NCBI GenBank assembly: GCA_946622415.1
Contig: CAMOPX010000004.1
Coordinates: forward strand, 1-64,000
Length of the DNA: 64,000 bases
From: an uncultured bacterium
GTDB taxonomy: Bacteria; Cyanobacteriota; Vampirovibrionia; Gastranaerophilales; Gastranaerophilaceae
Direction: 5' to 3'
The translations under genes were made by a program, and so were the position numbers. How positions within the stretch are numbered: the first letter of the stretch is position 1; every line of letters begins with the position of its first letter. Positions 1 through 64,000 of the stretch are shown in pieces. The notes under the pieces were generated by a model. That model was not told where the DNA came from. It made no database searches and saw only the letters and a program-made list of their open reading frames with translations.

Positions 1-16
1 AGTTCAGAGAATGAGC

Positions 17-120
17 GTATTTTGCGTAGGGCGAAGCGATAGCGTAGACCCGAAGCAGCAAAAAACAAATGAAGCGACAACGAAGTGAAGCGTAATGCTG
101 TTTTTTGTGAAGCAAAATAC
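17..120. repeat. GC-richer imperfect hairpin repeat
   Basis: The outer arms GTATTTTGC (17-25) and GCAAAATAC (112-120) are perfect inverted repeats. The interior is rich in GAAGCG/TAGCG words and holds further short stems, including A-rich and T-rich arms near 57-67 and 97-107. Its base composition differs from the AT-rich surroundings and resembles the structured repeats near 17.5-18.9 kb. No protein is apparent. It is probably an intergenic REP-like unit. Confidence 0.5.
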
Positions 121-184
121 AAGAGAGGAATTTTGATTAAATCGTATGTTCTTTACGTTACCCGAGCCTAGTTTTCTTTTTTCG

Positions 185-339
185 GTTCACTTTTTCACAC
201 AGTACTACTTTATTCGTAAGCAGCTAAAGCTGCAACGACTAAAGCATTCTTTTGCTTGTGGCGTTTGAACCAAGAAGAACGCTTTAGCTGTAGCAACTTG
301 TTGCGTACAGATAAAGTGGTACAAAGTAAAAAAGTGAAC
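185..339. repeat. Long imperfect inverted repeat (about 155 bp)
   Basis: The arm GTTCACTTTTT at 185-195 pairs with the segment ending AAAAAAGTGAAC at 339. The next blocks, GTACTACTTTAT and ATAAAGTGGTAC, also pair, and the interior continues with AGC/GCT-rich stems around a central loop. The whole unit folds as one long hairpin. It may be a MITE-like element or a strong transcription barrier. I see no gene between 1 and 470. Confidence 0.55.
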
Positions 340-470
340 AATAAAAAATAATTAAATTTAAATACAGATTCAAAAAACAGTATATTTAAAGAGCAAAACT
401 TTAATTATTTTATACACACTTTATAAGAAAACATTTATCGGTTTTTCAATAAATATTGTATAATAATTTT

Positions 471-2477
471 ATGTTTTTTATTTGTTTAATCAATATTCTT
501 TTAACATATATCTTGTGTTCTTTTTTTAGAACTTTGTCGATTTTTTATATTGTTTTATTTTCTATAATAGTTTTAAATTCGGAAATTCTTTCTTTGTTTT
601 CCGCATTTAATGTTCAAAATGTATCCATACTTTCTATTATAGAAATAATAATTGCATATGCTTATTTCATTAAAACAAAGACCCCTGCTTATTTTCCGAA
701 TATAAAATACGAATTAACAAGAATAAAAAACAGTTTAAAATTAGATAAGTTGCTTTTTTTAGTATTTATCTTTTTTTGTTTTATGTTATTTTCAATGCTT
801 GTAGTTTCAATTTGTTCTCCTGCAATAGAACCGGATAGCAGGTCTTATCATTTTGTTCGAATATTTTATTATATAAAACATCAAAACTTTCATCATTTTA
901 ATATTTCTCAAACAAGAAACATTGTAATGCCATTTAATTCGGAAATAATTTATTCTTATTTTTATCTTTTTAAAAGGAATATTTTAACTGCGGATTTAGG
1001 ATTTGGCCTTTTGGCTTATTTTTCTTTTATTAATGTTATTTTTCAAATTTATTTGATATTAAGACAACTAAAATTTTCGGTCAGAAAAACACTGTTTACA
1101 ATATTTATTGTTTGCTCAACCGGAGCTGTTCTTGTTCAAATATCTTCCTTGCAAACAGATATTGTTGTTGCGTCTTTAATATTATCTTCCGTTTATTTAT
1201 TACTTAATTACAAAAGAAATCAAAAGAATCTGTATCTTTTTTTATCGTCACTTTCTTATGCTCTTGCAATAGGAACAAAAACAACTGCAATAATAATTTT
1301 TCCCGCTTATTTGGTTTTTCTTTTTTATGTTTTAAAAAATAAAACCTATATTTTTAAATATTTTTCATTTTTGTTAGGTAATTTTTTAATTTTTGCTTCA
1401 TACAATTACATATTGAATTTTTTGGATTTTAAAGACTTTATTTCTCCGATATCCTTAAAAGCAGAACATGTTATTTCTAACGGAATAAAAGAATATATTT
1501 TTAATTTTGTTTCTATATTTAACGATTTTTTCGGTTATTCAAGAGGTTTTGTTTATGAAATTTTAGAAGCCGGTAAAAAATTCATATTTACAAATTTACA
1601 TATACAAAACTATCAAATGCTTTTCCAAAATAATAATCAACAGTTATATGATGAAAGGGTTATTGGTTTTGCGCATTTAGGATTATTGTTTTTTATAAGC
1701 TTAATTATTTCTCTTGTTTATTTCTTTAGAACAAAAAATAAAAGATATAAATTAATCGGTATTTTTTCTTTTGTTTTTATCTTAAATTACATTCTTATTT
1801 GTGTTTCTTTAATATATTTTCCATATACAGTCAGATTTTTTGTTACATATACTTTAATTTCCTGTTTTAGTTTAATTTTTATTTATCAAAACAAAGTATT
1901 AAAATATCTGGCAATTTTGTTTGCATGTTTGAATTTAATTTTGTATTCAATATTTTTAACAAGATTACCTTTATTGACTTTGGTTAAGGTGGGAATTTTT
2001 AATAAAAATCTCTCAACCTTAAAAGAAAGATTATTTCAAAAACCCTTTTCCTCCGAGCAATCAATAAACGAATACGATATGTTTAAATATACAAAAAAAT
2101 TCATCAAAAAAACCGATAAAATAGCGGTAATAAATGACTCTGAGCTTTATGAAATAATACAGATGATGAATTTTGGTTATGATGTCAATGTAATCAATAT
2201 TGAAGAAATTTTAAACTTGGATAAAATCAGAAAATACGATTATATTTTCTCAAATGACGGTTCGCAATATTTTGATAATTTTAAAATCAATACCTCGCTT
2301 CCTTTTGATAACAATTTTAATTGTATAATATATGAAAAGAACTATAAAAAACAAAAAACAAAGGTTGCTTCTTACTGTATGTTAAAAAATGATTTGTTTT
2401 TTAGAGCAGGTTTTGTTGTGATAAAATTTTATGAAAATGACAAAAGAAAAGTATATCTTTTTAAAAGGATAAAATAA
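471..2477 (+). CDS. Polytopic membrane glycosyltransferase, GT-C/GT39-like (putative)
   Basis: The predicted product is an integral membrane protein of about 668 residues with many hydrophobic helices over its first 500 residues and a soluble C-terminal part of about 150 residues. An acidic motif in an early extracytoplasmic loop (EPDSRSYHF) resembles the Asp-containing loop of GT-C transferases such as the ArnT/PMT families, which use polyprenyl-phosphate sugars. That suggests transfer of sugars to lipid or protein at the outer face of the membrane. A TTG at 456 lies in frame upstream, but a TATAAT-like box at 459-464 overlaps that region, so ATG 471 is preferred and the transcript may have a very short leader. 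The stop overlaps the rpe start by one base, so the two are probably cotranscribed. The family call rests on topology and one loop motif. Confidence 0.55.
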   Translation: MFFICLINILLTYILCSFFRTLSIFYIVLFSIIVLNSEILSLFSAFNVQNVSILSIIEIIIAYAYFIKTKTPAYFPNIKYELTRIKNSLKLDKLLFLVFIFFCFMLFSMLVVSICSPAIEPDSRSYHFVRIFYYIKHQNFHHFNISQTRNIVMPFNSEIIYSYFYLFKRNILTADLGFGLLAYFSFINVIFQIYLILRQLKFSVRKTLFTIFIVCSTGAVLVQISSLQTDIVVASLILSSVYLLLNYKRNQKNLYLFLSSLSYALAIGTKTTAIIIFPAYLVFLFYVLKNKTYIFKYFSFLLGNFLIFASYNYILNFLDFKDFISPISLKAEHVISNGIKEYIFNFVSIFNDFFGYSRGFVYEILEAGKKFIFTNLHIQNYQMLFQNNNQQLYDERVIGFAHLGLLFFISLIISLVYFFRTKNKRYKLIGIFSFVFILNYILICVSLIYFPYTVRFFVTYTLISCFSLIFIYQNKVLKYLAILFACLNLILYSIFLTRLPLLTLVKVGIFNKNLSTLKERLFQKPFSSEQSINEYDMFKYTKKFIKKTDKIAVINDSELYEIIQMMNFGYDVNVINIEEILNLDKIRKYDYIFSNDGSQYFDNFKINTSLPFDNNFNCIIYEKNYKKQKTKVASYCMLKNDLFFRAGFVVIKFYENDKRKVYLFKRIK

Positions 2478-3124
2478 TGACGAATCAAAAAATTATAATT
2501 TCTCCTTCAATTTTATCTGCGGATTTTGCAGATTTAAAAACAGATATTAAAAAGGTTGAACCTTACGTTGATTGGCTCCATATTGATGTTATGGACGGTC
2601 ATTTTGTTCCAAATATTTCAATAGGTGTTCCTGTTGTAAAATCGATAAGAAAGGCGACCAATCTTTTTTTGGATACTCATTTAATGATAGAAAATCCGAT
2701 TAGATATATCGATGCGTTTGCGGAAGCAGGTTCTGATTTAATCACATTTCATTATGAAGCAACAAAAGAAGATACAATAAAAACAATTGAAAAAATTAAA
2801 GCGAATAATAAAAAAGTCGGTATCTCCATAAAACCAAAAACCCCTGCACAAGACATAAAAGATTTTATTAATATGGTAGATTTGGTATTAATTATGACAG
2901 TTGAACCCGGATTTGGCGGACAAAAATTTATGGAAGAATGTATAGAAAAAGTTTCTATAATTAAAGAATATTCTAAAAACCCAAATTTAATAATACAAGT
3001 AGATGGCGGAATAAACGATATAACATCAAAAATATGCACTAAAACAGGAGTTAATTCTCTTGTTGCAGGAAGTTATATTTATAAAGCAGAAAATATTAAA
3101 ACAGCAATAGAAAAACTTTTTTAG
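2477..3124 (+). CDS. rpe: Ribulose-phosphate 3-epimerase
   Basis: This 215-residue cytosolic enzyme interconverts ribulose 5-phosphate and xylulose 5-phosphate in the pentose phosphate pathway. It shows the family signatures of a TIM barrel: SPSILSADFADL at the N-terminus, HIDVMDGHFVPNISIG for the metal and substrate site, HLMIENP, the TVEPGFGGQ loop and VDGGI near the end. Length is typical of the family. Its ATG shares one base with the stop of the upstream membrane glycosyltransferase (TAATG), which implies translational coupling. A hairpin terminator follows at 3157-3181. Confidence 0.95.
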   Translation: MTNQKIIISPSILSADFADLKTDIKKVEPYVDWLHIDVMDGHFVPNISIGVPVVKSIRKATNLFLDTHLMIENPIRYIDAFAEAGSDLITFHYEATKEDTIKTIEKIKANNKKVGISIKPKTPAQDIKDFINMVDLVLIMTVEPGFGGQKFMEECIEKVSIIKEYSKNPNLIIQVDGGINDITSKICTKTGVNSLVAGSYIYKAENIKTAIEKLF

Positions 3125-3156
3125 TGTTTGTTTTTATTTTGCTGTTTTTAAAATAA

Positions 3157-3181
3157 AAAAACAGGATTTTCTCCTGTTTTT
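3157..3181. terminator. Bidirectional intrinsic terminator after rpe
   Basis: Arms AAAAACAGGA (3157-3166) and TCCTGTTTTT (3172-3181) form a perfect 10-bp stem with a 5-nt loop. A T-run follows on the plus strand, and A-richness on the other side provides a T-run for the minus strand. It lies between the convergent rpe and the small minus-strand gene at 3189-3350 and can serve both. Confidence 0.8.
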
Positions 3182-3188
3182 CTTAAAC

Positions 3189-3350
3189 TTAAACCAAACC
3201 TAGAACTTTCTTGTACCAACTAAATGTTTCTAATTCTAATCCGTTAAAGGTGGTTCTAAGGCATTGTCTTTTAAGGTAGTGTTGGAATTCATCATCCAAT
3301 TTGCCTTTGATAACAGTTTGCCTGTCCAGTTTTTTAGTAGAAAGCGTCAT
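3189..3350 (-). CDS. Small protein of 53 residues, unknown
   Basis: A short reading frame begins at ATG 3350 with a strong Shine-Dalgarno GGAGG (3356-3360) five bases upstream, and a recognisable promoter sits at 3391-3418. The product starts MTLSTKKLDRQTVIKG and ends SWYKKVLGLV. It is basic, has one cysteine and no obvious membrane segment. The gene ends next to the bidirectional terminator at 3157-3181, so it forms a complete small transcription unit. The well-placed promoter, ribosome binding site and terminator are the main arguments that it is real. I recognise no family and propose no function. Confidence 0.7.
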   Translation of the reverse strand: MTLSTKKLDRQTVIKGKLDDEFQHYLKRQCLRTTFNGLELETFSWYKKVLGLV

Positions 3351-3390
3351 ATTAACCTCCTAACATGCACAACTAACAACATTTGTCAAT

Positions 3391-3418
3391 ATTATAACAC
3401 ATAATTTTAATAATGTAA
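3391..3418 (-). promoter_or_regulatory. Sigma-70-type promoter for the 53-residue protein
   Basis: On the minus strand a perfect TATAAT (-10, 3391-3396) is preceded by TTACAT (-35, 3413-3418) with a 16-bp spacer. The expected transcription start lies near 3384, giving a leader of about 34 nt that carries the GGAGG site. Confidence 0.6.
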
Positions 3419-3517
3419 GTACTAAAATATAAAAATAGCTCTAAAGAATTACACGAATGGCATGATTGTGTTTTAGCTATTTGTTACAATTGTAATATTT
3501 GTTACATTTTGTAATAT

Positions 3518-4354
3518 TTAAACATCTTCGTTTTGTGCTTTATATCGTTTTAATAAATTATAATTTTTTTCTATATTTTTATATGCTTGATGAAAATATG
3601 ACAAAATGCTTCCATCATTTAGGATTTCTTTAAATTCATCACAAAATACGGATAAATAATATAACATTATTGAAGTATAATAATAACCATAATCACAACC
3701 TAAATAGATTTTTCTTCTTTTAACCAATTCTGATAATTTAACAAAAAAATCAAAAAATTCTTTTTCACATTCTTCTCCATTTATAGTTCTTTTTATGCCT
3801 TCAATTTCTTCACTTGGAAGCGATATAAAATCAATATCTGTATTGTTTTTTACAAAATCTTGGTACATATCGGCTTTAGAATTGCGAAAATATACAATAG
3901 TATCAATACCTGATTCTTTAAGAGAATTAATCACTATAGTTATATCATCAGGATTTTCATATATCCGTTTTGAAGAAAGATTTGGTCCTGCAATAATATT
4001 TGACGTAATAAATCTTGCCGGTGCAAATCCGTCGATTATTAAACTATTGATATGTGAATTTAAGGTTGATACAAATTTTTTTAACTTTTCATCTTGTTCA
4101 GTATTTTCTTTATTATCGGGAAAAGATGGAGTATCAAGCGGCATACATATTTTATGTCTCATATAATAAGCATTTGCTAATTCATTAAGACCTATTGAAT
4201 TTGAAGTAAAAGAAATTTTATTTTTAGAATTATCAATATGTTTTGATTCATTATTTAAAAGTGTTTGCTCAAGTTTACCGCCTAAAGCATAAATTTGCTT
4301 ATTACTAGGGGAATTTACAGTTATATTTCTGATTTTGTTTGTAATATTAAGCAT
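3518..4354 (-). CDS. Hypothetical protein with N-terminal ISFTS-type motif
   Basis: The 278-residue product has no signal peptide. After a basic N-terminus it carries the segment NKISFTSNS near residue 50, similar to short motifs in the proteins at 11934-13715 and 59874-60575. The central part contains a segment (SGIDTIVYFRNSKADMYQDF) followed by KIYLGCDYGYYYTS around residue 215, which faintly recalls the P-loop surroundings of cysteine phosphatases (xGCxxGxxRT). The catalytic Arg is absent, so enzyme activity is doubtful. It is flanked by non-coding DNA on both sides and is probably monocistronic. Just beyond its stop lie two degenerate palindromes (GTTACAATTGTAA and GTTACATTTTGTAA, 3483-3514). 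I do not recognise the family. Confidence 0.65.
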   Translation of the reverse strand: MLNITNKIRNITVNSPSNKQIYALGGKLEQTLLNNESKHIDNSKNKISFTSNSIGLNELANAYYMRHKICMPLDTPSFPDNKENTEQDEKLKKFVSTLNSHINSLIIDGFAPARFITSNIIAGPNLSSKRIYENPDDITIVINSLKESGIDTIVYFRNSKADMYQDFVKNNTDIDFISLPSEEIEGIKRTINGEECEKEFFDFFVKLSELVKRRKIYLGCDYGYYYTSIMLYYLSVFCDEFKEILNDGSILSYFHQAYKNIEKNYNLLKRYKAQNEDV

Positions 4355-4541
4355 AAAATACCTTTAATGGGGATGTATAAATTATAAAAATTGAAAATAA
4401 AATAAGTTGCTAATTTATTGGCTCATTTTTCATTTAAATTAAAATACTTTGTATTATGAATTTGTAAAAATTCAAATATAACGCATATAAAAAAATTGAA
4501 TATAAAAAAGCAAATTAAATAAATTATTTAATAACAGGTAT

Positions 4542-5411
4542 TTATATTGTTTTGCTTATTTTTTCGAGATATTTCCCGTATCCGTTTTGTTTGTATCTTT
4601 TTGAAATTTCAAGAAGTTTTTCTTTTGAAATAAAGCCCATGCGGCATGCCACTTCTTCTATAGAAGCTATTTTCATACCTGTATTTATTTCCATTGATTG
4701 AATAAAATTAGCTGCCTGTAAAAGACTTTCAAACGTTCCCGTATCTAACCACGCAAAACCGCGTCCTAAAATTTCAACCGTTAATTCATTCTTTTCAAGA
4801 TAAATTTTATTCAAATCCGTTATTTCTAATTCTCCTCTTTTAGAAGGTTTTAGGGTTTTAGCATATTCAACAACGTGATTATCATAAAAATACAAACCTG
4901 TAACAGCGTAATTAGATTTTGGGTTTTCGGGCTTCTCTTCTATGGAAATTGCTTTATTGTTTTTATCAAATTCCACCACACCAAATCTTTCAGGATCATT
5001 AACCAGATATCCGAATACTGTTGCACCTTGTGTTCTTTTACCCACGGTTTTTAGCATTGAAGAAAAACCAAAACCGTGGAAAATATTATCTCCTAAAATA
5101 AGTGCAACGGGTTCGTTTTTAATAAAATCCTCTGCAATTAGAAAACTTTCTGCAATACCTCTCGGTTTTTCCTGAATTGCATAGGAAAATTTAACCCCGA
5201 TTTCACTTCCGTCACCTAATAATTCTTTAAAATTATCTATGTCACGTTTACTTGTAATAATTAAAATATCTTTTATTCCTGCAAGAAGCAAAGTTGTAAT
5301 AGGATAATAAATCATGGGTTTATCGTAAACAGGTAAAAGAATTTTTGATATAGGAAGTGATGCAGGGTACAATCTCGAACCGTTTCCTGCAGCAAGCACA
5401 ATACCTTTCAT
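4542..5411 (-). CDS. rfbA: Glucose-1-phosphate thymidylyltransferase
   Basis: The enzyme makes dTDP-glucose from glucose 1-phosphate and dTTP, the first step towards dTDP-rhamnose and related surface sugars. The nucleotidyltransferase signature [14 protein letters not shown] opens the protein, followed by [39 protein letters not shown] and [11 protein letters not shown], all typical of RmlA/RfbA. The length of 289 residues is standard. The start codon overlaps the recA stop by one base, so it appears to be cotranscribed with recA. No rfbB, rfbC or rfbD lies nearby. The C-terminal [11 protein letters not shown] segment is also typical. Confidence 0.93.
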
Positions 5412-6490
5412 TATTCTGCCTTTTCTTCTTTTGATTCTTCTTGAGGTTTGTTTTTGTTTGCTATTTTTTCTCTGACTTTGGTTTCGATTTCATTTAAAAT
5501 TTGAGGATTTTGTTCCAAAAATTCTTTTGCTTTTTCTCTGCCTTGTCCGAGTTTTTCATCGTTATAGCTAAACCATGCGCCGGATTTTTTAATAATATCA
5601 AAATTAACCGCAACATCAATAATGTTACCTAAAGCACAGATACCTTTTCCGTATATAATATCAAATTCAGCGGTTTTAAAAGGAGGTGCTACTTTATTTT
5701 TAACAACTTTCACCCTGACACGGTTTCCTATGTCTTCGTTGTCTTTATTTTTTACACTATCACAACGTCTTATATCCAAACGAACTGTTGAATAGTATTT
5801 TAAAGCATTACCACCTGTTGTTGTTTCAGGGTTTCCGAACATGATTCCGATTTTTTGTCTTAATTGGTTAATAAAAATAACTGTTGTATTTGTTTTTGCA
5901 ACAATTGCGGTTAATTTTCTTAACGCTTTTGACATAAGACGTGCCTGTAAGCCCATTTGTTGATCTTCCATAGCTTTTTCAATTTCAGCTTTTGGAACAA
6001 GTGCTGCAACAGAATCAATTACAATAATATCAATTGCACCGGAACGTACAAGTTCTTCCGTAATTTCAAGTGCTTGTTCACCTGTGTCGGGTTGAGAAAT
6101 TAATAATTGATCAACATCTACACCTAAGTTTCTTGCATATTCAGGATCAAGTGCGTGTTCTGCATCAATATACGCTGCAATACCGCCTTTTTTTTGTGCA
6201 TTTGCAACAATGTGTTGAGCGAGAGTTGTTTTACCTGATGATTCAGGACCATATATTTCTATGATTCTGCCTCTGGGTACACCGCCTATTCCTAACGCTA
6301 TATCGAGTGCCAAAGCACCTGTCGGAATACATTCACAATCAACGCTTGCTTTATCACCAAGGCGCATGATTGAACCTTTTCCGTAATCTTTTTCAATTTT
6401 ATCTAATGCCATTTTTAAGGCTTTGTTTTTTCCTTCTTGGATGGCTTTTTCATCAATATCTTTATCAGTCTTTTCCTTAACGGCACACAT
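5411..6490 (-). CDS. recA: Recombinase RecA
   Basis: RecA is the strand-exchange ATPase of homologous recombination and the co-protease of the SOS response. The Walker A motif GPESSGKTT, the Walker B region [10 protein letters not shown], the L1 region with [15 protein letters not shown] and the L2 region [21 protein letters not shown] are all intact. The 359-residue length and Glu/Lys-rich C-terminal tail are typical. Its AAAGG site lies upstream of the ATG. It is transcribed divergently from dnaN across a 512-bp AT-rich region, and rfbA follows with a one-base overlap, which is an uncommon partner for recA. Confidence 0.97.
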
Positions 6491-7002
6491 AAATAAAAAC
6501 CTTTCTTTTACTTGGTATTTAAATATTCTACATTAAAATATTTAAAAGGGCAAAAAATTAAAAATGATTAATTAATTCTTTCTGTTTAAAACCCTGTTTA
6601 AAAGTTGTGGAATTTTAAAAAATTTTCAACATATTTTTTTAAAACAACTTTTAAACAACTCCTTGTTTAACTATTAAAATATACAACACATTAAATTATA
6701 GATAATATTTTAAAAATAAAAAGGAAATCAAAAAGAAAATTTTTAAAAATTATTATTTTTTAGTTGTTGAATTTTTGTTATAAAAAAAGATTATTTTTAC
6801 ACAAGAAATACAAAACAAAAAAAGCTTATTTTATAATACTTTTGAATAGTTTTACACAAATATTCTGTCTTTATTATAAATTATTAATTCTTTATAAAAT
6901 ATAAAAAATATTTAATTTATAATATAATTTGAAAAGCAAATAGCTATGTGTTTTTTAAAATTATGTTTATAATATAATTTTTTATATAAGGAGAATCGTT
7001 AT
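6491..7002. other. AT-rich recA-dnaN intergenic region, candidate oriC
   Basis: This 512-bp non-coding region separates divergent recA and dnaN. It has two copies of TTTTACACA (6795-6803 and 6850-6858), one base from the cyanobacterial-type DnaA box TTTTCCACA, and a related AAATTCCACA on the other strand near 6605-6614. A perfect 13-bp inverted repeat, GTTTAAAAGTTGT (6596-6608) and ACAACTTTTAAAC (6644-6656), frames a very AT-rich loop. Long A/T tracts follow. In Cyanobacteria the origin is often next to dnaN without dnaA. The region must also carry the promoters of both genes; TATAAT-like boxes occur near 6968. Confidence 0.4.
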
Positions 7003-8124
7003 ATGGAAATTATTTTAAATAAGGAAGATTTTGCAAACAGTATTAAAATAGTTGAAAAAATTACTGCACAAAGAGCTATTCAACCTGTTTTATCTAATAT
7101 ATTAATAGAAACGGTATCCTCAGACAGAATTAAACTTACTGCAACCGATTTAAATTTAGCTATTGAATATAAAACAAAAGCGGAAGTTATAGAAGAAGGT
7201 TCTGTTACATTAAACGCAAAGAAAACTGCAGAAATAGTTTCCAGATTGTATTCTTCTGAAGTTAAAATAAAAACAGAAAACGATTCTAATAATGTTTTAA
7301 TTAAAAGCGGAAAAACAGAATTTCATCTGATAAGTATAAATCCTGAAGAATTTCCAAAAAGTAATCCCGCAGCACAAGCGGATGAATTTAAAACAATAGT
7401 ATTAAATAAAAACGAATTTTCAAAATCATTAAAACAAGTTTTATTTGCAGTATCAACACAAGAAACTCAAGCTGTTTTAACGGGTGTTTCTTTTAATGTT
7501 ACGGGTAGTGTGCTTGAATTAGCTGCAACTGATGGTAACAGATTAACAAGAATACAAAAAGAAATACAAAATCCTATCGAAGAACAAGTCGATTTTATTG
7601 TTCCCGGAAAAACACTATCGGAAGTGCAAAGAATTTCAACAATGATAGATGATGAAGATATAACAATTAAATTTTCAAAAAATAAAGTTCTTTTTGAATT
7701 TGAAAATTTATCTTTCCAATCACGTCTTATTGAAGGAAGTTATCCTAAATATCAACAATTAATCCCTGTTAATAACGATAAAAAAATAATAGCTGACAGG
7801 GTTGAATTGATAAACGTTATAGAAAGAGTTTCTGTCATGGTTAGTGAAAGAACAAACGTTGTTAAATTTAATTTCACCCAAGGACAACTGGAAATTTCTG
7901 CTGATACACCCGATGCAGGAAGTTCAAAAGACTATATAGATATTAAATATGAACAGGAAGATATTTTAACGGCATTTAATTATAAATATGTTCTTGACGG
8001 TTTAAAAAATATGGATACATCGGAAATAATGATAGAAATTGCTGATGTGTTGGCGGCAACTATTTTTAAACCTGTTGAAGATAAAGATAATTACATATGT
8101 TTAATTATGCCTGTTAAAGTATAA
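7003..8124 (+). CDS. dnaN: DNA polymerase III beta subunit (sliding clamp)
   Basis: The 373-residue product is the ring-shaped clamp that tethers DNA polymerase III to DNA. The first residues (MEIILNKEDFANSIKIVEKI), the central FIVPGKTLSEVQRI segment and the C-terminal YICLIMPVKV end typical of the family are visible, the last contributing to the partner-binding pocket with the LIMPV strand. The length matches other bacterial clamps. An AAGGAG site lies well placed before the ATG. No dnaA is adjacent. thrB follows after 15 bp and is probably cotranscribed. Confidence 0.95.
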   Translation: MEIILNKEDFANSIKIVEKITAQRAIQPVLSNILIETVSSDRIKLTATDLNLAIEYKTKAEVIEEGSVTLNAKKTAEIVSRLYSSEVKIKTENDSNNVLIKSGKTEFHLISINPEEFPKSNPAAQADEFKTIVLNKNEFSKSLKQVLFAVSTQETQAVLTGVSFNVTGSVLELAATDGNRLTRIQKEIQNPIEEQVDFIVPGKTLSEVQRISTMIDDEDITIKFSKNKVLFEFENLSFQSRLIEGSYPKYQQLIPVNNDKKIIADRVELINVIERVSVMVSERTNVVKFNFTQGQLEISADTPDAGSSKDYIDIKYEQEDILTAFNYKYVLDGLKNMDTSEIMIEIADVLAATIFKPVEDKDNYICLIMPVKV

Positions 8125-8139
8125 AACAAGGAATTAATT

Positions 8140-9069
8140 ATGAAAGTAAGTGTTAAAACACCAGCAACAATAGCAAATTTAGGACCGGGATTTGATTCTT
8201 TTGGTTTGGCGTTACCGTTATATAATATTATTTCACTGGAAGAAACAGTGCTTCCCGGAAGCGGAATAGAAGTTAATATCATAAACGAAAAAAATAATGA
8301 CGATAATATAATTGATATTCCGACAGATAAAAATAATATAATATATAAAGCAATAGAATTACTTTACAATTTTATAGGACAAGTTCCAAACGAATTAAAA
8401 ATAACCGTAAGAACACAAATCCCTGTTTCAAGAGGTTTAGGTTCATCCGCCTCTGTTATAGTCGGTGGATTGATAGCTGCAAACGAATTACTCGGCAGAC
8501 CTGCGGATGAAAAAATTCTTATGTCTATTGCAACAGAAATAGAAGGACATCCTGATAATATTGCGCCTGCTTTTGTGGGTGGTGTTACAATGTCATCTTG
8601 GGAAGAAGATGGTTCTATTGTATATAGAAAATTACCTTGGGATGACGGTTGGAAATTAATGGTTTGTGTTCCGGATTACGAATTAAATACCGAAATTTCC
8701 CGTTCGGTTCTTCCAAAAGAAGTTCCTATGTCATCAGCTGTTTATAATCTTAAAAGAAGTGCTATGTTTGTTGATGCATTATATAATAAAGATGAAGAAC
8801 TGCTTAAATTAGCTCTTAAAGATAAATTACATCAACCCTACAGAGAAAAATTAGTTCCGGGGTTGGCTGATATTATGAATAATTTAAAACACACAAACGG
8901 TGTTATAGGAACGGTACTTTGCGGTGCAGGACCTTCTGTTCTTGTTATTTATAACGGAATCGGTGCCAGTGAAATAAAAGAAATAGTTGCATCAAGTTGG
9001 AATTATTTTAACGTAAAAAGTAATTTCTTAAATCTCCCGATAGAAAAAGAAGGTGCTTGTATCTTATAA
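8140..9069 (+). CDS. thrB: Homoserine kinase
   Basis: ThrB phosphorylates L-homoserine with ATP on the way to threonine. The protein is a GHMP-family kinase of 309 residues with the N-terminal PATIANLGPGFDSFGLAL motif, the ATP-binding PVSRGLGSSAS loop, GHPDNIAPAFVGG and the C-terminal GTVLCGAGPSVL motif. It starts 15 bases after the dnaN stop behind an AAGGA site, so the two genes likely share a transcript. No other threonine-pathway gene is next to it. Confidence 0.93.
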   Translation: MKVSVKTPATIANLGPGFDSFGLALPLYNIISLEETVLPGSGIEVNIINEKNNDDNIIDIPTDKNNIIYKAIELLYNFIGQVPNELKITVRTQIPVSRGLGSSASVIVGGLIAANELLGRPADEKILMSIATEIEGHPDNIAPAFVGGVTMSSWEEDGSIVYRKLPWDDGWKLMVCVPDYELNTEISRSVLPKEVPMSSAVYNLKRSAMFVDALYNKDEELLKLALKDKLHQPYREKLVPGLADIMNNLKHTNGVIGTVLCGAGPSVLVIYNGIGASEIKEIVASSWNYFNVKSNFLNLPIEKEGACIL

Positions 9070-9082
9070 AAACAAAATTAAT

Positions 9083-9814
9083 TTATTTGCTTTTATTTTC
9101 TATTTCGGCGAATTTCTTACGGTTATATTCTTTTAATTCTTCAACTTTTTGCATATCTAAATTGTATTTTTCAATATCATTTATTGCTTTATAAGCTTTT
9201 GCTCTATTGAGATAAAAAGCTGTTGATTCACCATAAGGACTTGATTTTTCCAGTTCAATTGCAGTTGAATAGTTTTCTATTGCTTCTTTATAATTTTCTA
9301 AAATATAATAGATTTTTCCGACTGTTATGTAATAAGTACTGTCTTTTTTTCTTTTTCATATTTTTGATTTATCAATTCAAATGCTTTTTCTTTATCATTA
9401 AGTCCTGCATAGCATTCGGCAAGTATATGTACGGAACTTTTTTCAGGATTTTTATTGACTAAAATTTTATAATTTTTAAGAGCTTCATCATATTTTTTTA
9501 ATTCGATTAAAAGAGAAATTTTATGTATTAGTATTAAATCATTAAAATCAGGATTTTTTTCTAAAAACTTATTACATAATTCAAGTTCCTTTATATAATC
9601 TTCTGTAGTATACTTGTTTTTAAAATTATTTAATTTTAAAAAATCCATATATTCTTCAAATTTATCATAGGTTTTTTCATCATATTTAATTTGTTTACAA
9701 GTCTTTTTATAATCTTTATTTATTTTTTCAAGCTCTTTATCTGCTGTTATTAAAGATAAAAAAAACATAGGCAATAATAACTACTATAATAAATAAAATA
9801 ACTAATTTAATCAT
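9083..9814 (-). pseudogene. TPR-repeat membrane-anchored protein, two frame disruptions
   Basis: Read in three consecutive frames, the locus encodes one protein. It has an N-terminal hydrophobic anchor (MIKLVILFIIVVIIAYVFF, from ATG 9814), a helical region with TPR-like units (NKFLEKNPDFNDLILIHKIS), and a C-terminal part with a clear TPR (KIYYILENYKEAIENYSTAI) ending at 9083. The first frame change falls in a run of eight T on the coding strand near 9767-9774, the second at A-AAA-AAG near 9344-9351. Each is restored by one extra base. The second site is a canonical -1 slippery heptamer, so slippage is possible there. Sequencing error in homopolymers or true decay are the alternatives. The central frame alone could give about 149 residues. 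Confidence 0.6.
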
Positions 9815-9935
9815 TGATAAATAAAAACCTATATAAAAATCTCAAAATTAATATATGATATTTATCCCAATATTTCAATAATTATAATATTTTTGATGTA
9901 GAATATTATGTAACCTTAAAGGATAAATATTAATA

Positions 9936-11849
9936 ATGAATTTAGAAAATATTGCCAATGATTTTAAATTTGATTGCATAGTAGTCGGCGCAGGTCATGC
10001 GGGAATTGAAGCTTCAATATCTTCCGCAAGATTGGGTTTAAAAACTATGCTTGCAACTTTAAATATAGAAAATATAGGCTTGATGCCATGTAATCCCGCA
10101 ATCGGAGGCCCTGCAAAATCTAATTTAGTTAGAGAAATAGATGCGCTTGGCGGTGTTATGGCAGAATTGGCTGATTCTACATATATGCAATTAAAAACCC
10201 TAAATTCATCCAAAGGTCCTGCAGTCAGAGCTTTAAGAGCTCAATCCGATAAAAAAGAATATAAATATCTGGCAAGAAAATATGTTGAAAACGAACAAAA
10301 TATCACCTTAAAACAAATACAAATCACTGATTTAATAGTTGAAAATAATTCCATAAAAGGTGTTGTTGATGAATTAGGTATTGAATATTATTCTCCTGTG
10401 GTAATTTTAACAACGGGAACGAGTCTGGATGGCAGAATATTCATAGGTCAAAAATCTCACCCTTCAGGCAGAATGGGCGAACGTGCGGCATACGGATTAT
10501 CTGATTCACTAAAAAAACTGGGATTTACTGTCAGAAAATTAAAAACAGGTACACCTGCAAGAATAGACGGAAGAACACTTGATTTTTCAAAACTCGAGCT
10601 TCACCCCGGAGATGAAGTAAAAAATGGTATGCCTTATTTCTTTAGTTATAAGCCTAATCGCCCAATCAGAAAACAATACCCTTGTTATTTAACAAAAACA
10701 AACGAATTAACCCACACAATAATAAAAGAAAATCTTCATTTATCCCCTCTTTATAGCGGACTTATTACAGGCAGGGGACCAAGATATTGTCCTTCTATAG
10801 AAGATAAAGTTGTTCGATTTGCGCACAACCCTTCTCATCATATTTTTATTGAACCCGAAGGAATAAACACTTATGAATATTATATCCAAGGTTTTTCCAC
10901 AAGCTTACCCGTAGAAGCTCAATTTAAAATGATACACAGCTTACCGGGGTTGGAAAATGTTTCTGTTATTAAACCTGCTTATGCTGTTGAATATGATAGT
11001 GTTTGCGCCCTTGAATTAGATTGCGGTTTAATGACCAAAAAAATAAAAGGATTATTTTTAGCAGGACAAATAAATGGTACATCAGGTTACGAAGAAGCTG
11101 CAGCACAAGGCTTGATTGCCGGAATAAATGCTAAAAACTACTTAGATAATAAAGAATATATAAAAGTTACAAGAGCAAATTCTTATATAGGAACTTTGAT
11201 AGATGACCTTATTACAAAAGATATTGATGAACCCTACAGAATGCTTACTTCCCGCAGTGAATACCGATTAATATTAAGACAGGATAACGCTGATTTAAGA
11301 TTATCCGAAATCGGTTATAATGAAGGATTAGTAAAAGAGTGCGATATACAAAGAAAAAGATTAAAAGAACAAGAAATAGAAAAACAAATACAAAAATTAA
11401 AAGATTTTAAAATAACAGCAAATATTGAAAATCAAGAAATTTTATCGAAATACAATGAAGGACTGGAATTATCAACTTCAGCCTATAATTTATTAAAAAG
11501 ACCGAATATTAACCTTGATATTATTAAGGAATTAGGATATGAAGAAGAAATTAATACAGATGATAAATACCTAATTCGTGATATTTTAGAACAATCTGAA
11601 GTTTTAATAAAATACCAAGGATATATAAAAAGACAAATTGAAACAATAAATAATCAGGAAAAAATCGAAAAAATAAAAATCCCCGACGATTTTAATTATG
11701 AAAACATTAAACAAATTTCAACCGAATCAAAAGAAAAACTAATTAAAATAAAACCAAAAACAATAGGACAAGCTCTCAGAATTGGCGGTGTAAAACCTGC
11801 TGACGTATCCGTTATTATGGTTTTAATTCAACAACATAAAAAAGTTTAA
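9936..11849 (+). CDS. mnmG: tRNA uridine-5-carboxymethylaminomethyl modification enzyme
   Basis: MnmG (GidA) is the FAD-dependent partner of MnmE that installs the cmnm5 group on U34 of certain tRNAs. The Rossmann FAD motif VVGAGHAGIEAS near residue 17, the GidA signature CNPAIGGPAKSNLVREIDAL, the GPRYCPSIEDKVVRF motif and AGQINGTSGYEEAAAQG near residue 380 are all present. Length (637 residues) is normal and the C-terminal helical domain with the GGVKPADVS motif is complete. The gene stands alone between unrelated neighbours. Confidence 0.96.
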   Translation: MNLENIANDFKFDCIVVGAGHAGIEASISSARLGLKTMLATLNIENIGLMPCNPAIGGPAKSNLVREIDALGGVMAELADSTYMQLKTLNSSKGPAVRALRAQSDKKEYKYLARKYVENEQNITLKQIQITDLIVENNSIKGVVDELGIEYYSPVVILTTGTSLDGRIFIGQKSHPSGRMGERAAYGLSDSLKKLGFTVRKLKTGTPARIDGRTLDFSKLELHPGDEVKNGMPYFFSYKPNRPIRKQYPCYLTKTNELTHTIIKENLHLSPLYSGLITGRGPRYCPSIEDKVVRFAHNPSHHIFIEPEGINTYEYYIQGFSTSLPVEAQFKMIHSLPGLENVSVIKPAYAVEYDSVCALELDCGLMTKKIKGLFLAGQINGTSGYEEAAAQGLIAGINAKNYLDNKEYIKVTRANSYIGTLIDDLITKDIDEPYRMLTSRSEYRLILRQDNADLRLSEIGYNEGLVKECDIQRKRLKEQEIEKQIQKLKDFKITANIENQEILSKYNEGLELSTSAYNLLKRPNINLDIIKELGYEEEINTDDKYLIRDILEQSEVLIKYQGYIKRQIETINNQEKIEKIKIPDDFNYENIKQISTESKEKLIKIKPKTIGQALRIGGVKPADVSVIMVLIQQHKKV

Positions 11850-11933
11850 TTTAATATTTCTTAATACCACTCTTATTTTTTAGCAATTTTTATTCTTAAT
11901 ATTTTTATATTTTAATAAAAAAGGAATAAAAAA

Positions 11934-13715
11934 ATGAATGCCATTAATCTGTTAAATCTTAAGAATCTGAGTTTTAAAAAACAAAACAATGCAAAAAAAT
12001 ATAATCTCGGATTAAAACAATTATCTCGCGATACTGTTTCTTTTTCATCTAATCCTACAAAAAGAGATTATAAAAAAGAACTGAGTGAATATTTAGAGAG
12101 TGAAGATTATGATAAAGATTTTATTACAGAAAATCAAACCGCAATTCTTGGTCTAATGGAGCAATATGACTTAGAACCACAAGATGCTACGGATATTATT
12201 TCAGTATTAGGCGACAACAAAGATAAAATCGAACAAATGTTTCAACTTAATAAAAGAATTAATTCGGATGGTGAGCAAAGAGTGAGCTATTATAATATTG
12301 CAAGTTTGATTAGAGAAGATTTATCCGAAGAAGAATTAGATACTATTTCCGCTTTTAATAGAACCACTGTAGGATGTGAAGATTTTTTATTTAATATTAT
12401 TTCTAATGATAAAACTAAAATGCATGAAGCTCTAAAACGCAAAAAATACGAAATAAGAATTATTGATATAGAATACAAAGAATATAAAAAAAGACTTGAA
12501 TACAAAAGTATTGAAGGAATAGAAAATATTGCATCAAAATTAAAATACAATGAAGAAAAATTAAAACAAATCGAAGATTTTATACAAAAAGCTTCTGAAA
12601 TTGGTTTAAATATTGGTTTTTACGATGCAATAGATTTAATTAATAACGGATATACTCCCGAAAAAACCCAACAAATCATTAAAGATATGGAAGAAAACAA
12701 TTTCCCTTCCGAAGATTTAATATTATACATAAATATGCTGAGAGATTATGGAAAAGAAGTAATATTAAATACCGTAGAATTTGTTAAAAATCTTGGTATA
12801 AGTGATGTTTCTTTATTACATATAAATGGTTATATTAATTTAAGAAACAAATACGGAGATGAATTTATTTCAGATGCTGTTGAATATGCCAAAAATAATA
12901 ATATGCCGTTCGATAATGCGAAAAAATTAAATATGGTAATAAACATAATACTTGCTCTAAAAGATGCAGAGTCAACATCTGAAGATGATATATTACCAAA
13001 AAAATTATCAAAAGATGAATTAAAAGAAAAATATTCCAAAATATCCAACTCTGATGATTGGGATAGTATTTTAGCGGATATGTATTCTCAGATAAGAAGA
13101 ACAGAAAAATATGCCGTAAAATACGACGAAAATTACAGCGGACGATTTGATAAATTGTTATCATTTACAGAAATGCCTTATCTTGTATTAACCGGTTCAA
13201 AATACAAAATACAAAATAATTGGATATATATGTCTAATCCTAAAAAAGCCAAAAAAATGAAAGGTGAATCTGTTGAAAGAGTTTCGTTAAATGTAAAAGG
13301 TGATTACGGATTAATTTATATGTTAAACAAATTAATGAATAAAACTCCCGCTTTATTTTCTTTTAAAATACCGGATAAAATTGAAGACTGGATTAAAAGA
13401 GAAGACCCTGTGACAATGTATTTTTATGAAGAAATTTCACCCGAATTAAAAGACTTGATTGCAAAAATAACAGAACCATACGCAAGAGGAAGAATAAATT
13501 CGGCAGAAAAAGATAGTAAAACACCGTGGATGACTATTGAAAAACAACCAACAGAAGAAGAAATTGAAAAATTACTCCAAGAAGCAAAAGAATTAAATAA
13601 AGATTTATATAAAGTTATGGATAAGCATAACAAACGCGGCCATTTTACTTCTACGGGATTTTTTAAGACTTGTTTAAAAGTAATAGAAGAATATAAAACT
13701 TCTCTTGAAGAATAA
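11934..13715 (+). CDS. Large hypothetical helical protein with VSFSS motif
   Basis: The 593-residue product is charged and mostly helical by composition, without signal peptide or membrane segment. Near residue 35 it has RDTVSFSSNPTKRDY, a short polar motif that resembles segments in other unknown proteins of this window. Residues 60-360 contain repeated Glu/Lys/Asp-rich helices. A second part from about residue 370 contains KMKGESVERVSLNVKGDYG and ends with GHFTSTGFFKTCLKV. An AAAGGAAT site precedes the ATG. I recognise no catalytic signature. It lies just upstream of the calpain-like protease gene, with 122 AT-rich bases between them. Confidence 0.7.
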   Translation: MNAINLLNLKNLSFKKQNNAKKYNLGLKQLSRDTVSFSSNPTKRDYKKELSEYLESEDYDKDFITENQTAILGLMEQYDLEPQDATDIISVLGDNKDKIEQMFQLNKRINSDGEQRVSYYNIASLIREDLSEEELDTISAFNRTTVGCEDFLFNIISNDKTKMHEALKRKKYEIRIIDIEYKEYKKRLEYKSIEGIENIASKLKYNEEKLKQIEDFIQKASEIGLNIGFYDAIDLINNGYTPEKTQQIIKDMEENNFPSEDLILYINMLRDYGKEVILNTVEFVKNLGISDVSLLHINGYINLRNKYGDEFISDAVEYAKNNNMPFDNAKKLNMVINIILALKDAESTSEDDILPKKLSKDELKEKYSKISNSDDWDSILADMYSQIRRTEKYAVKYDENYSGRFDKLLSFTEMPYLVLTGSKYKIQNNWIYMSNPKKAKKMKGESVERVSLNVKGDYGLIYMLNKLMNKTPALFSFKIPDKIEDWIKREDPVTMYFYEEISPELKDLIAKITEPYARGRINSAEKDSKTPWMTIEKQPTEEEIEKLLQEAKELNKDLYKVMDKHNKRGHFTSTGFFKTCLKVIEEYKTSLEE

Positions 13716-13837
13716 AATATATTAAAAAATGTAAACCTGATTTCCGATTATTATCAATTTATATATGTTTATATACTTTATATATATAACATATTAAATT
13801 TGTGCAAAAAATTATGTAATATAGCGAGAGATATTCA

Positions 13838-15373
13838 ATGGAAATCAGACAAGAATTATATTCATTTACTCCTAATGAACACAGTAAAATCGAATCTAAA
13901 TCTGTAAATCAAGAAGAAAGCATATTTGAAAAACAAAAAGCTAATCAAGAAGAACCAAAGATTTTTGATATCTTTAGAGAAGATGGCGAAAGTTTTCCTT
14001 CTGATTGGGAAGATTCAAAAATAGATTATAATGATATACCGGATGGTGTTTCCCGTTATAAATACAAAGGCGGAGATTATACAATACATAAACACCACGG
14101 AAGACATAAAAGAGAATATGTAGGACCAAAAGGTGTTGATCCCAGAGATTTTATAGATAATTTCCCTAACGTTGTTCCTGAAGATATATTCCCGTATAAA
14201 GATGATACTACGGATATTGATACTGATACAGATATAAATACAGACACAGACACAGACGCCGATATAAATAAAGCTGCAGATACAAATACAAACAAAAGAA
14301 CAGTAAACGGTATAAACGGTAAAATAGATGAACAAGTGTTACAAGGAAACAGCGGTGATTGCTGGCTTTTGGTTGCCTTAAATTCACTAAATTCCACAGA
14401 TGCAGGTAAAAAAGTTATAGAAGATGCTATTACAATCAATGATGACAATTCGGTAACAATTTCTTTTAAAGGTGTAGGTGCAAGCTATACTTTAACCGCA
14501 AATGAAATAGCAAAATATGACACTGATAACAATTTATCTGATTCATATTCAAATGGTGATAACGATGTTTTAGCTTTTGAATTAGCAACAGAAAAACTCT
14601 TAAAAGATATTAAATCAGGAAAAGTAAAAGTTAATTCATCTAACCCAAATATCCAAAATGCAGCAAGCAGTATTGAAAACGGTGGTTTTCCTTCTCAAAT
14701 GATTTATTATTTAACAGGAATAGAATCACAAGAATATTACAACACTGATAGCAAAGGAAATATAAAAGATTTAGAAGCTAATGAAGTGTACAATATTTTA
14801 CAAAATGCTTATAAATCAGGAAATACATCTTTAACCTTCGGTATTTATAATGGAGAACACAGAGGAACTTTAACCAACGGAACAGATTATTCTCTTGATG
14901 TAGGTAATGGCGGACACGCCCTTTCTATCACAAATATTACAGCTGATACCGTTACATTTATAAATCCTTGGGATAACAATAAAGAATACACAATGACTTA
15001 TTCCGAATTTGCAAATTTAGGTATAGGTTATATGTGTTCAAGCAACTTAAACAATAAAAATTATGCAAATAAAGTTGTTGATATGACAGATAAAACAACC
15101 GCTAAAAACAATAATTATAATTATTCAAACAATAATAAAAAATATTCTCAAAAATATAATAATACCCCAACTTCAAAAGCTTCAGCAAATAAAAAACCGG
15201 CAAATTCATATGAATACGGTTATGATTCAGCATTTGAAACAACAAATAATAAAAGCAAAAAGAAAAGCTTTTTTATGACATTCTTGGAAAGAATTAAAAA
15301 TTCATCCAACAGCTTAAGAGAATTTTATCAAGATTTATATAAAAACGATGATACAAATAAAAAAGCTTCTTAA
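13838..15373 (+). CDS. Calpain-like cysteine protease (family C2-type)
   Basis: The 511-residue product has a calpain-type catalytic core. LQGNSGDCWLLVAL places the nucleophile Cys at about residue 175, GNGGHALSI the His at about 360 and INPWDN the Asn at about 376, in the order and spacing of the calpain papain-like fold. Calpains are Cys proteases, calcium dependent in eukaryotes; bacterial relatives are sparse. A low-complexity Asp/Thr stretch (DTDTDINTDTDTDAD region, residues 123-150) precedes the core and could bind cations or act as a linker. The C-terminal 120 residues are Asn/Lys/Tyr-rich and disordered in appearance. No classical signal peptide is visible. Function could be intracellular processing or an unconventionally exported effector. 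Confidence 0.8.
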   Translation: MEIRQELYSFTPNEHSKIESKSVNQEESIFEKQKANQEEPKIFDIFREDGESFPSDWEDSKIDYNDIPDGVSRYKYKGGDYTIHKHHGRHKREYVGPKGVDPRDFIDNFPNVVPEDIFPYKDDTTDIDTDTDINTDTDTDADINKAADTNTNKRTVNGINGKIDEQVLQGNSGDCWLLVALNSLNSTDAGKKVIEDAITINDDNSVTISFKGVGASYTLTANEIAKYDTDNNLSDSYSNGDNDVLAFELATEKLLKDIKSGKVKVNSSNPNIQNAASSIENGGFPSQMIYYLTGIESQEYYNTDSKGNIKDLEANEVYNILQNAYKSGNTSLTFGIYNGEHRGTLTNGTDYSLDVGNGGHALSITNITADTVTFINPWDNNKEYTMTYSEFANLGIGYMCSSNLNNKNYANKVVDMTDKTTAKNNNYNYSNNNKKYSQKYNNTPTSKASANKKPANSYEYGYDSAFETTNNKSKKKSFFMTFLERIKNSSNSLREFYQDLYKNDDTNKKAS

Positions 15374-15375
15374 TA

Positions 15376-16062
15376 TTATTTATCTAATCTTGAATAATAC
15401 CAAAAAGTAAAAATAGATATGAATGCTATCGGTAAAACAAAAACACTGATAAATATTGATATTATCGGAATAATATTTGCAATAATACTTAAAATTGCAT
15501 AGCTGATTATTATTAAAATACATTCCATATTTACTTTTGAATAACATTTTTTTATTATATCGAAATAATTTTCTTTTTCCTTTTTAAAATAAAAAGCCTG
15601 TAAATAAAGACAACAAAAAGGTAAAAGAAAAACCCAAATTGCAATTAATAAAATAAAAAACGCAGGCATATTATTTTGCAAGGCAAAAAACAATAAAAGA
15701 AAAATAAAACTAACACCCAAGCTTAAGAAAAAAGTAAACAAAAGAAAAGAAATTAAACTTTTTTGGTCAATACTCTTAACTATATCTTTAAAACTGATAC
15801 TTGCACCTTTTTTTAAAAAAATATAACTTGCAGGGATTATAGCATAATTAATCAAATACATTTTCCATATTGTATAACAACAGACAGGAATTGTAATTAA
15901 AAATGCAAAAATTGCAAAAACAGGTGAAAATTTGCATAAAGGTATAAAAATCAAACTCAAACAGAATAATAAAAACGGCTTAATATATTCTACAAAATAT
16001 TCTAAAAAATATCTTTGAAGAAATTTCCAGCATAATTTATAAAACAAAACGATTCTATTCAT
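15376..16062 (-). CDS. Integral membrane protein, unknown
   Basis: This 228-residue protein contains five or six hydrophobic helices, spread evenly over its length, separated by short basic loops. The topology recalls small helical-bundle membrane proteins of the YesL/DUF975 kind, but I see no diagnostic residue pattern. The gene converges on the calpain-like protease gene with two bases between the stops. Its start region faces the PHP-domain gene, and the 59-bp space between them holds a TATAAT-like box (16083-16091) that could serve either. Confidence 0.6.
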   Translation of the reverse strand: MNRIVLFYKLCWKFLQRYFLEYFVEYIKPFLLFCLSLIFIPLCKFSPVFAIFAFLITIPVCCYTIWKMYLINYAIIPASYIFLKKGASISFKDIVKSIDQKSLISFLLFTFFLSLGVSFIFLLLFFALQNNMPAFFILLIAIWVFLLPFCCLYLQAFYFKKEKENYFDIIKKCYSKVNMECILIIISYAILSIIANIIPIISIFISVFVLPIAFISIFTFWYYSRLDK

Positions 16063-16121
16063 TTTATTATCCTTTTCATTGTATTATAATATTTTAAGCA
16101 AATAATTATATAGGTTAAATA

Positions 16122-16754
16122 ATGTATATAAAAGAACTTTTTTTGAGTTTCAAAGAGGAAGATTTTTTAAATAATAAAATAAATCTGCACATTCATTCAG
16201 ATTACTCTGATGGCAGAGAAAATTTTGATAAATTAATCGAACAGGCAAAAGAAAAAAACATAAAATATATTTCTATTACTGACCATAACTGTCTTGAAGG
16301 TTATAAGAATTCAAAATATAAAAACGACCCGATATTAATAAAAGGTGTTGAATTTGATTGTTTTTTCAGGTTTTCGCTTTTACATATTTTAGGTTACGGT
16401 ATTGATATAGATAATCCCGAACTAAATAAACTCTGCGGTAAAAATAAAAAAGAATGCAGTGATGATTTAATAAGAATATTTAAAATGCGTCATCCGAAAA
16501 ACGTAATCAATGCAATTCATAAAGCAGGCGGAATTGCTGTTTTGGCTCATCCTTGTTGTTGTAATGTTTTTAATTTGTCCCATTATGTAAAATGTCTTAA
16601 AAAATTGGGTATAGATGGAATTGAAACATATTATCCTTATGACAGATTTCGTGCCGTTGTAAAATTTTCATCAAGAAAACTGCCGTTTGAATTAGCGGAT
16701 AAATATAACCTTATAAAAACAGGCGGAACAGATGAGCATTATAGTTTAAATTAA
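16122..16754 (+). CDS. PHP-domain metal-dependent phosphoesterase
   Basis: The protein (210 residues) has the PHP signatures: LHIHSDYSDG (motif I metal ligands), SITDHNCLEGY (motif II), a Glu in KGVEFDC, AVLAHPC for motif III and a terminal GGTDEH for motif IV. PHP enzymes hydrolyse phosphoesters using two or three metal ions; relatives of this small type include nucleoside 3',5'-bisphosphate and RNA-oligo phosphatases. The chain ends only four residues after the motif IV His, shorter than most homologues, but all metal motifs are present. It is the last gene before the tmRNA repeat region. Confidence 0.85.
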   Translation: MYIKELFLSFKEEDFLNNKINLHIHSDYSDGRENFDKLIEQAKEKNIKYISITDHNCLEGYKNSKYKNDPILIKGVEFDCFFRFSLLHILGYGIDIDNPELNKLCGKNKKECSDDLIRIFKMRHPKNVINAIHKAGGIAVLAHPCCCNVFNLSHYVKCLKKLGIDGIETYYPYDRFRAVVKFSSRKLPFELADKYNLIKTGGTDEHYSLN

Positions 16755-16806
16755 TAAAAAACGTGGTAAAATAAAATTAGTACATTGAAAATTTAGCCAA
16801 AGATAA

Positions 16807-17069
16807 ACAAATTTTGTAAGAAATTTTTTCGCTCGAGTCCAATTTCGAGCTGTCCGTCGGATTTCCACAATCCGCCGCCACGCTCTCATTTTCTAAAGAC
16901 TCGCTCAAAATTTCAAACAAAAAACAAATTTTGTAAGAAATTTTTTCGCTCGAGTCCAATTTCGAGCTGTCCGTCGGATTTCCACAATCCGCCGCCACGC
17001 TCTCATTTTCTAAAGACTCGCTCAAAATTTCAAACAAAAAACAAATTTTGTAAGAAATTTTTTCGCTCG
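16807..17069. repeat. 117-bp perfect tandem repeat abutting the tmRNA gene
   Basis: Two identical 117-bp units (16807-16923 and 16924-17040) are followed by the first 29 bases of a third (17041-17069), which runs to one base before the mature tmRNA 5' end. Inside each unit are nested inverted repeats: GAAATTTT with AAAATTTC, GAGTC with GACTC, CTCGA with TCGAG, and CGGATT with AATCCG. The unit is GC-richer than its surroundings. 117 is a multiple of three, so a repetitive frame is open on the minus strand, but this looks incidental. The tmRNA leader or promoter must lie in or before this array. Confidence 0.9.
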
Positions 17070-17070
17070 T

Positions 17071-17471
17071 GGGGATGTTTTTGGTTTCGACGGGGTGAAG
17101 TTTATCGTCATAGTTGCATTCCAAGCCGAATAACTTGTTAAACTTTTCAAAAAAATAAACGCTAATAACGTTGTAAAAGCTGATTTTGCACCTCGTGCAA
17201 TCGCTGCGTAGTCTACACAGACGAGAGCGACAGCCACTCTATAGGCCCAACTTGCCGGTTTGTAGGGTAAATTATGCAAGTACAGCACAAATTTTCATTT
17301 AGCGGTTTGTGTCAAGTTTTAGTTAGATGAAGTTGATGTTCTTTAAAAACACCTTTGGATTTTAATTGGTTGTGGTAATTTTCCTGTTATTATCCGAGTA
17401 TAAAAGTACCTATGAATGTAGAGATTATTTCGGTATCATTTCGGACGTGGGTTCGACTCCCACCATCTCCA
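17071..17471 (+). ncRNA. ssrA: Transfer-messenger RNA
   Basis: tmRNA rescues stalled ribosomes with SmpB and tags the nascent protein for proteolysis. The 5' end GGGGATG pairs with CATCTCC at 17464-17470, including the G:U third pair that gives alanyl identity. GGTTTCGACGGGG is the conserved D-arm-like start, and GTGGGTTCGACTCCCAC near the 3' end is the T arm. A73 is at 17471 and CCA is not encoded. The resume codon is GCT at 17161. The tag frame encodes ANNVVKADFAPRAIAA and stops at TAG 17209-17211. The ANN(V/I)V start resembles cyanobacterial tags. This is the standard one-piece form of about 400 nt. Confidence 0.95.
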
Positions 17472-17628
17472 ATCTTTTGAAGCTTGAAGCGTACTCTGTC
17501 GGAGTAGCTGAAAGCGAAAAAGCCAACGGATGTGAGAGCGTGATGGCGTTGCGATGAGCAACGGCAGACAGCTCGACACTGGACGAGAGCGACGTAGAAA
17601 TCTTTGATTTCACAGGAGCAATCTTTTA
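17471..17628. repeat. Structured repeat copy R1 directly after tmRNA
   Basis: About 150 bp bounded by direct repeats AATCTTTT (17471-17478 and 17620-17628 region). It is GC-richer than the genome. It contains the hairpin CGTTGC-GATGA-GCAACG (17547-17563), then AGCGACGT (17588-17595), a short hairpin GAAATC-TTT-GATTTC and the tail ACAGGAGCAA (17612-17621). Copies R2 (18707-18868) and R3 (21871-21969) share the order and tail with changed stems. No reading frame here looks real. Confidence 0.7.
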
Positions 17629-17658
17629 TAATTTTATTATCAAATATTGCGGAAGTTG

Positions 17659-17812
17659 AACCCACACAATGCAAAGCATTGTCACGTGGGTTTGAGCCAC
17701 ATTCAGAGTTGTTGAGTCTTAGCGAAACATACTCTGATGGGTGCAGCAAGCGTAGAATTTTTAAGACCTTTAGGTCTAAAAAAAAATTAAGCGACTGCCC
17801 ACCATCTCCAGA
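17659..17812. repeat. Hairpin cluster ending in a second copy of the tmRNA 3' end
   Basis: AACCCACACAATGC and GCATTGT...GTGGGTT form a nearly perfect 14-bp stem (17659-17692). A second stem pairs CATTCAGAGT with ACTCTGATG (about 17699-17740), and a third AATTTTT-AAGACC with GGTCT-AAAAAAATT (about 17756-17789). The segment ends CCCACCATCTCCA at 17800-17812, identical to the last 13 bases of the mature tmRNA (17459-17471). CACGTGGGTTTGAGCCAC also resembles the tmRNA T arm. The pattern suggests a duplicated tmRNA 3' end split by insertion. Confidence 0.6.
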
Positions 17813-17843
17813 TTATTTTAAAACCGAACTTTATTTATAAGAA

Positions 17844-17877
17844 CCTGTAAAAATCATTGTTTTTACAGGCTTTTTAA
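17844..17877 (+). terminator. Intrinsic terminator downstream of the tmRNA region
   Basis: CCTGTAAAAA and TTTTTACAGG form a perfect 10-bp stem around a 6-nt loop, followed by CTTTTTAATTT. It is the first clear plus-strand terminator after the tmRNA, about 375 bp beyond the mature 3' end, so the repeat cluster between is probably transcribed with the precursor. Confidence 0.75.
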
Positions 17878-17911
17878 TTTATAATTACAATATTTATGCA
17901 GAACAAAACAG

Positions 17912-17936
17912 AAAAAGCCTTATTTTATGGGCTTTT
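17912..17936 (-). terminator. Intrinsic terminator of a small minus-strand gene
   Basis: AAAAAGCC and GGGCTTTT pair across about 9 bases; on the minus strand the stem is followed by T-rich sequence. It lies 30 bases beyond the stop of the frameshifted small gene at 17966-18102. Confidence 0.5.
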
Positions 17937-17965
17937 CAAAAGGTCGACTCCCTTTATGATTATAA

Positions 17966-18102
17966 TTATTTTTTGTTTTCTAATATTTCTTTCATTTTCC
18001 ACTTCAAAAGTAGTGCGATATATTCTGCACGCTTTCTATCAATTTCTTTTTCTGAAACAGTTTCTTTTAGTATTTTGATAATAAGCCCTATTTTTTAGTC
18101 AT
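17966..18102 (-). pseudogene. Small frameshifted gene of about 45 codons
   Basis: From ATG 18102, preceded by an AAAGGA site, the frame reads MTKK and then stops. One additional A in the following A6 run would open a continuous frame containing LKETVSEKEIDRKRAEYIA and KWKMKEILENKK, ending at TAA 17966-17968. A terminator hairpin follows at 17912-17936. The start signal and terminator suggest a former or slippage-dependent small gene. No family is recognised. Confidence 0.4.
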
Positions 18103-18115
18103 AATTTTTCCTTTC

Positions 18116-18565
18116 TGTCATGCTGAACTTGTTTCAGCATCTTATAATCTGCGCATGTTACAATAAATCTATGAACAAAACTTATGCAGTATATATTTTG
18201 ACAAATTACAATGAAACAACATTTTATATTGGTGTAACTGGAGATTTACAAAAAAGAATTTGGGAACATAAAAATAAAGTTGTTGAAGGTTTTACTAAAA
18301 AATATAATGTTGATAGATTAGTTTATTACGAATTAACAGAAGATGTTGAATCTGCATTGAACAGAGAAAAACAATTAAAGCGTTGGCATAGACAATGGAA
18401 AATAAATTTGATTAAAGAAATGAACCCCGAGTTTAAAGATTTATCCGAACAATGGTAAGATGTAATAATAACAATAATTTTGTCATTCTGAATTTATTTC
18501 AGAATCTTAAAATTTTTGTGTAAATGCTTTTGTTGACAAGACCCTGAAACAAGTTCAGGGTGACA
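18116..18565. mobile_element. Candidate GIY-YIG-associated element bounded by inverted palindromes
   Basis: The left end TGTCATGCTGAACTTG...TTCAGCATCT (18116-18142) and the right end AGACCCTGAAACAAG...AGGGTGACA (18539-18565) are inverted copies of one palindromic repeat, and both outer flanks carry GAAA/TTTC. A third copy in the left orientation sits at 18481-18507 just after the gene, and a degenerate fourth, TGTCAGTTCAGTATGACA, at 18591-18608. Each copy is an 8-bp perfect stem with a 5-nt loop. Between the ends is a GIY-YIG nuclease gene. The same inverted pair without a gene occurs at 45371-45433. Confidence 0.55.
18171..18458 (+). CDS. GIY-YIG domain endonuclease (COG2827/UPF0213-like)
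   Basis: The 95-residue single-domain protein begins MNKTYAVYILTNYNETTFYIGVT, with YIL and YIG forming the GIY-YIG core motif. A conserved Arg follows in LQKRIWEHK, KNKVVEGFTKKYNVDRLVYYE comes next, and the metal-binding Glu is in NREKQLKRW. ATG 18171 is preferred over the in-frame ATG 18120 because the upstream one lies inside the palindromic repeat. These nucleases cut DNA with a single divalent metal; small free-standing members have poorly known roles. Palindromic repeats flank the gene closely on both sides, the left one ending 29 bases before the start, which suggests a functional partnership. Confidence 0.88.
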   Translation: MNKTYAVYILTNYNETTFYIGVTGDLQKRIWEHKNKVVEGFTKKYNVDRLVYYELTEDVESALNREKQLKRWHRQWKINLIKEMNPEFKDLSEQW

Positions 18566-18706
18566 GAAAATTACGTTTATACTATTTTTTTGTCAGTTCA
18601 GTATGACAAACAAAAATATTTTCTAACAGAGGAAATAAAAATTTTATCTAATAAAGAGTCAATAAAATTTTGATATAAAAAGTTCAAGTTTGGCGACGTT
18701 ATCTCC

Positions 18707-18868
18707 AATCTTTTATCAAATGAGCCTAGCCTGACTTGGCTTGGCGAATGCAGATAAAAACAAAGGTGCGTTGATGCATGCAGACGACAGACCGATGAGG
18801 TCTGGCGGACAAGACGACACCGGACGAGAGCGACGTAGAAATCTTTAATTTCACAGGAGCAATCTTTT
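18707..18868. repeat. Structured repeat copy R2
   Basis: Bounded by AATCTTTT at 18707-18714 and 18861-18868. It contains a first stem CCTAGCC with GGCTTGG, then CAGACC-GATGA-GGTCTG (18788-18804), then a block identical to R1 apart from two bases: GACACCGGACGAGAGCGACGT, the A/T hairpin and ACAGGAGCAA (18853-18862). The sequence just before it, ATCTCC, repeats the tmRNA 3' end. Other than this, 18572-19100 shows only AT-rich sequence without genes. Confidence 0.7.
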
Positions 18869-19100
18869 GAAGCTTGAAGCACTTTATTTATTAACAAATG
18901 TAAAACAAAAAGTTTTTATAAATTTTTTGAACGTTTTAACCTGATTTTTAATCAAAATTTAAAAAATTTTTCGTAATTTTATCCAAAAAATCAAAAATTA
19001 AACACAAAACAACAAAAAAAGGCTAAATTTTTAAAAACTTTAGGAAACTTAATAAAATCTGAAAATTGACCCTGTAAAAAGCCCGATACATAATTAAATT

Positions 19101-20207
19101 ATGTGCAGAATAGGTTCAATTAAGTCAAAACATTACATACATCCGAGTCTTGCATTAAAATTAATGCGTTCACAACAAAAAGGGCACGATAATTCGGGTT
19201 TTGCCTTTATTATGCAAGATTTAGGCGGAATTTTTGAAAATTATAAGGATTTACCGATTTTATCCATGGCGGTTACAGATGAAGGTATGAAATACGCAGA
19301 AGACCTTCTTCATAAAATCGGTTTTGTAAGAGTATTTCAATATACTCCTGAGGTTTATCCCGATAAATCTTTAAAAATAGAAACAATGCCAAATTATGTT
19401 TTTGAGGTTTTCCAATACCCAAAAAACTACAAAAATGCATCATACGAAGAAAAAGAAGAGTTGCTTCTTGATACAAGACTAAAACTGCGTTCTTATTTAG
19501 AAAAGAATAAAGAAGGTTTTGTATATTCTTTTTATCCTGATGTAATTTCTTTAAAAGAAATAGGCGACCCCAATGACATAGGCAAATATTTCAACTTGCA
19601 AAGCGAAGAAGTTAATCTAAGAGCAAAAATAATAACAGCCCAATGCAGACAAAACACAAATTATGATATTGTCCGCTATGCTGCGCACCCTTTCTTTTTG
19701 CAGGGATATACAACTTTAACAAACGGCGAAAACACTTTTTATGAAAAAAATAAATTAATGCAGCAAAAACTCCATAGAGGTTATATCGGTTTTGAATCCG
19801 ATTCTCAATGTTTTTTGTATACGCTTCATTATATTCATAAAATTTTAAAATGGCCTCTAAAATACTACAAACACGTTTTAACTCCGCTTCCGTTTGACGA
19901 AATGGAAAAAAGAGATAATAAAAATGTTTTGGAAAGAATAAAATCATCTTTGCAAAATTTGGAAATTAACGGCCCAAACACAACAATCGGGGTTCTTCCG
20001 AACGGAATTATGTTTAATGTGGTTGATTCAAAAAAATTAAGACCGACTGTTATTTGTAAAGACAAAGATATTGTTGTTATGACATCAGAAGTAACAGGCG
20101 CAAACGAAATTTTGCCCGACAGAGATATTACAAAAGATATATATACAAACGAACGTGAGCTTATCGTTGTAGATAATGACTTAAATATTCAAAGGATTGC
20201 TCAATGA
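19101..20207 (+). CDS. Glutamate synthase, glutamine amidotransferase domain protein (GltB1-type)
   Basis: The protein (368 residues) starts Met-Cys-Arg-Ile-Gly; Cys2 becomes the N-terminal nucleophile of a class II (Ntn) glutamine amidotransferase. GHDNSGFAF is the next conserved block. The domain releases ammonia from glutamine for the synthase encoded by the next gene. In classical bacterial GltB this domain is the N-terminal part of a 1500-residue chain; here it is a free protein, as in archaeal-type split glutamate synthases. It overlaps the next gene by four bases (ATGA), so the two are translationally coupled. Confidence 0.85.
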   Translation: MCRIGSIKSKHYIHPSLALKLMRSQQKGHDNSGFAFIMQDLGGIFENYKDLPILSMAVTDEGMKYAEDLLHKIGFVRVFQYTPEVYPDKSLKIETMPNYVFEVFQYPKNYKNASYEEKEELLLDTRLKLRSYLEKNKEGFVYSFYPDVISLKEIGDPNDIGKYFNLQSEEVNLRAKIITAQCRQNTNYDIVRYAAHPFFLQGYTTLTNGENTFYEKNKLMQQKLHRGYIGFESDSQCFLYTLHYIHKILKWPLKYYKHVLTPLPFDEMEKRDNKNVLERIKSSLQNLEINGPNTTIGVLPNGIMFNVVDSKKLRPTVICKDKDIVVMTSEVTGANEILPDRDITKDIYTNERELIVVDNDLNIQRIAQ

Positions 20208-21868
20208 CGGATATAAACATAAACAGTATTTCAAAAGACGACCTACCTTGGATTATAGAATATGATAGTTCAAAATGTATGCTATGCGGGCATTGTGTCG
20301 CAGCGTGTTCATTCGGTGCCATAAAAGTTGACGTTCAAAAAAGAAAAAAAGTTCAGGCAATATCTAATGAACAAGGCTTTCAAATTGATGAAGACCAAAA
20401 AGCAATTCCTGTTATAAAACAAGTAATAGATGCTCATAGTTTTTGCAGGGGATGCGGAATTTGTACAAAAGTTTGCCCAAATGGCGCTATTAAGGTTGTC
20501 AGAAACAGAACGGAAATATTCGGAACAAGATATAGAGCAAATACCGCTCAAAGCGTAAAACGTGGCGGAAGAAATAATATTCATACCGAAGGCAGAACTT
20601 TAGACAAAATTAAAGTCGGAAGAATTTCACAAATGACAGACCCGTCACTGGATGCCCTGCGTCATACATTTGACCTCAGAACTAATTTAGGCAGAGTTGT
20701 GAGTGCGGATAAGCTTAATTTTGAAGCAGACAGTGACAACATAAACGGCGAATTAAAAGAAAAAAAACAGGAAAATTTACCCGTTAATACTTCAATATAT
20801 CCTATTATGTTTTCCGATATGTCAATCGGTGCCTTATCCCCGAGAATGTGGGAAGCAATAGCAATTGCAACGGCATATTTAAACGAAGTTAAACATATTC
20901 CGATAAGGATGGCAACAGGTGAAGGCGGAATCCCCGACAAATTGTTAAGGTCAAAATATTTAAAATATATGATTTTGCAAATTGCCTCAGGACATTTCGG
21001 GTGGAACAGAATCATAAATTCAATGCCTTATATGCAAGAAGATCCTGCGGGAATCTTAATTAAAATAGGCCAAGGTGCAAAACCCGGTGACGGCGGTTTG
21101 TTAATGGCGGAAAAAAACGTAAAACTTATTCAAGAAATAAGAGGTGTTCCGAAAGCTGATTTACTTTCACCTCCTAATCACCAAGGACTCTATTCCATTG
21201 AAGAAAGTGTTCAGAAGATGTTTTTATCTATGAACTGTGCTTTTAAATTCAAAGTTCCGGTTGCAATAAAAGTTGCCGCATCTGCCACAAGTGTCAGTGT
21301 TTATAACAATCTTCTTCGTGATCCGTATAACATAGTGGGCGGTTTCTTTATAGACGGCATCGCAGGCGGAACGGGAGCTGCCCACGAAATTTCCCTTAAT
21401 CATACGGGTCACCCTATTGTTTCAAAGTTGAGAGATTGTTATTTGGCGGCTGTTCATCAGGGAAAACAAGGGCAAATCCCGATATTCGCAGGCGGCGGAA
21501 TAGGTATGAACGGAAACTTAGCTGCCGATGCCTTTAAAATGATATGTTTAGGTGCCAGCGGTGTATTTATCGGAAAATTAATACTCCAAATCGCAGGTTG
21601 TGTCGGAAATGATTTCGGAAAATGCAACGGTTGCAATACAGGTAAATGTCCTATAGGAATAACAACTCAAAACCCTAAATTAATGCAAAGGCTTGATGTT
21701 GATAGGGTTGCGGAAAACATTGTTAATTATATATGTGCAACAGATATAGAGCTCAAAAAACTTCTTGCACCCGTCGGAAATTCTACTCTGCCAATCGGAA
21801 GGTCTGACGCTCTCGTATGTGTTGATAAAAACGTTGCGGAAAGGTTAAATATACAATACGCTTGTTAA
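20204..21868 (+). CDS. Glutamate synthase, FMN-binding synthase domain with ferredoxin domain (GltB2-type)
   Basis: The 554-residue protein begins with two [4Fe-4S] ferredoxin motifs, CMLCGHCVAAC (with an isolated Cys omitted from a full CxxCxxCxxxC series) and CRGCGICTKVCPNGA. The FMN/Fe-S synthase barrel follows, with GEGGIP, KIGQGAKPGDGG, PPNHQGLYSIE, GGFFIDGIAGGTGAA and the Cys cluster CNGCNTGKCPIGI. It condenses ammonia and 2-oxoglutarate to glutamate. The N-terminal ferredoxin part implies direct electron input, either from ferredoxin or from the GltD part of the next gene. It is preceded by the amidotransferase gene and followed by the GXGXG/GltD fusion. Confidence 0.92.
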   Translation: MTDININSISKDDLPWIIEYDSSKCMLCGHCVAACSFGAIKVDVQKRKKVQAISNEQGFQIDEDQKAIPVIKQVIDAHSFCRGCGICTKVCPNGAIKVVRNRTEIFGTRYRANTAQSVKRGGRNNIHTEGRTLDKIKVGRISQMTDPSLDALRHTFDLRTNLGRVVSADKLNFEADSDNINGELKEKKQENLPVNTSIYPIMFSDMSIGALSPRMWEAIAIATAYLNEVKHIPIRMATGEGGIPDKLLRSKYLKYMILQIASGHFGWNRIINSMPYMQEDPAGILIKIGQGAKPGDGGLLMAEKNVKLIQEIRGVPKADLLSPPNHQGLYSIEESVQKMFLSMNCAFKFKVPVAIKVAASATSVSVYNNLLRDPYNIVGGFFIDGIAGGTGAAHEISLNHTGHPIVSKLRDCYLAAVHQGKQGQIPIFAGGGIGMNGNLAADAFKMICLGASGVFIGKLILQIAGCVGNDFGKCNGCNTGKCPIGITTQNPKLMQRLDVDRVAENIVNYICATDIELKKLLAPVGNSTLPIGRSDALVCVDKNVAERLNIQYAC

Positions 21869-21870
21869 AA

Positions 21871-21969
21871 GGCGCAGCCGGTGCGGAAACGGCAAACGGT
21901 GAGTTTGACGTTGAGCATTACAATAGCGACGTTTCAAATTCTTGCCAAAGGAGAATTTGACAGGAGCAA
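21871..21969. repeat. Structured repeat copy R3 inside the glutamate synthase operon
   Basis: This GC-richer insert fills the 111-bp gap between two glutamate synthase genes. It has the stem CGCA-GCCGG-TGCG at its start, AGCGACGT at 21925-21932, the perfect 9-bp stem TCAAATTCT with AGAATTTGA (about 21934-21960) and the tail ACAGGAGCAA (21960-21969). The same two boxes flank a different hairpin in R1 and R2. The tail lies eleven bases before the next ATG, so it may also influence ribosome binding. Confidence 0.65.
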
Positions 21970-21979
21970 AAGGGAAATT

Positions 21980-24277
21980 ATGAAAAAAGTAATAAACACA
22001 ATTGAAAACAATAAAAGAATATCTACCCAAAATTTAATGCAGGAAATTTGGGCGGGTGTTGAAAAAGGTTATACCGATTTTGAAATAAATGCCTGCGGTC
22101 AACATAATATCGGCGGTTCTCTTTGGTCTAAAACCGGAGAAGAATTAAATTTTTATATTAAAAACCCCGGACAACGTGTCGGCGCTATGGGTGCTTGCGG
22201 TACAAATATTTATGTTGAAGGTTCTGCCCCCGCAGATACAGGCTGGTTAAACTCAGGTGCAAAAATTGTTGTTCTGGGAGATTCCGGTGATACAACAGGA
22301 CACTGTGCCGCATCGGGAAAAATTTATATAGCAGGAAACGTCGGAACACGTTCGGGTGCTTTAATGAAAAAAGACCCGAAGTTTGTTGCTCCGGAATTGT
22401 GGGTATTAGGCTCAACAGGCTCATTTTCTTTTGAATTTATGGGTGGCGGTATTGCGGTTATTTGCGGTTTAAATTGTGAAAATATGCCCTCTGTTTTAGG
22501 TGATAGAGCTTGTGTCGGTATGGTAGGCGGTATAGTATATGCCAGAGGTTCTATTGCAAATTTATCAGATGATGTATTTTTGCTTGATTTAGACGAAAAT
22601 GACAAAAATTTTCTTAAAACAGGATTAAAAACTTATTTATCGGAAATCAAAAAGGAAGAATATTTTGATAAATTAATTGATTTTTCTTCTTGGCATAAAA
22701 TTGTTGCAAAAACCTATGAAGAAAGACAAAAACAGAATAATATTTCTCTAAAAACCTTTAGAATTAACAAATGGTTTGATAATATCGGCGGTTCAATATT
22801 TTCAGATTTAATTCAAGACGATTTTAAATCACATGATTTGGTTCAAACCGGAGATTCAAGATTAAGAAAGCCGAATTGGAAAAACTACGCTTATTCGGCA
22901 CCCTGTGAATACAATTGTCCAATCAAAATCCCGACCCAAAAAAGATTCTCACTTTTGAGAAAAGGCAATATTAAAGAAGCACTTGAATTAGTTTTAGATT
23001 ACAGTCCTTTTCCGGCATCGGTCTGCGGACAAGTTTGTCCTAATTTGTGTTTGAGTAATTGTTCGCGCGGTAGTTTTGATGAACCGATGGATGTTAAAAT
23101 GCTCGGTTCCCTATCAAAAGATATTAAAGCAAAACCGATTGAAATTACGCACAAAGAGCGCATTGCAATAGTAGGTTCCGGTGTTGCGGGTATTTCCTGT
23201 GCATGGCAATTATTAAGAAAAGGCTATGAAGTTGAAATATATGAACAAGATGATAAAATCGGCGGAAAATTATCACAGGTTATTCCAGAAGAAAGATTGC
23301 ACAAGGAAATTTTAGAAACGGAACTTGAACGCTTTAAGAGTACAGGCGTAAAAATCCATTTATCTAAAAAAGTTACACCTGAATTGTTTGACAAATTAAA
23401 TTCCGAATTTGATGCCATAATTCTTGCAATAGGCGGACACAATCCTGTTGTAATTCCGTTTGAGGGCTACGAAAGATTAATCAAAGGCTTGAATTTCTTA
23501 AAAGACTGCAAAAACGGCAAAAAATATGATTTAGGTAAAAATGTCGTTGTAATCGGTGCAGGAAACGCGGCAATGGATGTTATTACAGAAGTTTATAAAC
23601 AGGGCGGCGTTGAAAATGTCACAGCGATAGATATTCAAGAGCCCTCTGCTTTTGACAAAGAAATAAAAGCTGCGGAAAAATTGGGTGCAAAAATAATGTA
23701 TCCCTGTTTTACCCAAAAAATAACAGAAAAAGGAGTATTACTCAAAGACGGAAGATTTATAGAAGCAGATAGCGTTATTATTTCTGTCGGTGACAGACCC
23801 ATTTTTGATTTCTTGAATAAAGATTATTTGGATGAAAAATCAAGAATCCAATATAATGAATTTATGCAAACCCAAAATGAAAAAGTTTTTGTTATCGGTG
23901 ATGCTGTCAGACCGGGTTTATTTACAAATGCCATTGCTTCAGGAAAATATGTGACAGAAAACGTTATTAAATTTTTAAATAAAGAAACTCTGCAACCCGT
24001 GAAAGAAAAAGAACTTATTCCCTCAAAAAGAATTAAGTCGGAATATTACGAATGTTATTCATCAAACTGCGATAATGAACAAAACAGGTGCATGTCTTGC
24101 GGTTATTGCAGAGATTGCGGATTATGCAAACAGAGTTGCCCGCAAAACGCAATTTCAAGAATTGAAAAAGAAAACGGTAAATTTGAATACGTTTCCGATT
24201 CCTCTAAATGCATAGGCTGCGGAATTTGTGCCGGATTATGTCCTTGCGGTATTTGGGAAATGGAAGATAATAAATAA
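21980..24277 (+). CDS. Glutamate synthase GXGXG domain fused to GltD-type oxidoreductase and ferredoxin
   Basis: ATG 21980 (MKKVINTIENN) follows an AGGGAAA site and is preferred over upstream in-frame starts inside repeat R3. Residues 1-240 form the GXGXG beta-helix of glutamate synthase (GACGTNIYVEG, VLGDSGDTTGHCAASG, NVGTRSGA). Residues 300-690 are the GltD-like small subunit with the Cys-rich N-terminal region (CEYNCPIKIPTQ, CGQVCPNLCLSNC), the FAD motif IVGSGVAGISCAW and the NAD(P)H motif VVIGAGNAAMDV. The last 70 residues carry two [4Fe-4S] motifs (CRDCGLCKQSCP, CIGCGICAGLCPCG). The 765-residue chain completes a three-gene glutamate synthase and supplies the NAD(P)H input. Such a GltB3-GltD fusion is uncommon. 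Confidence 0.9.
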   Translation: MKKVINTIENNKRISTQNLMQEIWAGVEKGYTDFEINACGQHNIGGSLWSKTGEELNFYIKNPGQRVGAMGACGTNIYVEGSAPADTGWLNSGAKIVVLGDSGDTTGHCAASGKIYIAGNVGTRSGALMKKDPKFVAPELWVLGSTGSFSFEFMGGGIAVICGLNCENMPSVLGDRACVGMVGGIVYARGSIANLSDDVFLLDLDENDKNFLKTGLKTYLSEIKKEEYFDKLIDFSSWHKIVAKTYEERQKQNNISLKTFRINKWFDNIGGSIFSDLIQDDFKSHDLVQTGDSRLRKPNWKNYAYSAPCEYNCPIKIPTQKRFSLLRKGNIKEALELVLDYSPFPASVCGQVCPNLCLSNCSRGSFDEPMDVKMLGSLSKDIKAKPIEITHKERIAIVGSGVAGISCAWQLLRKGYEVEIYEQDDKIGGKLSQVIPEERLHKEILETELERFKSTGVKIHLSKKVTPELFDKLNSEFDAIILAIGGHNPVVIPFEGYERLIKGLNFLKDCKNGKKYDLGKNVVVIGAGNAAMDVITEVYKQGGVENVTAIDIQEPSAFDKEIKAAEKLGAKIMYPCFTQKITEKGVLLKDGRFIEADSVIISVGDRPIFDFLNKDYLDEKSRIQYNEFMQTQNEKVFVIGDAVRPGLFTNAIASGKYVTENVIKFLNKETLQPVKEKELIPSKRIKSEYYECYSSNCDNEQNRCMSCGYCRDCGLCKQSCPQNAISRIEKENGKFEYVSDSSKCIGCGICAGLCPCGIWEMEDNK

Positions 24278-24407
24278 TTTTTTATTTTTATCAAAATTAA
24301 TTAAATATTTTTTGATTACAAAGATACTGCCTTGTTTTTTTCTTCCTTGTTAAAAAATTCAATTTCGTGGAATAAATTAATTGTAAGAAATACACAAGGA
24401 TACAAGG

Positions 24408-24869
24408 ATGTCTATTAACGCAATATCAAGTGTTTCTTTATATGAGTATTATTATAAAATAAACAAGTCTGAAGAAACGCCAAAAGAGCCTAAAAATACG
24501 GATATTAAACCAATCGGTGATGAGGCTGAAAATACTGTGAATAAAAATGCTCAAATAGAACCTGAAGATAAAAAAGAAGTTTCAGGTCAAGAGCAAAATC
24601 GTCCATGGGCAGATATTATGGATCAATTAGGTCTTAGTTTTAATATTGACCCTAAAGACGATGTTAAAGCCATAAAATCAGCGTTGAATAATCTGACAAA
24701 AGATATAGATGACGCTGAATTGCTGGCTGATATAAAAGATTTAGATGATTACGTTAAAACAATGTATATCACCTATTATAACAATGATTATGATTCTTCT
24801 AAAGTTTCATCATCATTATCAAAAGAATTAGAGAGCATTTCCGCTATAAATAAGGGATTGCACTTCTAA
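24408..24869 (+). CDS. Hypothetical protein, 153 residues
   Basis: The small acidic protein begins MSINAISSVSLYEYYYKINK, has a Pro/Glu/Lys-rich region at residues 24-65, and ends with an Asp-rich helical segment (WADIMDQLGLSFNIDPKDDV onwards). No signal peptide or membrane helix is visible. An ACAAGG site precedes the ATG. Its stop overlaps that of the convergent radical SAM gene by four bases. The N-terminal MS-I-N-A-I start with a disordered linker is reminiscent of exported axial or hook-like proteins, but this is weak. Family unknown. Confidence 0.6.
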   Translation: MSINAISSVSLYEYYYKINKSEETPKEPKNTDIKPIGDEAENTVNKNAQIEPEDKKEVSGQEQNRPWADIMDQLGLSFNIDPKDDVKAIKSALNNLTKDIDDAELLADIKDLDDYVKTMYITYYNNDYDSSKVSSSLSKELESISAINKGLHF

Positions 24870-26422
24870 TAATCGAAAAGCTCTTTCTGTTTTCTCTTTT
24901 TAAGAGAGCAGGAATTGCAGTCTATTATTTCCCATTCAGGAGCTTCGATGCTATTATAAGGGATATTGCAGGTGTTAACCTTAGCCGTGCAATTCCCTTT
25001 TTTAATGTTCTTTTGTCTTTTTCGCCACAATTTTTTGAAAGCGCCCAAAGAACCGCCTTCTTCTTCGACTTCAATTAAAAAATCCGCCAAACTTTCACAC
25101 GTTACGGATAAAATTGTTTGTACCATATCCCACTCTATGCTCGGACTCCTGAAATCCACCCCCAAAAGATGAAATTCTTTTTTTAAATAGTTAATTTTAT
25201 CTTCAAGTATTTTTTTATCTTGTCTTTTGGTTAGTTCAAAAGGCGTGTGGGGTTTTGGGACAAAAGTAGAAGTTGAAATAGTAATATCAAAGCCACCGCC
25301 CTCTTGTTTTATTTGTTTTTTTATCTTTTTAACTAAAGAAACGAGTTCTTCGATATCGGACATTTCTTCCTTGGGTAGTCCTATAATAACATATATTTTT
25401 AACCCTTTGAGTCCGTTTTTTTGTGCTGTATATACGGTATTCAAAATTTGTTTTTCGGTTAAATCTTTTTGTATATAATCTCTAAGTCGCTGACTTCCGG
25501 CTTCAAGCGCTATGGTTGCGGTTTTTTGTCCGCATTTTACAAGAGTCTTTATTAAAGCGTCATCAACCCAATCGGCCCTTAAAGATGAAACAGAAAGTTC
25601 TATTTCGTACCCTGAATCAACTTTTTTCGATATGTAATCAATAATTTCTTCAAAATTCGGGTGTCCCGCAACGTAAGCTCCCAAAAGCGCCAATTTATTT
25701 GTATATTCAAGTCCCAAATCTATTGTCTTAATTATCTTTTCGTAATCAACAAATCGAACAGGCTGATTTAACCAGCTTGCAAGACAAAAATTACACATCT
25801 TTGGACAGCCTCTTTCGATTTCTATTACAAAAGTGTCTTTAAAATAACTTTTTTCGGATAATATCGGAGTATAAAAAATTTCATCTTTCAAATCGTCCCT
25901 TGTTATTTTGGTTTTTTTAGGGTAACGGGGAACGTAAATGCCTTCTACATTAGATAGCTGTTTTAAAATTTCATCTCTTGATAATTCATCTCTTTTCTTT
26001 AAAATTTCAACGGCAGATTTAAGGCAGCACATTTCGCCCACTGCAATAAAATCAAAAAATTCCTCAAACGGCTTAAAATTAGACATTAAAACAGGGCCGC
26101 CCGCAAAAATAATCGGTTCTTCTTCTTTTCTTTCCTTGCTTTTTAAAGAAAACCCGTATTTTTTCAGCATTTTTATTATGTTTAAAATATCCAATTCAAA
26201 ACTAACCGAAAAACCCATTGCATGAACGTATTCTACAGGAACGGTATAGGTTTTTGTATCCGAATAAATTCTTTCGGTGTAGAGTTCTTCATCACAATCA
26301 AACATTTTAAAAATAGATAAATACCCCAAAGATGCCATAGCGAAACTCTCTATTGCAGGATATGCCATCCAGAGATTTATTTTGGGATTTTTTTCGGGTT
26401 TTGTGTATAAAAATTTTTCCAT
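24866..26422 (-). CDS. B12-binding-type radical SAM protein (TIGR03960-like)
   Basis: The protein (518 residues) has a B12-binding-like N-terminal region with conserved opening (PKINLWMAYPAIES), then the radical SAM cluster motif CPKMCNFC (C-x3-C-x2-C) near residue 208 preceded by FVIEIERG. AGSQRLRDYIQKDL and KIYVIIGLPKE are typical downstream strands of the SAM barrel. Such proteins are widespread, often annotated as TIGR03960, and their substrate is unknown. The C-terminal part ends with a Cys-rich tail (WEIIDCNSCSLKKRKQ) which could hold another cluster. The start codon overlaps the stop of the upstream permease gene by one base. Confidence 0.85.
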   Translation of the reverse strand: MEKFLYTKPEKNPKINLWMAYPAIESFAMASLGYLSIFKMFDCDEELYTERIYSDTKTYTVPVEYVHAMGFSVSFELDILNIIKMLKKYGFSLKSKERKEEEPIIFAGGPVLMSNFKPFEEFFDFIAVGEMCCLKSAVEILKKRDELSRDEILKQLSNVEGIYVPRYPKKTKITRDDLKDEIFYTPILSEKSYFKDTFVIEIERGCPKMCNFCLASWLNQPVRFVDYEKIIKTIDLGLEYTNKLALLGAYVAGHPNFEEIIDYISKKVDSGYEIELSVSSLRADWVDDALIKTLVKCGQKTATIALEAGSQRLRDYIQKDLTEKQILNTVYTAQKNGLKGLKIYVIIGLPKEEMSDIEELVSLVKKIKKQIKQEGGGFDITISTSTFVPKPHTPFELTKRQDKKILEDKINYLKKEFHLLGVDFRSPSIEWDMVQTILSVTCESLADFLIEVEEEGGSLGAFKKLWRKRQKNIKKGNCTAKVNTCNIPYNSIEAPEWEIIDCNSCSLKKRKQKELFDY

Positions 26423-27438
26423 TATTTATTAATTCTGTTCAAATACAATTCATCAACCAAAAGACATACAACTGATGCCATTGCAGGTGCAAGTAAAACT
26501 CCCCACAAGCCCAAGAATCTTGCGCCGACTAAAAGAGCAATAATTATCATTAAAGGGTGCATATTCAAAAGTTTGCCGAAAATTATCGGACGGAGAAATT
26601 GATTTTGTGCCCATTGTGCAATAATAAAAACAAGAAACGTCAATATTACATAAACAAAGCCGTTTGAAATACTCATAATAAGCCCTATTGTAATTGCAAC
26701 CGCAGGTCCTATTACAGGAATAATATCAAATAAACAGGTAATAAATCCGAGCAAAAAAGCGTGGTCATTTTTTAAAATTAAAAGTCCGATTGTGGTTAAA
26801 ATTCCGACAAAAACCATTGCAATACCTTGTGCCAGAACGTAATTACCGACTTTCACGGATATTGATTCAAAAATGTGTCTTGCTTTTTCTTTGTTTTCTT
26901 TCGGAAAAAATTCGATTAATTTATTTGTTAATCTCTTTTCATCGTAAGCAAAATAAAATATCATAACCGCAATAGCAAAGGTTGTTGTCAAAAACGTTAT
27001 TATTCCCTTGCCTGCAATAATTGAATTTTCAATTAAAAATTGCGAACTTTGGGTGATTGAATCTTGAATAGAATCAAAAGTTATAAGAGAAGATATTGAA
27101 TGATTAAAAATTTTGAAATTTAAAAATCCGCCCAGTTTGTCTATAATGTTTGGGAAACTGTTTATAAAACTGATGGATTCATCAATGCAAACGCTGATTA
27201 GGGGTATTAATATCGTTAAACTCATCAATATCAACCATAATAATATTAAAATGACTGCCCATAATCTTGGCATACGTTTTTCGAGTTTGTTTATTACGGG
27301 GTTGATTGTACATGTGATAATAAAAGCACTGAACAAAACGAGCAATATATCAACAGAATATAAAGCAAGTGCGATAACCCCCATAACCAAAACAAAACTA
27401 ATAATATCTTTAAGAGTTAAACATTTAATTTTTTCCAT
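26422..27438 (-). CDS. AI-2E/PerM-family membrane permease
   Basis: A 338-residue polytopic protein with about seven or eight hydrophobic segments and the family pattern of two N-terminal helices, a soluble region (residues 60-150) and a C-terminal bundle. DIIPVIGPAVAI and RFLGLWGVLLAPAMAS are typical of the AI-2E transporter family (TqsA/PerM). Family members export or import diverse small solutes, and only a few are biochemically defined, so substrate is unknown. ATG 27438 has the AAAGGTG site at proper distance and is preferred over the GTG two codons upstream. It is cotranscribed with the radical SAM gene. Confidence 0.85.
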   Translation of the reverse strand: MEKIKCLTLKDIISFVLVMGVIALALYSVDILLVLFSAFIITCTINPVINKLEKRMPRLWAVILILLWLILMSLTILIPLISVCIDESISFINSFPNIIDKLGGFLNFKIFNHSISSLITFDSIQDSITQSSQFLIENSIIAGKGIITFLTTTFAIAVMIFYFAYDEKRLTNKLIEFFPKENKEKARHIFESISVKVGNYVLAQGIAMVFVGILTTIGLLILKNDHAFLLGFITCLFDIIPVIGPAVAITIGLIMSISNGFVYVILTFLVFIIAQWAQNQFLRPIIFGKLLNMHPLMIIIALLVGARFLGLWGVLLAPAMASVVCLLVDELYLNRINK

Positions 27439-27513
27439 AATCACCTTTTAAATATATCCTCTTCTATGTTATAATCATAATTGATTTTAGGCAAGTTGAA
27501 CAATGGGAGAAAT

Positions 27514-28845
27514 ATGCAAACATACGTTAATCAGAAGATTAAGCCGATAACAACAACAACAAATTCAAAAGGAAATCTGGAAATTTCAGGAATAGATTTA
27601 ACCGAACTGGCTAAAAAATACGAAACCCCTTTATATGTTATTGATGAAGTTACACTGACTAAAATGGCAAACGATTATAAAGAAGCGTTTTCAAAATACG
27701 AAAAAACAAAAATGACTTTCGCTTCGAAAGCTCTTATGACAAGTGCCATAGCAAAAATTTTTCATAATTTGGGTTTCGGTTTTGATGTCGTATCAAAAGG
27801 AGAAATTTATACTCTTTTAAATGCAGGTATTAGTTTAGACAAAGTTTCTTTTAACGGAAATAATAAATCAATTGACGAAATAACTTTTGCTATGGACAAT
27901 AATATCGACCATTTCAGTGCTGATAATTTTTATGAATTGGAAAAATTGAATGAAATTGCCAAAGCAAAAAACAAAATTCAAAAAATTCATATAAGAATCA
28001 CCCCCGGAATTGAATGTCATACCCATGAATACATTCAAACGGGACAAACCGATTCAAAATTCGGGTTTGACCTTAATATGATGGATTTAGCAATAGAAAA
28101 AATTTTAAATGAATATAAAAATCTTAAATTAGTCGGACTTCATGCGCATATCGGTTCACAAATTTTTGAAACAAGCGTATATTTTGATGAAGTAAAAATT
28201 CTTTTAGAACAAATAAAAAGAATAAAAGACAAATTCAATATTGAATTATCCGAAATCAATATCGGCGGCGGCTTAGGAATTACATATACAAAAGAAGATA
28301 ATCCGCCTTCCGTTTTTGAAATAGCGGATACAATCATTAATTCTATCAATATTCATTGTGAAAAATTCGGTTTAAATAAACCTGTTTTATATATTGAGCC
28401 CGGAAGGTCCTTGGTTTGTACGGCAGGTTTTACGCTCTATACCATAGGTTCAAGCAAAGAAATTAAAGAACTCAATAAAAAATATATAGCAGTAGATGGC
28501 GGAATGGCAGATAACCCAAGACCCTCTATGTATCAAGCCGAATACGTTGCAGAAATTGCCAACGCAAAAACAGGTGAAAACTTTGAAAAGGTAACGGTTG
28601 CGGGAAAATTCTGCGAATCAGGTGATATATTAATAAAAGATATAATGCTAAACAACCCGAAACAAGGCGATATACTCTGTGTTTATGACACAGGCGCCTA
28701 CTGTTATTCTATGTCATCAAACTATAACTGTGTTTTAAAACCTGCAATGGTGTTAATAAATAGCGGAGAAGATGATATTATAGTAAAAAGACAAACACCG
28801 GAACAACTGGTGCAGAATGATGTTATTCCAAAAAGGTATAGATAA
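27514..28845 (+). CDS. lysA: Diaminopimelate decarboxylase
   Basis: LysA converts meso-diaminopimelate to lysine with PLP, the last step of lysine synthesis. The chosen ATG 27514 (MQTYVNQK) has GGGAG upstream; a TTG at 27481 is less likely. Signatures are PLYVIDE, FASKALMTSAIAKI with the Schiff-base Lys, GLHAHIGSQI, the glycine-rich phosphate loop INIGGGLGI, YIEPGRSLV and the CESGDI motif at the dimer-shared active site. The length of about 443 residues is normal. The gene is followed after 9 bases by cdaA, the same pair I recall from Cyanobacteria. Confidence 0.95.
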   Translation: MQTYVNQKIKPITTTTNSKGNLEISGIDLTELAKKYETPLYVIDEVTLTKMANDYKEAFSKYEKTKMTFASKALMTSAIAKIFHNLGFGFDVVSKGEIYTLLNAGISLDKVSFNGNNKSIDEITFAMDNNIDHFSADNFYELEKLNEIAKAKNKIQKIHIRITPGIECHTHEYIQTGQTDSKFGFDLNMMDLAIEKILNEYKNLKLVGLHAHIGSQIFETSVYFDEVKILLEQIKRIKDKFNIELSEINIGGGLGITYTKEDNPPSVFEIADTIINSINIHCEKFGLNKPVLYIEPGRSLVCTAGFTLYTIGSSKEIKELNKKYIAVDGGMADNPRPSMYQAEYVAEIANAKTGENFEKVTVAGKFCESGDILIKDIMLNNPKQGDILCVYDTGAYCYSMSSNYNCVLKPAMVLINSGEDDIIVKRQTPEQLVQNDVIPKRYR

Positions 28846-28854
28846 AGAGGAAAA

Positions 28855-29766
28855 ATGAACTTTTTTACGAATTTTGATGTTTTTTTAATAAATCAATTTC
28901 AAACTTTTTTTAGGGAATTGGATAAAATAGGGACAATTATTAATATAATTCAAATATGTCTTCTTGCTTTTATTCTTTATTATACTTATCAAAAATTCAT
29001 TAAAGGAACGCAAAGCGAAAAATTAGTCAGAGGTTCTCTTGTTCTTGTTGTTATGTGGGGTATTTCCGAGCTTTTGATTAAAATTAATCTGCATATATTC
29101 GGTGTGTTCTTAAAAACCTTGGTTTCGATAGTAGCTTTTGCTTTGATTGTTATTTTCCAACCTGAATTAAGAAGGTTTTTGAGTTATATCGGTCAAGGAA
29201 ATCTTTTTGAAAAATTCTTTGCAAACAATTACAACATGAATAATGAAAAAGTAACAGATGTTGCAAAAGAACTTATTGAAACAATAAAATATTTATCAAA
29301 ATCAAAAACAGGCGGCCTTATTGTATTGCAAAAAGACGCAAGTTCTCTTGCGGAATTGGATGTTGGGGTAAAATTGGATGCTGTCATTTCGCAAGAATTG
29401 TTGCTTACAATATTTTTCCCGAAAACCCCTCTCCATGATGGTGCTGTTGTAATCAGAAATGATAAAATTGTATCAGCCGGAGTATTGCTGCCTTTAACAG
29501 AAGACCCGAAGCTTTCTTGGAGATATGGAACAAGACACAGAGCGGCAATAGGTGTTTCAGAGGTTTATAACGATTGTGCGTGCATTGTGGTTTCTGAAGA
29601 AACAGGGGATGTTAGTGTTGCAATAGATGGTATACTAAAAAAATACGAAGATTTAGGAAAATTGAAATCGGATTTAATTAGAATTTTGGGCTATAAACAA
29701 GAAGAAAAAACTCATCACGAAAAGAGCTTCATTAAGTTTGATAATATTTTCGGAAAAAATTATTAA
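28855..29766 (+). CDS. cdaA: Diadenylate cyclase, membrane-bound CdaA/DacA type
   Basis: CdaA makes c-di-AMP from two ATP. It has three hydrophobic helices in the first 100 residues, then the DAC domain with PLHDGAVVIRNDKIVSAG (DGA motif) and SWRYGTRHRAAIG (RHR motif), both catalytic. The GDVSVAIDG segment follows. The 303-residue length is slightly longer than Firmicutes CdaA because of a C-terminal tail. It lies nine bases after lysA behind AGAGGAAAA. c-di-AMP controls potassium and osmotic homeostasis and cell-wall turgor in other bacteria; the pairing with a wall and lysine precursor enzyme is suggestive. No cdaR follows. Confidence 0.92.
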   Translation: MNFFTNFDVFLINQFQTFFRELDKIGTIINIIQICLLAFILYYTYQKFIKGTQSEKLVRGSLVLVVMWGISELLIKINLHIFGVFLKTLVSIVAFALIVIFQPELRRFLSYIGQGNLFEKFFANNYNMNNEKVTDVAKELIETIKYLSKSKTGGLIVLQKDASSLAELDVGVKLDAVISQELLLTIFFPKTPLHDGAVVIRNDKIVSAGVLLPLTEDPKLSWRYGTRHRAAIGVSEVYNDCACIVVSEETGDVSVAIDGILKKYEDLGKLKSDLIRILGYKQEEKTHHEKSFIKFDNIFGKNY

Positions 29767-29768
29767 TT

Positions 29769-29990
29769 ATGAGTCAAGAAGTAAAAATATCAGCTCGCAA
29801 ATTATCGGCATTAAACATTATAAAATTGCGTAAATCTGCCAATATAAATAAAGAAAATTTATCATTGGCTCTTGGGTTGGATAATTCGTATATTTCAAAA
29901 TTGGAAAAAGAAAAAATAAATATCACCATAGATAAATTAGAAGCAATAGCAAATTATTTTAATGTTGAAGTTTCAACACTACTCAAATAA
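29769..29990 (+). CDS. Small XRE-family HTH regulator
   Basis: The 73-residue protein is a single Cro/C1-type helix-turn-helix domain: LRKSANINKENLSLALGLDNSYISKLEKEK gives helices 1 to 3 with the recognition helix around NSYISKLE, and LEAIANYFNV completes the fold. It starts two bases after the cdaA stop, so it is likely translated from the same message. Target unknown. It may autoregulate or regulate the lysA-cdaA operon, which is only an inference from position. Confidence 0.85.
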   Translation: MSQEVKISARKLSALNIIKLRKSANINKENLSLALGLDNSYISKLEKEKINITIDKLEAIANYFNVEVSTLLK

Positions 29991-29994
29991 CCGC

Positions 29995-30774
29995 TTATAA
30001 AATCGCCGCATTTGAAACGAGATAGTCAGTTATTACGTTAATAAGCATAGGCAAAATAACGATAAGAATGAATGCTCCCATTACGGGTTTGAATAGAAAG
30101 CTTAATGAAAATACGTTTACTTGCGGTGCTGTTTTGGATATTATACCCAAAATTATATCCTGTCCTAATGTTGCAAGCAAAACAGGTCCCGCAAGATGCA
30201 ACCCGACAAATAGAACATTTCCCGTTATTTCTCCCAAAAATTGAACATTCACTATTTTTTCAAAATGAAAATTAACGGCATACATAGGATATAAACTAAA
30301 ACTCTTTACGATAGCATTAAACATCCAATAAACACCGCCCGAATACATAAAAATCAGCATGGCAAGTGTTGAAAAATAATTTGCCATAACACTGACTTGT
30401 GTTCTTGTGGAAGGGTCCATTACCATGGCTGATGATAGACCCATTTGAGTGTTTATCATATCTCCGCCCGCTAATACTGCAGCCAAAATACAATTTGCGA
30501 CATAACCTATGATTGCACCAAACAAAAAATTTAATATCATACAAAGCATAATAGGGCAATCCGCAGGCGCTGCTGTTGGTTTAATTATTCCGACAACAAT
30601 AATTGTAGTTATTAATGCAAGAGCCATCCTGACAATAACCGGTACTTCCGTTCTTGAAAAAACAGGTGCGAAACGATACAATCCCGCAATTCTTAAAAAA
30701 ACCATAATACCGCTGCCAAGAGCTGTATTAATCTCAGGAAAAATTACAGAAAATTGTTTTAAAATTTCTTCCAT
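29995..30774 (-). CDS. fliR: Type III export gate protein FliR/SctT
   Basis: A 259-residue polytopic membrane protein with the export-gate FliR/SctT pattern: early GIMVFLRIAGLYRFAPVFSRTEVPVIVRM, central AGGDMINTQMGLSSAMVMDP (conserved ExxG/D-like region) and a C-terminal VFSLSFLFKPVMG segment. FliR forms the export gate at the base of the flagellar or injectisome channel together with FliP and FliQ. It is the last gene of a minus-strand block whose preceding gene ends one base before its start. No flhB follows within the window. Confidence 0.9.
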   Translation of the reverse strand: MEEILKQFSVIFPEINTALGSGIMVFLRIAGLYRFAPVFSRTEVPVIVRMALALITTIIVVGIIKPTAAPADCPIMLCMILNFLFGAIIGYVANCILAAVLAGGDMINTQMGLSSAMVMDPSTRTQVSVMANYFSTLAMLIFMYSGGVYWMFNAIVKSFSLYPMYAVNFHFEKIVNVQFLGEITGNVLFVGLHLAGPVLLATLGQDIILGIISKTAPQVNVFSLSFLFKPVMGAFILIVILPMLINVITDYLVSNAAIL

Positions 30775-31263
30775 CTATCTTCCTATTTTTAATCTTTCTA
30801 TGAAGTTCGGTTCAACTGAATTTGTTTGTTTTGAATTAATATATATTTGGTGTCTTGTTGCTTTTTTATCCCAAGGAATATTTCCTTGATTTATTAATGC
30901 TTTATTTAAGCTCCTGTCTTCATTGATTCTGTCTTGCATTTCAGCGCTGAACGGTTTTGTATATTTATAATAATCGGACGGAATAACGTATGTTTCCGTT
31001 TTAGGTACAACCTGAAATGCTATGTTTACACCTTCAAATACAAAATTTGTTAATATTTTCAGAAAATAACCGCCCATAAGAACTATTGATAAAAATACAA
31101 GACAAATTTTAGGTGCCGCTGCAATTGTTTGTTCTTGTACTTGAGTAACAGCCTGCAATATGCCGACAACAAGACCTACACCCGCAGCAACCAAAACGCA
31201 GGGCATAGATATTGAAAGCATTGTCATAAAACCTTTAGCCAGATATTCTACAAGTATTTCCAT
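30775..31263 (-). CDS. fliQ: Type III export gate protein FliQ/SctS with long C-terminal extension
   Basis: Residues 1-88 are a typical FliQ/SctS hairpin of two helices (MLSISMPCVLVAAGVGLVVG, AVTQVQEQTIAAAPKI, LVFLSIVLMGGYFLKIL). FliQ is normally about 89 residues; here about 74 additional polar, basic residues follow (PKTETYVIPSDYYKYT to FIERLKIGR). The extension would project from the export gate, most likely into the cytoplasm or to the ring, and has no family I recognise. The gene overlaps fliP by one base and abuts fliR, as in flagellar fliPQR operons. Confidence 0.88.
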   Translation of the reverse strand: MEILVEYLAKGFMTMLSISMPCVLVAAGVGLVVGILQAVTQVQEQTIAAAPKICLVFLSIVLMGGYFLKILTNFVFEGVNIAFQVVPKTETYVIPSDYYKYTKPFSAEMQDRINEDRSLNKALINQGNIPWDKKATRHQIYINSKQTNSVEPNFIERLKIGR

Positions 31264-31904
31264 CAGTTAAAACTCTCCACAAGTCCTTTTACAATAAGAC
31301 TCCAACCATCTACCGCAATAAATATTAGCAATTTAAACGGAGTCGAGACAATTTGGGGTGACAACATAAACATCCCCAAAGCCAACAGAACATTCGCGAC
31401 AATCAAATCCAGAACAATAAAGGGAATGTAAATAATAAAACCTATTTCAAATGCGGTCTTTAATTCGGAAACTATGTATGCGGGCGCAACTTCCCATAAA
31501 GTAAGGTCATCGGGGGATTTTGGGGCGTAGCGTCTTGTTTTTTCCACAAAAAAGGCTAAATCCGATTGCCTTGTTTGTTTTAACATATATTCTTTTAAAG
31601 GTTTAGATGAAGCATTCAGGGCTTCTATCATATTTTTATTTTTTTGGTAAGGAACCTGATATGCTTGATACATATTATCAAACACGGGTGCCATAGTATA
31701 AACGGTTAATATGAGAGATAAGCCCACCATTGTTATTGCCGGCGGAACGGAGTTTGTACCCATTGCCGTTTTTAACATTGAAAAAACAATGGTAAACCTT
31801 AAAAAAGGCGTCATAGATACGAAAATAAAAGGCAGCAATGAAAACGTTGCCATTACAATTAACAGTTGTATTACAGGATTTATATCTTTTAAAATACTAT
31901 CCAT
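31263..31904 (-). CDS. fliP: Type III export gate protein FliP/SctR
   Basis: FliP/SctR forms the core of the export gate. FVSMTPFLRFTIVFSMLKTAMGT matches the N-terminal FliP signature, and YIVSELKTAFEIGFIIYIPFIVLDLI plus the C-terminal LSPQIVSTPFKLLIFIAVDGW the second. At 213 residues it lacks the cleavable signal sequence that flagellar FliP of proteobacteria carries, which matches SctR-type proteins. One-base overlaps occur with fliO upstream and fliQ downstream. The flagellar or injectisome assignment is left open. Confidence 0.92.
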   Translation of the reverse strand: MDSILKDINPVIQLLIVMATFSLLPFIFVSMTPFLRFTIVFSMLKTAMGTNSVPPAITMVGLSLILTVYTMAPVFDNMYQAYQVPYQKNKNMIEALNASSKPLKEYMLKQTRQSDLAFFVEKTRRYAPKSPDDLTLWEVAPAYIVSELKTAFEIGFIIYIPFIVLDLIVANVLLALGMFMLSPQIVSTPFKLLIFIAVDGWSLIVKGLVESFN

Positions 31905-32485
31905 TAAAATTTACTCCCGCTTTTATTTTTTCTTTGATGAATTTCGTCTAAAAGCTCTTGCATAAGCTTTCTTCTAGAATCTATAGTTGAATTAATTTGA
32001 GAATCAATATTGCTTGAATATAAATTCTTTATTTGATTTTGATTATTTTCAAATGTTTTTTGTGCTTCAAATTTTTCCGTATTCAAATCGAGCTTTTGAT
32101 TTTCAAGTTTTTTGCTTTGATTGTAAAGAAAATCATAAACATCATTTTCTTCATCTTTTTTTACCTGTTTTTGAATATTTTTCGGAACTTCTTCTTCTTG
32201 AGGTTGATAATCCATTTCATTATTAAATTGATTAATGTTTGAATCTAATTTTGCAAGAAATGTTGTGTGTTCCAGTCCTGAAGCTATTAAGAATTTTTCA
32301 TTTCCGATTTTTACGACAAGAAGAGTCTTTTTTGCACCGATAGGACAAGAATCCACAATGGTAATTAATCCTCTGTTATCCTGCTTTAGAGGAAGATTAA
32401 ATTTTTTATATACCACAAAGGCAATCAAGAGTATTCCTACCATCGCAAGTGTGTAAAATATAAAAGCTGTTAAATAAGATAGCAT
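31904..32485 (-). CDS. fliO: FliO-like export apparatus protein
   Basis: The start ATG 32485 (MLSYLTAFIFYTL) has an AAAGGAA site. A single transmembrane segment (residues 3-24) is followed by a small beta-rich domain with SCPIGAKKTLLVVKIGNEKFLIASG, the FliO pattern, then a coiled, Gln/Asn/Lys-rich tail from residue 85 (CC-like LENQKLDLNTEKFEAQKTFE). FliO helps assemble FliP in flagella and is absent from virulence injectisomes. Position immediately upstream of fliP supports the call. The 193-residue length includes an unusually long polar tail. Confidence 0.75.
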   Translation of the reverse strand: MLSYLTAFIFYTLAMVGILLIAFVVYKKFNLPLKQDNRGLITIVDSCPIGAKKTLLVVKIGNEKFLIASGLEHTTFLAKLDSNINQFNNEMDYQPQEEEVPKNIQKQVKKDEENDVYDFLYNQSKKLENQKLDLNTEKFEAQKTFENNQNQIKNLYSSNIDSQINSTIDSRRKLMQELLDEIHQRKNKSGSKF

Positions 32486-32513
32486 TTTTGTTTTTTCCTT
32501 TTTTGTTTTATTA

Positions 32514-33794
32514 TTATTTTTCAAAATCCGAATAGTCAAAGTCTTCTTTTGGTGCCGCGGGTTTTGGCGTCGGTTTAGCAGGTGCAGGACGAGGCGGTGC
32601 AGGTTTTGCTGCCGTTGCTCCTGCAGGTTTTGGCGGTGCCGGTTTAGCAGGTGCCGCTCCTGCAGGTTTTGGCGGTGCAGGCTTTGCTGCCGTTGCAGGT
32701 TTTGGCGGTGCAGGCTTTGCTGCCGTTGCTCCTGCAGGTTTTGTCGGTGCTTGTTGTTGCGGGCTAAATACTTTATTTACTTTTACTGCGTATTTATCGT
32801 TAATAATAACGAGTTCTCCCTTTGCAACAACTTTATCCTCTACAAAAAGCGAAATTTCACTGTCAAATACCGAACCCAAATCAACAATTTGTCCTTGTGT
32901 AATTTGTTTGAGTTCTCCTATTGTCATTTTGACCTTTTCAAATTCCGCATTTATCTCAATTTGAATATCATCCCAGAGATTTTTTTCCATAGTTACCTCA
33001 TCATTTGATAAAACTCTTTTGTTGTCTTCGTCCTCGTCTTCGTCAGTTGTATCAATATTTAATATCAAAGAAGGGTCTGCCTTGATATTGAATTGCTTAA
33101 CAAGCTCGCCCGAAACGAGAGTTAATTTTGTTGAATTGCTGTTTTCGAGAAGAATGATATCTTCTGTGCTCAGATTTTTCAATTCGTCCAGTGTAATTTT
33201 TGAACTTCCCGCTATGATTTTTACAACGGAATGAGAAGCCAAAAAATGTTCATCCTTAAAAGAAGCGGTTTTTTGTAATGTTCCAAATTTGAATCTGTCT
33301 TTTGGGATTGATAGCATTATTTTTGAACATTCGTCTTCTTCTATGGAAACGAGCATAATCATGTTAATATTTCTGTCACTTTGCTCGCTGATTTTTACTT
33401 CTTCTGTCGGCAATAAAACCGTATCCACTTTTTTATATAAAAATTCACAAAAGTTGTTTAAAATTTTTGTTTCTAAATCTGTCAGCATATGTAAATCAAA
33501 TGAGTTTGAATTATTTTCCAATACTCTTGCTAAGATGTCACCGACAAATTCTTCAGAAAGTCTGAAAACCACGGGTCTGTGGTTTTGTACCCTGACTTGG
33601 CTTGAAAAAAAATTGATTTTAGAGATGACATTTTCTTCTCTGAAATCTCTAAAGTTATTAACGGCATTGATTTTTACTTTTGTATTATCTAATTCCCAAT
33701 AGTTTTCTATAGCAGCTTTAACCGCCTCTTCAATCGGAGCGGAAAGTTTATTAAAATTAATCTCATTGAAAATATTGGTTTTTGAATTATTCAC
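32514..33794 (-). CDS. SctQ-like or FliM/FliN-fusion C-ring protein with two SpoA domains
   Basis: The 426-residue protein has an N-terminal region of about 185 residues. It is followed by a first SpoA-like domain (188-247: VKIIAGSSKITLDELKNL, then LLENSNSTKLTLVSGE) and an acidic linker (DTTDEDEDEDNKR). A second SpoA domain spans about 277-343 (KMTIGELKQITQGQIVDLG, GELVIINDKYAVKV). Two tandem SpoA domains in one chain are the layout of injectisome SctQ, whereas flagellar FliM and FliN have one each. A repeated Ala/Pro/Lys tail (347-416, unit KPAPPKPAGA) ends in an acidic DFDYSDFEK. It is the first gene of the export block, upstream of fliO. SpoA domains form the cytoplasmic sorting ring. Confidence 0.75.
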   Translation of the reverse strand: MNNSKTNIFNEINFNKLSAPIEEAVKAAIENYWELDNTKVKINAVNNFRDFREENVISKINFFSSQVRVQNHRPVVFRLSEEFVGDILARVLENNSNSFDLHMLTDLETKILNNFCEFLYKKVDTVLLPTEEVKISEQSDRNINMIMLVSIEEDECSKIMLSIPKDRFKFGTLQKTASFKDEHFLASHSVVKIIAGSSKITLDELKNLSTEDIILLENSNSTKLTLVSGELVKQFNIKADPSLILNIDTTDEDEDEDNKRVLSNDEVTMEKNLWDDIQIEINAEFEKVKMTIGELKQITQGQIVDLGSVFDSEISLFVEDKVVAKGELVIINDKYAVKVNKVFSPQQQAPTKPAGATAAKPAPPKPATAAKPAPPKPAGAAPAKPAPPKPAGATAAKPAPPRPAPAKPTPKPAAPKEDFDYSDFEK

Positions 33795-34009
33795 GATGTT
33801 CTTTTTTGCTATAAATCCCCACCACTATTATATAATTTTAATTTTGGAAATGGCAATTTATTAAAAAAAATTAATATAGAAAAAACTTTAAAATTCAAAA
33901 ATAACTTGATTGTCGACTTGTTAAAAATAAAAATCAAAACAAAATTGTCTATATGATTTTTTTTGTTATAGAATTTTATTATACTAAAATCTGTTTTTGA
34001 GGAATTTTT

Positions 34010-36052
34010 TTGAAAATTTTTAACAACATTATTTTTCTTGTTTTTATTTTCTTTACGCTTTCTTATTTGCAAGCCGAAGGTGCATCCGCTAATATTACTG
34101 CGGGTGACAATATTATGGTGAATGAAAATAATACAACTTATTATTCGGAAAAAAAACCTCCAAATACGGTTATGTATATATCAAAAGAAGAAGATAAACC
34201 CACACTTATTGTTCCCGATGGCGAAGTTAAATTAAAAAAACCAATTGATATACCAAATATTCAAAGCGATAATCTTATAATCGAACCCAAAGAAACAGTC
34301 GTTGTAAATCGACTTGAAAGCAAGAAAAATAAACATCAGGATAAAAATTTAAATAACAAATCCGATAAACAAAAAAAGGATAAACAACAAAATAATGTTG
34401 TTGTATCCGATGTTCAAAACGGAATTTTATCCGAAAATTCAAGAAGAATTAATGCAATTTACCCCGATGATGAACCGTTTTTAAATAATACATACCCCGG
34501 ATACAGAGGTACAAACCAGCTTGTTATTTATACAAGAGCATTCGGAAGAACAACAGGAACAAACGAATTTGGAAAAGAAGCGGTTGTTGAGGACGGTGTT
34601 GTCACAAAATTAACCGGTGCAAATTCAACCATACCCCGTGACGGTTATGTAATTTCGGGTCATGGAACGGCGAAAAAGTGGATTAGCGACAATTTAAAAA
34701 TCGGTACAAAAGTAGAAATAAACGACAGATTAATAAAAGCATACACAACAATAGAAAGTTACCGCTACTATGCAAAATCAAAAATAAATGAAGTAGAGCA
34801 GGTATTAATTTCTACAAAATCGGATTCCAACAATAGAGACGATAAATACATTTATTACTACTTAAAAAAGGCAAAACAACAGTATAAAAAATCTTTAAAA
34901 GACAATAGCAACTCCTCTCTTGATTGTGCAAAAGAAGCAATCGAAAATGCAATAATTGCATATCGTTATACGGTTCCTTTTGTTCAAAGCGAACTAAAAG
35001 GTGTTTGGATTAGACCGGAACAAAAAAACTTAGAGGATGTTCAAAAAACACTTGATAAAATAAAAGCAACCGGCATTAATAACGTTTTTCTTGAAACTTA
35101 TTATCACGGAAGAACGATTTTCCCTTCAAAAACCATGGAAGCCTATGGATTTGAGAAACAAAATCCCGAATTTAATTTTGATGTCTTGGCGGCATGGGTT
35201 GCAGAAGCTCATAAAAGAAATATAAAAGTTCATACTTGGTTTGAAAGTTTTTATGTCGGAAATAAATCACCAATGCTGAATCCGAATTCTATTCTTGCAA
35301 TGCAGCCCACTTGGCAAAACAGAACAAAACAAAAAGCGGATTTTGACGGCTATGTTTCTCATCCGAATGAGCATAACGGATATTTCTTAGACCCTGCTAA
35401 TCCCGAGGTTGTTAATTTTGTTTTATCTTTGATATCAGAAATTGTGAACAGATATAATGTTGATGGCGTAAACATTGATTATGTCAGATATCCCAATATT
35501 GCAAAAGAAAATTATAATAATCAATGGGGCTACACTCCATACGCAAGAGCTGAATTTAAACAGATATACGAAGTTGACCCTGTAGATATACAACCAAAAT
35601 CAGCTTTATGGGATGACTGGTGCGCATATCGTCAGGATAAAGTTACGGATTATGTTCATAAAGCTTCCCTAATCGTAAGAAGCAGAAAAAAGATGATTAC
35701 AGCCGTAGTTTTCCCCGATTATAAGGTTTCTCTGCAAACAAAATTTCAAGATTGGACAAGATGGACCGATAGAAGATATTTAGACGCAATTACTCCTTTA
35801 ATATTGACGAGTGATGATGAGCTTGCAAAATCAATGCTTGAAGAAATAAGGAGAAAGGCATCTTCAGACGCATACGTTTACCCCGGACTTTTTGCGGGAT
35901 TTATTGAATCCGATCCTGAGGATTTATTAAGACAAATTCACATCATAAGAAAACTGAAACTGAATGGTGTTATTCTTTTTGATTGGGCGCATTTGAACGA
36001 TAAATATATAAATGTGCTTAAAACAAGTGCTTTCAAGGGAAAAGCGTATTAA
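34010..36052 (+). CDS. Secreted GHL10-type glycoside hydrolase-like protein (YngK/DUF187-related)
   Basis: A TTG start at 34010 is supported by GAGGAA eight bases upstream and a signal peptide immediately after it (FLVFIFFTLSYLQAEG). Residues 25-160 are a Lys/Asn-rich linker. Residues 165-245 (LVIYTRAFGRTTGTNEFG, STIPRDGYVISGHG) form a small beta domain. Residues 250-325 are helical. A TIM-barrel GHL10-type domain runs from about 328 (ELKGVWIRPEQKNLEDV), with HTWFESF, NSILAMQP, DGVNIDYVRYPN and VVFPDYKVS. The NIDYVRYP region contains a likely catalytic Asp. It probably acts on extracellular or cell-wall glycans; substrate unknown. It begins divergently from the export cluster with 215 bases between. 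Confidence 0.82.
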   Translation: MKIFNNIIFLVFIFFTLSYLQAEGASANITAGDNIMVNENNTTYYSEKKPPNTVMYISKEEDKPTLIVPDGEVKLKKPIDIPNIQSDNLIIEPKETVVVNRLESKKNKHQDKNLNNKSDKQKKDKQQNNVVVSDVQNGILSENSRRINAIYPDDEPFLNNTYPGYRGTNQLVIYTRAFGRTTGTNEFGKEAVVEDGVVTKLTGANSTIPRDGYVISGHGTAKKWISDNLKIGTKVEINDRLIKAYTTIESYRYYAKSKINEVEQVLISTKSDSNNRDDKYIYYYLKKAKQQYKKSLKDNSNSSLDCAKEAIENAIIAYRYTVPFVQSELKGVWIRPEQKNLEDVQKTLDKIKATGINNVFLETYYHGRTIFPSKTMEAYGFEKQNPEFNFDVLAAWVAEAHKRNIKVHTWFESFYVGNKSPMLNPNSILAMQPTWQNRTKQKADFDGYVSHPNEHNGYFLDPANPEVVNFVLSLISEIVNRYNVDGVNIDYVRYPNIAKENYNNQWGYTPYARAEFKQIYEVDPVDIQPKSALWDDWCAYRQDKVTDYVHKASLIVRSRKKMITAVVFPDYKVSLQTKFQDWTRWTDRRYLDAITPLILTSDDELAKSMLEEIRRKASSDAYVYPGLFAGFIESDPEDLLRQIHIIRKLKLNGVILFDWAHLNDKYINVLKTSAFKGKAY

Positions 36053-36062
36053 CAACTAATAT

Positions 36063-38639
36063 TTATTTTTCAAACACAAAGTTTTCATCTTTGTAGTCAA
36101 TATGAATAGTATCTCCATCCGTAAATTCACCTTTCAAAAGGGCCTTTGATAAAGGATTTTCAATCAGTTGTCTTATTGTACGTTTAAGAGGTCTTGCGCC
36201 ATAAATAGGATTATATCCTTTATTTGCGAGCTGTTCTTTTGCTTCGGGTGTAATTTCTATTTTTATTTTTCTTTCGGCAAGGAGATTTTTCAAATATTCC
36301 ATTTGAATATCCACAATATGTGTCAAGTTTTCCAAAGTTAAAACATTAAAGAATATCGTTTCATCAATACGATTTAAAAATTCGGGTTTGAAATATTGCT
36401 TTAATTGTTCCATTATTTCTGCTTTTTGTTGTTCTTTATTTTTTTCACCCATCATTCCTTTAAGAGTATTTTCAAGAATGGTAGACGAAGCTATATTAGA
36501 CGTTAAAATTATAATTGTATTTTTAAAATCTACGGTTCTGCCCTTAGAATCCGTTAATCTTCCGTCATCAAAAATTTGCAGCATTATGTTGAACACATCC
36601 GAGTGTGCTTTTTCGATTTCATCAAAAAGTATAACAGAATAAGGTTTTCTTCTGACAGCTTCCGTTAATTGTCCGCCTTCGTCATATCCGACATATCCGG
36701 GAGGCGCACCAATCAATCTTGCAACAGAATGTTTTTCCATATATTCTGACATATCTATTCTTATTAAACTGTCTTCATCCAAAAACATAAATTTAGCGAG
36801 CGCCTTTGCAAGCTCGGTTTTACCTACGCCTGTAGGGCCAAGGAATAAAAACGTACCGATGGGTCGTTTTGGATCTGATAATCCGCTTCTTGCACGTCTT
36901 ATGGAATCGGATATGACGTTTACGGCTTCATCCTGACCTATTACTTGTTTGTGCAATACGTCTTCCATTTTTAATAATTTTTCGGATTCTTCTTCAACAA
37001 GTTTTGATACGGGAACACCTGTCCATTTGGATATAATTTGTGCTATATCTTCTTCATCAATTTCTTCTTTCAAAAGAGTATTTTGATGTTCTTTTGTTTT
37101 ACAGTCTTTTAATTGTTGTTCCAGTTCGGGCAATTTTCCGTATTGCAATTTTGCCGCAAGCTCAAGATTATAGTCCCTTTGCGCTTGTTCTATTTGGTGT
37201 TTTATTTTATCAATTTCGGCTTTTATTTCAACTTCACCCTTTATTGAGGATTTTTCTTTCTCCCATTGTGTTTTTAAAACTTCTGCTTTGGAATTTATTT
37301 CATCAAGCATTTTTTGTACTTTTTGGATTTTTTCTTCATCGTTGTCGTCTTTTAGCGATTGAAGCTCGATTTGCAATTGAAGTTTTTGTCTTTCCAATTT
37401 ATCAAGTTCTTCAGGCATTGAATCAATTTCTATTCTCACGGCGCTTGAGGCTTCATCTACAAGGTCAATCGCCTTATCGGGGAGAAATCTGTCGGTTATA
37501 TATCTGTCGGATAGTTTTGCCGCAGCAACAAGAGCTGAATCCTTGATTCTTATTCCGTGGTGAACTTCGTATTTATCTTTTAAACCTCTCAAAATAGATA
37601 TTGTATCTTCAACTGTCGGTTCGTCTACCATAATAGGTTGAAAACGACGTTCCAGCGCGGGATCTTTTTCAATATATTTTCTGTATTCGTTTATTGTTGT
37701 AGCGCCCAAAGTTCTTATTGCACCACGAGCAAGCATCGGTTTTAATAAATTGCCTGCATCTGCAGTTCCTTCAGCACCGCCTGCGCCGACAACAGTATGA
37801 ATTTCATCAATAAACATGATGATTTTACCGTCGGATTTTTCAACTTCTTTTAACACTTTTTTTAATCTTTCTTCAAATTCTCCCCTGAATTTTGCGCCTG
37901 CAACGAGCGCTCCCATATCAAGAGAAATTAAAGTTGTATCTTTCAGGCTTTCAGGTACATCGCCCCTTATTATTCTTTGTGCTAAACCTTCAACAATAGC
38001 AGTTTTTCCGACACCTGCTTCACCAATAAGACAGGGGTTGTTTTTTGTTCTTCTGTTCAAAACCTGAACAATTCTTCTTATTTCTTCATCACGCCCTATT
38101 ACAGGATCGAGTTTTCCGAGTTTTGCCTGTTGGGTTAAATCTATGGAAAATTTTTCCAAAATTTTAAAATCTTCATCTGCATTTTTAGAGTCCACTTTTT
38201 TATCTCCTCGAATACTTTTCATTGCGTTTAAAATTTTATTTTCATCAAGCTGATATTTTTCAATTATTCTTTTTATGTCGTTATCTTTAGAACTTATTAT
38301 CCCGAGTAAAAGATGTTCGGGCGAAACAAATTTATCTTTTAAAAATTTTGCCTTTTCATTGGCTGTTTCAAATAAAGAAAGACAATCCTTTGAAAAATAA
38401 ATTTTATCCGTTATTTCTGATGTTTTGGGTAAATTATTTATTATATTTTTGATATCTTGATTAAAAAGATTCGTATTCAATTTTAATTCGGTCATCAGCA
38501 TAACAACACTGTCTGTTGAACTTAGACTCATGGAATATAATAAATGAATAGGTTCAATCAATGTATTATGGTTTTCAACGGCAATATTTTGGGCCTGATA
38601 TATAAGTTCTTTTGTTGAATCGGTGAAATTATCAAACAT
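36063..38639 (-). CDS. clpB: ATP-dependent disaggregase ClpB
   Basis: ClpB is the Hsp100 disaggregase working with DnaK. The 858-residue chain has the Clp N-domain repeats (1-145), NBD1 with Walker [14 protein letters not shown], the middle coiled-coil domain from about residue 400 ([17 protein letters not shown]) and NBD2 with [14 protein letters not shown] and [13 protein letters not shown]. The M-domain distinguishes it from ClpA/ClpC, although it looks slightly short. ATG 38639 has AAGG at seven bases and is preferred over the TTG two codons upstream. No heat-shock CIRCE element was seen. A terminator for the divergent neighbour lies at 38731-38751. Confidence 0.95.
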
Positions 38640-38730
38640 AGTCAATCCTTCTAATCCCTTACATTAATATCTTATAAGGAATTTTAACAAAACTTCAAAA
38701 AATTAATTAATTTTTAATTATTGAAATAAA

Positions 38731-38751
38731 AAGTCGGGTTTTACCCGACTT
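38731..38751 (-). terminator. Intrinsic terminator of the M48 protease gene
   Basis: AAGTCGGG and CCCGACTT form an 8-bp stem with a 5-base loop; on the minus strand a T-rich tract follows. It lies 22 bases beyond the stop of the protease gene at 38773. Confidence 0.8.
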
Positions 38752-38772
38752 AATTTATTTTGGTTTTATCTT

Positions 38773-39585
38773 TTATTGCGCCATAAATTGCAGAGTTTTA
38801 TAATATCCGTCCCAAACAGATGAGCTTCCCTGCATTTTCTTTTGACGTTTTTCTTTTTTAGCTAATAATTTCTTTTGTTGTCTTTGATATTTTTTTGTTA
38901 AATATGTTGAATTTTTTCTTTTTAAAATAACAGGGCTCATTAAAGTCATTGCTTTTGTATAGGATTCCGATTTATAGCCTTGTTGAATTTTTTCGGGATA
39001 GTTGTATTCAATGTAGTTATACGCATTTAAAATCCTCTTTTCTCCCGAGGGGTGTGATTCTAAGATATCAATATAACTTCCCGTGATTTTACTCAACAAT
39101 GAAATCATAGCCAAAGGATTATAACCGCCTTTTGTCATCAAATCCACACCTGTAATATCAGCTTCCAATTCATCGTTTCTTGATAATTTGCTTGCGGCCA
39201 GAGTCTGTCCTACGGCTTTTGTGGTATCGGAGACATTCATCATACTCGTTACAACCGCAATTCCCGTATTTAAAACACCTTGTTTTGCACAGTGTCCGTT
39301 TATTATGTGTCCCATTTCATGAGAAATTACACCCGCAAGTTCATCATCATCAGATGTATATTCCAGCAATCCTTTAAATACATATATTTCTTTATCCAAG
39401 TTTGCATAAGCATTAACATCTGCTTGCGATGATACTTTAAATTGTATCGGATAGTTAATGTTGTTTGCTTTTAAAATATTTTGTCCTATTGTGTTTACCC
39501 TGTTCAGCGCTGCAGTAGAATCCCAATCTTCCGCCAAACAAAAATTAATAAATAAAATTGATAAAATTAAAATAATCTTTTTCAT
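38773..39585 (-). CDS. Secreted M48-family zinc metalloprotease
   Basis: A signal peptide (MKKIILILSILFINFCLA) is followed by an M48 peptidase domain of the BepA/LoiP type: LEYTSDDDELAGVISHEMGHIINGH gives HEMGH as the zinc motif, and NDELEADITG supplies the third ligand Glu in ExxxD. NPLAMISLLSKIT and SHPSGEKRIL complete the family signature. A basic, Lys/Gln-rich C-terminal tail (residues 225-255) is unusual. The 270-residue length is typical of small M48 proteases, which in other bacteria control quality of outer-envelope proteins. AAAGGAG precedes the ATG, and a terminator follows at 38731-38751. Confidence 0.9.
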   Translation of the reverse strand: MKKIILILSILFINFCLAEDWDSTAALNRVNTIGQNILKANNINYPIQFKVSSQADVNAYANLDKEIYVFKGLLEYTSDDDELAGVISHEMGHIINGHCAKQGVLNTGIAVVTSMMNVSDTTKAVGQTLAASKLSRNDELEADITGVDLMTKGGYNPLAMISLLSKITGSYIDILESHPSGEKRILNAYNYIEYNYPEKIQQGYKSESYTKAMTLMSPVILKRKNSTYLTKKYQRQQKKLLAKKEKRQKKMQGSSSVWDGYYKTLQFMAQ

Positions 39586-39599
39586 ATTTCTCCTTTTAT

Positions 39600-40178
39600 T
39601 TAAATTATTCCTGCAATATAATTCAAAACTCCTTCAACATACATTCTGTTTTTTGATGAAAAAGCAAGAACGTCATTATTAAAGTCCTTTTTTATCTGTG
39701 CAATTTTTTTTGAAATTTCGTTTCTTGATATGTAATCACATTTTGTTAATATATTAAGACAACCTATTTTATTATATTTAAGCCATTCTTGCATTATTAT
39801 ATCGTTTTTTTGAATTTCATGTCTTGCATCAATAAATTGTATTGTTGTTTTTAAATTTTTTCTTTTTAAAAGATATTCTTCAAGATTTTTTTGCCAGCTA
39901 TCCTGTTCTGATTTTGAAACCTTAGCATATCCGTAACCGGGTAAATCGGCTAAAATGAAAGGTTTTTTATCGGTTGAAATTTCAAATAAATTTATTAATC
40001 TTGTTTTTCCGGGGGTGTTCGAGGTTTTTGCCAATTTATTTTGATTAACAATAGTATTTATAAATGTGGATTTTCCGACATTAGACCTGCCCAAAAGCGC
40101 AAATTCCGCTAATTCTGTTTCAGGACATCGCTTTAAATCAGGCGAACTGATTAAAAATTTTGCCGACTTTATTTTCAT
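39600..40178 (-). CDS. engB: Ribosome biogenesis GTPase EngB/YsxC
   Basis: EngB is a small TRAFAC GTPase needed for 50S assembly. Motifs are G1 GRSNVGKSTFIN, G2/G3 with TPGKTRLINLFE and DLPGYGYAKV, G4 TKCD, and the C-terminal SSKN-like G5. Length is 192 residues. It lies 12 bases downstream of a helical-repeat hypothetical gene on the same strand and precedes the M48 protease gene by 14 bases, so these three could form one operon. Confidence 0.95.
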   Translation of the reverse strand: MKIKSAKFLISSPDLKRCPETELAEFALLGRSNVGKSTFINTIVNQNKLAKTSNTPGKTRLINLFEISTDKKPFILADLPGYGYAKVSKSEQDSWQKNLEEYLLKRKNLKTTIQFIDARHEIQKNDIIMQEWLKYNKIGCLNILTKCDYISRNEISKKIAQIKKDFNNDVLAFSSKNRMYVEGVLNYIAGII

Positions 40179-40190
40179 AAAAAAATTCTA

Positions 40191-41372
40191 TCATAAATAA
40201 CTCAAAATAAGCGCTTTTACGTTGTAATTGTTAATATTTTCAACAACGTTTTTATCGATTTTATTTATCTTATTATGCTCTTTTAAAATTTCTGCGATTC
40301 TTGCCATAAATTCACATTTTAAATCGGAATTGTTAAAGGTTTTAATCAAATCTTCATCAAAATTATTGAGATTATATTCCTGTATGACATTCAATAAAAT
40401 ATTGAATCTGTAAGGTTTTTCTTTATCATATTCAAAAACAATATCGTCAATTGATACGGATAAACCGTTCAAAAATTCGCCGATGTCTTTTATTTCTTGT
40501 TTTATCGATTTATCAAAATCAAACGAATAAACATCTTTTGAATTAAATTCTTCGAATTTTATTTTGGATAAAAGAAGAATATTTTTTGAATAATTATCAT
40601 TAAAGTTTTTAATATATTTAATTAAATCCATAAACTGATAATATAAAACAGTATCAAGGCTGATATTTTCGGGATACCCCTCAATAATTGTATCCGCTAT
40701 TCTTTTAATTTCCTCTTCTTTTAAAGAATTTTTCAGAGAATCAAAATCGTTGTAGTCCAATAAAATTGAAATAATATTGTTATTCAAAGGTGAATCAAGA
40801 CCGTTTTTTACAATAAATTCAATTTCGTTATAAATTGATAAAACCAAATAATCATTCAGTTTTTCCAATTCATCGTTTGAATTTTTTATGTTTTCCTTGG
40901 CATTTTCTATGGGTTTAGTTTCCCCGAATGCTTTTAGAGCTAAAATACAATTTGTTTTCAAAGGTTCAAAATCAGAATTCAGATTTTCATAAAGCAAATT
41001 AATTGCAAGCGTATCTTTGATATGACTAAAGTAACTTGCGCAATAGGCTTTTTGTTCATCAGTTCCCGTTTCAAACAGTTCTAAAATTTCATCCGTTAAA
41101 TTTTCGTCTGCGAATTTTAAAAATGAATTAACAATCATTTCTTCAAAATCGGGTGAATAAACTTTTGTAAATTCAAAAAGAGTTTTTATGTTATTTTTGT
41201 TAACTAATTTAACAAAATCTTTTGATATTCTTTCTTTTAAAAAAGGAAAAATAAAATCCGCCCTTTGGACTAATAGCTTGAAATTATCAGTATTAGAAGA
41301 ATTTATTAAATCTGAAATTGTTTTTTTGGATAAGTTTATGTCTTTAGATGTTATATTTTTTATAAATTGCAT
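40191..41372 (-). CDS. Hypothetical helical-repeat (HEAT-like) protein
   Basis: The 393-residue acidic protein is almost entirely alpha-helical by composition. Pairs of amphipathic helices recur (DEILELFETGTDEQKAYCAS, DSPLNNNIISILLDYNDFDSL), and EQKAYCASYFSHIKDTLAINLLY recalls HEAT-like repeats. No membrane helix, signal or catalytic motif is seen. It lies upstream of engB with 12 bases between, and its start faces pyrH across 77 bases. Role unknown; a scaffolding function is only an inference from fold. Confidence 0.6.
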   Translation of the reverse strand: MQFIKNITSKDINLSKKTISDLINSSNTDNFKLLVQRADFIFPFLKERISKDFVKLVNKNNIKTLFEFTKVYSPDFEEMIVNSFLKFADENLTDEILELFETGTDEQKAYCASYFSHIKDTLAINLLYENLNSDFEPLKTNCILALKAFGETKPIENAKENIKNSNDELEKLNDYLVLSIYNEIEFIVKNGLDSPLNNNIISILLDYNDFDSLKNSLKEEEIKRIADTIIEGYPENISLDTVLYYQFMDLIKYIKNFNDNYSKNILLLSKIKFEEFNSKDVYSFDFDKSIKQEIKDIGEFLNGLSVSIDDIVFEYDKEKPYRFNILLNVIQEYNLNNFDEDLIKTFNNSDLKCEFMARIAEILKEHNKINKIDKNVVENINNYNVKALILSYL

Positions 41373-41449
41373 AATAAAATTATTACATAATCATTTGATA
41401 TTGTGTATAATTGATTTATATTAATTTAATTTTAGGAAAAAGGTGTTAA

Positions 41450-42172
41450 ATGTCAGAACTTAAATATAAACGTATTCTTTTGAAGGTTTCAGGAGAAGCA
41501 CTTTTGGGCAGTCAACAATTTGGTATTGACCCTGAACCTGTTCATCATATTGCACTTGAAATTCAAAAAGCTTTGAATCTGGGTGTGCAGTTGGCTGTTG
41601 TTGTTGGCGGCGGAAATATCTTCAGAGGAATGAAAAATTCTTCTAAATTGGGCATGGATCAAGCTTCAGGTGATTATATAGGAATGCTTGCGACAGTGAT
41701 GAATGCAGTTGCCTTGCAATCGGAATTTAAAAAAATAGGTGTGGATTGCAGAGTGCAAAGTGCAATTGACATAGATAAAATTGCAGAGCCTTATATAAGA
41801 CACAGGGCAATAAGACACTTAGAGAAAAACAGAGTAGTTATTTTTGCCGCAGGAACGGGTAATCCCTTCTTTACAACCGATACGGCAGCTGCTTTGAGAG
41901 CTTCTGAAATCGGTGCGGATGTTATGTTAATGGCAAAAAATGGTGTGGACGGGGTCTATAATGATGATCCGAGAACAAATCCCCAAGCGACTAAATACGA
42001 TAAAATCAGATATGATGATATAATAGTAAAAGGTTTAAAAGTAATGGATTTATCGTCCTGTGCTTTATGTAAACAAAACAATATCCCGATTACCGTTTTT
42101 GATTTTAATTTAAAAGACAGTCTTATCAAAATATTGAATAACGAAGAAATAGGAACACTTGTTACAAATTAA
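41450..42172 (+). CDS. pyrH: UMP kinase
   Basis: PyrH phosphorylates UMP to UDP in pyrimidine nucleotide synthesis. The 240-residue protein has RILLKVSGEALLG, VVGGGNIFRG, DYIGMLATVMNA, GTGNPFFTTDTAA and GVDGVYNDDPR, all diagnostic. It precedes frr with 17 bases between, the near-universal bacterial pyrH-frr arrangement. AAAAGGTG provides the ribosome site. Confidence 0.97.
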   Translation: MSELKYKRILLKVSGEALLGSQQFGIDPEPVHHIALEIQKALNLGVQLAVVVGGGNIFRGMKNSSKLGMDQASGDYIGMLATVMNAVALQSEFKKIGVDCRVQSAIDIDKIAEPYIRHRAIRHLEKNRVVIFAAGTGNPFFTTDTAAALRASEIGADVMLMAKNGVDGVYNDDPRTNPQATKYDKIRYDDIIVKGLKVMDLSSCALCKQNNIPITVFDFNLKDSLIKILNNEEIGTLVTN

Positions 42173-42189
42173 ACTTAGGAGAATATAAA

Positions 42190-42750
42190 ATGTCAATTGA
42201 TGAAATTAAAAAACAAACAGAAGAAAAAATGGAAAAATGCATTCACCAATTAGGAAAAGAATTGGCTACAGTGCGTACAGGCAGAGCAAATCCGCTTATT
42301 TTAGAAAAAGTTGTTGTGGATTATTACGGTGCACCGACAGGACTTCGCCAATTAGCGCAAGTTACTGTCTCAGAAGGTACAACCCTTGTTATTACTCCAT
42401 TTGATAAAACAATTATAAAAGAAATTGAAAAAGCAATAATAAAAGCAGAAATAGGAATCACACCAAACTCTGACGGAACTTGTATTCGTTTGCAATTCCC
42501 GCCTTTAACTCAAGACAGAAGAAAAGAACTGGCAAAAGAAGTTAAAGCAATGGGCGAAACTGCAAAAGTAGCAATCAGAAACGTTAGACGTGATTCAACA
42601 GACGCAGTTAAAAAACTTGAAAAATCGGAAAATCTGCCCGAGGATGCAATAAAAGACGGTACGGATAAAATTCAAAAAGTAACCGATAAATACATCAAAA
42701 TCGTTGATGATACGGTTCAAAATAAAGAAAAAGAAGTTATGGAGATATAG
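42190..42750 (+). CDS. frr: Ribosome recycling factor
   Basis: RRF separates the post-termination ribosome with EF-G. The 186-residue protein has ATVRTGRANPLILEKVVVDYYG near residue 25, INPLAQVTV-like strands, SDGTCIRLQFPPLTQDRRKEL and AKVAIRNVRRDS. Length and order after pyrH are standard. TAGGAGAA precedes the ATG. Confidence 0.97.
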   Translation: MSIDEIKKQTEEKMEKCIHQLGKELATVRTGRANPLILEKVVVDYYGAPTGLRQLAQVTVSEGTTLVITPFDKTIIKEIEKAIIKAEIGITPNSDGTCIRLQFPPLTQDRRKELAKEVKAMGETAKVAIRNVRRDSTDAVKKLEKSENLPEDAIKDGTDKIQKVTDKYIKIVDDTVQNKEKEVMEI

Positions 42751-42756
42751 TTTCAA

Positions 42757-43662
42757 ATGTCAGCCGAAAAACCCGAAAAAAATAAGCTAACAAGATTTAT
42801 AACCGGGGTGATTGCTTCTTTGATTGCAATAATTGCAATAGTTTTAGGTTCAATTCCTTTGTATGTTATTCTTGTTGTTATTATGTATATTGCATCAGGC
42901 GAATTTGTCAGAATATTGAAACACAAAGGGTTTCGCCCGAGCCTCACTATAATAAGGGTTTCGGCTGTAATTTTTGCTACATTAACTTTTTTCCACAGAT
43001 TTGATATGGTGCCTTCCATGCTCACATTAACGATAATGGCATCGTTTTTGATTGTATTGTTTAAAGGTAGGCAGCCATATATTGTGAATGTTGCAACAAC
43101 TGCTCTGGGGGCATTATATTGCGGTTGGCTTCCATGCCACTTGTTATTAATCAGACAGATAGGAATGAACAGAATCAGCGCTTTTCAATTTTCTATTTCT
43201 GATGGGCTGTTCTTGTTGATGTTTGTTTTTCTTGCCGTTGCAATAACGGATATCGGCGCATATTATTTCGGTATTAAATTTGGTAAACATAAGCTTGCTG
43301 AAGTAATAAGCCCCAAAAAAACAGTAGAAGGCGCGATTGGTGGTGCCGTTTGTGCAGTTATTGTTTCTTTATTCGGAGTACTTTATACACCATTAAATTT
43401 CATTCAATCAATTATAGGCGGTTTGATTATTACATTATCGGCGCAATTGGGTGATTTATCGGAATCTTTAATAAAACGGGATGCGGGGGTAAAAGATTCA
43501 TCTCACCTTCTTCCCGGTCATGGCGGAATGCTTGACAGGTTTGACGGATACATTTTTGCAATGCCCGTTGCCTATTACTTTTTTATGCATTTTACCAGAG
43601 GAGAAAACGTCTTTATCGAATTATATAAATTTTTGCAAGGTGCAATAAATGTCTATTTCTAA
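42757..43662 (+). CDS. cdsA: Phosphatidate cytidylyltransferase
   Basis: CdsA makes CDP-diacylglycerol for phospholipid synthesis. The protein (301 residues) has about eight hydrophobic helices, and the C-terminal family signature SHLLPGHGGMLDRFDGYIFAMP is present, preceded by SPKKTVEGAIGG and LGDLSESLIKRDAGVKD. It starts six bases after frr, and its last 14 bases overlap rnc. The four genes pyrH-frr-cdsA-rnc appear to be one operon. Confidence 0.93.
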   Translation: MSAEKPEKNKLTRFITGVIASLIAIIAIVLGSIPLYVILVVIMYIASGEFVRILKHKGFRPSLTIIRVSAVIFATLTFFHRFDMVPSMLTLTIMASFLIVLFKGRQPYIVNVATTALGALYCGWLPCHLLLIRQIGMNRISAFQFSISDGLFLLMFVFLAVAITDIGAYYFGIKFGKHKLAEVISPKKTVEGAIGGAVCAVIVSLFGVLYTPLNFIQSIIGGLIITLSAQLGDLSESLIKRDAGVKDSSHLLPGHGGMLDRFDGYIFAMPVAYYFFMHFTRGENVFIELYKFLQGAINVYF

Positions 43663-44386
43663 AATTACGGCAGACGAAAAAAGACTTGAGGTTTTAAATA
43701 ATTTTCAAGAAAAATATAATTTGAATTTTAAAAATATTAATCTTTTGAATCAGGCATTTATCCACACATCCTATACAAACGAGAATAATCTCGATATTTT
43801 ATTGTCGTATGAAAAATTGGAATTTATGGGAGATGCGGTTTTAAAGCTTGCTGTTAGTGAATTTTTGTATGAAGAATATAAAAGTTATAGAGAGGGTGAA
43901 CTTACAAAATACAGAGCGGAAATCGTTTCGGATAAAAATATTGCCATATGGGCGAGGAAATTAGATTTTGAAAATTTAATAATTTTAGGCAAAAACGAAA
44001 AAAAACAAGGCGGTGCCAAAAAAGAATCAATTCTGGCATGTGCTTTTGAAGCATTGTTGGGTGCAATTTTGCTTGATAATAAACAAACAGGCTACAAAAG
44101 AGCAAAGAATTTTTTAAAGGAAAATTTTATAGAAGACATCTTAAATTTTGAAAAAAAATCAGCAATAATCAACCCGAAAGCGGTTTTGCAGGAATATACG
44201 CAAGGTATAAACAAGAAATTACCCGTTTATAATTTGGTTAAAGAAGAAGGTGAATCGCACAAGAAAACCTTCTTTGTAGAGGTTAGTTTTAATGATGAAG
44301 TTATTGGTTTCGGAAAAGAAAAGAGTATTAAAAAAGCCGAATCCATGGCGGCTCTTGATGCTTTAAAAAAATTGAAATTGATGTAA
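43649..44386 (+). CDS. rnc: Ribonuclease III
   Basis: RNase III cleaves double-stranded RNA in rRNA and mRNA processing. The 245-residue protein has LEFMGDAVLKLAVSEFLY (signature with catalytic Asp and Glu), the FEALLGAILLD motif and a C-terminal dsRBD with KAVLQEYTQG and KKAESMAALDALK. It overlaps cdsA by 14 bases. The terminator at 44397-44428 follows. Confidence 0.95.
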   Translation: MSISKITADEKRLEVLNNFQEKYNLNFKNINLLNQAFIHTSYTNENNLDILLSYEKLEFMGDAVLKLAVSEFLYEEYKSYREGELTKYRAEIVSDKNIAIWARKLDFENLIILGKNEKKQGGAKKESILACAFEALLGAILLDNKQTGYKRAKNFLKENFIEDILNFEKKSAIINPKAVLQEYTQGINKKLPVYNLVKEEGESHKKTFFVEVSFNDEVIGFGKEKSIKKAESMAALDALKKLKLM

Positions 44387-44396
44387 TTCTAAAATA

Positions 44397-44428
44397 AAAA
44401 ATAGAAAGCGCATGCGCTTTCTATTTTT
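44397..44428. terminator. Bidirectional terminator between rnc and fabI
   Basis: A perfect palindrome with 15-bp arms, AAAAATAGAAAGCGC (44397-44411) and GCGCTTTCTATTTTT (44414-44428), with a 2-base centre and T-rich flanks on both strands, lies between two convergent genes. Confidence 0.85.
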
Positions 44429-44443
44429 ATATGTTTTTCTCAA

Positions 44444-45247
44444 TTAAAATTGAATTTGTGCCATTTCGTCTAATGACGCAAATACTGAGCTTGCGCCGCA
44501 ATCAACGAATTGTACTTGTCCCGTTACTGCACTGGCTAAATCAGAAAGCAAATATAAACCTGCCTTTCCTACTTCAGCAACTTCGGGTGTACGTTTAAGA
44601 GGTGCTTTTAATACGTTCGCTTTTAACATTCTGTCAAATCCGCCGATACCTTTTGCTGCCATTGTTTTAATCGGGCCTGCAGATAAGCAGTTACATCTGA
44701 TATTGTATTTTCCGAGGTCGGATGCTATAAATCTCATTGATGATTCTAATGCAGCTTTAGCAACACCCATTATATTGTAGTTTGCGACAACTTTTGTTGA
44801 ACCTAAATATGTTAAAGCAAGAATAGAACCGCCGCCTGACTTTTCCATTTGGGGTTTTGCGTATTTTGATATCGTAACAAGAGAATATGCGCTGACATGC
44901 ATTGCTAAATCCCAGCCTTCTTTTGATACGTTATAAAAATCGCCTTGCAGGTCTTCTTTGTTTGCAAAAGCAACGGCATGAACCACAAAATCTAATTTAT
45001 CATATATTTTTTCGTATTCTTCAAAAACTTTTTTAACGTCTTCTTCTTTTGTAACGTCACATTCCAAGCACATTTTAGCGTTCATTGATTCTGCTATCGG
45101 TTTTACTCTTTTTTCCATAGCTTCGTTTGCGTATGTGAATGCTATTTCTGCACCTTGCGCAAAAAGTTGTTCCGCTATCGCATTTGCTATACCGAATTTA
45201 TTGGAAACTCCGAAAATAATACCTTTTTTGCCTGTCATTAAACCCAT
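44444..45247 (-). CDS. fabI: Enoyl-[acyl-carrier-protein] reductase (NADH), FabI type
   Basis: FabI performs the last reduction in each fatty-acid elongation cycle. The 267-residue SDR protein has the FabI-variant glycine motif GVSNKFGIANAIAEQL, CDVTKEEDV, HAVAFANKEDL, and the active site with Tyr in LALTYLGS and YNIMGVAKAALESS (Y-x6-K). AGPIKTMAAKGIGGFDRML closes the substrate lid. The start MGLMTGKKG has AGAGGT upstream. It stands alone between terminators and repeat sequence. Confidence 0.93.
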   Translation of the reverse strand: MGLMTGKKGIIFGVSNKFGIANAIAEQLFAQGAEIAFTYANEAMEKRVKPIAESMNAKMCLECDVTKEEDVKKVFEEYEKIYDKLDFVVHAVAFANKEDLQGDFYNVSKEGWDLAMHVSAYSLVTISKYAKPQMEKSGGGSILALTYLGSTKVVANYNIMGVAKAALESSMRFIASDLGKYNIRCNCLSAGPIKTMAAKGIGGFDRMLKANVLKAPLKRTPEVAEVGKAGLYLLSDLASAVTGQVQFVDCGASSVFASLDEMAQIQF

Positions 45248-45370
45248 AAATAATACCTCTTTCCTTTACAAGTCTTATTGGTAAATTATAATATAAATAA
45301 AAAATAAGTTCAAAAATTTAACAATTTTAATTTGAATAACTATATACAATGCTATATTATGAAAATAGAT

Positions 45371-45433
45371 TGTCATGCTGAACCGGTTTTGGCATCTCAT
45401 TAAATATAGACCCTGAAACAAGTTCAGGGTGAC
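45371..45433. repeat. Gene-free pair of the GIY-YIG-associated palindromes
   Basis: TGTCATGCTGAACCGG...TTGGCATCT (45371-45397) is followed after ten bases by AGACCCTGAAACAAG...AGGGTGAC (45408-45433) in the opposite orientation. These correspond to the left and right ends of the element at 18116-18565, with only ten bases between them instead of a nuclease gene. Such two-copy inverted units are what REPINs look like. Confidence 0.7.
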
Positions 45434-45466
45434 TATCTTAATTATTTTAGCAGCATTGTAATAATT

Positions 45467-46564
45467 TTAATTCTTTCTTAAATAGCTTTCAATAAAGCCA
45501 TCTATTTCACCATTCATAACGCTTTCAACGTTTGCCGTTTCAAAACCCGTTCTGTGGTCTTTAACCATTTTATAAGGATGAAAAACGTAGCTTCTTATTT
45601 GCGAACCAAAATTCACATCCATAACGGAGCCTTTTAGTTTTCCCATTTTTTCTTCATATTCGGCTTGTTTTATGGCGAGCAATTTTGATGCAAGCATTTG
45701 CATTGCCGTTTCTTTATTTTGTAGTTGTGACCTTTGTTGTTGGCATTTTACGACTATCCCTGAGGGGATATGTTTTATTCTGACTGCCGTTTCTACTTTA
45801 TTGACGTTTTGTCCGCCTGCACCGCCCGAACGCATTGTATCAACTTCAATATCTTCGGGTCTGATTTCAATTTTATCTTCAAAATTTTCTATGACGGGAG
45901 AAACTTCTAAAGAAGCAAAACTCGTCTGTCTTTTTCCGTTCGCATTAAACGGTGAAATTCTGACTAATCTGTGTACACCTTTTTCGGCTCTTGAATATCC
46001 GTAGGCGTATAAGCCCTCAACTTTTATTGTTGCGGATTTAATTCCTGCTTCATCACCTTCCGATTTATCCAATAGTTCTGTTTTATAGCCTTTTATTTGC
46101 GCCCATCTCATATACATTCTCAACAACATATCCGCCCAATCCTGTGCGTCTGTTCCGCCTGCGCCTGCTGTTACCGTTAAGATGGCGTCATTTTTATCGT
46201 ATTCGCCATTAAGCATATTTTCAAGGTCAAATTTATCAAAATCTTTTTCTAAAGTTTTTAAATTTTCAAAACTCTCTTTAATTAAATTTTCATCGCCCAA
46301 TTCTATTGCTACATCCGTATCATCGAGAACGCTTTTCCAATTATTCAAATTTTCAAGTTTGGATTTTATTTCTTTTTGGTTTTTTAAGAGTTTAGAAGAA
46401 GCTTCCGCATTTTGCCAGATATTTTCCTGTTTTAGTTCGTTATTGATTTTTTCTAAATTTTCCGTTAATTCTTCTTTGTTTGATTGTTTTTCTATGGCAG
46501 AATATCTGTCTTTTAAATCGGACAGAAGCTGTTTTGTATTTTCGATTAAGAAATTTTCTTCCAT
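45467..46564 (-). CDS. prfB: Peptide chain release factor 2
   Basis: RF2 reads UAA and UGA stops. The 365-residue protein has the SPF anticodon-like motif in [16 protein letters not shown] and the catalytic GGQ in [18 protein letters not shown]. The frame is continuous from ATG 46564, so the programmed +1 frameshift found near codon 26 of many prfB genes is absent. Helical domain I with [20 protein letters not shown] is complete. Confidence 0.96.
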
Positions 46565-46601
46565 AGCTTTATATTACTATAAAAATTCGGGTCGGGAAGT
46601 A

Positions 46602-47015
46602 TATTGAAAATTTATTATTGTATCAAATTAAACAATCTTGAAAAAGAATTAATTAAAAAAATAGAAGATATAAAAACAAATAAAGAAACACAAAAAAACA
46701 AACCCTGAAAAAGATAAAAGCATTTTGTATCATTAGGAAACAACTATAATAACCATACAAACAGTAAACATTAATTTATACGTATATGAACAAAATAATG
46801 AATTAAATAATTGCAGAAAGAAAATGAAGTGTTTAATATAACCAAGGCAATTCGCATTTATATATCTTTGATACCTATGATTTTAATAAAAATGAGTCCA
46901 ATCCTAAAGTTGAAGCTGGTAGAAGGCAGATGTTAAAAGGAAACTTGAAACCATTTTTACTATTCATGAGATAATACTATCAAAAGAAGAAATGAAAAAA
47001 TATGGTATTTATTAA
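46602..47015 (+). pseudogene. Decayed coding region, unknown family
   Basis: Several fragments in different frames look coding: YYCIKLNNLEKELIKKIED (from 46602), INLYVYEQNNELNNCRK (about 46770), NQGNSHLYIFDTYDFNKNES (about 46844), and after a one-base shift in an A-run near 46935, IFTIHEIILSKEEMKKYGIY ending at TAA 47013-47015. At least two frame changes are needed. It overlaps the start of the next gene. I cannot assign a family. Apart from this debris the 437-bp gap holds nothing else recognisable. Confidence 0.4.
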
Positions 47016-47580
47016 AAGCAAAAATATTTTAAACTATATAATCAGATTGTTTTGTTTTTCTTTGGTTGTTAAATGTGCCTTTTTTTACATTGGCGGTTTA
47101 ATGCTTTTTGTGTTTTTTCCATTATTTTGGATAGTGTTTAAAATTGAAATTTTAGCTGTTAAAACATTGAATCATTATGAATTAATGTCGTATGATGAAT
47201 TTGATATGTTCCCGTCAAATTTTGAAATAAATATCTTGGTTTGTCTTACGGCGTTTATTTCATTATACATTCTGGCTAAAGTATTTGGTATATTTAAAAA
47301 ACTTGATAAATTAAATTTCTTTGTTTCATTGTTTATCATAGTATTAATTAGCCTGATGCTTATTGAATGCGGAAAAATTCCTTATTTAGTATCTGATGAG
47401 ATATACGCAAACGGTTTAGATTATTCCGGTACAATGTATCTTTTAATCCCCGCTTTTTTATTATATAAATTTTTCAACTTCTTAACCCAAAAATTCCCTA
47501 CACCTTTCAAACAAATCGGATGTTTTTTCAGTATTGAATTTTATCAGGATTTATATAGAAAACTTAAAAACAAAATCTAA
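47002..47580 (+). CDS. Hypothetical membrane protein, 192 residues
   Basis: The protein has four or five hydrophobic segments: residues 8-45 (VVKCAFFYIGGLMLFVFF), 72-90 (EINILVCLTAFISLYILA), 104-122 (VSLFIIVLISLMLIECG) and 145-160 (MYLLIPAFLLYKFFNF). Topology suggests a small integral membrane protein with a basic C-terminal cytoplasmic tail. No family was recognised. It converges on the glycan operon with four bases between the stops. The start overlaps the end of the upstream decayed frame. Confidence 0.55.
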   Translation: MVFIKSKNILNYIIRLFCFSLVVKCAFFYIGGLMLFVFFPLFWIVFKIEILAVKTLNHYELMSYDEFDMFPSNFEINILVCLTAFISLYILAKVFGIFKKLDKLNFFVSLFIIVLISLMLIECGKIPYLVSDEIYANGLDYSGTMYLLIPAFLLYKFFNFLTQKFPTPFKQIGCFFSIEFYQDLYRKLKNKI

Positions 47581-47584
47581 AAAA

Positions 47585-48433
47585 CTATACATTTTTTAAT
47601 AAATAATCGTATAATTTTTTTAGTCCGACATTCATTGGTGTAAATTTCATATCTTCAATTTCTGATAATAATCTTTCGTTACATCCTGTGTATTCGTTGC
47701 CTAAAGTTTTATCCTTCATAATTATTTCGGATTCAAAATCACTCATATCATTAACGAGTTTTGATATTTCTTCCATTGTTATTGATTTATTCGGCGTAAC
47801 GTTAATAATATTGTATTTTTTCCAATTGTTATTTACAAAATGTTCTACGATTCTACAAAGGTCATCAATAAATAAATAATCAAAAACAACGTTTCTGTTT
47901 ATTTCAATCGGCAAATGTTTAATATTTTGTGTAATTGCATAGCTTGGGAATCTTGTCGGGAGTTCATCGTAGCCGTAACATGCGAAAATATTGAGGCAAA
48001 CCACATCTTTAAAATCTTTTACAAGCTGAGCGATACGCATTTTAGATTCACCATATAAATCCAAAGGCACAACATCTCCGACCTCATCTTCTTTTATTTT
48101 TTGAATCGGTCTTTGTCTGCCATACATTGCACCTGATGAAAATACAATCATTCTTGTTTCATCTTTTTTTGTTTCGAGCAGATTAATTACCATAGCCAAA
48201 TTATCGACAACGGTTGTATCTTTATCCGCAACACCTCTTGCGCCGCCTGTTGTTCCGCAATGTATTATAAAATCAATATCATTTTCTTTAAAATATTTAT
48301 ACACTGCATCTTTATCCCTGCAATCGAGTTCAAAACTTCTCGGAGATAAAATATTGTATTTATTTTCCAAATGTTTTTTTAAATTTTTTCCGATAAATCC
48401 GCCCGAGCCTGTTATTAACATATTTTTTACCAT
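47585..48433 (-). CDS. NAD-dependent epimerase/dehydratase (extended SDR)
   Basis: The 282-residue protein has the Rossmann motif ITGSGGFIGKNL, the active-site region FSSGAMYG and the catalytic YGESK (Y-x3-K). The family includes UDP-glucose epimerases, dTDP-6-deoxy-sugar reductases and GDP-fucose-type enzymes; substrate is unknown here. It is the last gene of the glycan operon, starting one base before the stop of the GT2 gene. Predicted role is to convert a nucleotide sugar for the glycan made by this operon. Confidence 0.85.
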   Translation of the reverse strand: MVKNMLITGSGGFIGKNLKKHLENKYNILSPRSFELDCRDKDAVYKYFKENDIDFIIHCGTTGGARGVADKDTTVVDNLAMVINLLETKKDETRMIVFSSGAMYGRQRPIQKIKEDEVGDVVPLDLYGESKMRIAQLVKDFKDVVCLNIFACYGYDELPTRFPSYAITQNIKHLPIEINRNVVFDYLFIDDLCRIVEHFVNNNWKKYNIINVTPNKSITMEEISKLVNDMSDFESEIIMKDKTLGNEYTGCNERLLSEIEDMKFTPMNVGLKKLYDYLLKNV

Positions 48434-49741
48434 TTAAAACCTCACAATATATTTCGAATCTTTTTTAATTAATGAAAGCATTTCTTTATTTATATTTTGT
48501 TCTCTCAAAGCTTCCGCAATTCTTTTATACAATTTCAAACTGAATAGAATGGTATCAAAATCCGTATTTTTGATATCTTTTGGTTTTATTACTTTTAAAC
48601 CTTTATATTCAATTAAATCTTTTTCAATTGTTTCAAATTTTTTATCCGAAACCCCGATTATATTAAATTCCGATAAATCATAATTTTCAATCAAAATATC
48701 TAAAACCATGCCGGCACCATACAGAAGAATTTTTTTGTTTTTTAATTTTTTTGAAAGTTTTTTTAAAAATTCTTTTTCGCCTATTTTTTCAAGATATTTT
48801 ATCCAATCATCTTTATCCCGCATTTCATAAAAAGAATAATTTTTAAAAGAAAAATTAACAATTAAAAATGCAAAAATAAATTTGATTTTTTGTTTAAAGC
48901 TCAAAATTTTATAAATTTGTTTTAAATTATCAAAATAATTTTTATGAAAAATTTTGTTTTTAACCATTATGCTTTTAAAAAGGTCAAAAAGTGTTTTATG
49001 ATGATGTCTTAAACCTTCTATGATTTCGATTTGTGTTTTTCTGTTTTTTATATATTTTAATGTATTAAAAAATCCGACAGACCAAAACAGATGTTTTCTT
49101 TCTTCCGTTGAATCGCAGACATCAATTCCTCTGACAAAAGTTTTATCGTGATTGGGGTTTATTCCTTCGATAACAATATCACGGGAAACAGAGAATATTG
49201 TTTTGTCGTGGTTAATGATATAAGAAGATAATGCTAAATGCGGAAATAAATATTTTACATTGAAAAACATATTTTCTATTACTGTATTTGTAATATTTTC
49301 GCATTTATAAATTGCACCTGATACAAGGCTTGTTGTATAGAATATATTACTTGTGTTATTCGGACAATTTTTCGTTAATATTAAATCGAAACCGTTTTCG
49401 ATTGCATTTTCGATTTCGTCCCACTTTGCCCAATCGTATCTGTCGTTATCACAAAGCACCCATATATATTCTTTTCTTGACGAAAATTCGCTGTATGCTT
49501 TTGCGATATTGGCGCACCCGCCTATATTTTTGGGGTTTATGATGTGTTTTAGGTTGGGATGAGAGATTCTATATTCTTCAACAAGTTCACTTGTTCCATC
49601 ATCTGAAGCGTTGTTCAATATAGTGATATCACAGGTTTTGACGGGAGAATTATCCGCTAATATTTCATCAAGAGTGGTTTTAAGATATTCGCGTCTATTG
49701 TATGTAATTAATACTATTTCCAGTTTTTCATTAACATTCAT
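48434..49741 (-). CDS. GT2-family glycosyltransferase with C-terminal Rossmann-like domain
   Basis: Residues 5-120 are a GT-A fold of family GT2: EIVLITYNRREYL, TILNNASDDGTSELV, and the metal-binding region WVLCDNDRYDW in place of the usual DxD. Residues 330-430 form a separate alpha/beta segment, KKLKNKKILLYGAGMVLDIL, LSEFNIIGVSDKK and FDTILFSL, that looks nucleotide-sugar or NAD binding. The fusion may sense or modify sugar donors. Two GT2 genes, this and the one at 49798-50754, are adjacent and divergent in length but related in their N-terminal halves. Confidence 0.85.
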   Translation of the reverse strand: MNVNEKLEIVLITYNRREYLKTTLDEILADNSPVKTCDITILNNASDDGTSELVEEYRISHPNLKHIINPKNIGGCANIAKAYSEFSSRKEYIWVLCDNDRYDWAKWDEIENAIENGFDLILTKNCPNNTSNIFYTTSLVSGAIYKCENITNTVIENMFFNVKYLFPHLALSSYIINHDKTIFSVSRDIVIEGINPNHDKTFVRGIDVCDSTEERKHLFWSVGFFNTLKYIKNRKTQIEIIEGLRHHHKTLFDLFKSIMVKNKIFHKNYFDNLKQIYKILSFKQKIKFIFAFLIVNFSFKNYSFYEMRDKDDWIKYLEKIGEKEFLKKLSKKLKNKKILLYGAGMVLDILIENYDLSEFNIIGVSDKKFETIEKDLIEYKGLKVIKPKDIKNTDFDTILFSLKLYKRIAEALREQNINKEMLSLIKKDSKYIVRF

Positions 49742-49797
49742 ATGAAGATTTTATAATATTTTGCGTGCGGTGACAAATGAAAAAGAATATATGTAAT

Positions 49798-50754
49798 TTA
49801 TTTATAAGTATCGGTTATTAAATATGAACATAGAAATTTAAAAATTTTTTTAGTTCGATATATTGGTTTTGCAAATAGATATGCCAAAATAAAAACAATT
49901 TTTTGTTTAAGAGAGAGCCCTGTGTAAAAATCTACAATATTGGGAAAATAATCTTTATTTCTACAAATAACCACATAACAACTATAAAAAAACGATTTGC
50001 TTAACCATAATTTTTCATTACATTTATACCTAAAGTCTTTATCTGTTAGCATTTTGTACGAATTTACAAAACTGACAAATAAATCAATATGATTATTCTT
50101 ATAGTGGATGTGTCGATTTGTTCCCCTTCTGGTATCATTAGCTTCGCCACGTTTCAAATTTTGAATAACAATATTGTTTTCTACAATTTCAAAATCAGTA
50201 CAATTTTTATTAAACATATGGCATATTATTGCATTATGCGGCAGAGAATTATAAATATTTAAATATGCATTTTGCAAAACGATATTATTTAAAAATTCGG
50301 TTTTATATATAGCTGCAGGTAAAAATGAGCATTCATTTATAAGACTTTCTTGGCTTATATTTTCTTTTCTTTGCAAATGTTCAACCATTATCATGTCTTT
50401 ATTATTGGCAATCGCTTTTTCTACTTGATTCCAATCGTTAAAATCATAATCATCATCATCGCATAGTATCCAAAAATATTTTTTATTTTTAAAATAAGCA
50501 TGTTCCATAGCCTTGCATATATTTGCATTACCGCCAATATTAATAGGGTTTTTGACATAAGACAAATTTTTGAATTTATTTTGATAATCTTTGATTAAAG
50601 TGTCGGTTCCGTCATTAGAACAATTATCTATAACAGTAATATCAAAATCTCTTATTGGTGAATTTTGTGCCAATATTTGTTTAAATGTCTTTTCTAAATT
50701 TTCTTTTCTGTTATATGTAATTAAAACTATAGATAAATTATCTTTTGTATTCAT
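49798..50754 (-). CDS. GT2-family glycosyltransferase
   Basis: The GT-A motifs are SIVLITYNRKENL, TVIDNCSNDGTDTLI and the acidic WILCDDDDYDFND, which provides the DxD-type metal site. The start ATG 50754 has GGTGG upstream and is favoured over the TTG twelve bases before. The C-terminal part contains a hydrophobic helix (KQKIVFILAYLFAKPIYRT) which may hold it at the membrane. Its N-terminal half closely resembles the neighbouring GT2 protein (NIGGNANICKA versus NIGGCANIAKA), suggesting duplication. Confidence 0.87.
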   Translation of the reverse strand: MNTKDNLSIVLITYNRKENLEKTFKQILAQNSPIRDFDITVIDNCSNDGTDTLIKDYQNKFKNLSYVKNPINIGGNANICKAMEHAYFKNKKYFWILCDDDDYDFNDWNQVEKAIANNKDMIMVEHLQRKENISQESLINECSFLPAAIYKTEFLNNIVLQNAYLNIYNSLPHNAIICHMFNKNCTDFEIVENNIVIQNLKRGEANDTRRGTNRHIHYKNNHIDLFVSFVNSYKMLTDKDFRYKCNEKLWLSKSFFYSCYVVICRNKDYFPNIVDFYTGLSLKQKIVFILAYLFAKPIYRTKKIFKFLCSYLITDTYK

Positions 50755-50789
50755 ATTTTCCACCAATTCATTATTTTAATTTTATTTTG

Positions 50790-51695
50790 TTATTTGATTT
50801 CGCCGTTTGACATTAGAATTTTTATATTTTCATCAAATAATTTATGATTTTGTAAAAATTCATTTGTATAAATATCTTTATTAAATAATCCCTTTAGTCC
50901 GATAGGATTAATTGAAATAATTTCGATGTCAGGGTATTTGTTTTTTATAAAATTTGCCATAGATTTCCATGGCTTTAATAAATAATTTAAATCGCCATGA
51001 TGTTTTGCTTTTAAAGAAGACGCATGACCTGAAGAACAATCTGCACCGACCAAAAAAATTCTTTTTGGTGTAGTCCATAAAGCATAAGACATTGCAGAAA
51101 AAATTACACTGCAGAAATCAGGCATGGGTCTTAAATCTACATGAAAATTAAATTTATTTTCTGAATTATAATAAAAAACGTTATTTCTTATATCGGCATT
51201 CACAGTAACGGGTTGTTGGTTTCCTAAGAATTTAATACAATCTTTTCCTCTGTATTCAATAAAATCTTTTGGCGGAATACCTTGAAAACAAGTATATACG
51301 TCCTGACAAAACAATACATCAAAGTTTATATTTTTTGATTTATATGCATTGTTCACTCCGATATAATATGCATCAATTACAGGTGTAAAGCAATCAAAAG
51401 TAGGTCCTGTTGCACATACAACAACATCTTTTCCAAAATTTATACCTCTTTTATCTGCGAAAGCTCTTTTATGTAATTCTGCACACTGAATTGCTTCGCT
51501 TATGTATTCTTGAGGACTCATTAACTTTTCATAGTTGGGTACTCTTGAATAAAAAATATAGTTTTTAAGTTGTTTAATAATATATTCAATTCTATCTAAC
51601 CTGCGAGTTAATGGATTATTGCTTATAAATATTTTTTTAGAATTAATAATATAGTTAAATTTCAATAGCTTTAATAATGTTTGCGGTGTTTTCAT
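50790..51695 (-). CDS. DUF115-like (MAF-type) glycan-linked protein
   Basis: The protein (301 residues) has DVVVCATGPTFDC near residue 91 and a later SVIFSAMSYALWTTPKRIFLVGADCSSG, a pattern of DUF115/MAF and sialyltransferase-like folds. MAF proteins act in transfer of nonulosonic acids to flagellin in some bacteria. The same pattern recurs in the C-terminal domain of the aldolase gene just upstream (ILILASGKTL, then LMFLKVLINIGIKKAYFAGLDG). It overlaps that gene by four bases. Specific activity is unknown. Confidence 0.7.
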   Translation of the reverse strand: MKTPQTLLKLLKFNYIINSKKIFISNNPLTRRLDRIEYIIKQLKNYIFYSRVPNYEKLMSPQEYISEAIQCAELHKRAFADKRGINFGKDVVVCATGPTFDCFTPVIDAYYIGVNNAYKSKNINFDVLFCQDVYTCFQGIPPKDFIEYRGKDCIKFLGNQQPVTVNADIRNNVFYYNSENKFNFHVDLRPMPDFCSVIFSAMSYALWTTPKRIFLVGADCSSGHASSLKAKHHGDLNYLLKPWKSMANFIKNKYPDIEIISINPIGLKGLFNKDIYTNEFLQNHKLFDENIKILMSNGEIK

Positions 51696-53275
51696 ATTTT
51701 CTCCGTATTAATTTTATATTTTGTAGTTGTAACAAAATTGATTTCAATTTCCTTATTGAATTTGCTTAATTGTTCGGACATGATTGTGTTTCTTTCAATA
51801 TAATCATCAATTTTTGTTGTCATTAATAATTTTTCATTTGTATAATTTTGAGAATTTATAAATTCAAATCCGTCTAATCCTGCAAAATAAGCTTTTTTAA
51901 TTCCTATATTAATTAAAACTTTTAAAAACATTAATGCAATATTATCGTATAATTTTGAATTATTTAAATATTTTGAATAATTTAAAACCTTCTTTTCGTT
52001 TCGAGCTTCACTGACATTTGAGGTCATAATTATTGTTTTTTTATTCTCGGGCAGAGTCATATATCTTTTGATATTTGTTATAAATACCAAATCAGAATCA
52101 AAGTTTTCGGGAATAAAATTAAGAGAAACTACAAAAGGATTATTTTTCTCAATAAAATCATTAATTTTTTTCTTTTCTGTTTTTAAAGTTTTACCCGAAG
52201 CAAGAATCAATATATTTTTGTTATTTACAATTTTATTCAAGAATTTAAGAGTTGATGAATCATCAATAGAGTTTGAAAAATTATCTAAATATATTTGTTT
52301 AATTAAACCTTCGTCATAACCGGATCTTTTATTTTGAGGTATATTTTTTAGCAGTTTATCAATAATTTCGACAGGTACGGTTTGTTTATCAATAAGATAT
52401 TTAGCATAATTCGGATGAGCAAAATTTATTGCTGATAGATAATACGGAACCGAATATCCCCAAGGTGTTTTTTCAAAAATCGGATTAATCTGTTCATCAA
52501 TTAATTTTAATATCGGAATTAAATTATAATTTCCGCCATAATTATCATTGATATATTGTGTTATTAATTCGGTACACAAATTTCCGGCGCCTCTGCCCAT
52601 ACCGAAAACCGTAGAATCTATAATGAGTTCCCTATTTTTGCAATTTTTCATTAGCAATTGTGCATTAGAAAAAGATAACTGCAAATTATTGTGAGAATGG
52701 AAGCATAGTGCAATTTTATTATCTAAATTATTATTTACTGTATCAAGTATTTTTAATATATCGTTTTCTTTTAGAACCCCGTTGGTATCAACAATTGAAA
52801 AACAGTACGGATTTAGACAATTTATTCTATCAATTAAAATTCTCAGTTCCTCGTCATTGTAATTTTCAATATTCGTCGGATTCACAAATAACCTGTAGCC
52901 AAAAGATTTAATTTTTTCTAAATAAGCAAAAACCGTTTCGATTTCATTTTTTTTAAAAGTTACACGAATTGTATCAAGTTTTATTTTTTTTGTTTTAGGA
53001 ACAAATTTTTCAATATCATATTTGCCGTAGATAATCATCGCTGTAATTTTAGACTTACAACCGGAAGGAACCAGTTCGTTTATTTGTTCTATATTGCTAA
53101 ACAGAGTTTTATTTTGGCTATATTTGATATCTTCTAAAAAACCGACTTCGATATATTCAATACACGAATTATTTAATTCGTGTATGATTTTTTTTGAATT
53201 TTGAAAACCAAAACTCCAGTTATTAACATATCCGCCATCTCTCAATGTGCAATCCAGCACTTTTATATTCGGCAT
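51692..53275 (-). CDS. HMGL-type aldolase fused to DUF115-like domain
   Basis: Residues 1-280 form an HMG-CoA lyase/isopropylmalate synthase-type TIM barrel: KVLDCTLRDGGYVNNW contains the DxTLRDG metal motif, CFSIVDTNGVL and LCFHSHNNLQLSFSNA the substrate and metal His residues, and STVFGMGRGAGNLCTE the glycine-rich loop. Relatives include 4-hydroxy-2-oxovalerate aldolase. Residues 340-527 form a second domain, ILILASGKTL to LINIGIKKAYFAGLDGF, similar to the free DUF115-like protein that follows. It abuts the KdsB-like gene. Condensation of a keto acid with an aldehyde sugar is a plausible role. Confidence 0.8.
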   Translation of the reverse strand: MPNIKVLDCTLRDGGYVNNWSFGFQNSKKIIHELNNSCIEYIEVGFLEDIKYSQNKTLFSNIEQINELVPSGCKSKITAMIIYGKYDIEKFVPKTKKIKLDTIRVTFKKNEIETVFAYLEKIKSFGYRLFVNPTNIENYNDEELRILIDRINCLNPYCFSIVDTNGVLKENDILKILDTVNNNLDNKIALCFHSHNNLQLSFSNAQLLMKNCKNRELIIDSTVFGMGRGAGNLCTELITQYINDNYGGNYNLIPILKLIDEQINPIFEKTPWGYSVPYYLSAINFAHPNYAKYLIDKQTVPVEIIDKLLKNIPQNKRSGYDEGLIKQIYLDNFSNSIDDSSTLKFLNKIVNNKNILILASGKTLKTEKKKINDFIEKNNPFVVSLNFIPENFDSDLVFITNIKRYMTLPENKKTIIMTSNVSEARNEKKVLNYSKYLNNSKLYDNIALMFLKVLINIGIKKAYFAGLDGFEFINSQNYTNEKLLMTTKIDDYIERNTIMSEQLSKFNKEIEINFVTTTKYKINTEKI

Positions 53276-54010
53276 CTAATTTGCTCCTGTTTTTTGTTTT
53301 CTTATAATTTCTCTGACCTTTTCCAAGTCTTTTTGTGTATCTACCGATAGCGAATTGCACTTGTTTAATTTTACAAATTTCATCTTTTGTGTTTCAATCA
53401 AGCGCAAATGATCTATGCCTTCAATTTTTTCAAATGTACTTTTAGGTGTTTTTGCATATTTATCTAAGGATTTTTTATTAATTCCGGTTATTCCCACATG
53501 TTTCCAGTATGAAAAATTTGTCGACTTGTTTGGAAACGGGATGGGGAATCTGGACATATATAACGCTGTCATATCTTTATCAAACACAACTTTAATATTT
53601 GATACATCATTTGTTTCTGCAGGGCTTTTTATTTTAGAAATAGTATTTACTGTATAATTTTCAATATATTCAGGCTTAATAACGGCTTTAATATGATTAG
53701 GATTAATTAACGGTTCGTCGCCATTAATAATTATGTAGAAATCAGCGTTCACATAATTTGAAAATTCTTGAACTCTGTAAAAAACCGTTTCATGACTACT
53801 GCTTGTCATTATAACTTTTATATTATATTTTTCACATTCGGCTTCTATTCTTTTATCATCAGTTGCAACATAAACTTCATCTATTTCTTTAACTTTTTTA
53901 GCTTGTTGATAAACCCACCATATCATAGGTTTTCCTTCTATATCAGCAAGCGGTTTACCGGGAAAACGTGACGATGCGTATCTTGCAGGTATTACACCGA
54001 TTATCTTCAT
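53276..54010 (-). CDS. KdsB-family cytidylyltransferase (CMP-sugar synthase)
   Basis: The 244-residue protein starts IGVIPARYASSRFPGKPLADI with KdsB-type nucleotide motif, KPMIWWVYQQA, EVYVATDD, INGDEPLINPN and the C-terminal EKIEGIDHLRLIE and SVDTQKDLEKV. KdsB activates 3-deoxy-manno-octulosonate with CTP. Here the substrate loop normally reading SGTDR is replaced by a HETVFYRVQEF region, so a different 2-keto sugar acid is likely. No kdsA or kpsF lies in the window. It follows the ThDP enzyme by 11 bases. Confidence 0.8.
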   Translation of the reverse strand: MKIIGVIPARYASSRFPGKPLADIEGKPMIWWVYQQAKKVKEIDEVYVATDDKRIEAECEKYNIKVIMTSSSHETVFYRVQEFSNYVNADFYIIINGDEPLINPNHIKAVIKPEYIENYTVNTISKIKSPAETNDVSNIKVVFDKDMTALYMSRFPIPFPNKSTNFSYWKHVGITGINKKSLDKYAKTPKSTFEKIEGIDHLRLIETQKMKFVKLNKCNSLSVDTQKDLEKVREIIRKQKTGAN

Positions 54011-54021
54011 AAAATCAACTC

Positions 54022-55785
54022 CTAAATCATATTCCCTTCAAATTCTTCTCTATTCAAGAAAGGATACATATCCTCTAAACTTGCACTTATCATTGTGCCG
54101 TCTTCCAATTTTCTTGAAGATAATTTCGGTGCAAAAGCGTATTCCGTTTCTGTCATAACTTCGCACAAAACGGGTTCTGAGGAATTTAACACTTCATCAA
54201 TTATTCTATCGGTTTCTTTTGGGTCTGATAATTTAATTGCTTTTATTCCGAATGCGTCTGCGACTTTAGTAAAATCGGGAACACCGACCCCTGAATCCTC
54301 GCCTGAGCCTGTCATTCTGCCTTCAAAGAAGTTCTTTTGAGTTTGTCTGATTGAAGAATAACCGTTGTTGTTTATGACAAAAATTTTTAGAGGAATTTTA
54401 TTAAACGCAATTGTTTGAAGCTCCTGTAAATTCATCATAATAGAACCATCACCCTCTAAAACAACCGTTCTTCCTTTTGTTTCAAAACTTGCGCCCAATC
54501 CTGCGGGCAAACCAAAACCCATTGAAGCGTTACCGGAATTCATGATTATTCTTTCACCGTTCAGGTGCGCAAGTTGAAAAATGCAAATCGAAGGAGTGCC
54601 GTTTGCGGATACAAGCGTATCATCTTTATTCAGTTTTGAAGTTAATTTTTCAACAAAATGATAAGGTTCGATTTTTTCTTTTTGAATTTGTTCCGGATGA
54701 TTTTTGAAACAGTATTTTTCTTTTAAATTTTGACAAAATGAAAGCCAATCGTTTTGAGGTTTTAAAGCAAATCCTGAATTACAAATTTTTAATAATTCGG
54801 GAATAAAATCCGCTAAATCAGCTTTAATCGCTAAATCAGGCTTAACAAGCGGTTTATTTAATTCCGCATTATCAATATCAACCATAATTTTAAAAGCGTT
54901 TTTGGCAAAATTTTCCCAATTATAGCTAATCTGTCTTATGTTGTTTCTTGTTCCCAAACACAATATCAAATCCGCATTTTGAAGCGCAAAATTGCCTGCT
55001 CTTTGTCCGATTGTGCCGATTCTGCCTATATAATAAGGGTTTGAATCTTCTAAAATATCAAAACCGTTGAAGGTTGAAACAACAGGAACATTTAATTGAT
55101 TAATCAAAGTTTTAAAATTTTCAATTTGTTTTGATAATCTAATCCCGTGTCCCGCAATAATTAAAGGACGTTTTGCTTGTTTTAATTTTTCTTCGACTTC
55201 CTTTATATTAAAAAATTCAGGCTTTTTAAAAGGCGGAATGAATTCTTTTAATTCGTTTTCATCAATCAAAGACGCCTGAACATCAATCGGAATATCAAGC
55301 CAGCAGGGTCCGAATCTCCCTGTTGTTGCTTCGTGGATTGCCCTATCTATATGATATTTGATTTCGTTCGGTTCTTTTACACAAACGGCATATTTTGTTA
55401 AGTGTTTAACGGCTTGGATAATATCCGTTTCCTGATCGCCTAATTGGCGAATCGGTATTTCACAATTGTCGAGCATTGTCGCTCTTTTTACCTGACCCGA
55501 GATATATAAAACAGGGACACTATCCGTCCATTGACCAAAAACACCGTTTAAACAATTCAAACCCCCCGGTCCCGTTGTGACATTTACAACCGCAAGTTTT
55601 TGATTCGTTCTTGCATAACCTTCTGCAGCAATTGCAGAGGCTTGTTCGTGGTGATTTGCAATATATTTGATATTATGACCCAAACTGTCATTAAGATGCA
55701 TTGCACCGCCGCCTGATACCATAAAAAACAGCTCAACTCCATGGTCTTTTAATCTTTTTGCTATGTAGTCGGATAGTTTAATCAT
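54022..55785 (-). CDS. Thiamine-diphosphate enzyme, acetolactate synthase-like
   Basis: The protein (587 residues) is a three-domain ThDP enzyme: the N-terminal PYR domain with catalytic Glu in NHHEQASAIAAEGYAR, a central domain around RPLIIAGHGIRLSKQ, and the PP domain with VLEGDGSIMMNLQELQTIAFNKIPLKIFVINNNGYSS (GDGS...NNN). A catalytic AHAS partner gene ilvN is absent. In glycan operons such enzymes can transfer a two-carbon unit to a keto sugar and create a branch, or make an unusual keto acid precursor. It overlaps the FkbM gene by four bases. Confidence 0.85.
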   Translation of the reverse strand: MIKLSDYIAKRLKDHGVELFFMVSGGGAMHLNDSLGHNIKYIANHHEQASAIAAEGYARTNQKLAVVNVTTGPGGLNCLNGVFGQWTDSVPVLYISGQVKRATMLDNCEIPIRQLGDQETDIIQAVKHLTKYAVCVKEPNEIKYHIDRAIHEATTGRFGPCWLDIPIDVQASLIDENELKEFIPPFKKPEFFNIKEVEEKLKQAKRPLIIAGHGIRLSKQIENFKTLINQLNVPVVSTFNGFDILEDSNPYYIGRIGTIGQRAGNFALQNADLILCLGTRNNIRQISYNWENFAKNAFKIMVDIDNAELNKPLVKPDLAIKADLADFIPELLKICNSGFALKPQNDWLSFCQNLKEKYCFKNHPEQIQKEKIEPYHFVEKLTSKLNKDDTLVSANGTPSICIFQLAHLNGERIIMNSGNASMGFGLPAGLGASFETKGRTVVLEGDGSIMMNLQELQTIAFNKIPLKIFVINNNGYSSIRQTQKNFFEGRMTGSGEDSGVGVPDFTKVADAFGIKAIKLSDPKETDRIIDEVLNSSEPVLCEVMTETEYAFAPKLSSRKLEDGTMISASLEDMYPFLNREEFEGNMI

Positions 55786-56879
55786 TGAATCGGAACTCCG
55801 TATAATATTGTATCAAAAACGGTATTGGTATAATGTCTTAAATAAAATTTTATACCGTCATTTTCTTTATAATCGGCAAGGGTTTTATCAAATAATATAT
55901 TGAGTATTAATTCAGGTATTTTCCATATATCGGAAGGTTTATGATAAACGCATATTGCAAAAGGTGAGCCTGCTTTTAGGAGTTTTTTTGCACCGTTTAT
56001 TGCATCAATTTCCGCCCCTTCCACATCAAGTTTTATAAACGCTTTATTTTCTTTGACGATTTCATCTAATGCAACACATTCTATTTCAGTATCACCTGTT
56101 TCAGAAAAACAAGAGCCGAGATTTCCTTTGGTATTGAATTTTAATATTTTATGTTTATCGGATAATCCGTAGGGGAAAAATTCAATATTTTTTATATCTT
56201 TTAAATTTTCTTTTGCTTTGGATAAAGAAATTGTATCAGGTTCAAAGAAATAGAATTTTTTGGGACTGATATAGTTCAATGCTCTTAAAATTGTATCTCC
56301 GTCAAAAGCACCGCCATCTATGAATATTTCCGAATTTTTTGGCATAAAATCTGCAAAATATTGTTCGTTAATGTCATCTTTTATTTTTGAATATAAGTTT
56401 ATATCAAAGGTTTTACGATATTCAATTATTTTATCAAGAACCTGTTTTGATTTTTCATCTGCGAGTATATTTCTTAATTGCTCATATTTTTCTTTATTAT
56501 TGATATATTCGTCTTTTAAACCGGTAAATGCCTGATTGTAGGCTTGTAATTCGGGATATATAAGGGTTAATTTTCCAAAATCAAAAACGTTTTTAAAACC
56601 AAGTTCTTCTGCTTGTTTTGATAAATCAGCCATATAATTAATACTTGATACAATTATATTTGCATTTTTATCTTGAATGTCGTTTAAAGATAAAATTTCT
56701 TTTTCTTCCATAAATCCTGTTTTTTTGTTATCAATAAACGCTTCTATATTTATTCCTTGTTTTTTAAAATATTCGCATAAATATTTGCCAAGGTCTGCGG
56801 CGGGAAAAATATAGTTTTTGCCGCATGCAATTTTATTCGCTATATCTTGAATTTCGGTTTGCCTACTTTGTAACAACAT
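55782..56879 (-). CDS. FkbM-family methyltransferase with N-terminal Rossmann-like domain
   Basis: Residues 1-110 form a small alpha/beta domain (NYIFPAADLGKYLCEYF, FIDNKKTG, ANIIVSSINYMADLS). The SAM-dependent FkbM domain is at 175-340: IFIDGGAFDGDTILRAL, FYFFEPDTISLSKAK, NIEFFPYGLSD, and AFIKLDVEGAEIDAINGAK. FkbM proteins methylate sugars and other natural-product hydroxyls. The N-terminal domain resembles the C-terminal domain of the GT2 gene at 48434-49741, a recurring accessory domain. It overlaps the NeuB-family gene upstream by 17 bases. Confidence 0.85.
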   Translation of the reverse strand: MLLQSRQTEIQDIANKIACGKNYIFPAADLGKYLCEYFKKQGINIEAFIDNKKTGFMEEKEILSLNDIQDKNANIIVSSINYMADLSKQAEELGFKNVFDFGKLTLIYPELQAYNQAFTGLKDEYINNKEKYEQLRNILADEKSKQVLDKIIEYRKTFDINLYSKIKDDINEQYFADFMPKNSEIFIDGGAFDGDTILRALNYISPKKFYFFEPDTISLSKAKENLKDIKNIEFFPYGLSDKHKILKFNTKGNLGSCFSETGDTEIECVALDEIVKENKAFIKLDVEGAEIDAINGAKKLLKAGSPFAICVYHKPSDIWKIPELILNILFDKTLADYKENDGIKFYLRHYTNTVFDTILYGVPIQ

Positions 56880-57969
56880 TGGTTTCTAAGCCTCTTCCGT
56901 AAATTAAATTCTTTAATTCTTCATTGTATGCATAAGCAGAATCAATGTCATCAATCATAACGGGTGAATCTTTTTTAATATCTTTTAAAATCACTTCACC
57001 GTTCATTAATTCTCTGCAGGAAATTTGCCCTTTTTGCAAAGGAATAGCTAAATATATATCATCATCCGTCAATTTTTCACCGGATTTTATATCTCTGTTT
57101 GCATAAACACCTCTTACAAGTGCGTCTAAATATTCAACTTCCTTTTGGGGAGGTATTCTTTTTTCAATGCCTGAATGACCGCATAATACCTGCGCTTTTT
57201 TAAAGGCTTTAATCCACCTGTCTAAATCTTTTGGGGTTGAACAATAAGGGCTGACTGTATGTCCGTCAGTGTATTCTATATCAATATGTCTTTCATAAGT
57301 TTTTGCGCCCTTTGCATATGCAATAAGCATTGCGGATTCAATATCTTCATTTTTTTCATGGGTTGAAAAGCCGATTACGTTATCCGGATAACGTTTTTTA
57401 AGATAATCAATTTGATTTAGTTCGAGTTCATATTTTTCGCTCGGATAAATAGAAACGCAGTGGTTTATTGCAAGAGGAATGTTTCTGTTTTTGAAAAATT
57501 TAACCAAATCATCAATATCTTTTACGGAAGAACCGCCTGTAGAAACGATTACGGGTTTTCTTGCCGTTGCGATTTTTTCGATTAATACCCAATCGTTAAT
57601 ATCCGAGGATGCAATTTTTATTATTTCTATGCCTAAATTAACACACATATCAACTGATGCTTCGTCAAAAGGTGTTGCCATCGTAATGCAGGAAGCTCTT
57701 TTTACCGCTTCAACCATTTGTCCGTAATCGTCATAAGACATTTTTGTTTTCATGGTTTTGCTTATGTAGCGAATATCGTCCCTGCCTTGAAAATCTTTAT
57801 GGATAAAATTATCGACATCTCGAAATTGCAGTTTTATGGCTGCTTTGATGTTGTTAAATCTGACTATACGGGAAAAATCCTCGATTATTTTTTTGCCTCT
57901 TTCTAAATTTCCCCAATGGTTGTTGGCAAGTTCAAGCACAAACAAATCATTAAAAATTTCGTTATTCAT
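56863..57969 (-). CDS. NeuB-family (sialic/legionaminic/pseudaminic acid) synthase
   Basis: The protein (368 residues) has a TIM barrel with the NeuB features: the opening FVLELANNHWGN, AAIKLQFRDVDNFIHKD, ATPFDEASVDMC, IIKIASSDINDW, VSTGGSS and ERHIDIEYTDGHTVS-type end. A C-terminal SAF/antifreeze-like domain (residues 290-355: RGVYANRDIKSGEKLTDDD) completes it. Family members condense PEP with an aldose to make a 2-keto-3-deoxy acid. It is the first gene of the operon, with AGAGGGG before the ATG. No NeuA, NeuC, PseB or PseC lies nearby. Confidence 0.88.
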   Translation of the reverse strand: MNNEIFNDLFVLELANNHWGNLERGKKIIEDFSRIVRFNNIKAAIKLQFRDVDNFIHKDFQGRDDIRYISKTMKTKMSYDDYGQMVEAVKRASCITMATPFDEASVDMCVNLGIEIIKIASSDINDWVLIEKIATARKPVIVSTGGSSVKDIDDLVKFFKNRNIPLAINHCVSIYPSEKYELELNQIDYLKKRYPDNVIGFSTHEKNEDIESAMLIAYAKGAKTYERHIDIEYTDGHTVSPYCSTPKDLDRWIKAFKKAQVLCGHSGIEKRIPPQKEVEYLDALVRGVYANRDIKSGEKLTDDDIYLAIPLQKGQISCRELMNGEVILKDIKKDSPVMIDDIDSAYAYNEELKNLIYGRGLETNVVTK

Positions 57970-58055
57970 AATCCCCTCTGCATGTATTTTTTAATAATAT
58001 CATACGGATAGTGCCTTGTTTAAATAATTAATAAAAATTTATATTTGTAACACAA

Positions 58056-58083
58056 AAACAGGGCACAAATTTGTGCCCTGTTT
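58056..58083 (-). terminator. Intrinsic terminator of pckA
   Basis: A perfect 28-bp palindrome with 14-bp arms (AAACAGGGCACAAA and TTTGTGCCCTGTTT) lies 20 bases beyond the pckA stop, with T-rich flanks. It can stop transcription on both strands. Confidence 0.85.
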
Positions 58084-58102
58084 AAAAAGAATTTTTATTA
58101 TT

Positions 58103-59701
58103 TTACACGTTAGCAATTGCCTTCGGACCGGCATTAACAATTTCTGCCGGCATGTTCGGATATTTTTCTTTAAAGTTATCAGCGAACATTTGAGCCAGTT
58201 TGTTTGCTTGTGCATCGTATGCTGCTTTATCTTCCCACATTCCTCTTGCATCAAGCATTTCACAAGGAACATTCGGACAAGATGTCGGATAATCAACATT
58301 AAATACGTCGTGGTGTTTAAATTCAACAGAATCAAATGTTCCGTTTAATGCAGCAGTTACCATTGCACGAGTGTAAGCTAATTTCATACGTTTAGCACCC
58401 ATAGAAGCGCTGCCGCCTGCCCAGCCTGTATTTACCAAATATACTTTTGTACCGTATTGATCAAGCTTGTCGCCTAACATTTTAGCATATACAGAAGCAT
58501 CCATCGGCATAAACGGTTCACCGAATAATGTTGAGAAGGTCGGAACGGGTTCCGTGATTCCTCTTTCGGTACCTGCTAATTTAGATGTAAAGCCTGTTAC
58601 AAAGTGGTACATTGCAGCGTTTTTGTCCAATCTTGAAATAGGAGGTAAAACGCCGAATGCGTCAGCCGTTAAGAAGATAACAACTTTCGGAATACCGCCT
58701 TGAGAAGGAATTGCTGCGTTGTTGATATAATTAATCGGATAACCAACGCGAGTGTTTTCTGTCAGACTTCCGTCGTTAAAATCAAATTCACGTGTATTAT
58801 CATCCATAATAACGTTTTCAACTAATGAACCGAATTTAATTGCGTTATAAATATCGGGTTCATTTTCTGCAGATAAATTGATACATTTTGCATAACATCC
58901 GCCTTCAAAATTGAATACGCCATCGGGTGACCAACCGTGTTCATCATCGCCGATAAGTTTTCTTGCAGGATCTGCTGATAAAGTTGTTTTACCTGTTCCT
59001 GATAAACCAAAGAATACAGCTGTCTCATGGGTTTTGGGGTCCATATTTGCGCTGCAGTGCATAGGAAGAACGTTTTTCTTTGTCATAACGTAATTCATTG
59101 TGGCAAATACTGACTTTTTGATTTCGCCTGAATATTGAGAACCTGCGATAATGATTGTACGAGCTTCATAGTCTATTGCAATACATGCTTCTGAATTTAC
59201 ACCGTCAACTTCAGGGTCGCATTTGAAACCGGGAGCGCAAAGAATTGTATAATCAGCTTCGCCATAGTTAGCTAATTCTTCTGCTGTCGGTCTGATTAAT
59301 AATTGATGAATAAACAAGTTTTGGCTTGCGAGTTCATTGATTACTCTGAATTTTTGTGTGTATGTTTTATCTGCACCTGCATAACCGTCGAAGATAAATA
59401 CTTCTCTGTTTTGTAAATATGATGCAATTTTTCCTTTGATTGAATTGAATTTTTCTCTTGAAATGGGTCTGTTTACTTTGCCCCATGCTATATCATTGTG
59501 GATAGTTTCAGTATCAACAATAAATTTATCTTTAGGAGAACGACCCGTATATTTACCTGTCGTTACAACTAATGCACCTGTGTTTGATAATTTGCCTTCA
59601 CCTAATCTTAATGCTGCTTCAGTCAGTTGCGCAGGAGTAAGATTACGGTAAACTGCTTTTGGTCCTATAATACCAAATTTTTCGATTCCGTATGTTTCCA
59701 T
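58103..59701 (-). CDS. pckA: Phosphoenolpyruvate carboxykinase (ATP)
   Basis: PckA converts oxaloacetate and ATP to PEP, CO2 and ADP, or the reverse in fermenters. Signatures are TGKYTGRSPKDKFIV, LPMHCSANMDPKTHETAVFFGLSGTGKTTLS (kinase-1a/P-loop GLSGTGKTTL), DDEHGWSPDGVFNFEGGCYAKC and LVNTGWAGGSASMGAKRM. Length is 532 residues. The ATG is preceded by the strong site AAGGAGG. It also supplies PEP, the donor for the NeuB-type reaction in the adjacent glycan operon, though this link is inference only. A terminator follows at 58056-58083. Confidence 0.97.
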   Translation of the reverse strand: METYGIEKFGIIGPKAVYRNLTPAQLTEAALRLGEGKLSNTGALVVTTGKYTGRSPKDKFIVDTETIHNDIAWGKVNRPISREKFNSIKGKIASYLQNREVFIFDGYAGADKTYTQKFRVINELASQNLFIHQLLIRPTAEELANYGEADYTILCAPGFKCDPEVDGVNSEACIAIDYEARTIIIAGSQYSGEIKKSVFATMNYVMTKKNVLPMHCSANMDPKTHETAVFFGLSGTGKTTLSADPARKLIGDDEHGWSPDGVFNFEGGCYAKCINLSAENEPDIYNAIKFGSLVENVIMDDNTREFDFNDGSLTENTRVGYPINYINNAAIPSQGGIPKVVIFLTADAFGVLPPISRLDKNAAMYHFVTGFTSKLAGTERGITEPVPTFSTLFGEPFMPMDASVYAKMLGDKLDQYGTKVYLVNTGWAGGSASMGAKRMKLAYTRAMVTAALNGTFDSVEFKHHDVFNVDYPTSCPNVPCEMLDARGMWEDKAAYDAQANKLAQMFADNFKEKYPNMPAEIVNAGPKAIANV

Positions 59702-59829
59702 TTTTCCTCCTTGTTGGATTTTATACGTGTATATTTTACAACAATTATAAAATTCATGCCATATATTTTTAAAAAATAGGTGATTATGTCTAATATTACA
59801 ATAAAAATTTAATTTAAAATATATAAAAA

Positions 59830-59850
59830 ATGTCGGGTCAAGCCCGACAT
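59830..59850 (-). terminator. Intrinsic terminator of the gene at 59874-60575
   Basis: ATGTCGGG and CCCGACAT form an 8-bp stem with a 5-nt loop, followed on the minus strand by T6. It lies 24 bases beyond the stop of the minus-strand gene. Confidence 0.8.
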
Positions 59851-59873
59851 CTTCGAATATTATCTATATAAAT

Positions 59874-60575
59874 CTAATCTTCTTCTTCAATTTCTTCCGT
59901 TTCCGTATCATCTTCAGATGTTTCCGAAGGACTATATCCGTAATCTTCTAAATCAACCGTATTGCTGATTTTACTTTCCGGAACTTTAATTAAATCACCT
60001 GCTTCAAATACATGTTCGCTTGTTGAATATGCGGCTTTAATACCTTTATCGTCAGGTTCGGTTTCTGTATATTCCATATCAAGATAATTGTGTTTATCTA
60101 ATGCACCGTCTTCAATATCAAATAATTTTTCTATGGCTTCTGCGGTGATTCCTTTATCAAGTTCAGGATCAATTACAATATACAAATCATCCCCGTCTTT
60201 ATATACTTCTGCGACTTTTCCTTGTGCTTCACGCTTTTTATTTAATGCTTCCATATAGTCGGGGTCGTCTTTTTTGGTGCTTTCGATACGTGTTTGTGTG
60301 TAATCATAAGGTTCAGGTTTAATATTTGAAATACCTGATTTTGTTGCAAAATGTCCGCCAATTAAGCCTGCTATAAGCCCTCCTGTTGCAGCTAAAGGTG
60401 CTACATAAACAACAGGATTATGTTTCTTGTTTGATGTAAATTCATCAGATGCAGGAGTTTTTTCAAGAGTTGATTTCGTGGTTGCAGTCGTTGCAGTACT
60501 GCTTTCTCTTTTTTGACTGCGTTTTGGTTTTGGTGTATCAGCAGGTTCTGCTGATGTAAAACTGATTATTTTCAT
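59874..60575 (-). CDS. Membrane-anchored acidic protein with DEFT motif
   Basis: The 233-residue protein begins MKIISFTSAEP, carries the motif TLEKTPASDEFTSNK (about residues 36-50), then a single transmembrane or Gly-rich segment (VVYVAPLAATGGLIAGLIGG, residues 54-73). The extracytoplasmic or cytoplasmic remainder is acidic with DPELDKGITAEAIEKLFDIE and a very acidic C-terminus. The motif recurs in the next gene upstream (TLERTPEQDEFTLRQ). The two are consecutive on the same strand with 38 bases between, so they are probably cotranscribed. No family is recognised. Confidence 0.6.
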   Translation of the reverse strand: MKIISFTSAEPADTPKPKRSQKRESSTATTATTKSTLEKTPASDEFTSNKKHNPVVYVAPLAATGGLIAGLIGGHFATKSGISNIKPEPYDYTQTRIESTKKDDPDYMEALNKKREAQGKVAEVYKDGDDLYIVIDPELDKGITAEAIEKLFDIEDGALDKHNYLDMEYTETEPDDKGIKAAYSTSEHVFEAGDLIKVPESKISNTVDLEDYGYSPSETSEDDTETEEIEEED

Positions 60576-60613
60576 TTTCCCTCTTTTTCTATAAATTTTT
60601 TAAATTCTTTTTA

Positions 60614-61063
60614 CTATTCAAACGGAACAAAATGCGCATCTTCATCCACAGGACCTATTTGTACTTCATTCGGATATTCTTCCGATTCTTCATCGTCTTC
60701 CGATTCTTCATCGTCTTCCGATTCTTCGATTAATTCATCAATAGCGTCTTCGTACTGTGAATGAAGATAATCATCACCTTTTTCCATGAGCGGTTCGGTA
60801 TTAAGAGATTTTGTATATATTGTATAATCAGGTTCAACACCATCGGCTTTTGCTTGAACAGCCGTACCGAACAAAGCGCCCAATGCAAACAAACCCGCAG
60901 CGAGTCCTATTGCTTCTCTGGTATATTTATTTTGTCTTAATGTAAATTCATCCTGCTCCGGAGTTCTTTCTAAAGTTGAATTTCCGACCGGATTTGGTTT
61001 AATATCTACTCTTTTTGCGTGTGTATAATTTTTCACACCTAAATCATCAATTCTCAATGGCAT
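60614..61063 (-). CDS. Small membrane-anchored acidic protein with DEFT motif
   Basis: The protein (149 residues) has an N-terminal basic segment, TLERTPEQDEFTLRQNK (about 31-47), then one hydrophobic helix (AIGLAAGLFALGALFGTAV) and an acidic C-terminal half with a short repeat of EESEDD. Overall organisation is the same as in the downstream gene at 59874: motif, helix, acidic tail. This suggests a small paralogous family with a conserved N-terminal signal-like motif. Function unknown. Confidence 0.6.
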   Translation of the reverse strand: MPLRIDDLGVKNYTHAKRVDIKPNPVGNSTLERTPEQDEFTLRQNKYTREAIGLAAGLFALGALFGTAVQAKADGVEPDYTIYTKSLNTEPLMEKGDDYLHSQYEDAIDELIEESEDDEESEDDEESEEYPNEVQIGPVDEDAHFVPFE

Positions 61064-61225
61064 AACTTTATTCCTAACTTTTCCAATCTGTTACATAACA
61101 TTTAAGTATTGTAAATAAAAATTTTCCCAATTTCCATATAAAATTTTACAAATTTTAATATTTGGGAATTCTATTGTATAATGTTTTTACTACTTTAATT
61201 TATTAGCAAAACGAGAAAGAAAAAT

Positions 61226-62032
61226 ATGAAATCCGCAAAAGAAATTGCAACGGAAGCAAAAATACTTAATAAATTAAAAAAATATCCGATTTGCGAAAAA
61301 CTGGCAAAAATGTTGTTTGATGATCTTGAGCTTCAAGAAATGCAAGATTATGCAAATACTGTTTCCATTAAACGTCTGGGTTTTAATGACCATGGGCCTG
61401 TTCATATGAAACAAGTTGCAAACAATGCAATAAAAATGCTCAATATTTTACATGAAGCAGGAATCCAAACTTCATTAGAAAGAGAAGAAGTAGGCACATT
61501 TGAGGATAGTATGTGTGCTGTTATTATTGCGGGATTAATGCATGACCTCGGCATGACCGTAAGCAGAGATGCACACGAAGAAATGTCGGTTATTTTTGCA
61601 AAACCCGTGATTGAAAAGGTTTTATTGGAATTATTCCCGAAAGACCTCCATAAACGTGTTGTTATTAAGGCTCTTGCCATAGAAACAATTTTCGGCCATA
61701 TGTCATCCCATAGAATCCACTCTATCGAAGCAGGGATTATCCTGATTGCGGATGGTTGTGACATGACAAAGGGCAGAGCGAGAATTCCGCTTTCAATAAA
61801 TTCAGCACCAAAGGTGGGCGATATTCATAAATATTCAGCCCATGCAATCGAACATGTAAAAATCAATAAAGGCACAAGAAAACCGATAAAAATAGAAATA
61901 GGAATGAGCGGAGATGTCGGCTTTTTCCAAATTGAAGAAGTTTTATTAACCAAGGTAAATTCTTCTCCCGCAAAGGATTTTGTTGAATTGTACGCAGGGG
62001 TAATAAATCAGGAATACAAATGTTACATTTAA
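61226..62032 (+). CDS. HD-domain phosphohydrolase
   Basis: The protein (268 residues) has RLGFNDHGPVHMKQV, CAVIIAGLMHDLGMTVSRDAHEE with the HD doublet, HRIHSIEAGIILIADGCDMTKGRARI (later Asp) and GDIHKYSAHAIEHVKINKG. HD enzymes hydrolyse nucleotides or cyclic nucleotides using divalent metals. The two His before HD and the Asp near residue 180 complete a metal site. Substrate unknown. Such stand-alone HD proteins are widespread. It is followed after 49 bases by the exonuclease gene. Confidence 0.8.
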   Translation: MKSAKEIATEAKILNKLKKYPICEKLAKMLFDDLELQEMQDYANTVSIKRLGFNDHGPVHMKQVANNAIKMLNILHEAGIQTSLEREEVGTFEDSMCAVIIAGLMHDLGMTVSRDAHEEMSVIFAKPVIEKVLLELFPKDLHKRVVIKALAIETIFGHMSSHRIHSIEAGIILIADGCDMTKGRARIPLSINSAPKVGDIHKYSAHAIEHVKINKGTRKPIKIEIGMSGDVGFFQIEEVLLTKVNSSPAKDFVELYAGVINQEYKCYI

Positions 62033-62081
62033 TAAACAAAGATTTTGTTTATGCTAATATTTTCTTAAAGGAAAAATAAAA

Positions 62082-63005
62082 ATGGTGAGAGCTAAAGAAA
62101 TTGAAGTTGTAATTGACGTTGAAACAACGGGGTTAGATTATACAAGAGAAAAAATAATTGAATTTGCGGGGGTAAAACTCGTTAACGGAAAAGTTAAAGA
62201 AACTTTTGAAACATTAATCAACGCAAAACAACACATAAGAAAGTCTTCTCAAGCAATTCACGGTATTAAAGAAGAAGATTTAGCCGATGCACCGACAGAA
62301 GAAGAAATTTATCCCGAAATTTTTGAATTTATCGGAGATGCGGCGATTGTTGCTCATAATGCGATTTTTGATTATTCATTTTTAAACAGAACTTCAAAAA
62401 GGCTCTACGATAAAGAAATTGAAAACAATTATGTCGATACACAAATGATGTTTAAAGAGGTGTATCCCCAATATGAATCTTGCGGATTGGACAATTTAGT
62501 TAATGTTTTCGGTTGTTCTAACGAAAAACGCCACAGAGCCATGGGGGATGCGATGGCTTTAGCTCAATGTTATCCGAAATTAAAAAAACTGTATTTTCAA
62601 AAATATAACTGGGAATTGTCACAAATAGAACACGTTGAATATCTTTTTGAAAGATATTTGAGGCTCCAATCGGCAATCAATACAATGCAATCGGAAATTC
62701 AGGATTTAAGGTCAATTTTTAAAATTTATTTTGAAAGAGGCGGAAAAGAAATCCAAGCTAACACAGGAGAGGTTTTAACCTATAATCATAAAAAAACCTT
62801 TTCTTATGACTTTTCACAAATTAAAGAGGTATTGGAAGAAATCGGTGCTTTGCCTAAAGCGGTTAAATTGAATAATGCATTTATTGATAGACTGGTCTTA
62901 GGCAACGGTATTTCTGATGAAGTAAAAGATAAGATAAAATCGGCAAGAATAGAAATCAACGAAAATAAAACCTTCAGTGTTTCAAAAGAAAAAGTTAAGG
63001 GATAG
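62082..63005 (+). CDS. DnaQ/PolC-type DEDDh 3'-5' exonuclease
   Basis: The domain at residues 7-175 has VVIDVETTGLDY (ExoI, DxE), HNAIFDYSFLNR (ExoII, with NxxFD) and HRAMGDAMA (ExoIII, HxxxxD), the full DEDDh set. IIEFAGVKLVNGKV and IHGIKEEDL match the epsilon/PolC family. The C-terminal 120 residues are helical and not typical, and could be a partner-binding or dimerization part. It may proofread DNA synthesis or act in RNA or DNA repair. AAAGGA precedes the ATG. Confidence 0.85.
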   Translation: MVRAKEIEVVIDVETTGLDYTREKIIEFAGVKLVNGKVKETFETLINAKQHIRKSSQAIHGIKEEDLADAPTEEEIYPEIFEFIGDAAIVAHNAIFDYSFLNRTSKRLYDKEIENNYVDTQMMFKEVYPQYESCGLDNLVNVFGCSNEKRHRAMGDAMALAQCYPKLKKLYFQKYNWELSQIEHVEYLFERYLRLQSAINTMQSEIQDLRSIFKIYFERGGKEIQANTGEVLTYNHKKTFSYDFSQIKEVLEEIGALPKAVKLNNAFIDRLVLGNGISDEVKDKIKSARIEINENKTFSVSKEKVKG

Positions 63006-63013
63006 AATCATAA

Positions 63014-63703
63014 ATGAATTTTAAAAACAATATAGCATTTATCTTTTTGATTGCGGTTTTTTCAATATTATTGTCAGGTTGCACAAAGCAAACGAATGAA
63101 CAAAGCTATACTATTGATTTTAAGATAAATCCCCCGCATGCAGATTCTATAAAATACAGAATATATGCAAAAGGGAACAAATGGCGATTAGATAATTTTT
63201 TGGATAACTCGGACACCCTTTTAACTTCTGATTTGTACGACGGAAAAGATTATTTTATTATACCAAATGATAACTCCGGGGACTATATCGCTGTAAAGGT
63301 TAAATACAAAAACAAAGAAAGCATTGAAAATAATAATAAGGCTTTGCCGATATTTCGTTGGAGAGAAAAATTAACAAATCAATTATCGCTTTTTGATGGA
63401 GAGCCGCAAAAAAAAGAAACGAAACGCACAAAATACGGAGCAGACTGCCAATTATATGAATATGCACCGTACAAAAATTGCAATCAGAAAAACAATCGCT
63501 GCGCAACCGTAAAAAGATATGTATGCGTAAATGATAGAGATTTAGCTGTTAATATAATATCAGAATCAACATCTGCTGATGGTAAAAATTTCAAGGTTTC
63601 ACTTGATGTTACAAATATTGATTACAGCGACATAGATAATTCCATTTTCAAAAAACCTTCTGTTTATAAGAAAATAACGGAATCAGAATTAAATAATTAT
63701 TAA
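63014..63703 (+). CDS. Putative lipoprotein, unknown function
   Basis: The N-terminus is a lipoprotein signal with lipobox LLSGC (Cys at residue 23). The mature part of about 207 residues is mixed alpha/beta with repeated short blocks of polar residues and four or five Cys in CQLYEYAPYKNCNQKNNRC, which could form disulfides outside the cell. No family was identified. It follows the exonuclease by eight bases, so they may share a message. Confidence 0.7.
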   Translation: MNFKNNIAFIFLIAVFSILLSGCTKQTNEQSYTIDFKINPPHADSIKYRIYAKGNKWRLDNFLDNSDTLLTSDLYDGKDYFIIPNDNSGDYIAVKVKYKNKESIENNNKALPIFRWREKLTNQLSLFDGEPQKKETKRTKYGADCQLYEYAPYKNCNQKNNRCATVKRYVCVNDRDLAVNIISESTSADGKNFKVSLDVTNIDYSDIDNSIFKKPSVYKKITESELNNY

Positions 63704-63813
63704 AAATGTTGGCAAAATTTGTTGTTTTTTGATTTTTATCGGAACTTGTTTATAATATGTTGAAAAACTGAAATATTTAAGATAAAAATGCAATTTTGTG
63801 TTAATCTACCAAT

Positions 63814-64000
63814 ATGGAAAATAAACTCACAAAGAGTCTTGAAACGTATTTACTTGCTGTAGATAAATTATTGGAAACGAAAGAATCAATTATCGTTAAA
63901 GATGTTGCCAATTATCTTAATTTTGGCGGCGCAACAACCGCTGATGCAATCAAAAAATTGAGAGAAAAAGGCTATATTGATTATGAACCCTACGGGAATA
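63814..64000 (+). CDS. DtxR/MntR-like metal-dependent regulator, 5' part
   Basis: The gene runs off the window at codon 62. The visible part, with TYLLAVDKLLETKESIIVKDVANYLNFGGATTADAIKKLREKGYIDYEP, has the winged-helix pattern of DtxR/MntR: an initial YL-x-I helix, then a helix-turn-helix with the GGATTADAIKKL recognition helix. Family members repress metal transport genes when bound to Mn or Fe. The metal-binding dimerization domain lies beyond the window end. ATG 63814 follows AT-rich DNA with a TATAAT box upstream near 63750. Confidence 0.75.
   Translation, partial: MENKLTKSLETYLLAVDKLLETKESIIVKDVANYLNFGGATTADAIKKLREKGYIDYEPYGN

Follow-up and report, generated by a model that had tools for sequence, protein, structure and literature searches.

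The window, as we call the whole stretch of 64,000 nucleotides analysed here, contains a small GIY-YIG nuclease gene enclosed by inverted palindromes. We consider it likely, judging from comparisons of sequence, that this element is an autonomous copy of a CGTC-type REP family and that the GIY-YIG gene is the missing partner of these repeats, a REP mobiliser unrelated to RAYTs. With somewhat less assurance, we propose that the CGTC REP superfamily has, throughout the bacteria, a dedicated mobiliser in a family of stand-alone GIY-YIG nucleases, and so forms a class of mobile element that uses GIY-YIG chemistry alone. Under this proposal, a short stretch behind the catalytic glutamate (WHR, WNR, W[KR]R, G[SN]R or GKKR) varies with the type of palindrome and may be the part that reads it.

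Structure of the element

An earlier note on this DNA had described a GIY-YIG gene enclosed by inverted copies of one palindrome with an 8-bp stem and a 5-nt loop. Our analysis confirms this arrangement at 18117–18142 and 18539–18564, with the ends slightly corrected. The features of the element and of a gene-free pair elsewhere in the window are as follows.

18117..18564, + strand: whole element, REP - GIY-YIG gene - REP - REP, 448 bp
18117..18142, + strand: left terminal palindrome GTCATGCTGAACTTGTTTCAGCATCT, 8-bp stem, 5-nt loop (dG -6.7, z -3.73)
18171..18458, + strand: GIY-YIG nuclease gene, 95 aa (ATG 18171, stop 18458; Pfam PF01541, E 2.5e-15)
18482..18507, + strand: internal palindrome GTCATTCTGAATTTATTTCAGAATCT (dG -5.4, z -4.01)
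18539..18564, - strand: right terminal palindrome, inverse of the left, GTCACCCTGAACTTGTTTCAGGGTCT on the - strand (dG -7.1, z -3.71)
about 18592..18607, - strand: degenerate half palindrome (6 mismatches to the pattern)
45372..45397, + strand: gene-free inverted pair, left palindrome, weakened stem (z -0.74)
45408..45433, - strand: gene-free inverted pair, right palindrome, intact

Folded as single-stranded DNA, the intact window palindromes show an unpaired GTC, the 8-bp stem, the 5-nt loop and an unpaired CT, and TGTC stands at both termini of the element. Two further copies had been placed nearby by the earlier note; one is the intact internal palindrome, and the other proved to be only the degenerate half. 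Likewise, the inverted pair that was said to occur alone at 45371–45433 is indeed free of a gene and has an intact right palindrome, but its left palindrome is weakened, with 49 of 200 shuffles folding equally well.

The sole Pfam domain found in the window protein is PF01541; a second domain is absent in Pfam, and this search gave no HUH tyrosine transposase. The tyrosines of the GIY and YIG motifs, the arginine, the glutamate and the asparagine are invariant across alignments of 29 and 46 rows, and the invariant residues present in the window protein include Y8, Y19, R29, H33, E66 and N85; the classic catalytic set of GIY-YIG enzymes is among the invariant residues. The nearest solved structures by sequence include the UPF0213-type proteins BH0048 (1zg2, E 1.3e-4) and EF2693 (1ywl, E 8e-3), which have the domain in common with the window protein and are otherwise only weakly similar to it; UvrC (1yd6) matches at E 4e-3.

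The surroundings of the element hold several repeats. A tmRNA gene (tag ANNVVKADFAPRAIAA) lies at 17071–17471, about 650 bp upstream of the element, and is preceded by a 117-bp unit in two tandem copies (16805–17038) plus a further 31-bp start. The element is bracketed on both sides by a 76-bp direct repeat, 87% identical between its copies (17552–17627 and 18793–18868), and also by a 21-bp repeat (17470–17490 and 18860–18880), so that a larger mobile or recombined unit may adjoin the tmRNA gene. Farther upstream, the window encodes a 511-aa protein (13838–15373) whose calpain-like match stays below threshold (PF00648, 19.5 bits; cut-off 23.8).

Palindromes across the genome

Searching the whole genome for the palindrome, as the earlier note had proposed, gave 49 matches to the pattern GTCANNCTGAANNNGTTTCAGNN with at most 3 mismatches, against 10 for the reversed pattern. 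A tighter pattern with at most 1 mismatch found 26 copies against none. Read from the pattern matches, 11 gene-free inverted pairs are present, with tags pointing outwards and 41–63 bp between starts.

The note's observation that stems differ between copies yet stay paired also held genome-wide, in 29 copies with 13 distinct rows (29 of 30 fetched loci; L033, a chance-like match with 2 mismatches, was omitted). In these copies 99.0% of stem cells are paired, the covariation score of 0.311 was reached in 0 of 500 shuffles, and the stem changes are compensatory; a simple count of pairs altered on both sides gave 2, which does not exceed the shuffles. The first stem pair is A-T in all 13 distinct rows, and the second is T-A in 9 and C-G in 4.

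Two types of nuclease occur in the same genome, and the palindromes around each are of the matching type: type A at the window gene and type B on a second contig (C1), where the type B palindrome (GTCATTGCGAG...GCAATCT) surrounds two tandem genes. On that contig (L001, about 1313–2164) a 426-bp unit is present in two tandem copies, each comprising a type-B GIY-YIG gene and its palindromes.

Association of nuclease and palindromes in the family

The 239 genomes of the family, one per species and many of them drafts, were searched with the protein. Matches at E<=1e-6 turned up in 117 genomes, in 84 of which the best E was below 1e-13; relatives at E<1e-13 are called close below. Flanks were analysed for a subset of the listed matches, namely 30 loci and 80 added stretches, of which 60 lie around close and 20 around distant matches. 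Palindromes were detected within 250 bp by the presence of GTCA, four outer Watson-Crick pairs and TC[CT], a requirement for GTCA and TC[CT] that misses variants, and looser runs accepted TC alone. This gave 89 usable rows of 96, with 7 having short flanks and the two tandem genes of contig C1 being counted twice.

Close relatives in these 89 rows have a palindrome upstream in 64, downstream in 73 and on both sides in 57, inverted in 55. More distant GIY-YIG genes (28–38% identity, n=21), in contrast, have one upstream in none, downstream in 1 and on both sides in none. Shuffled flanks yielded 19 upstream and 17 downstream hits of 1780 and none on both sides, and windows 700–1000 bp away contained a palindrome in 3 of 71 cases. 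After de-duplication, with the looser tail and 3 further rows with short flanks set aside, 80 of 87 loci have a palindrome on at least one side (both sides 56, one side 24, none 7). The nearest pair in both-sided rows (n=56) has tags out in 34, tags in in 13 and both in the same direction in 9. Throughout, the common architecture is an unpaired GTC tag, a stem-loop and a TC tail. In one genome, two type-C GIY-YIG genes with palindrome types in common lie near each other (L125, 1001–1841).

Association beyond the family

A scan of genome contigs found at least 575 relatives, of which the best 80 were kept and 79 loci were usable. According to their record titles, these 80 span more than ten phyla, including Patescibacteria groups, Proteobacteria, Campylobacteraceae, Nitrospirae, Chloroflexi, Planctomycetes, Omnitrophus, Elusimicrobiota, Ignavibacteriaceae and Anabaena; many are metagenome-assembled genomes, and the Acinetobacter title of one (L160) may be a binning error. 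A tagged palindrome is present in 74 of the 79 loci, on both sides in 54 and inverted in 52. Distal windows gave 0 of 145, and shuffles gave 12 upstream, 13 downstream and none on both sides of 1580. Preferential flanking of the nuclease is seen in both the family and the wide set; the earlier note would have put the link down to chance if such flanking were lacking and palindromes were also frequent in genomes without the nuclease. Among the 54 both-sided rows, 41 have tags out, 4 tags in and 9 the same direction. Tails vary: CT(T) in the window rather than CCA, and commonly TCC in other phyla; the window loop is 5 nt.

Additionally, 33 records of a plasmid collection, some of them chromosome-like, contain a relative. 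Fifteen of them were examined; GTCA palindromes accompany the gene in 11, and in 9 of these they stand on both sides. In N. gonorrhoeae, the GIY-YIG gene is surrounded by dRS3-like repeats. Alignment of flanks showed inverted palindromes with variant tags in 3 of the other 4 records, revealing by this means alone CCTC-tagged pairs in Sinorhizobium and a CGTCG pair in Novosphingobium. The GIY-YIG gene of R. tumorigenes has no such palindromes by either the detector or flank alignment. A search of phages with one proteobacterial representative gave no match at E<=1e-8.

Palindrome type, copy number and a candidate recognition region

Nuclease subclade and palindrome type go together, if not strictly. 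On a tree of 90 close rows, with the label of one row (L123) assigned by hand, palindrome labels require 14 changes against 38.3 with shuffled labels (0 of 200 shuffles as low), and the 15 type-B rows form one well-supported clade together with two unlabelled rows.

Copy number follows the same division, with subclades assigned by hand from the tree and fragments counted as A. Genomes with the A subclade (n=54) hold a median of 24 type-A palindromes and the other 185 genomes a median of 2 (p 1e-14); none of the former but 59 of the latter lack them entirely. Where the B subclade is present (n=15) the type-B median is 13, and in the other 224 genomes it is 0 (p 6e-8). The match is again loose at its edges: where the only close nucleases are B, C, D or unassigned, the type-A median is 10, against 2 in genomes with none (p 3e-4), and A-only genomes have slightly more type B (p 0.03). 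Also, 20 of the 155 genomes without a close nuclease hold 20–112 type-A palindromes. Frequent palindromes in genomes lacking the nuclease were the other half of the earlier note's case for chance; this situation occurs in those 20 genomes, set against the difference in medians. The repeats can thus be kept without the gene, though in some cases the gene may be missing only from a draft assembly. Of the 20, 18 have weak GIY-YIG relatives or fragments only and 2 have none.

The residues that follow the REKxxK motif vary with palindrome type. In the family set, type A goes with WH in 47 of 51 rows, B with G[SN] in 15 of 15 and C with GK in 8 of 8. In the wide set the match is found for B in 16 of 17, D (W[KR]) in 12 of 14, E (WN) in only 22 of 35, C in 2 of 4 and A in 1 of 2, and the mutual information between type and residues over 63 rows is 1.40 bits against a shuffled maximum of 0.37, with rows lacking a palindrome type or having another motif omitted. 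A tree built without those residue columns offers only 1–3 well-supported independent contrasts per trait, and in type E the motif is mostly unchanged when the palindrome changes. The 15 further records fit the code imperfectly: Neisseria and Azospirillum agree, Rhizobium CIAT894 does not, and several new motifs appear. We regard the residue-type code as a lead, of which relatedness could also be the cause.

Signs of mobility

Among the matches listed, the closest copy of the window element (L037 in genome G028) is in another genus, with 91% protein identity. DNA homology between the two begins 1 bp outside the left tag and stops 9 bp before the end of the stop codon. Over 196 pairs of loci, which are not independent and from which 10 pairs with long shared flanks were left out, homology ends at the tag edge on the left in 37 (2.4% expected by position) and on the right in 20 (2.9% expected); it ends neither at the tag nor in the palindrome in 141 on the left and 168 on the right.

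Comparison of related strains gave filled and unfilled sites. In A. lipoferum 4B, repeats, gene and repeats lie between sufB and sufC, which are separated by 617 bp. The same interval measures 87–129 bp, without the gene, in A. ramasamyi, A. oryzae and strain B510, which are about 96% identical to A. lipoferum 4B in the matched flanks, and inspection by eye found no tagged palindrome in these three unfilled sequences. At this site repeats and gene seem to have arrived together.

At the Sphingobium fnrL site, the gene is present in 4 aligned plasmids, with a one-base gap in the gene of TYG73, and a single 27-bp palindrome occupies the site in 2 others. In TYG72, TYG65 and S. herbicidovorans the site is without a palindrome and the sequence there has diverged. 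Two other Sphingobium sites, among those listed, have an 81–82-bp pair in some strains and a single 27-bp palindrome in others, with flanks that align to within one base in the best comparisons. Either state may have come first; deletion by slippage would also leave single palindromes. One gene-free Sphingobium pair is absent in two strains along with about 60 bp of extra flank, so the unit that moved there was larger than the pair. In six Sphingobium plasmids, most clean palindrome matches are in pairs of about 80 bp. Several REP pairs on Sphingobium plasmids (L287–L306) are also embedded in a longer unit that is itself conserved and whose flanks resemble GCATGATCATGTTTGAGTGATC and GGAAAAGGAGCC on opposite sides.

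No target duplication was found at the Azospirillum and Sphingobium unfilled sites, whose joints are blurred by divergence. An unfilled site for the pair at 45372 was not readable in the listed relatives with matches to both flanking genes, these genes being on different contigs or far apart. At two loci (L110, 986–2170; L115, 983–2182) a GIY-YIG domain and a GHMP kinase are joined in one reading frame; at L115, the element stands directly upstream of the kinase gene and the in-frame fusion runs through an inverted palindrome.

Comparison with known repeats

As described by Di Nocera, De Gregorio and Rocco 2013 (PMC3733652), CGTC REPs have an unpaired CGTC or TGTC tag, a stem of 8–9 bp and a loop of 4–5 nt, and are mostly inverted dimers. 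Almost always, A-T pairs occupy the first and second stem positions, and a short unpaired tail, usually CCA, follows. These repeats occur in several phyla and include dRS3 of Neisseria and RPE-4/RPE-6 of Rickettsia conorii, with A. lipoferum, N. aromaticivorans, S. meliloti and the Neisseriae among the named carriers (PMC3733652). According to that paper, CGTC REPs "apparently lack a dedicated transposase", and a search for other transposase genes at the repeats gave just a few fortuitous associations (PMC3733652).

The window palindromes share the unpaired TGTC tag, the 8-bp stem, the 5-nt loop and the arrangement in inverted pairs. They differ in that the second stem position is often not A-T and the tail is CT(T), not CCA; types B and C have longer or interrupted stems, as compared with the published text description. 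Unlike in that account, which reports no associated transposase gene, a GIY-YIG gene here lies between the repeats, and the carriers just named (A. lipoferum, N. aromaticivorans, S. meliloti and the Neisseriae) include members with such a gene between such repeats.

REPINs and RAYTs resemble the present case in their inverted pairs of tagged palindromes, an autonomous copy that bears the enzyme and many gene-free pairs. The enzyme gene is in both cases flanked by its own REP type. The enzymes themselves differ, since RAYTs (TnpA-REP) are HUH tyrosine enzymes acting with GTAG REPs, whereas the element here has a GIY-YIG nuclease and a GTC(A) tag. The bounded, REPIN-like unit with gene-free pairs that the earlier note, which did not refer to CGTC REPs, had suggested, and its association with the nuclease, are supported by these flanks and pairs.

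In the literature, a 2018 survey of HUH endonucleases (PMC6006769) contains CGTC in its reference list alone, and a 2025 study (PMC12455944) has a GIY-YIG protein in its list of genes that Patescibacteria are predicted to have donated. No paper linking GIY-YIG to these repeats was found among the listed matches from open-licence literature, a body without preprints and most subscription journals, and none of the best 40 of 119 matches to the repeat letters is by title a bacterial-repeat paper.

Discussion

Free-standing GIY-YIG homing endonuclease genes are small selfish genes whose products cut DNA to spread. CGTC REPs could have spread by other means and a gene of this kind could home into REP pairs, with the palindrome as its target. 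We judge this unlikely, and it nevertheless has something in its favour. The fnrL site, with the gene in 4 plasmids and a single palindrome in 2, fits a homing gene that interrupts its own target, pairs and single palindromes alternate elsewhere, and REPs persist in genomes without the gene. GIY-YIG homing genes are, moreover, an established kind (Dunin-Horkawicz 2006, PMC1564403). The Azospirillum site does not fit: reading by eye showed no tagged palindrome in the three unfilled sequences, and repeats and gene seem to have arrived there together. The window gene also differs from free-standing homing genes in encoding a single domain of about 96 aa, in being bounded by palindromes and in having many gene-free relatives of its ends. 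Homing by a passenger gene would further leave the repeats without any mobiliser, and the associations with other transposase genes reported by Di Nocera et al. (PMC3733652) are few and fortuitous.

Even less probable, in our estimate, is a host-side processing enzyme that resolves or trims repeat hairpins and is kept near them via linkage or regulation. The GIY-YIG superfamily does include repair and structure-selective enzymes such as UvrC (PMC1564403) and SLX1, and single palindromes do occur at pair sites. Against this stand the patchy presence of the gene, in 117 (E<=1e-6) or 84 (E<1e-13) of 239 genomes, and copies that lie in unrelated places, are broken, or share 91% protein identity between genera without shared flanks; such patchy, scattered and broken copies form the pattern of a mobile gene, not of housekeeping. 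That the palindromes are ordinary bidirectional terminators flanking a small gene by chance accounts for hairpins near gene ends, but we give it very little weight: 57 of 89 family rows and 54 of 79 loci of the wide set have palindromes on both sides, the tag is common across phyla, the type changes with the subclade of the nuclease, and most distal windows, like most of the more distant GIY-YIG genes, are without them.

The reading that we favour, an autonomous CGTC-type element with its own nuclease, would work as follows. Two inverted palindromes, with unpaired GTC tags facing out, would bound a one-gene unit coding for the single-domain GIY-YIG nuclease, and the gene-free inverted pairs would be its non-autonomous derivatives. 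The nuclease would recognise the palindrome type that belongs to it, probably when this is extruded as a hairpin or cruciform, and would nick or cut near the tag or loop. Subsequent repair or ligation would then copy or move the unit between the palindromes to another intergenic position, and also from cell to cell. Candidate routes are cut-and-paste, copying through single strands, or a homing-like repair of double-strand breaks; the Azospirillum site favours joint arrival of repeats and gene, and at the Sphingobium sites homing-like entry into single palindromes is conceivable as well. The association of nuclease and repeats proposed by the earlier note stands as an observation, and a GIY-YIG enzyme as the dispersing or copying factor appears to be the best explanation of the patterns seen in these genomes.

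The question of the CGTC REP enzyme becomes directly testable now that it has a named candidate, cognate pairs of nuclease and palindrome, sites that are filled or unfilled in nature, and a region proposed to set specificity. If our reading is true, unrelated nucleases have mobilised REP-type repeats on at least two occasions, and an element can make do with one gene, for a protein of about 95 aa and a single domain.
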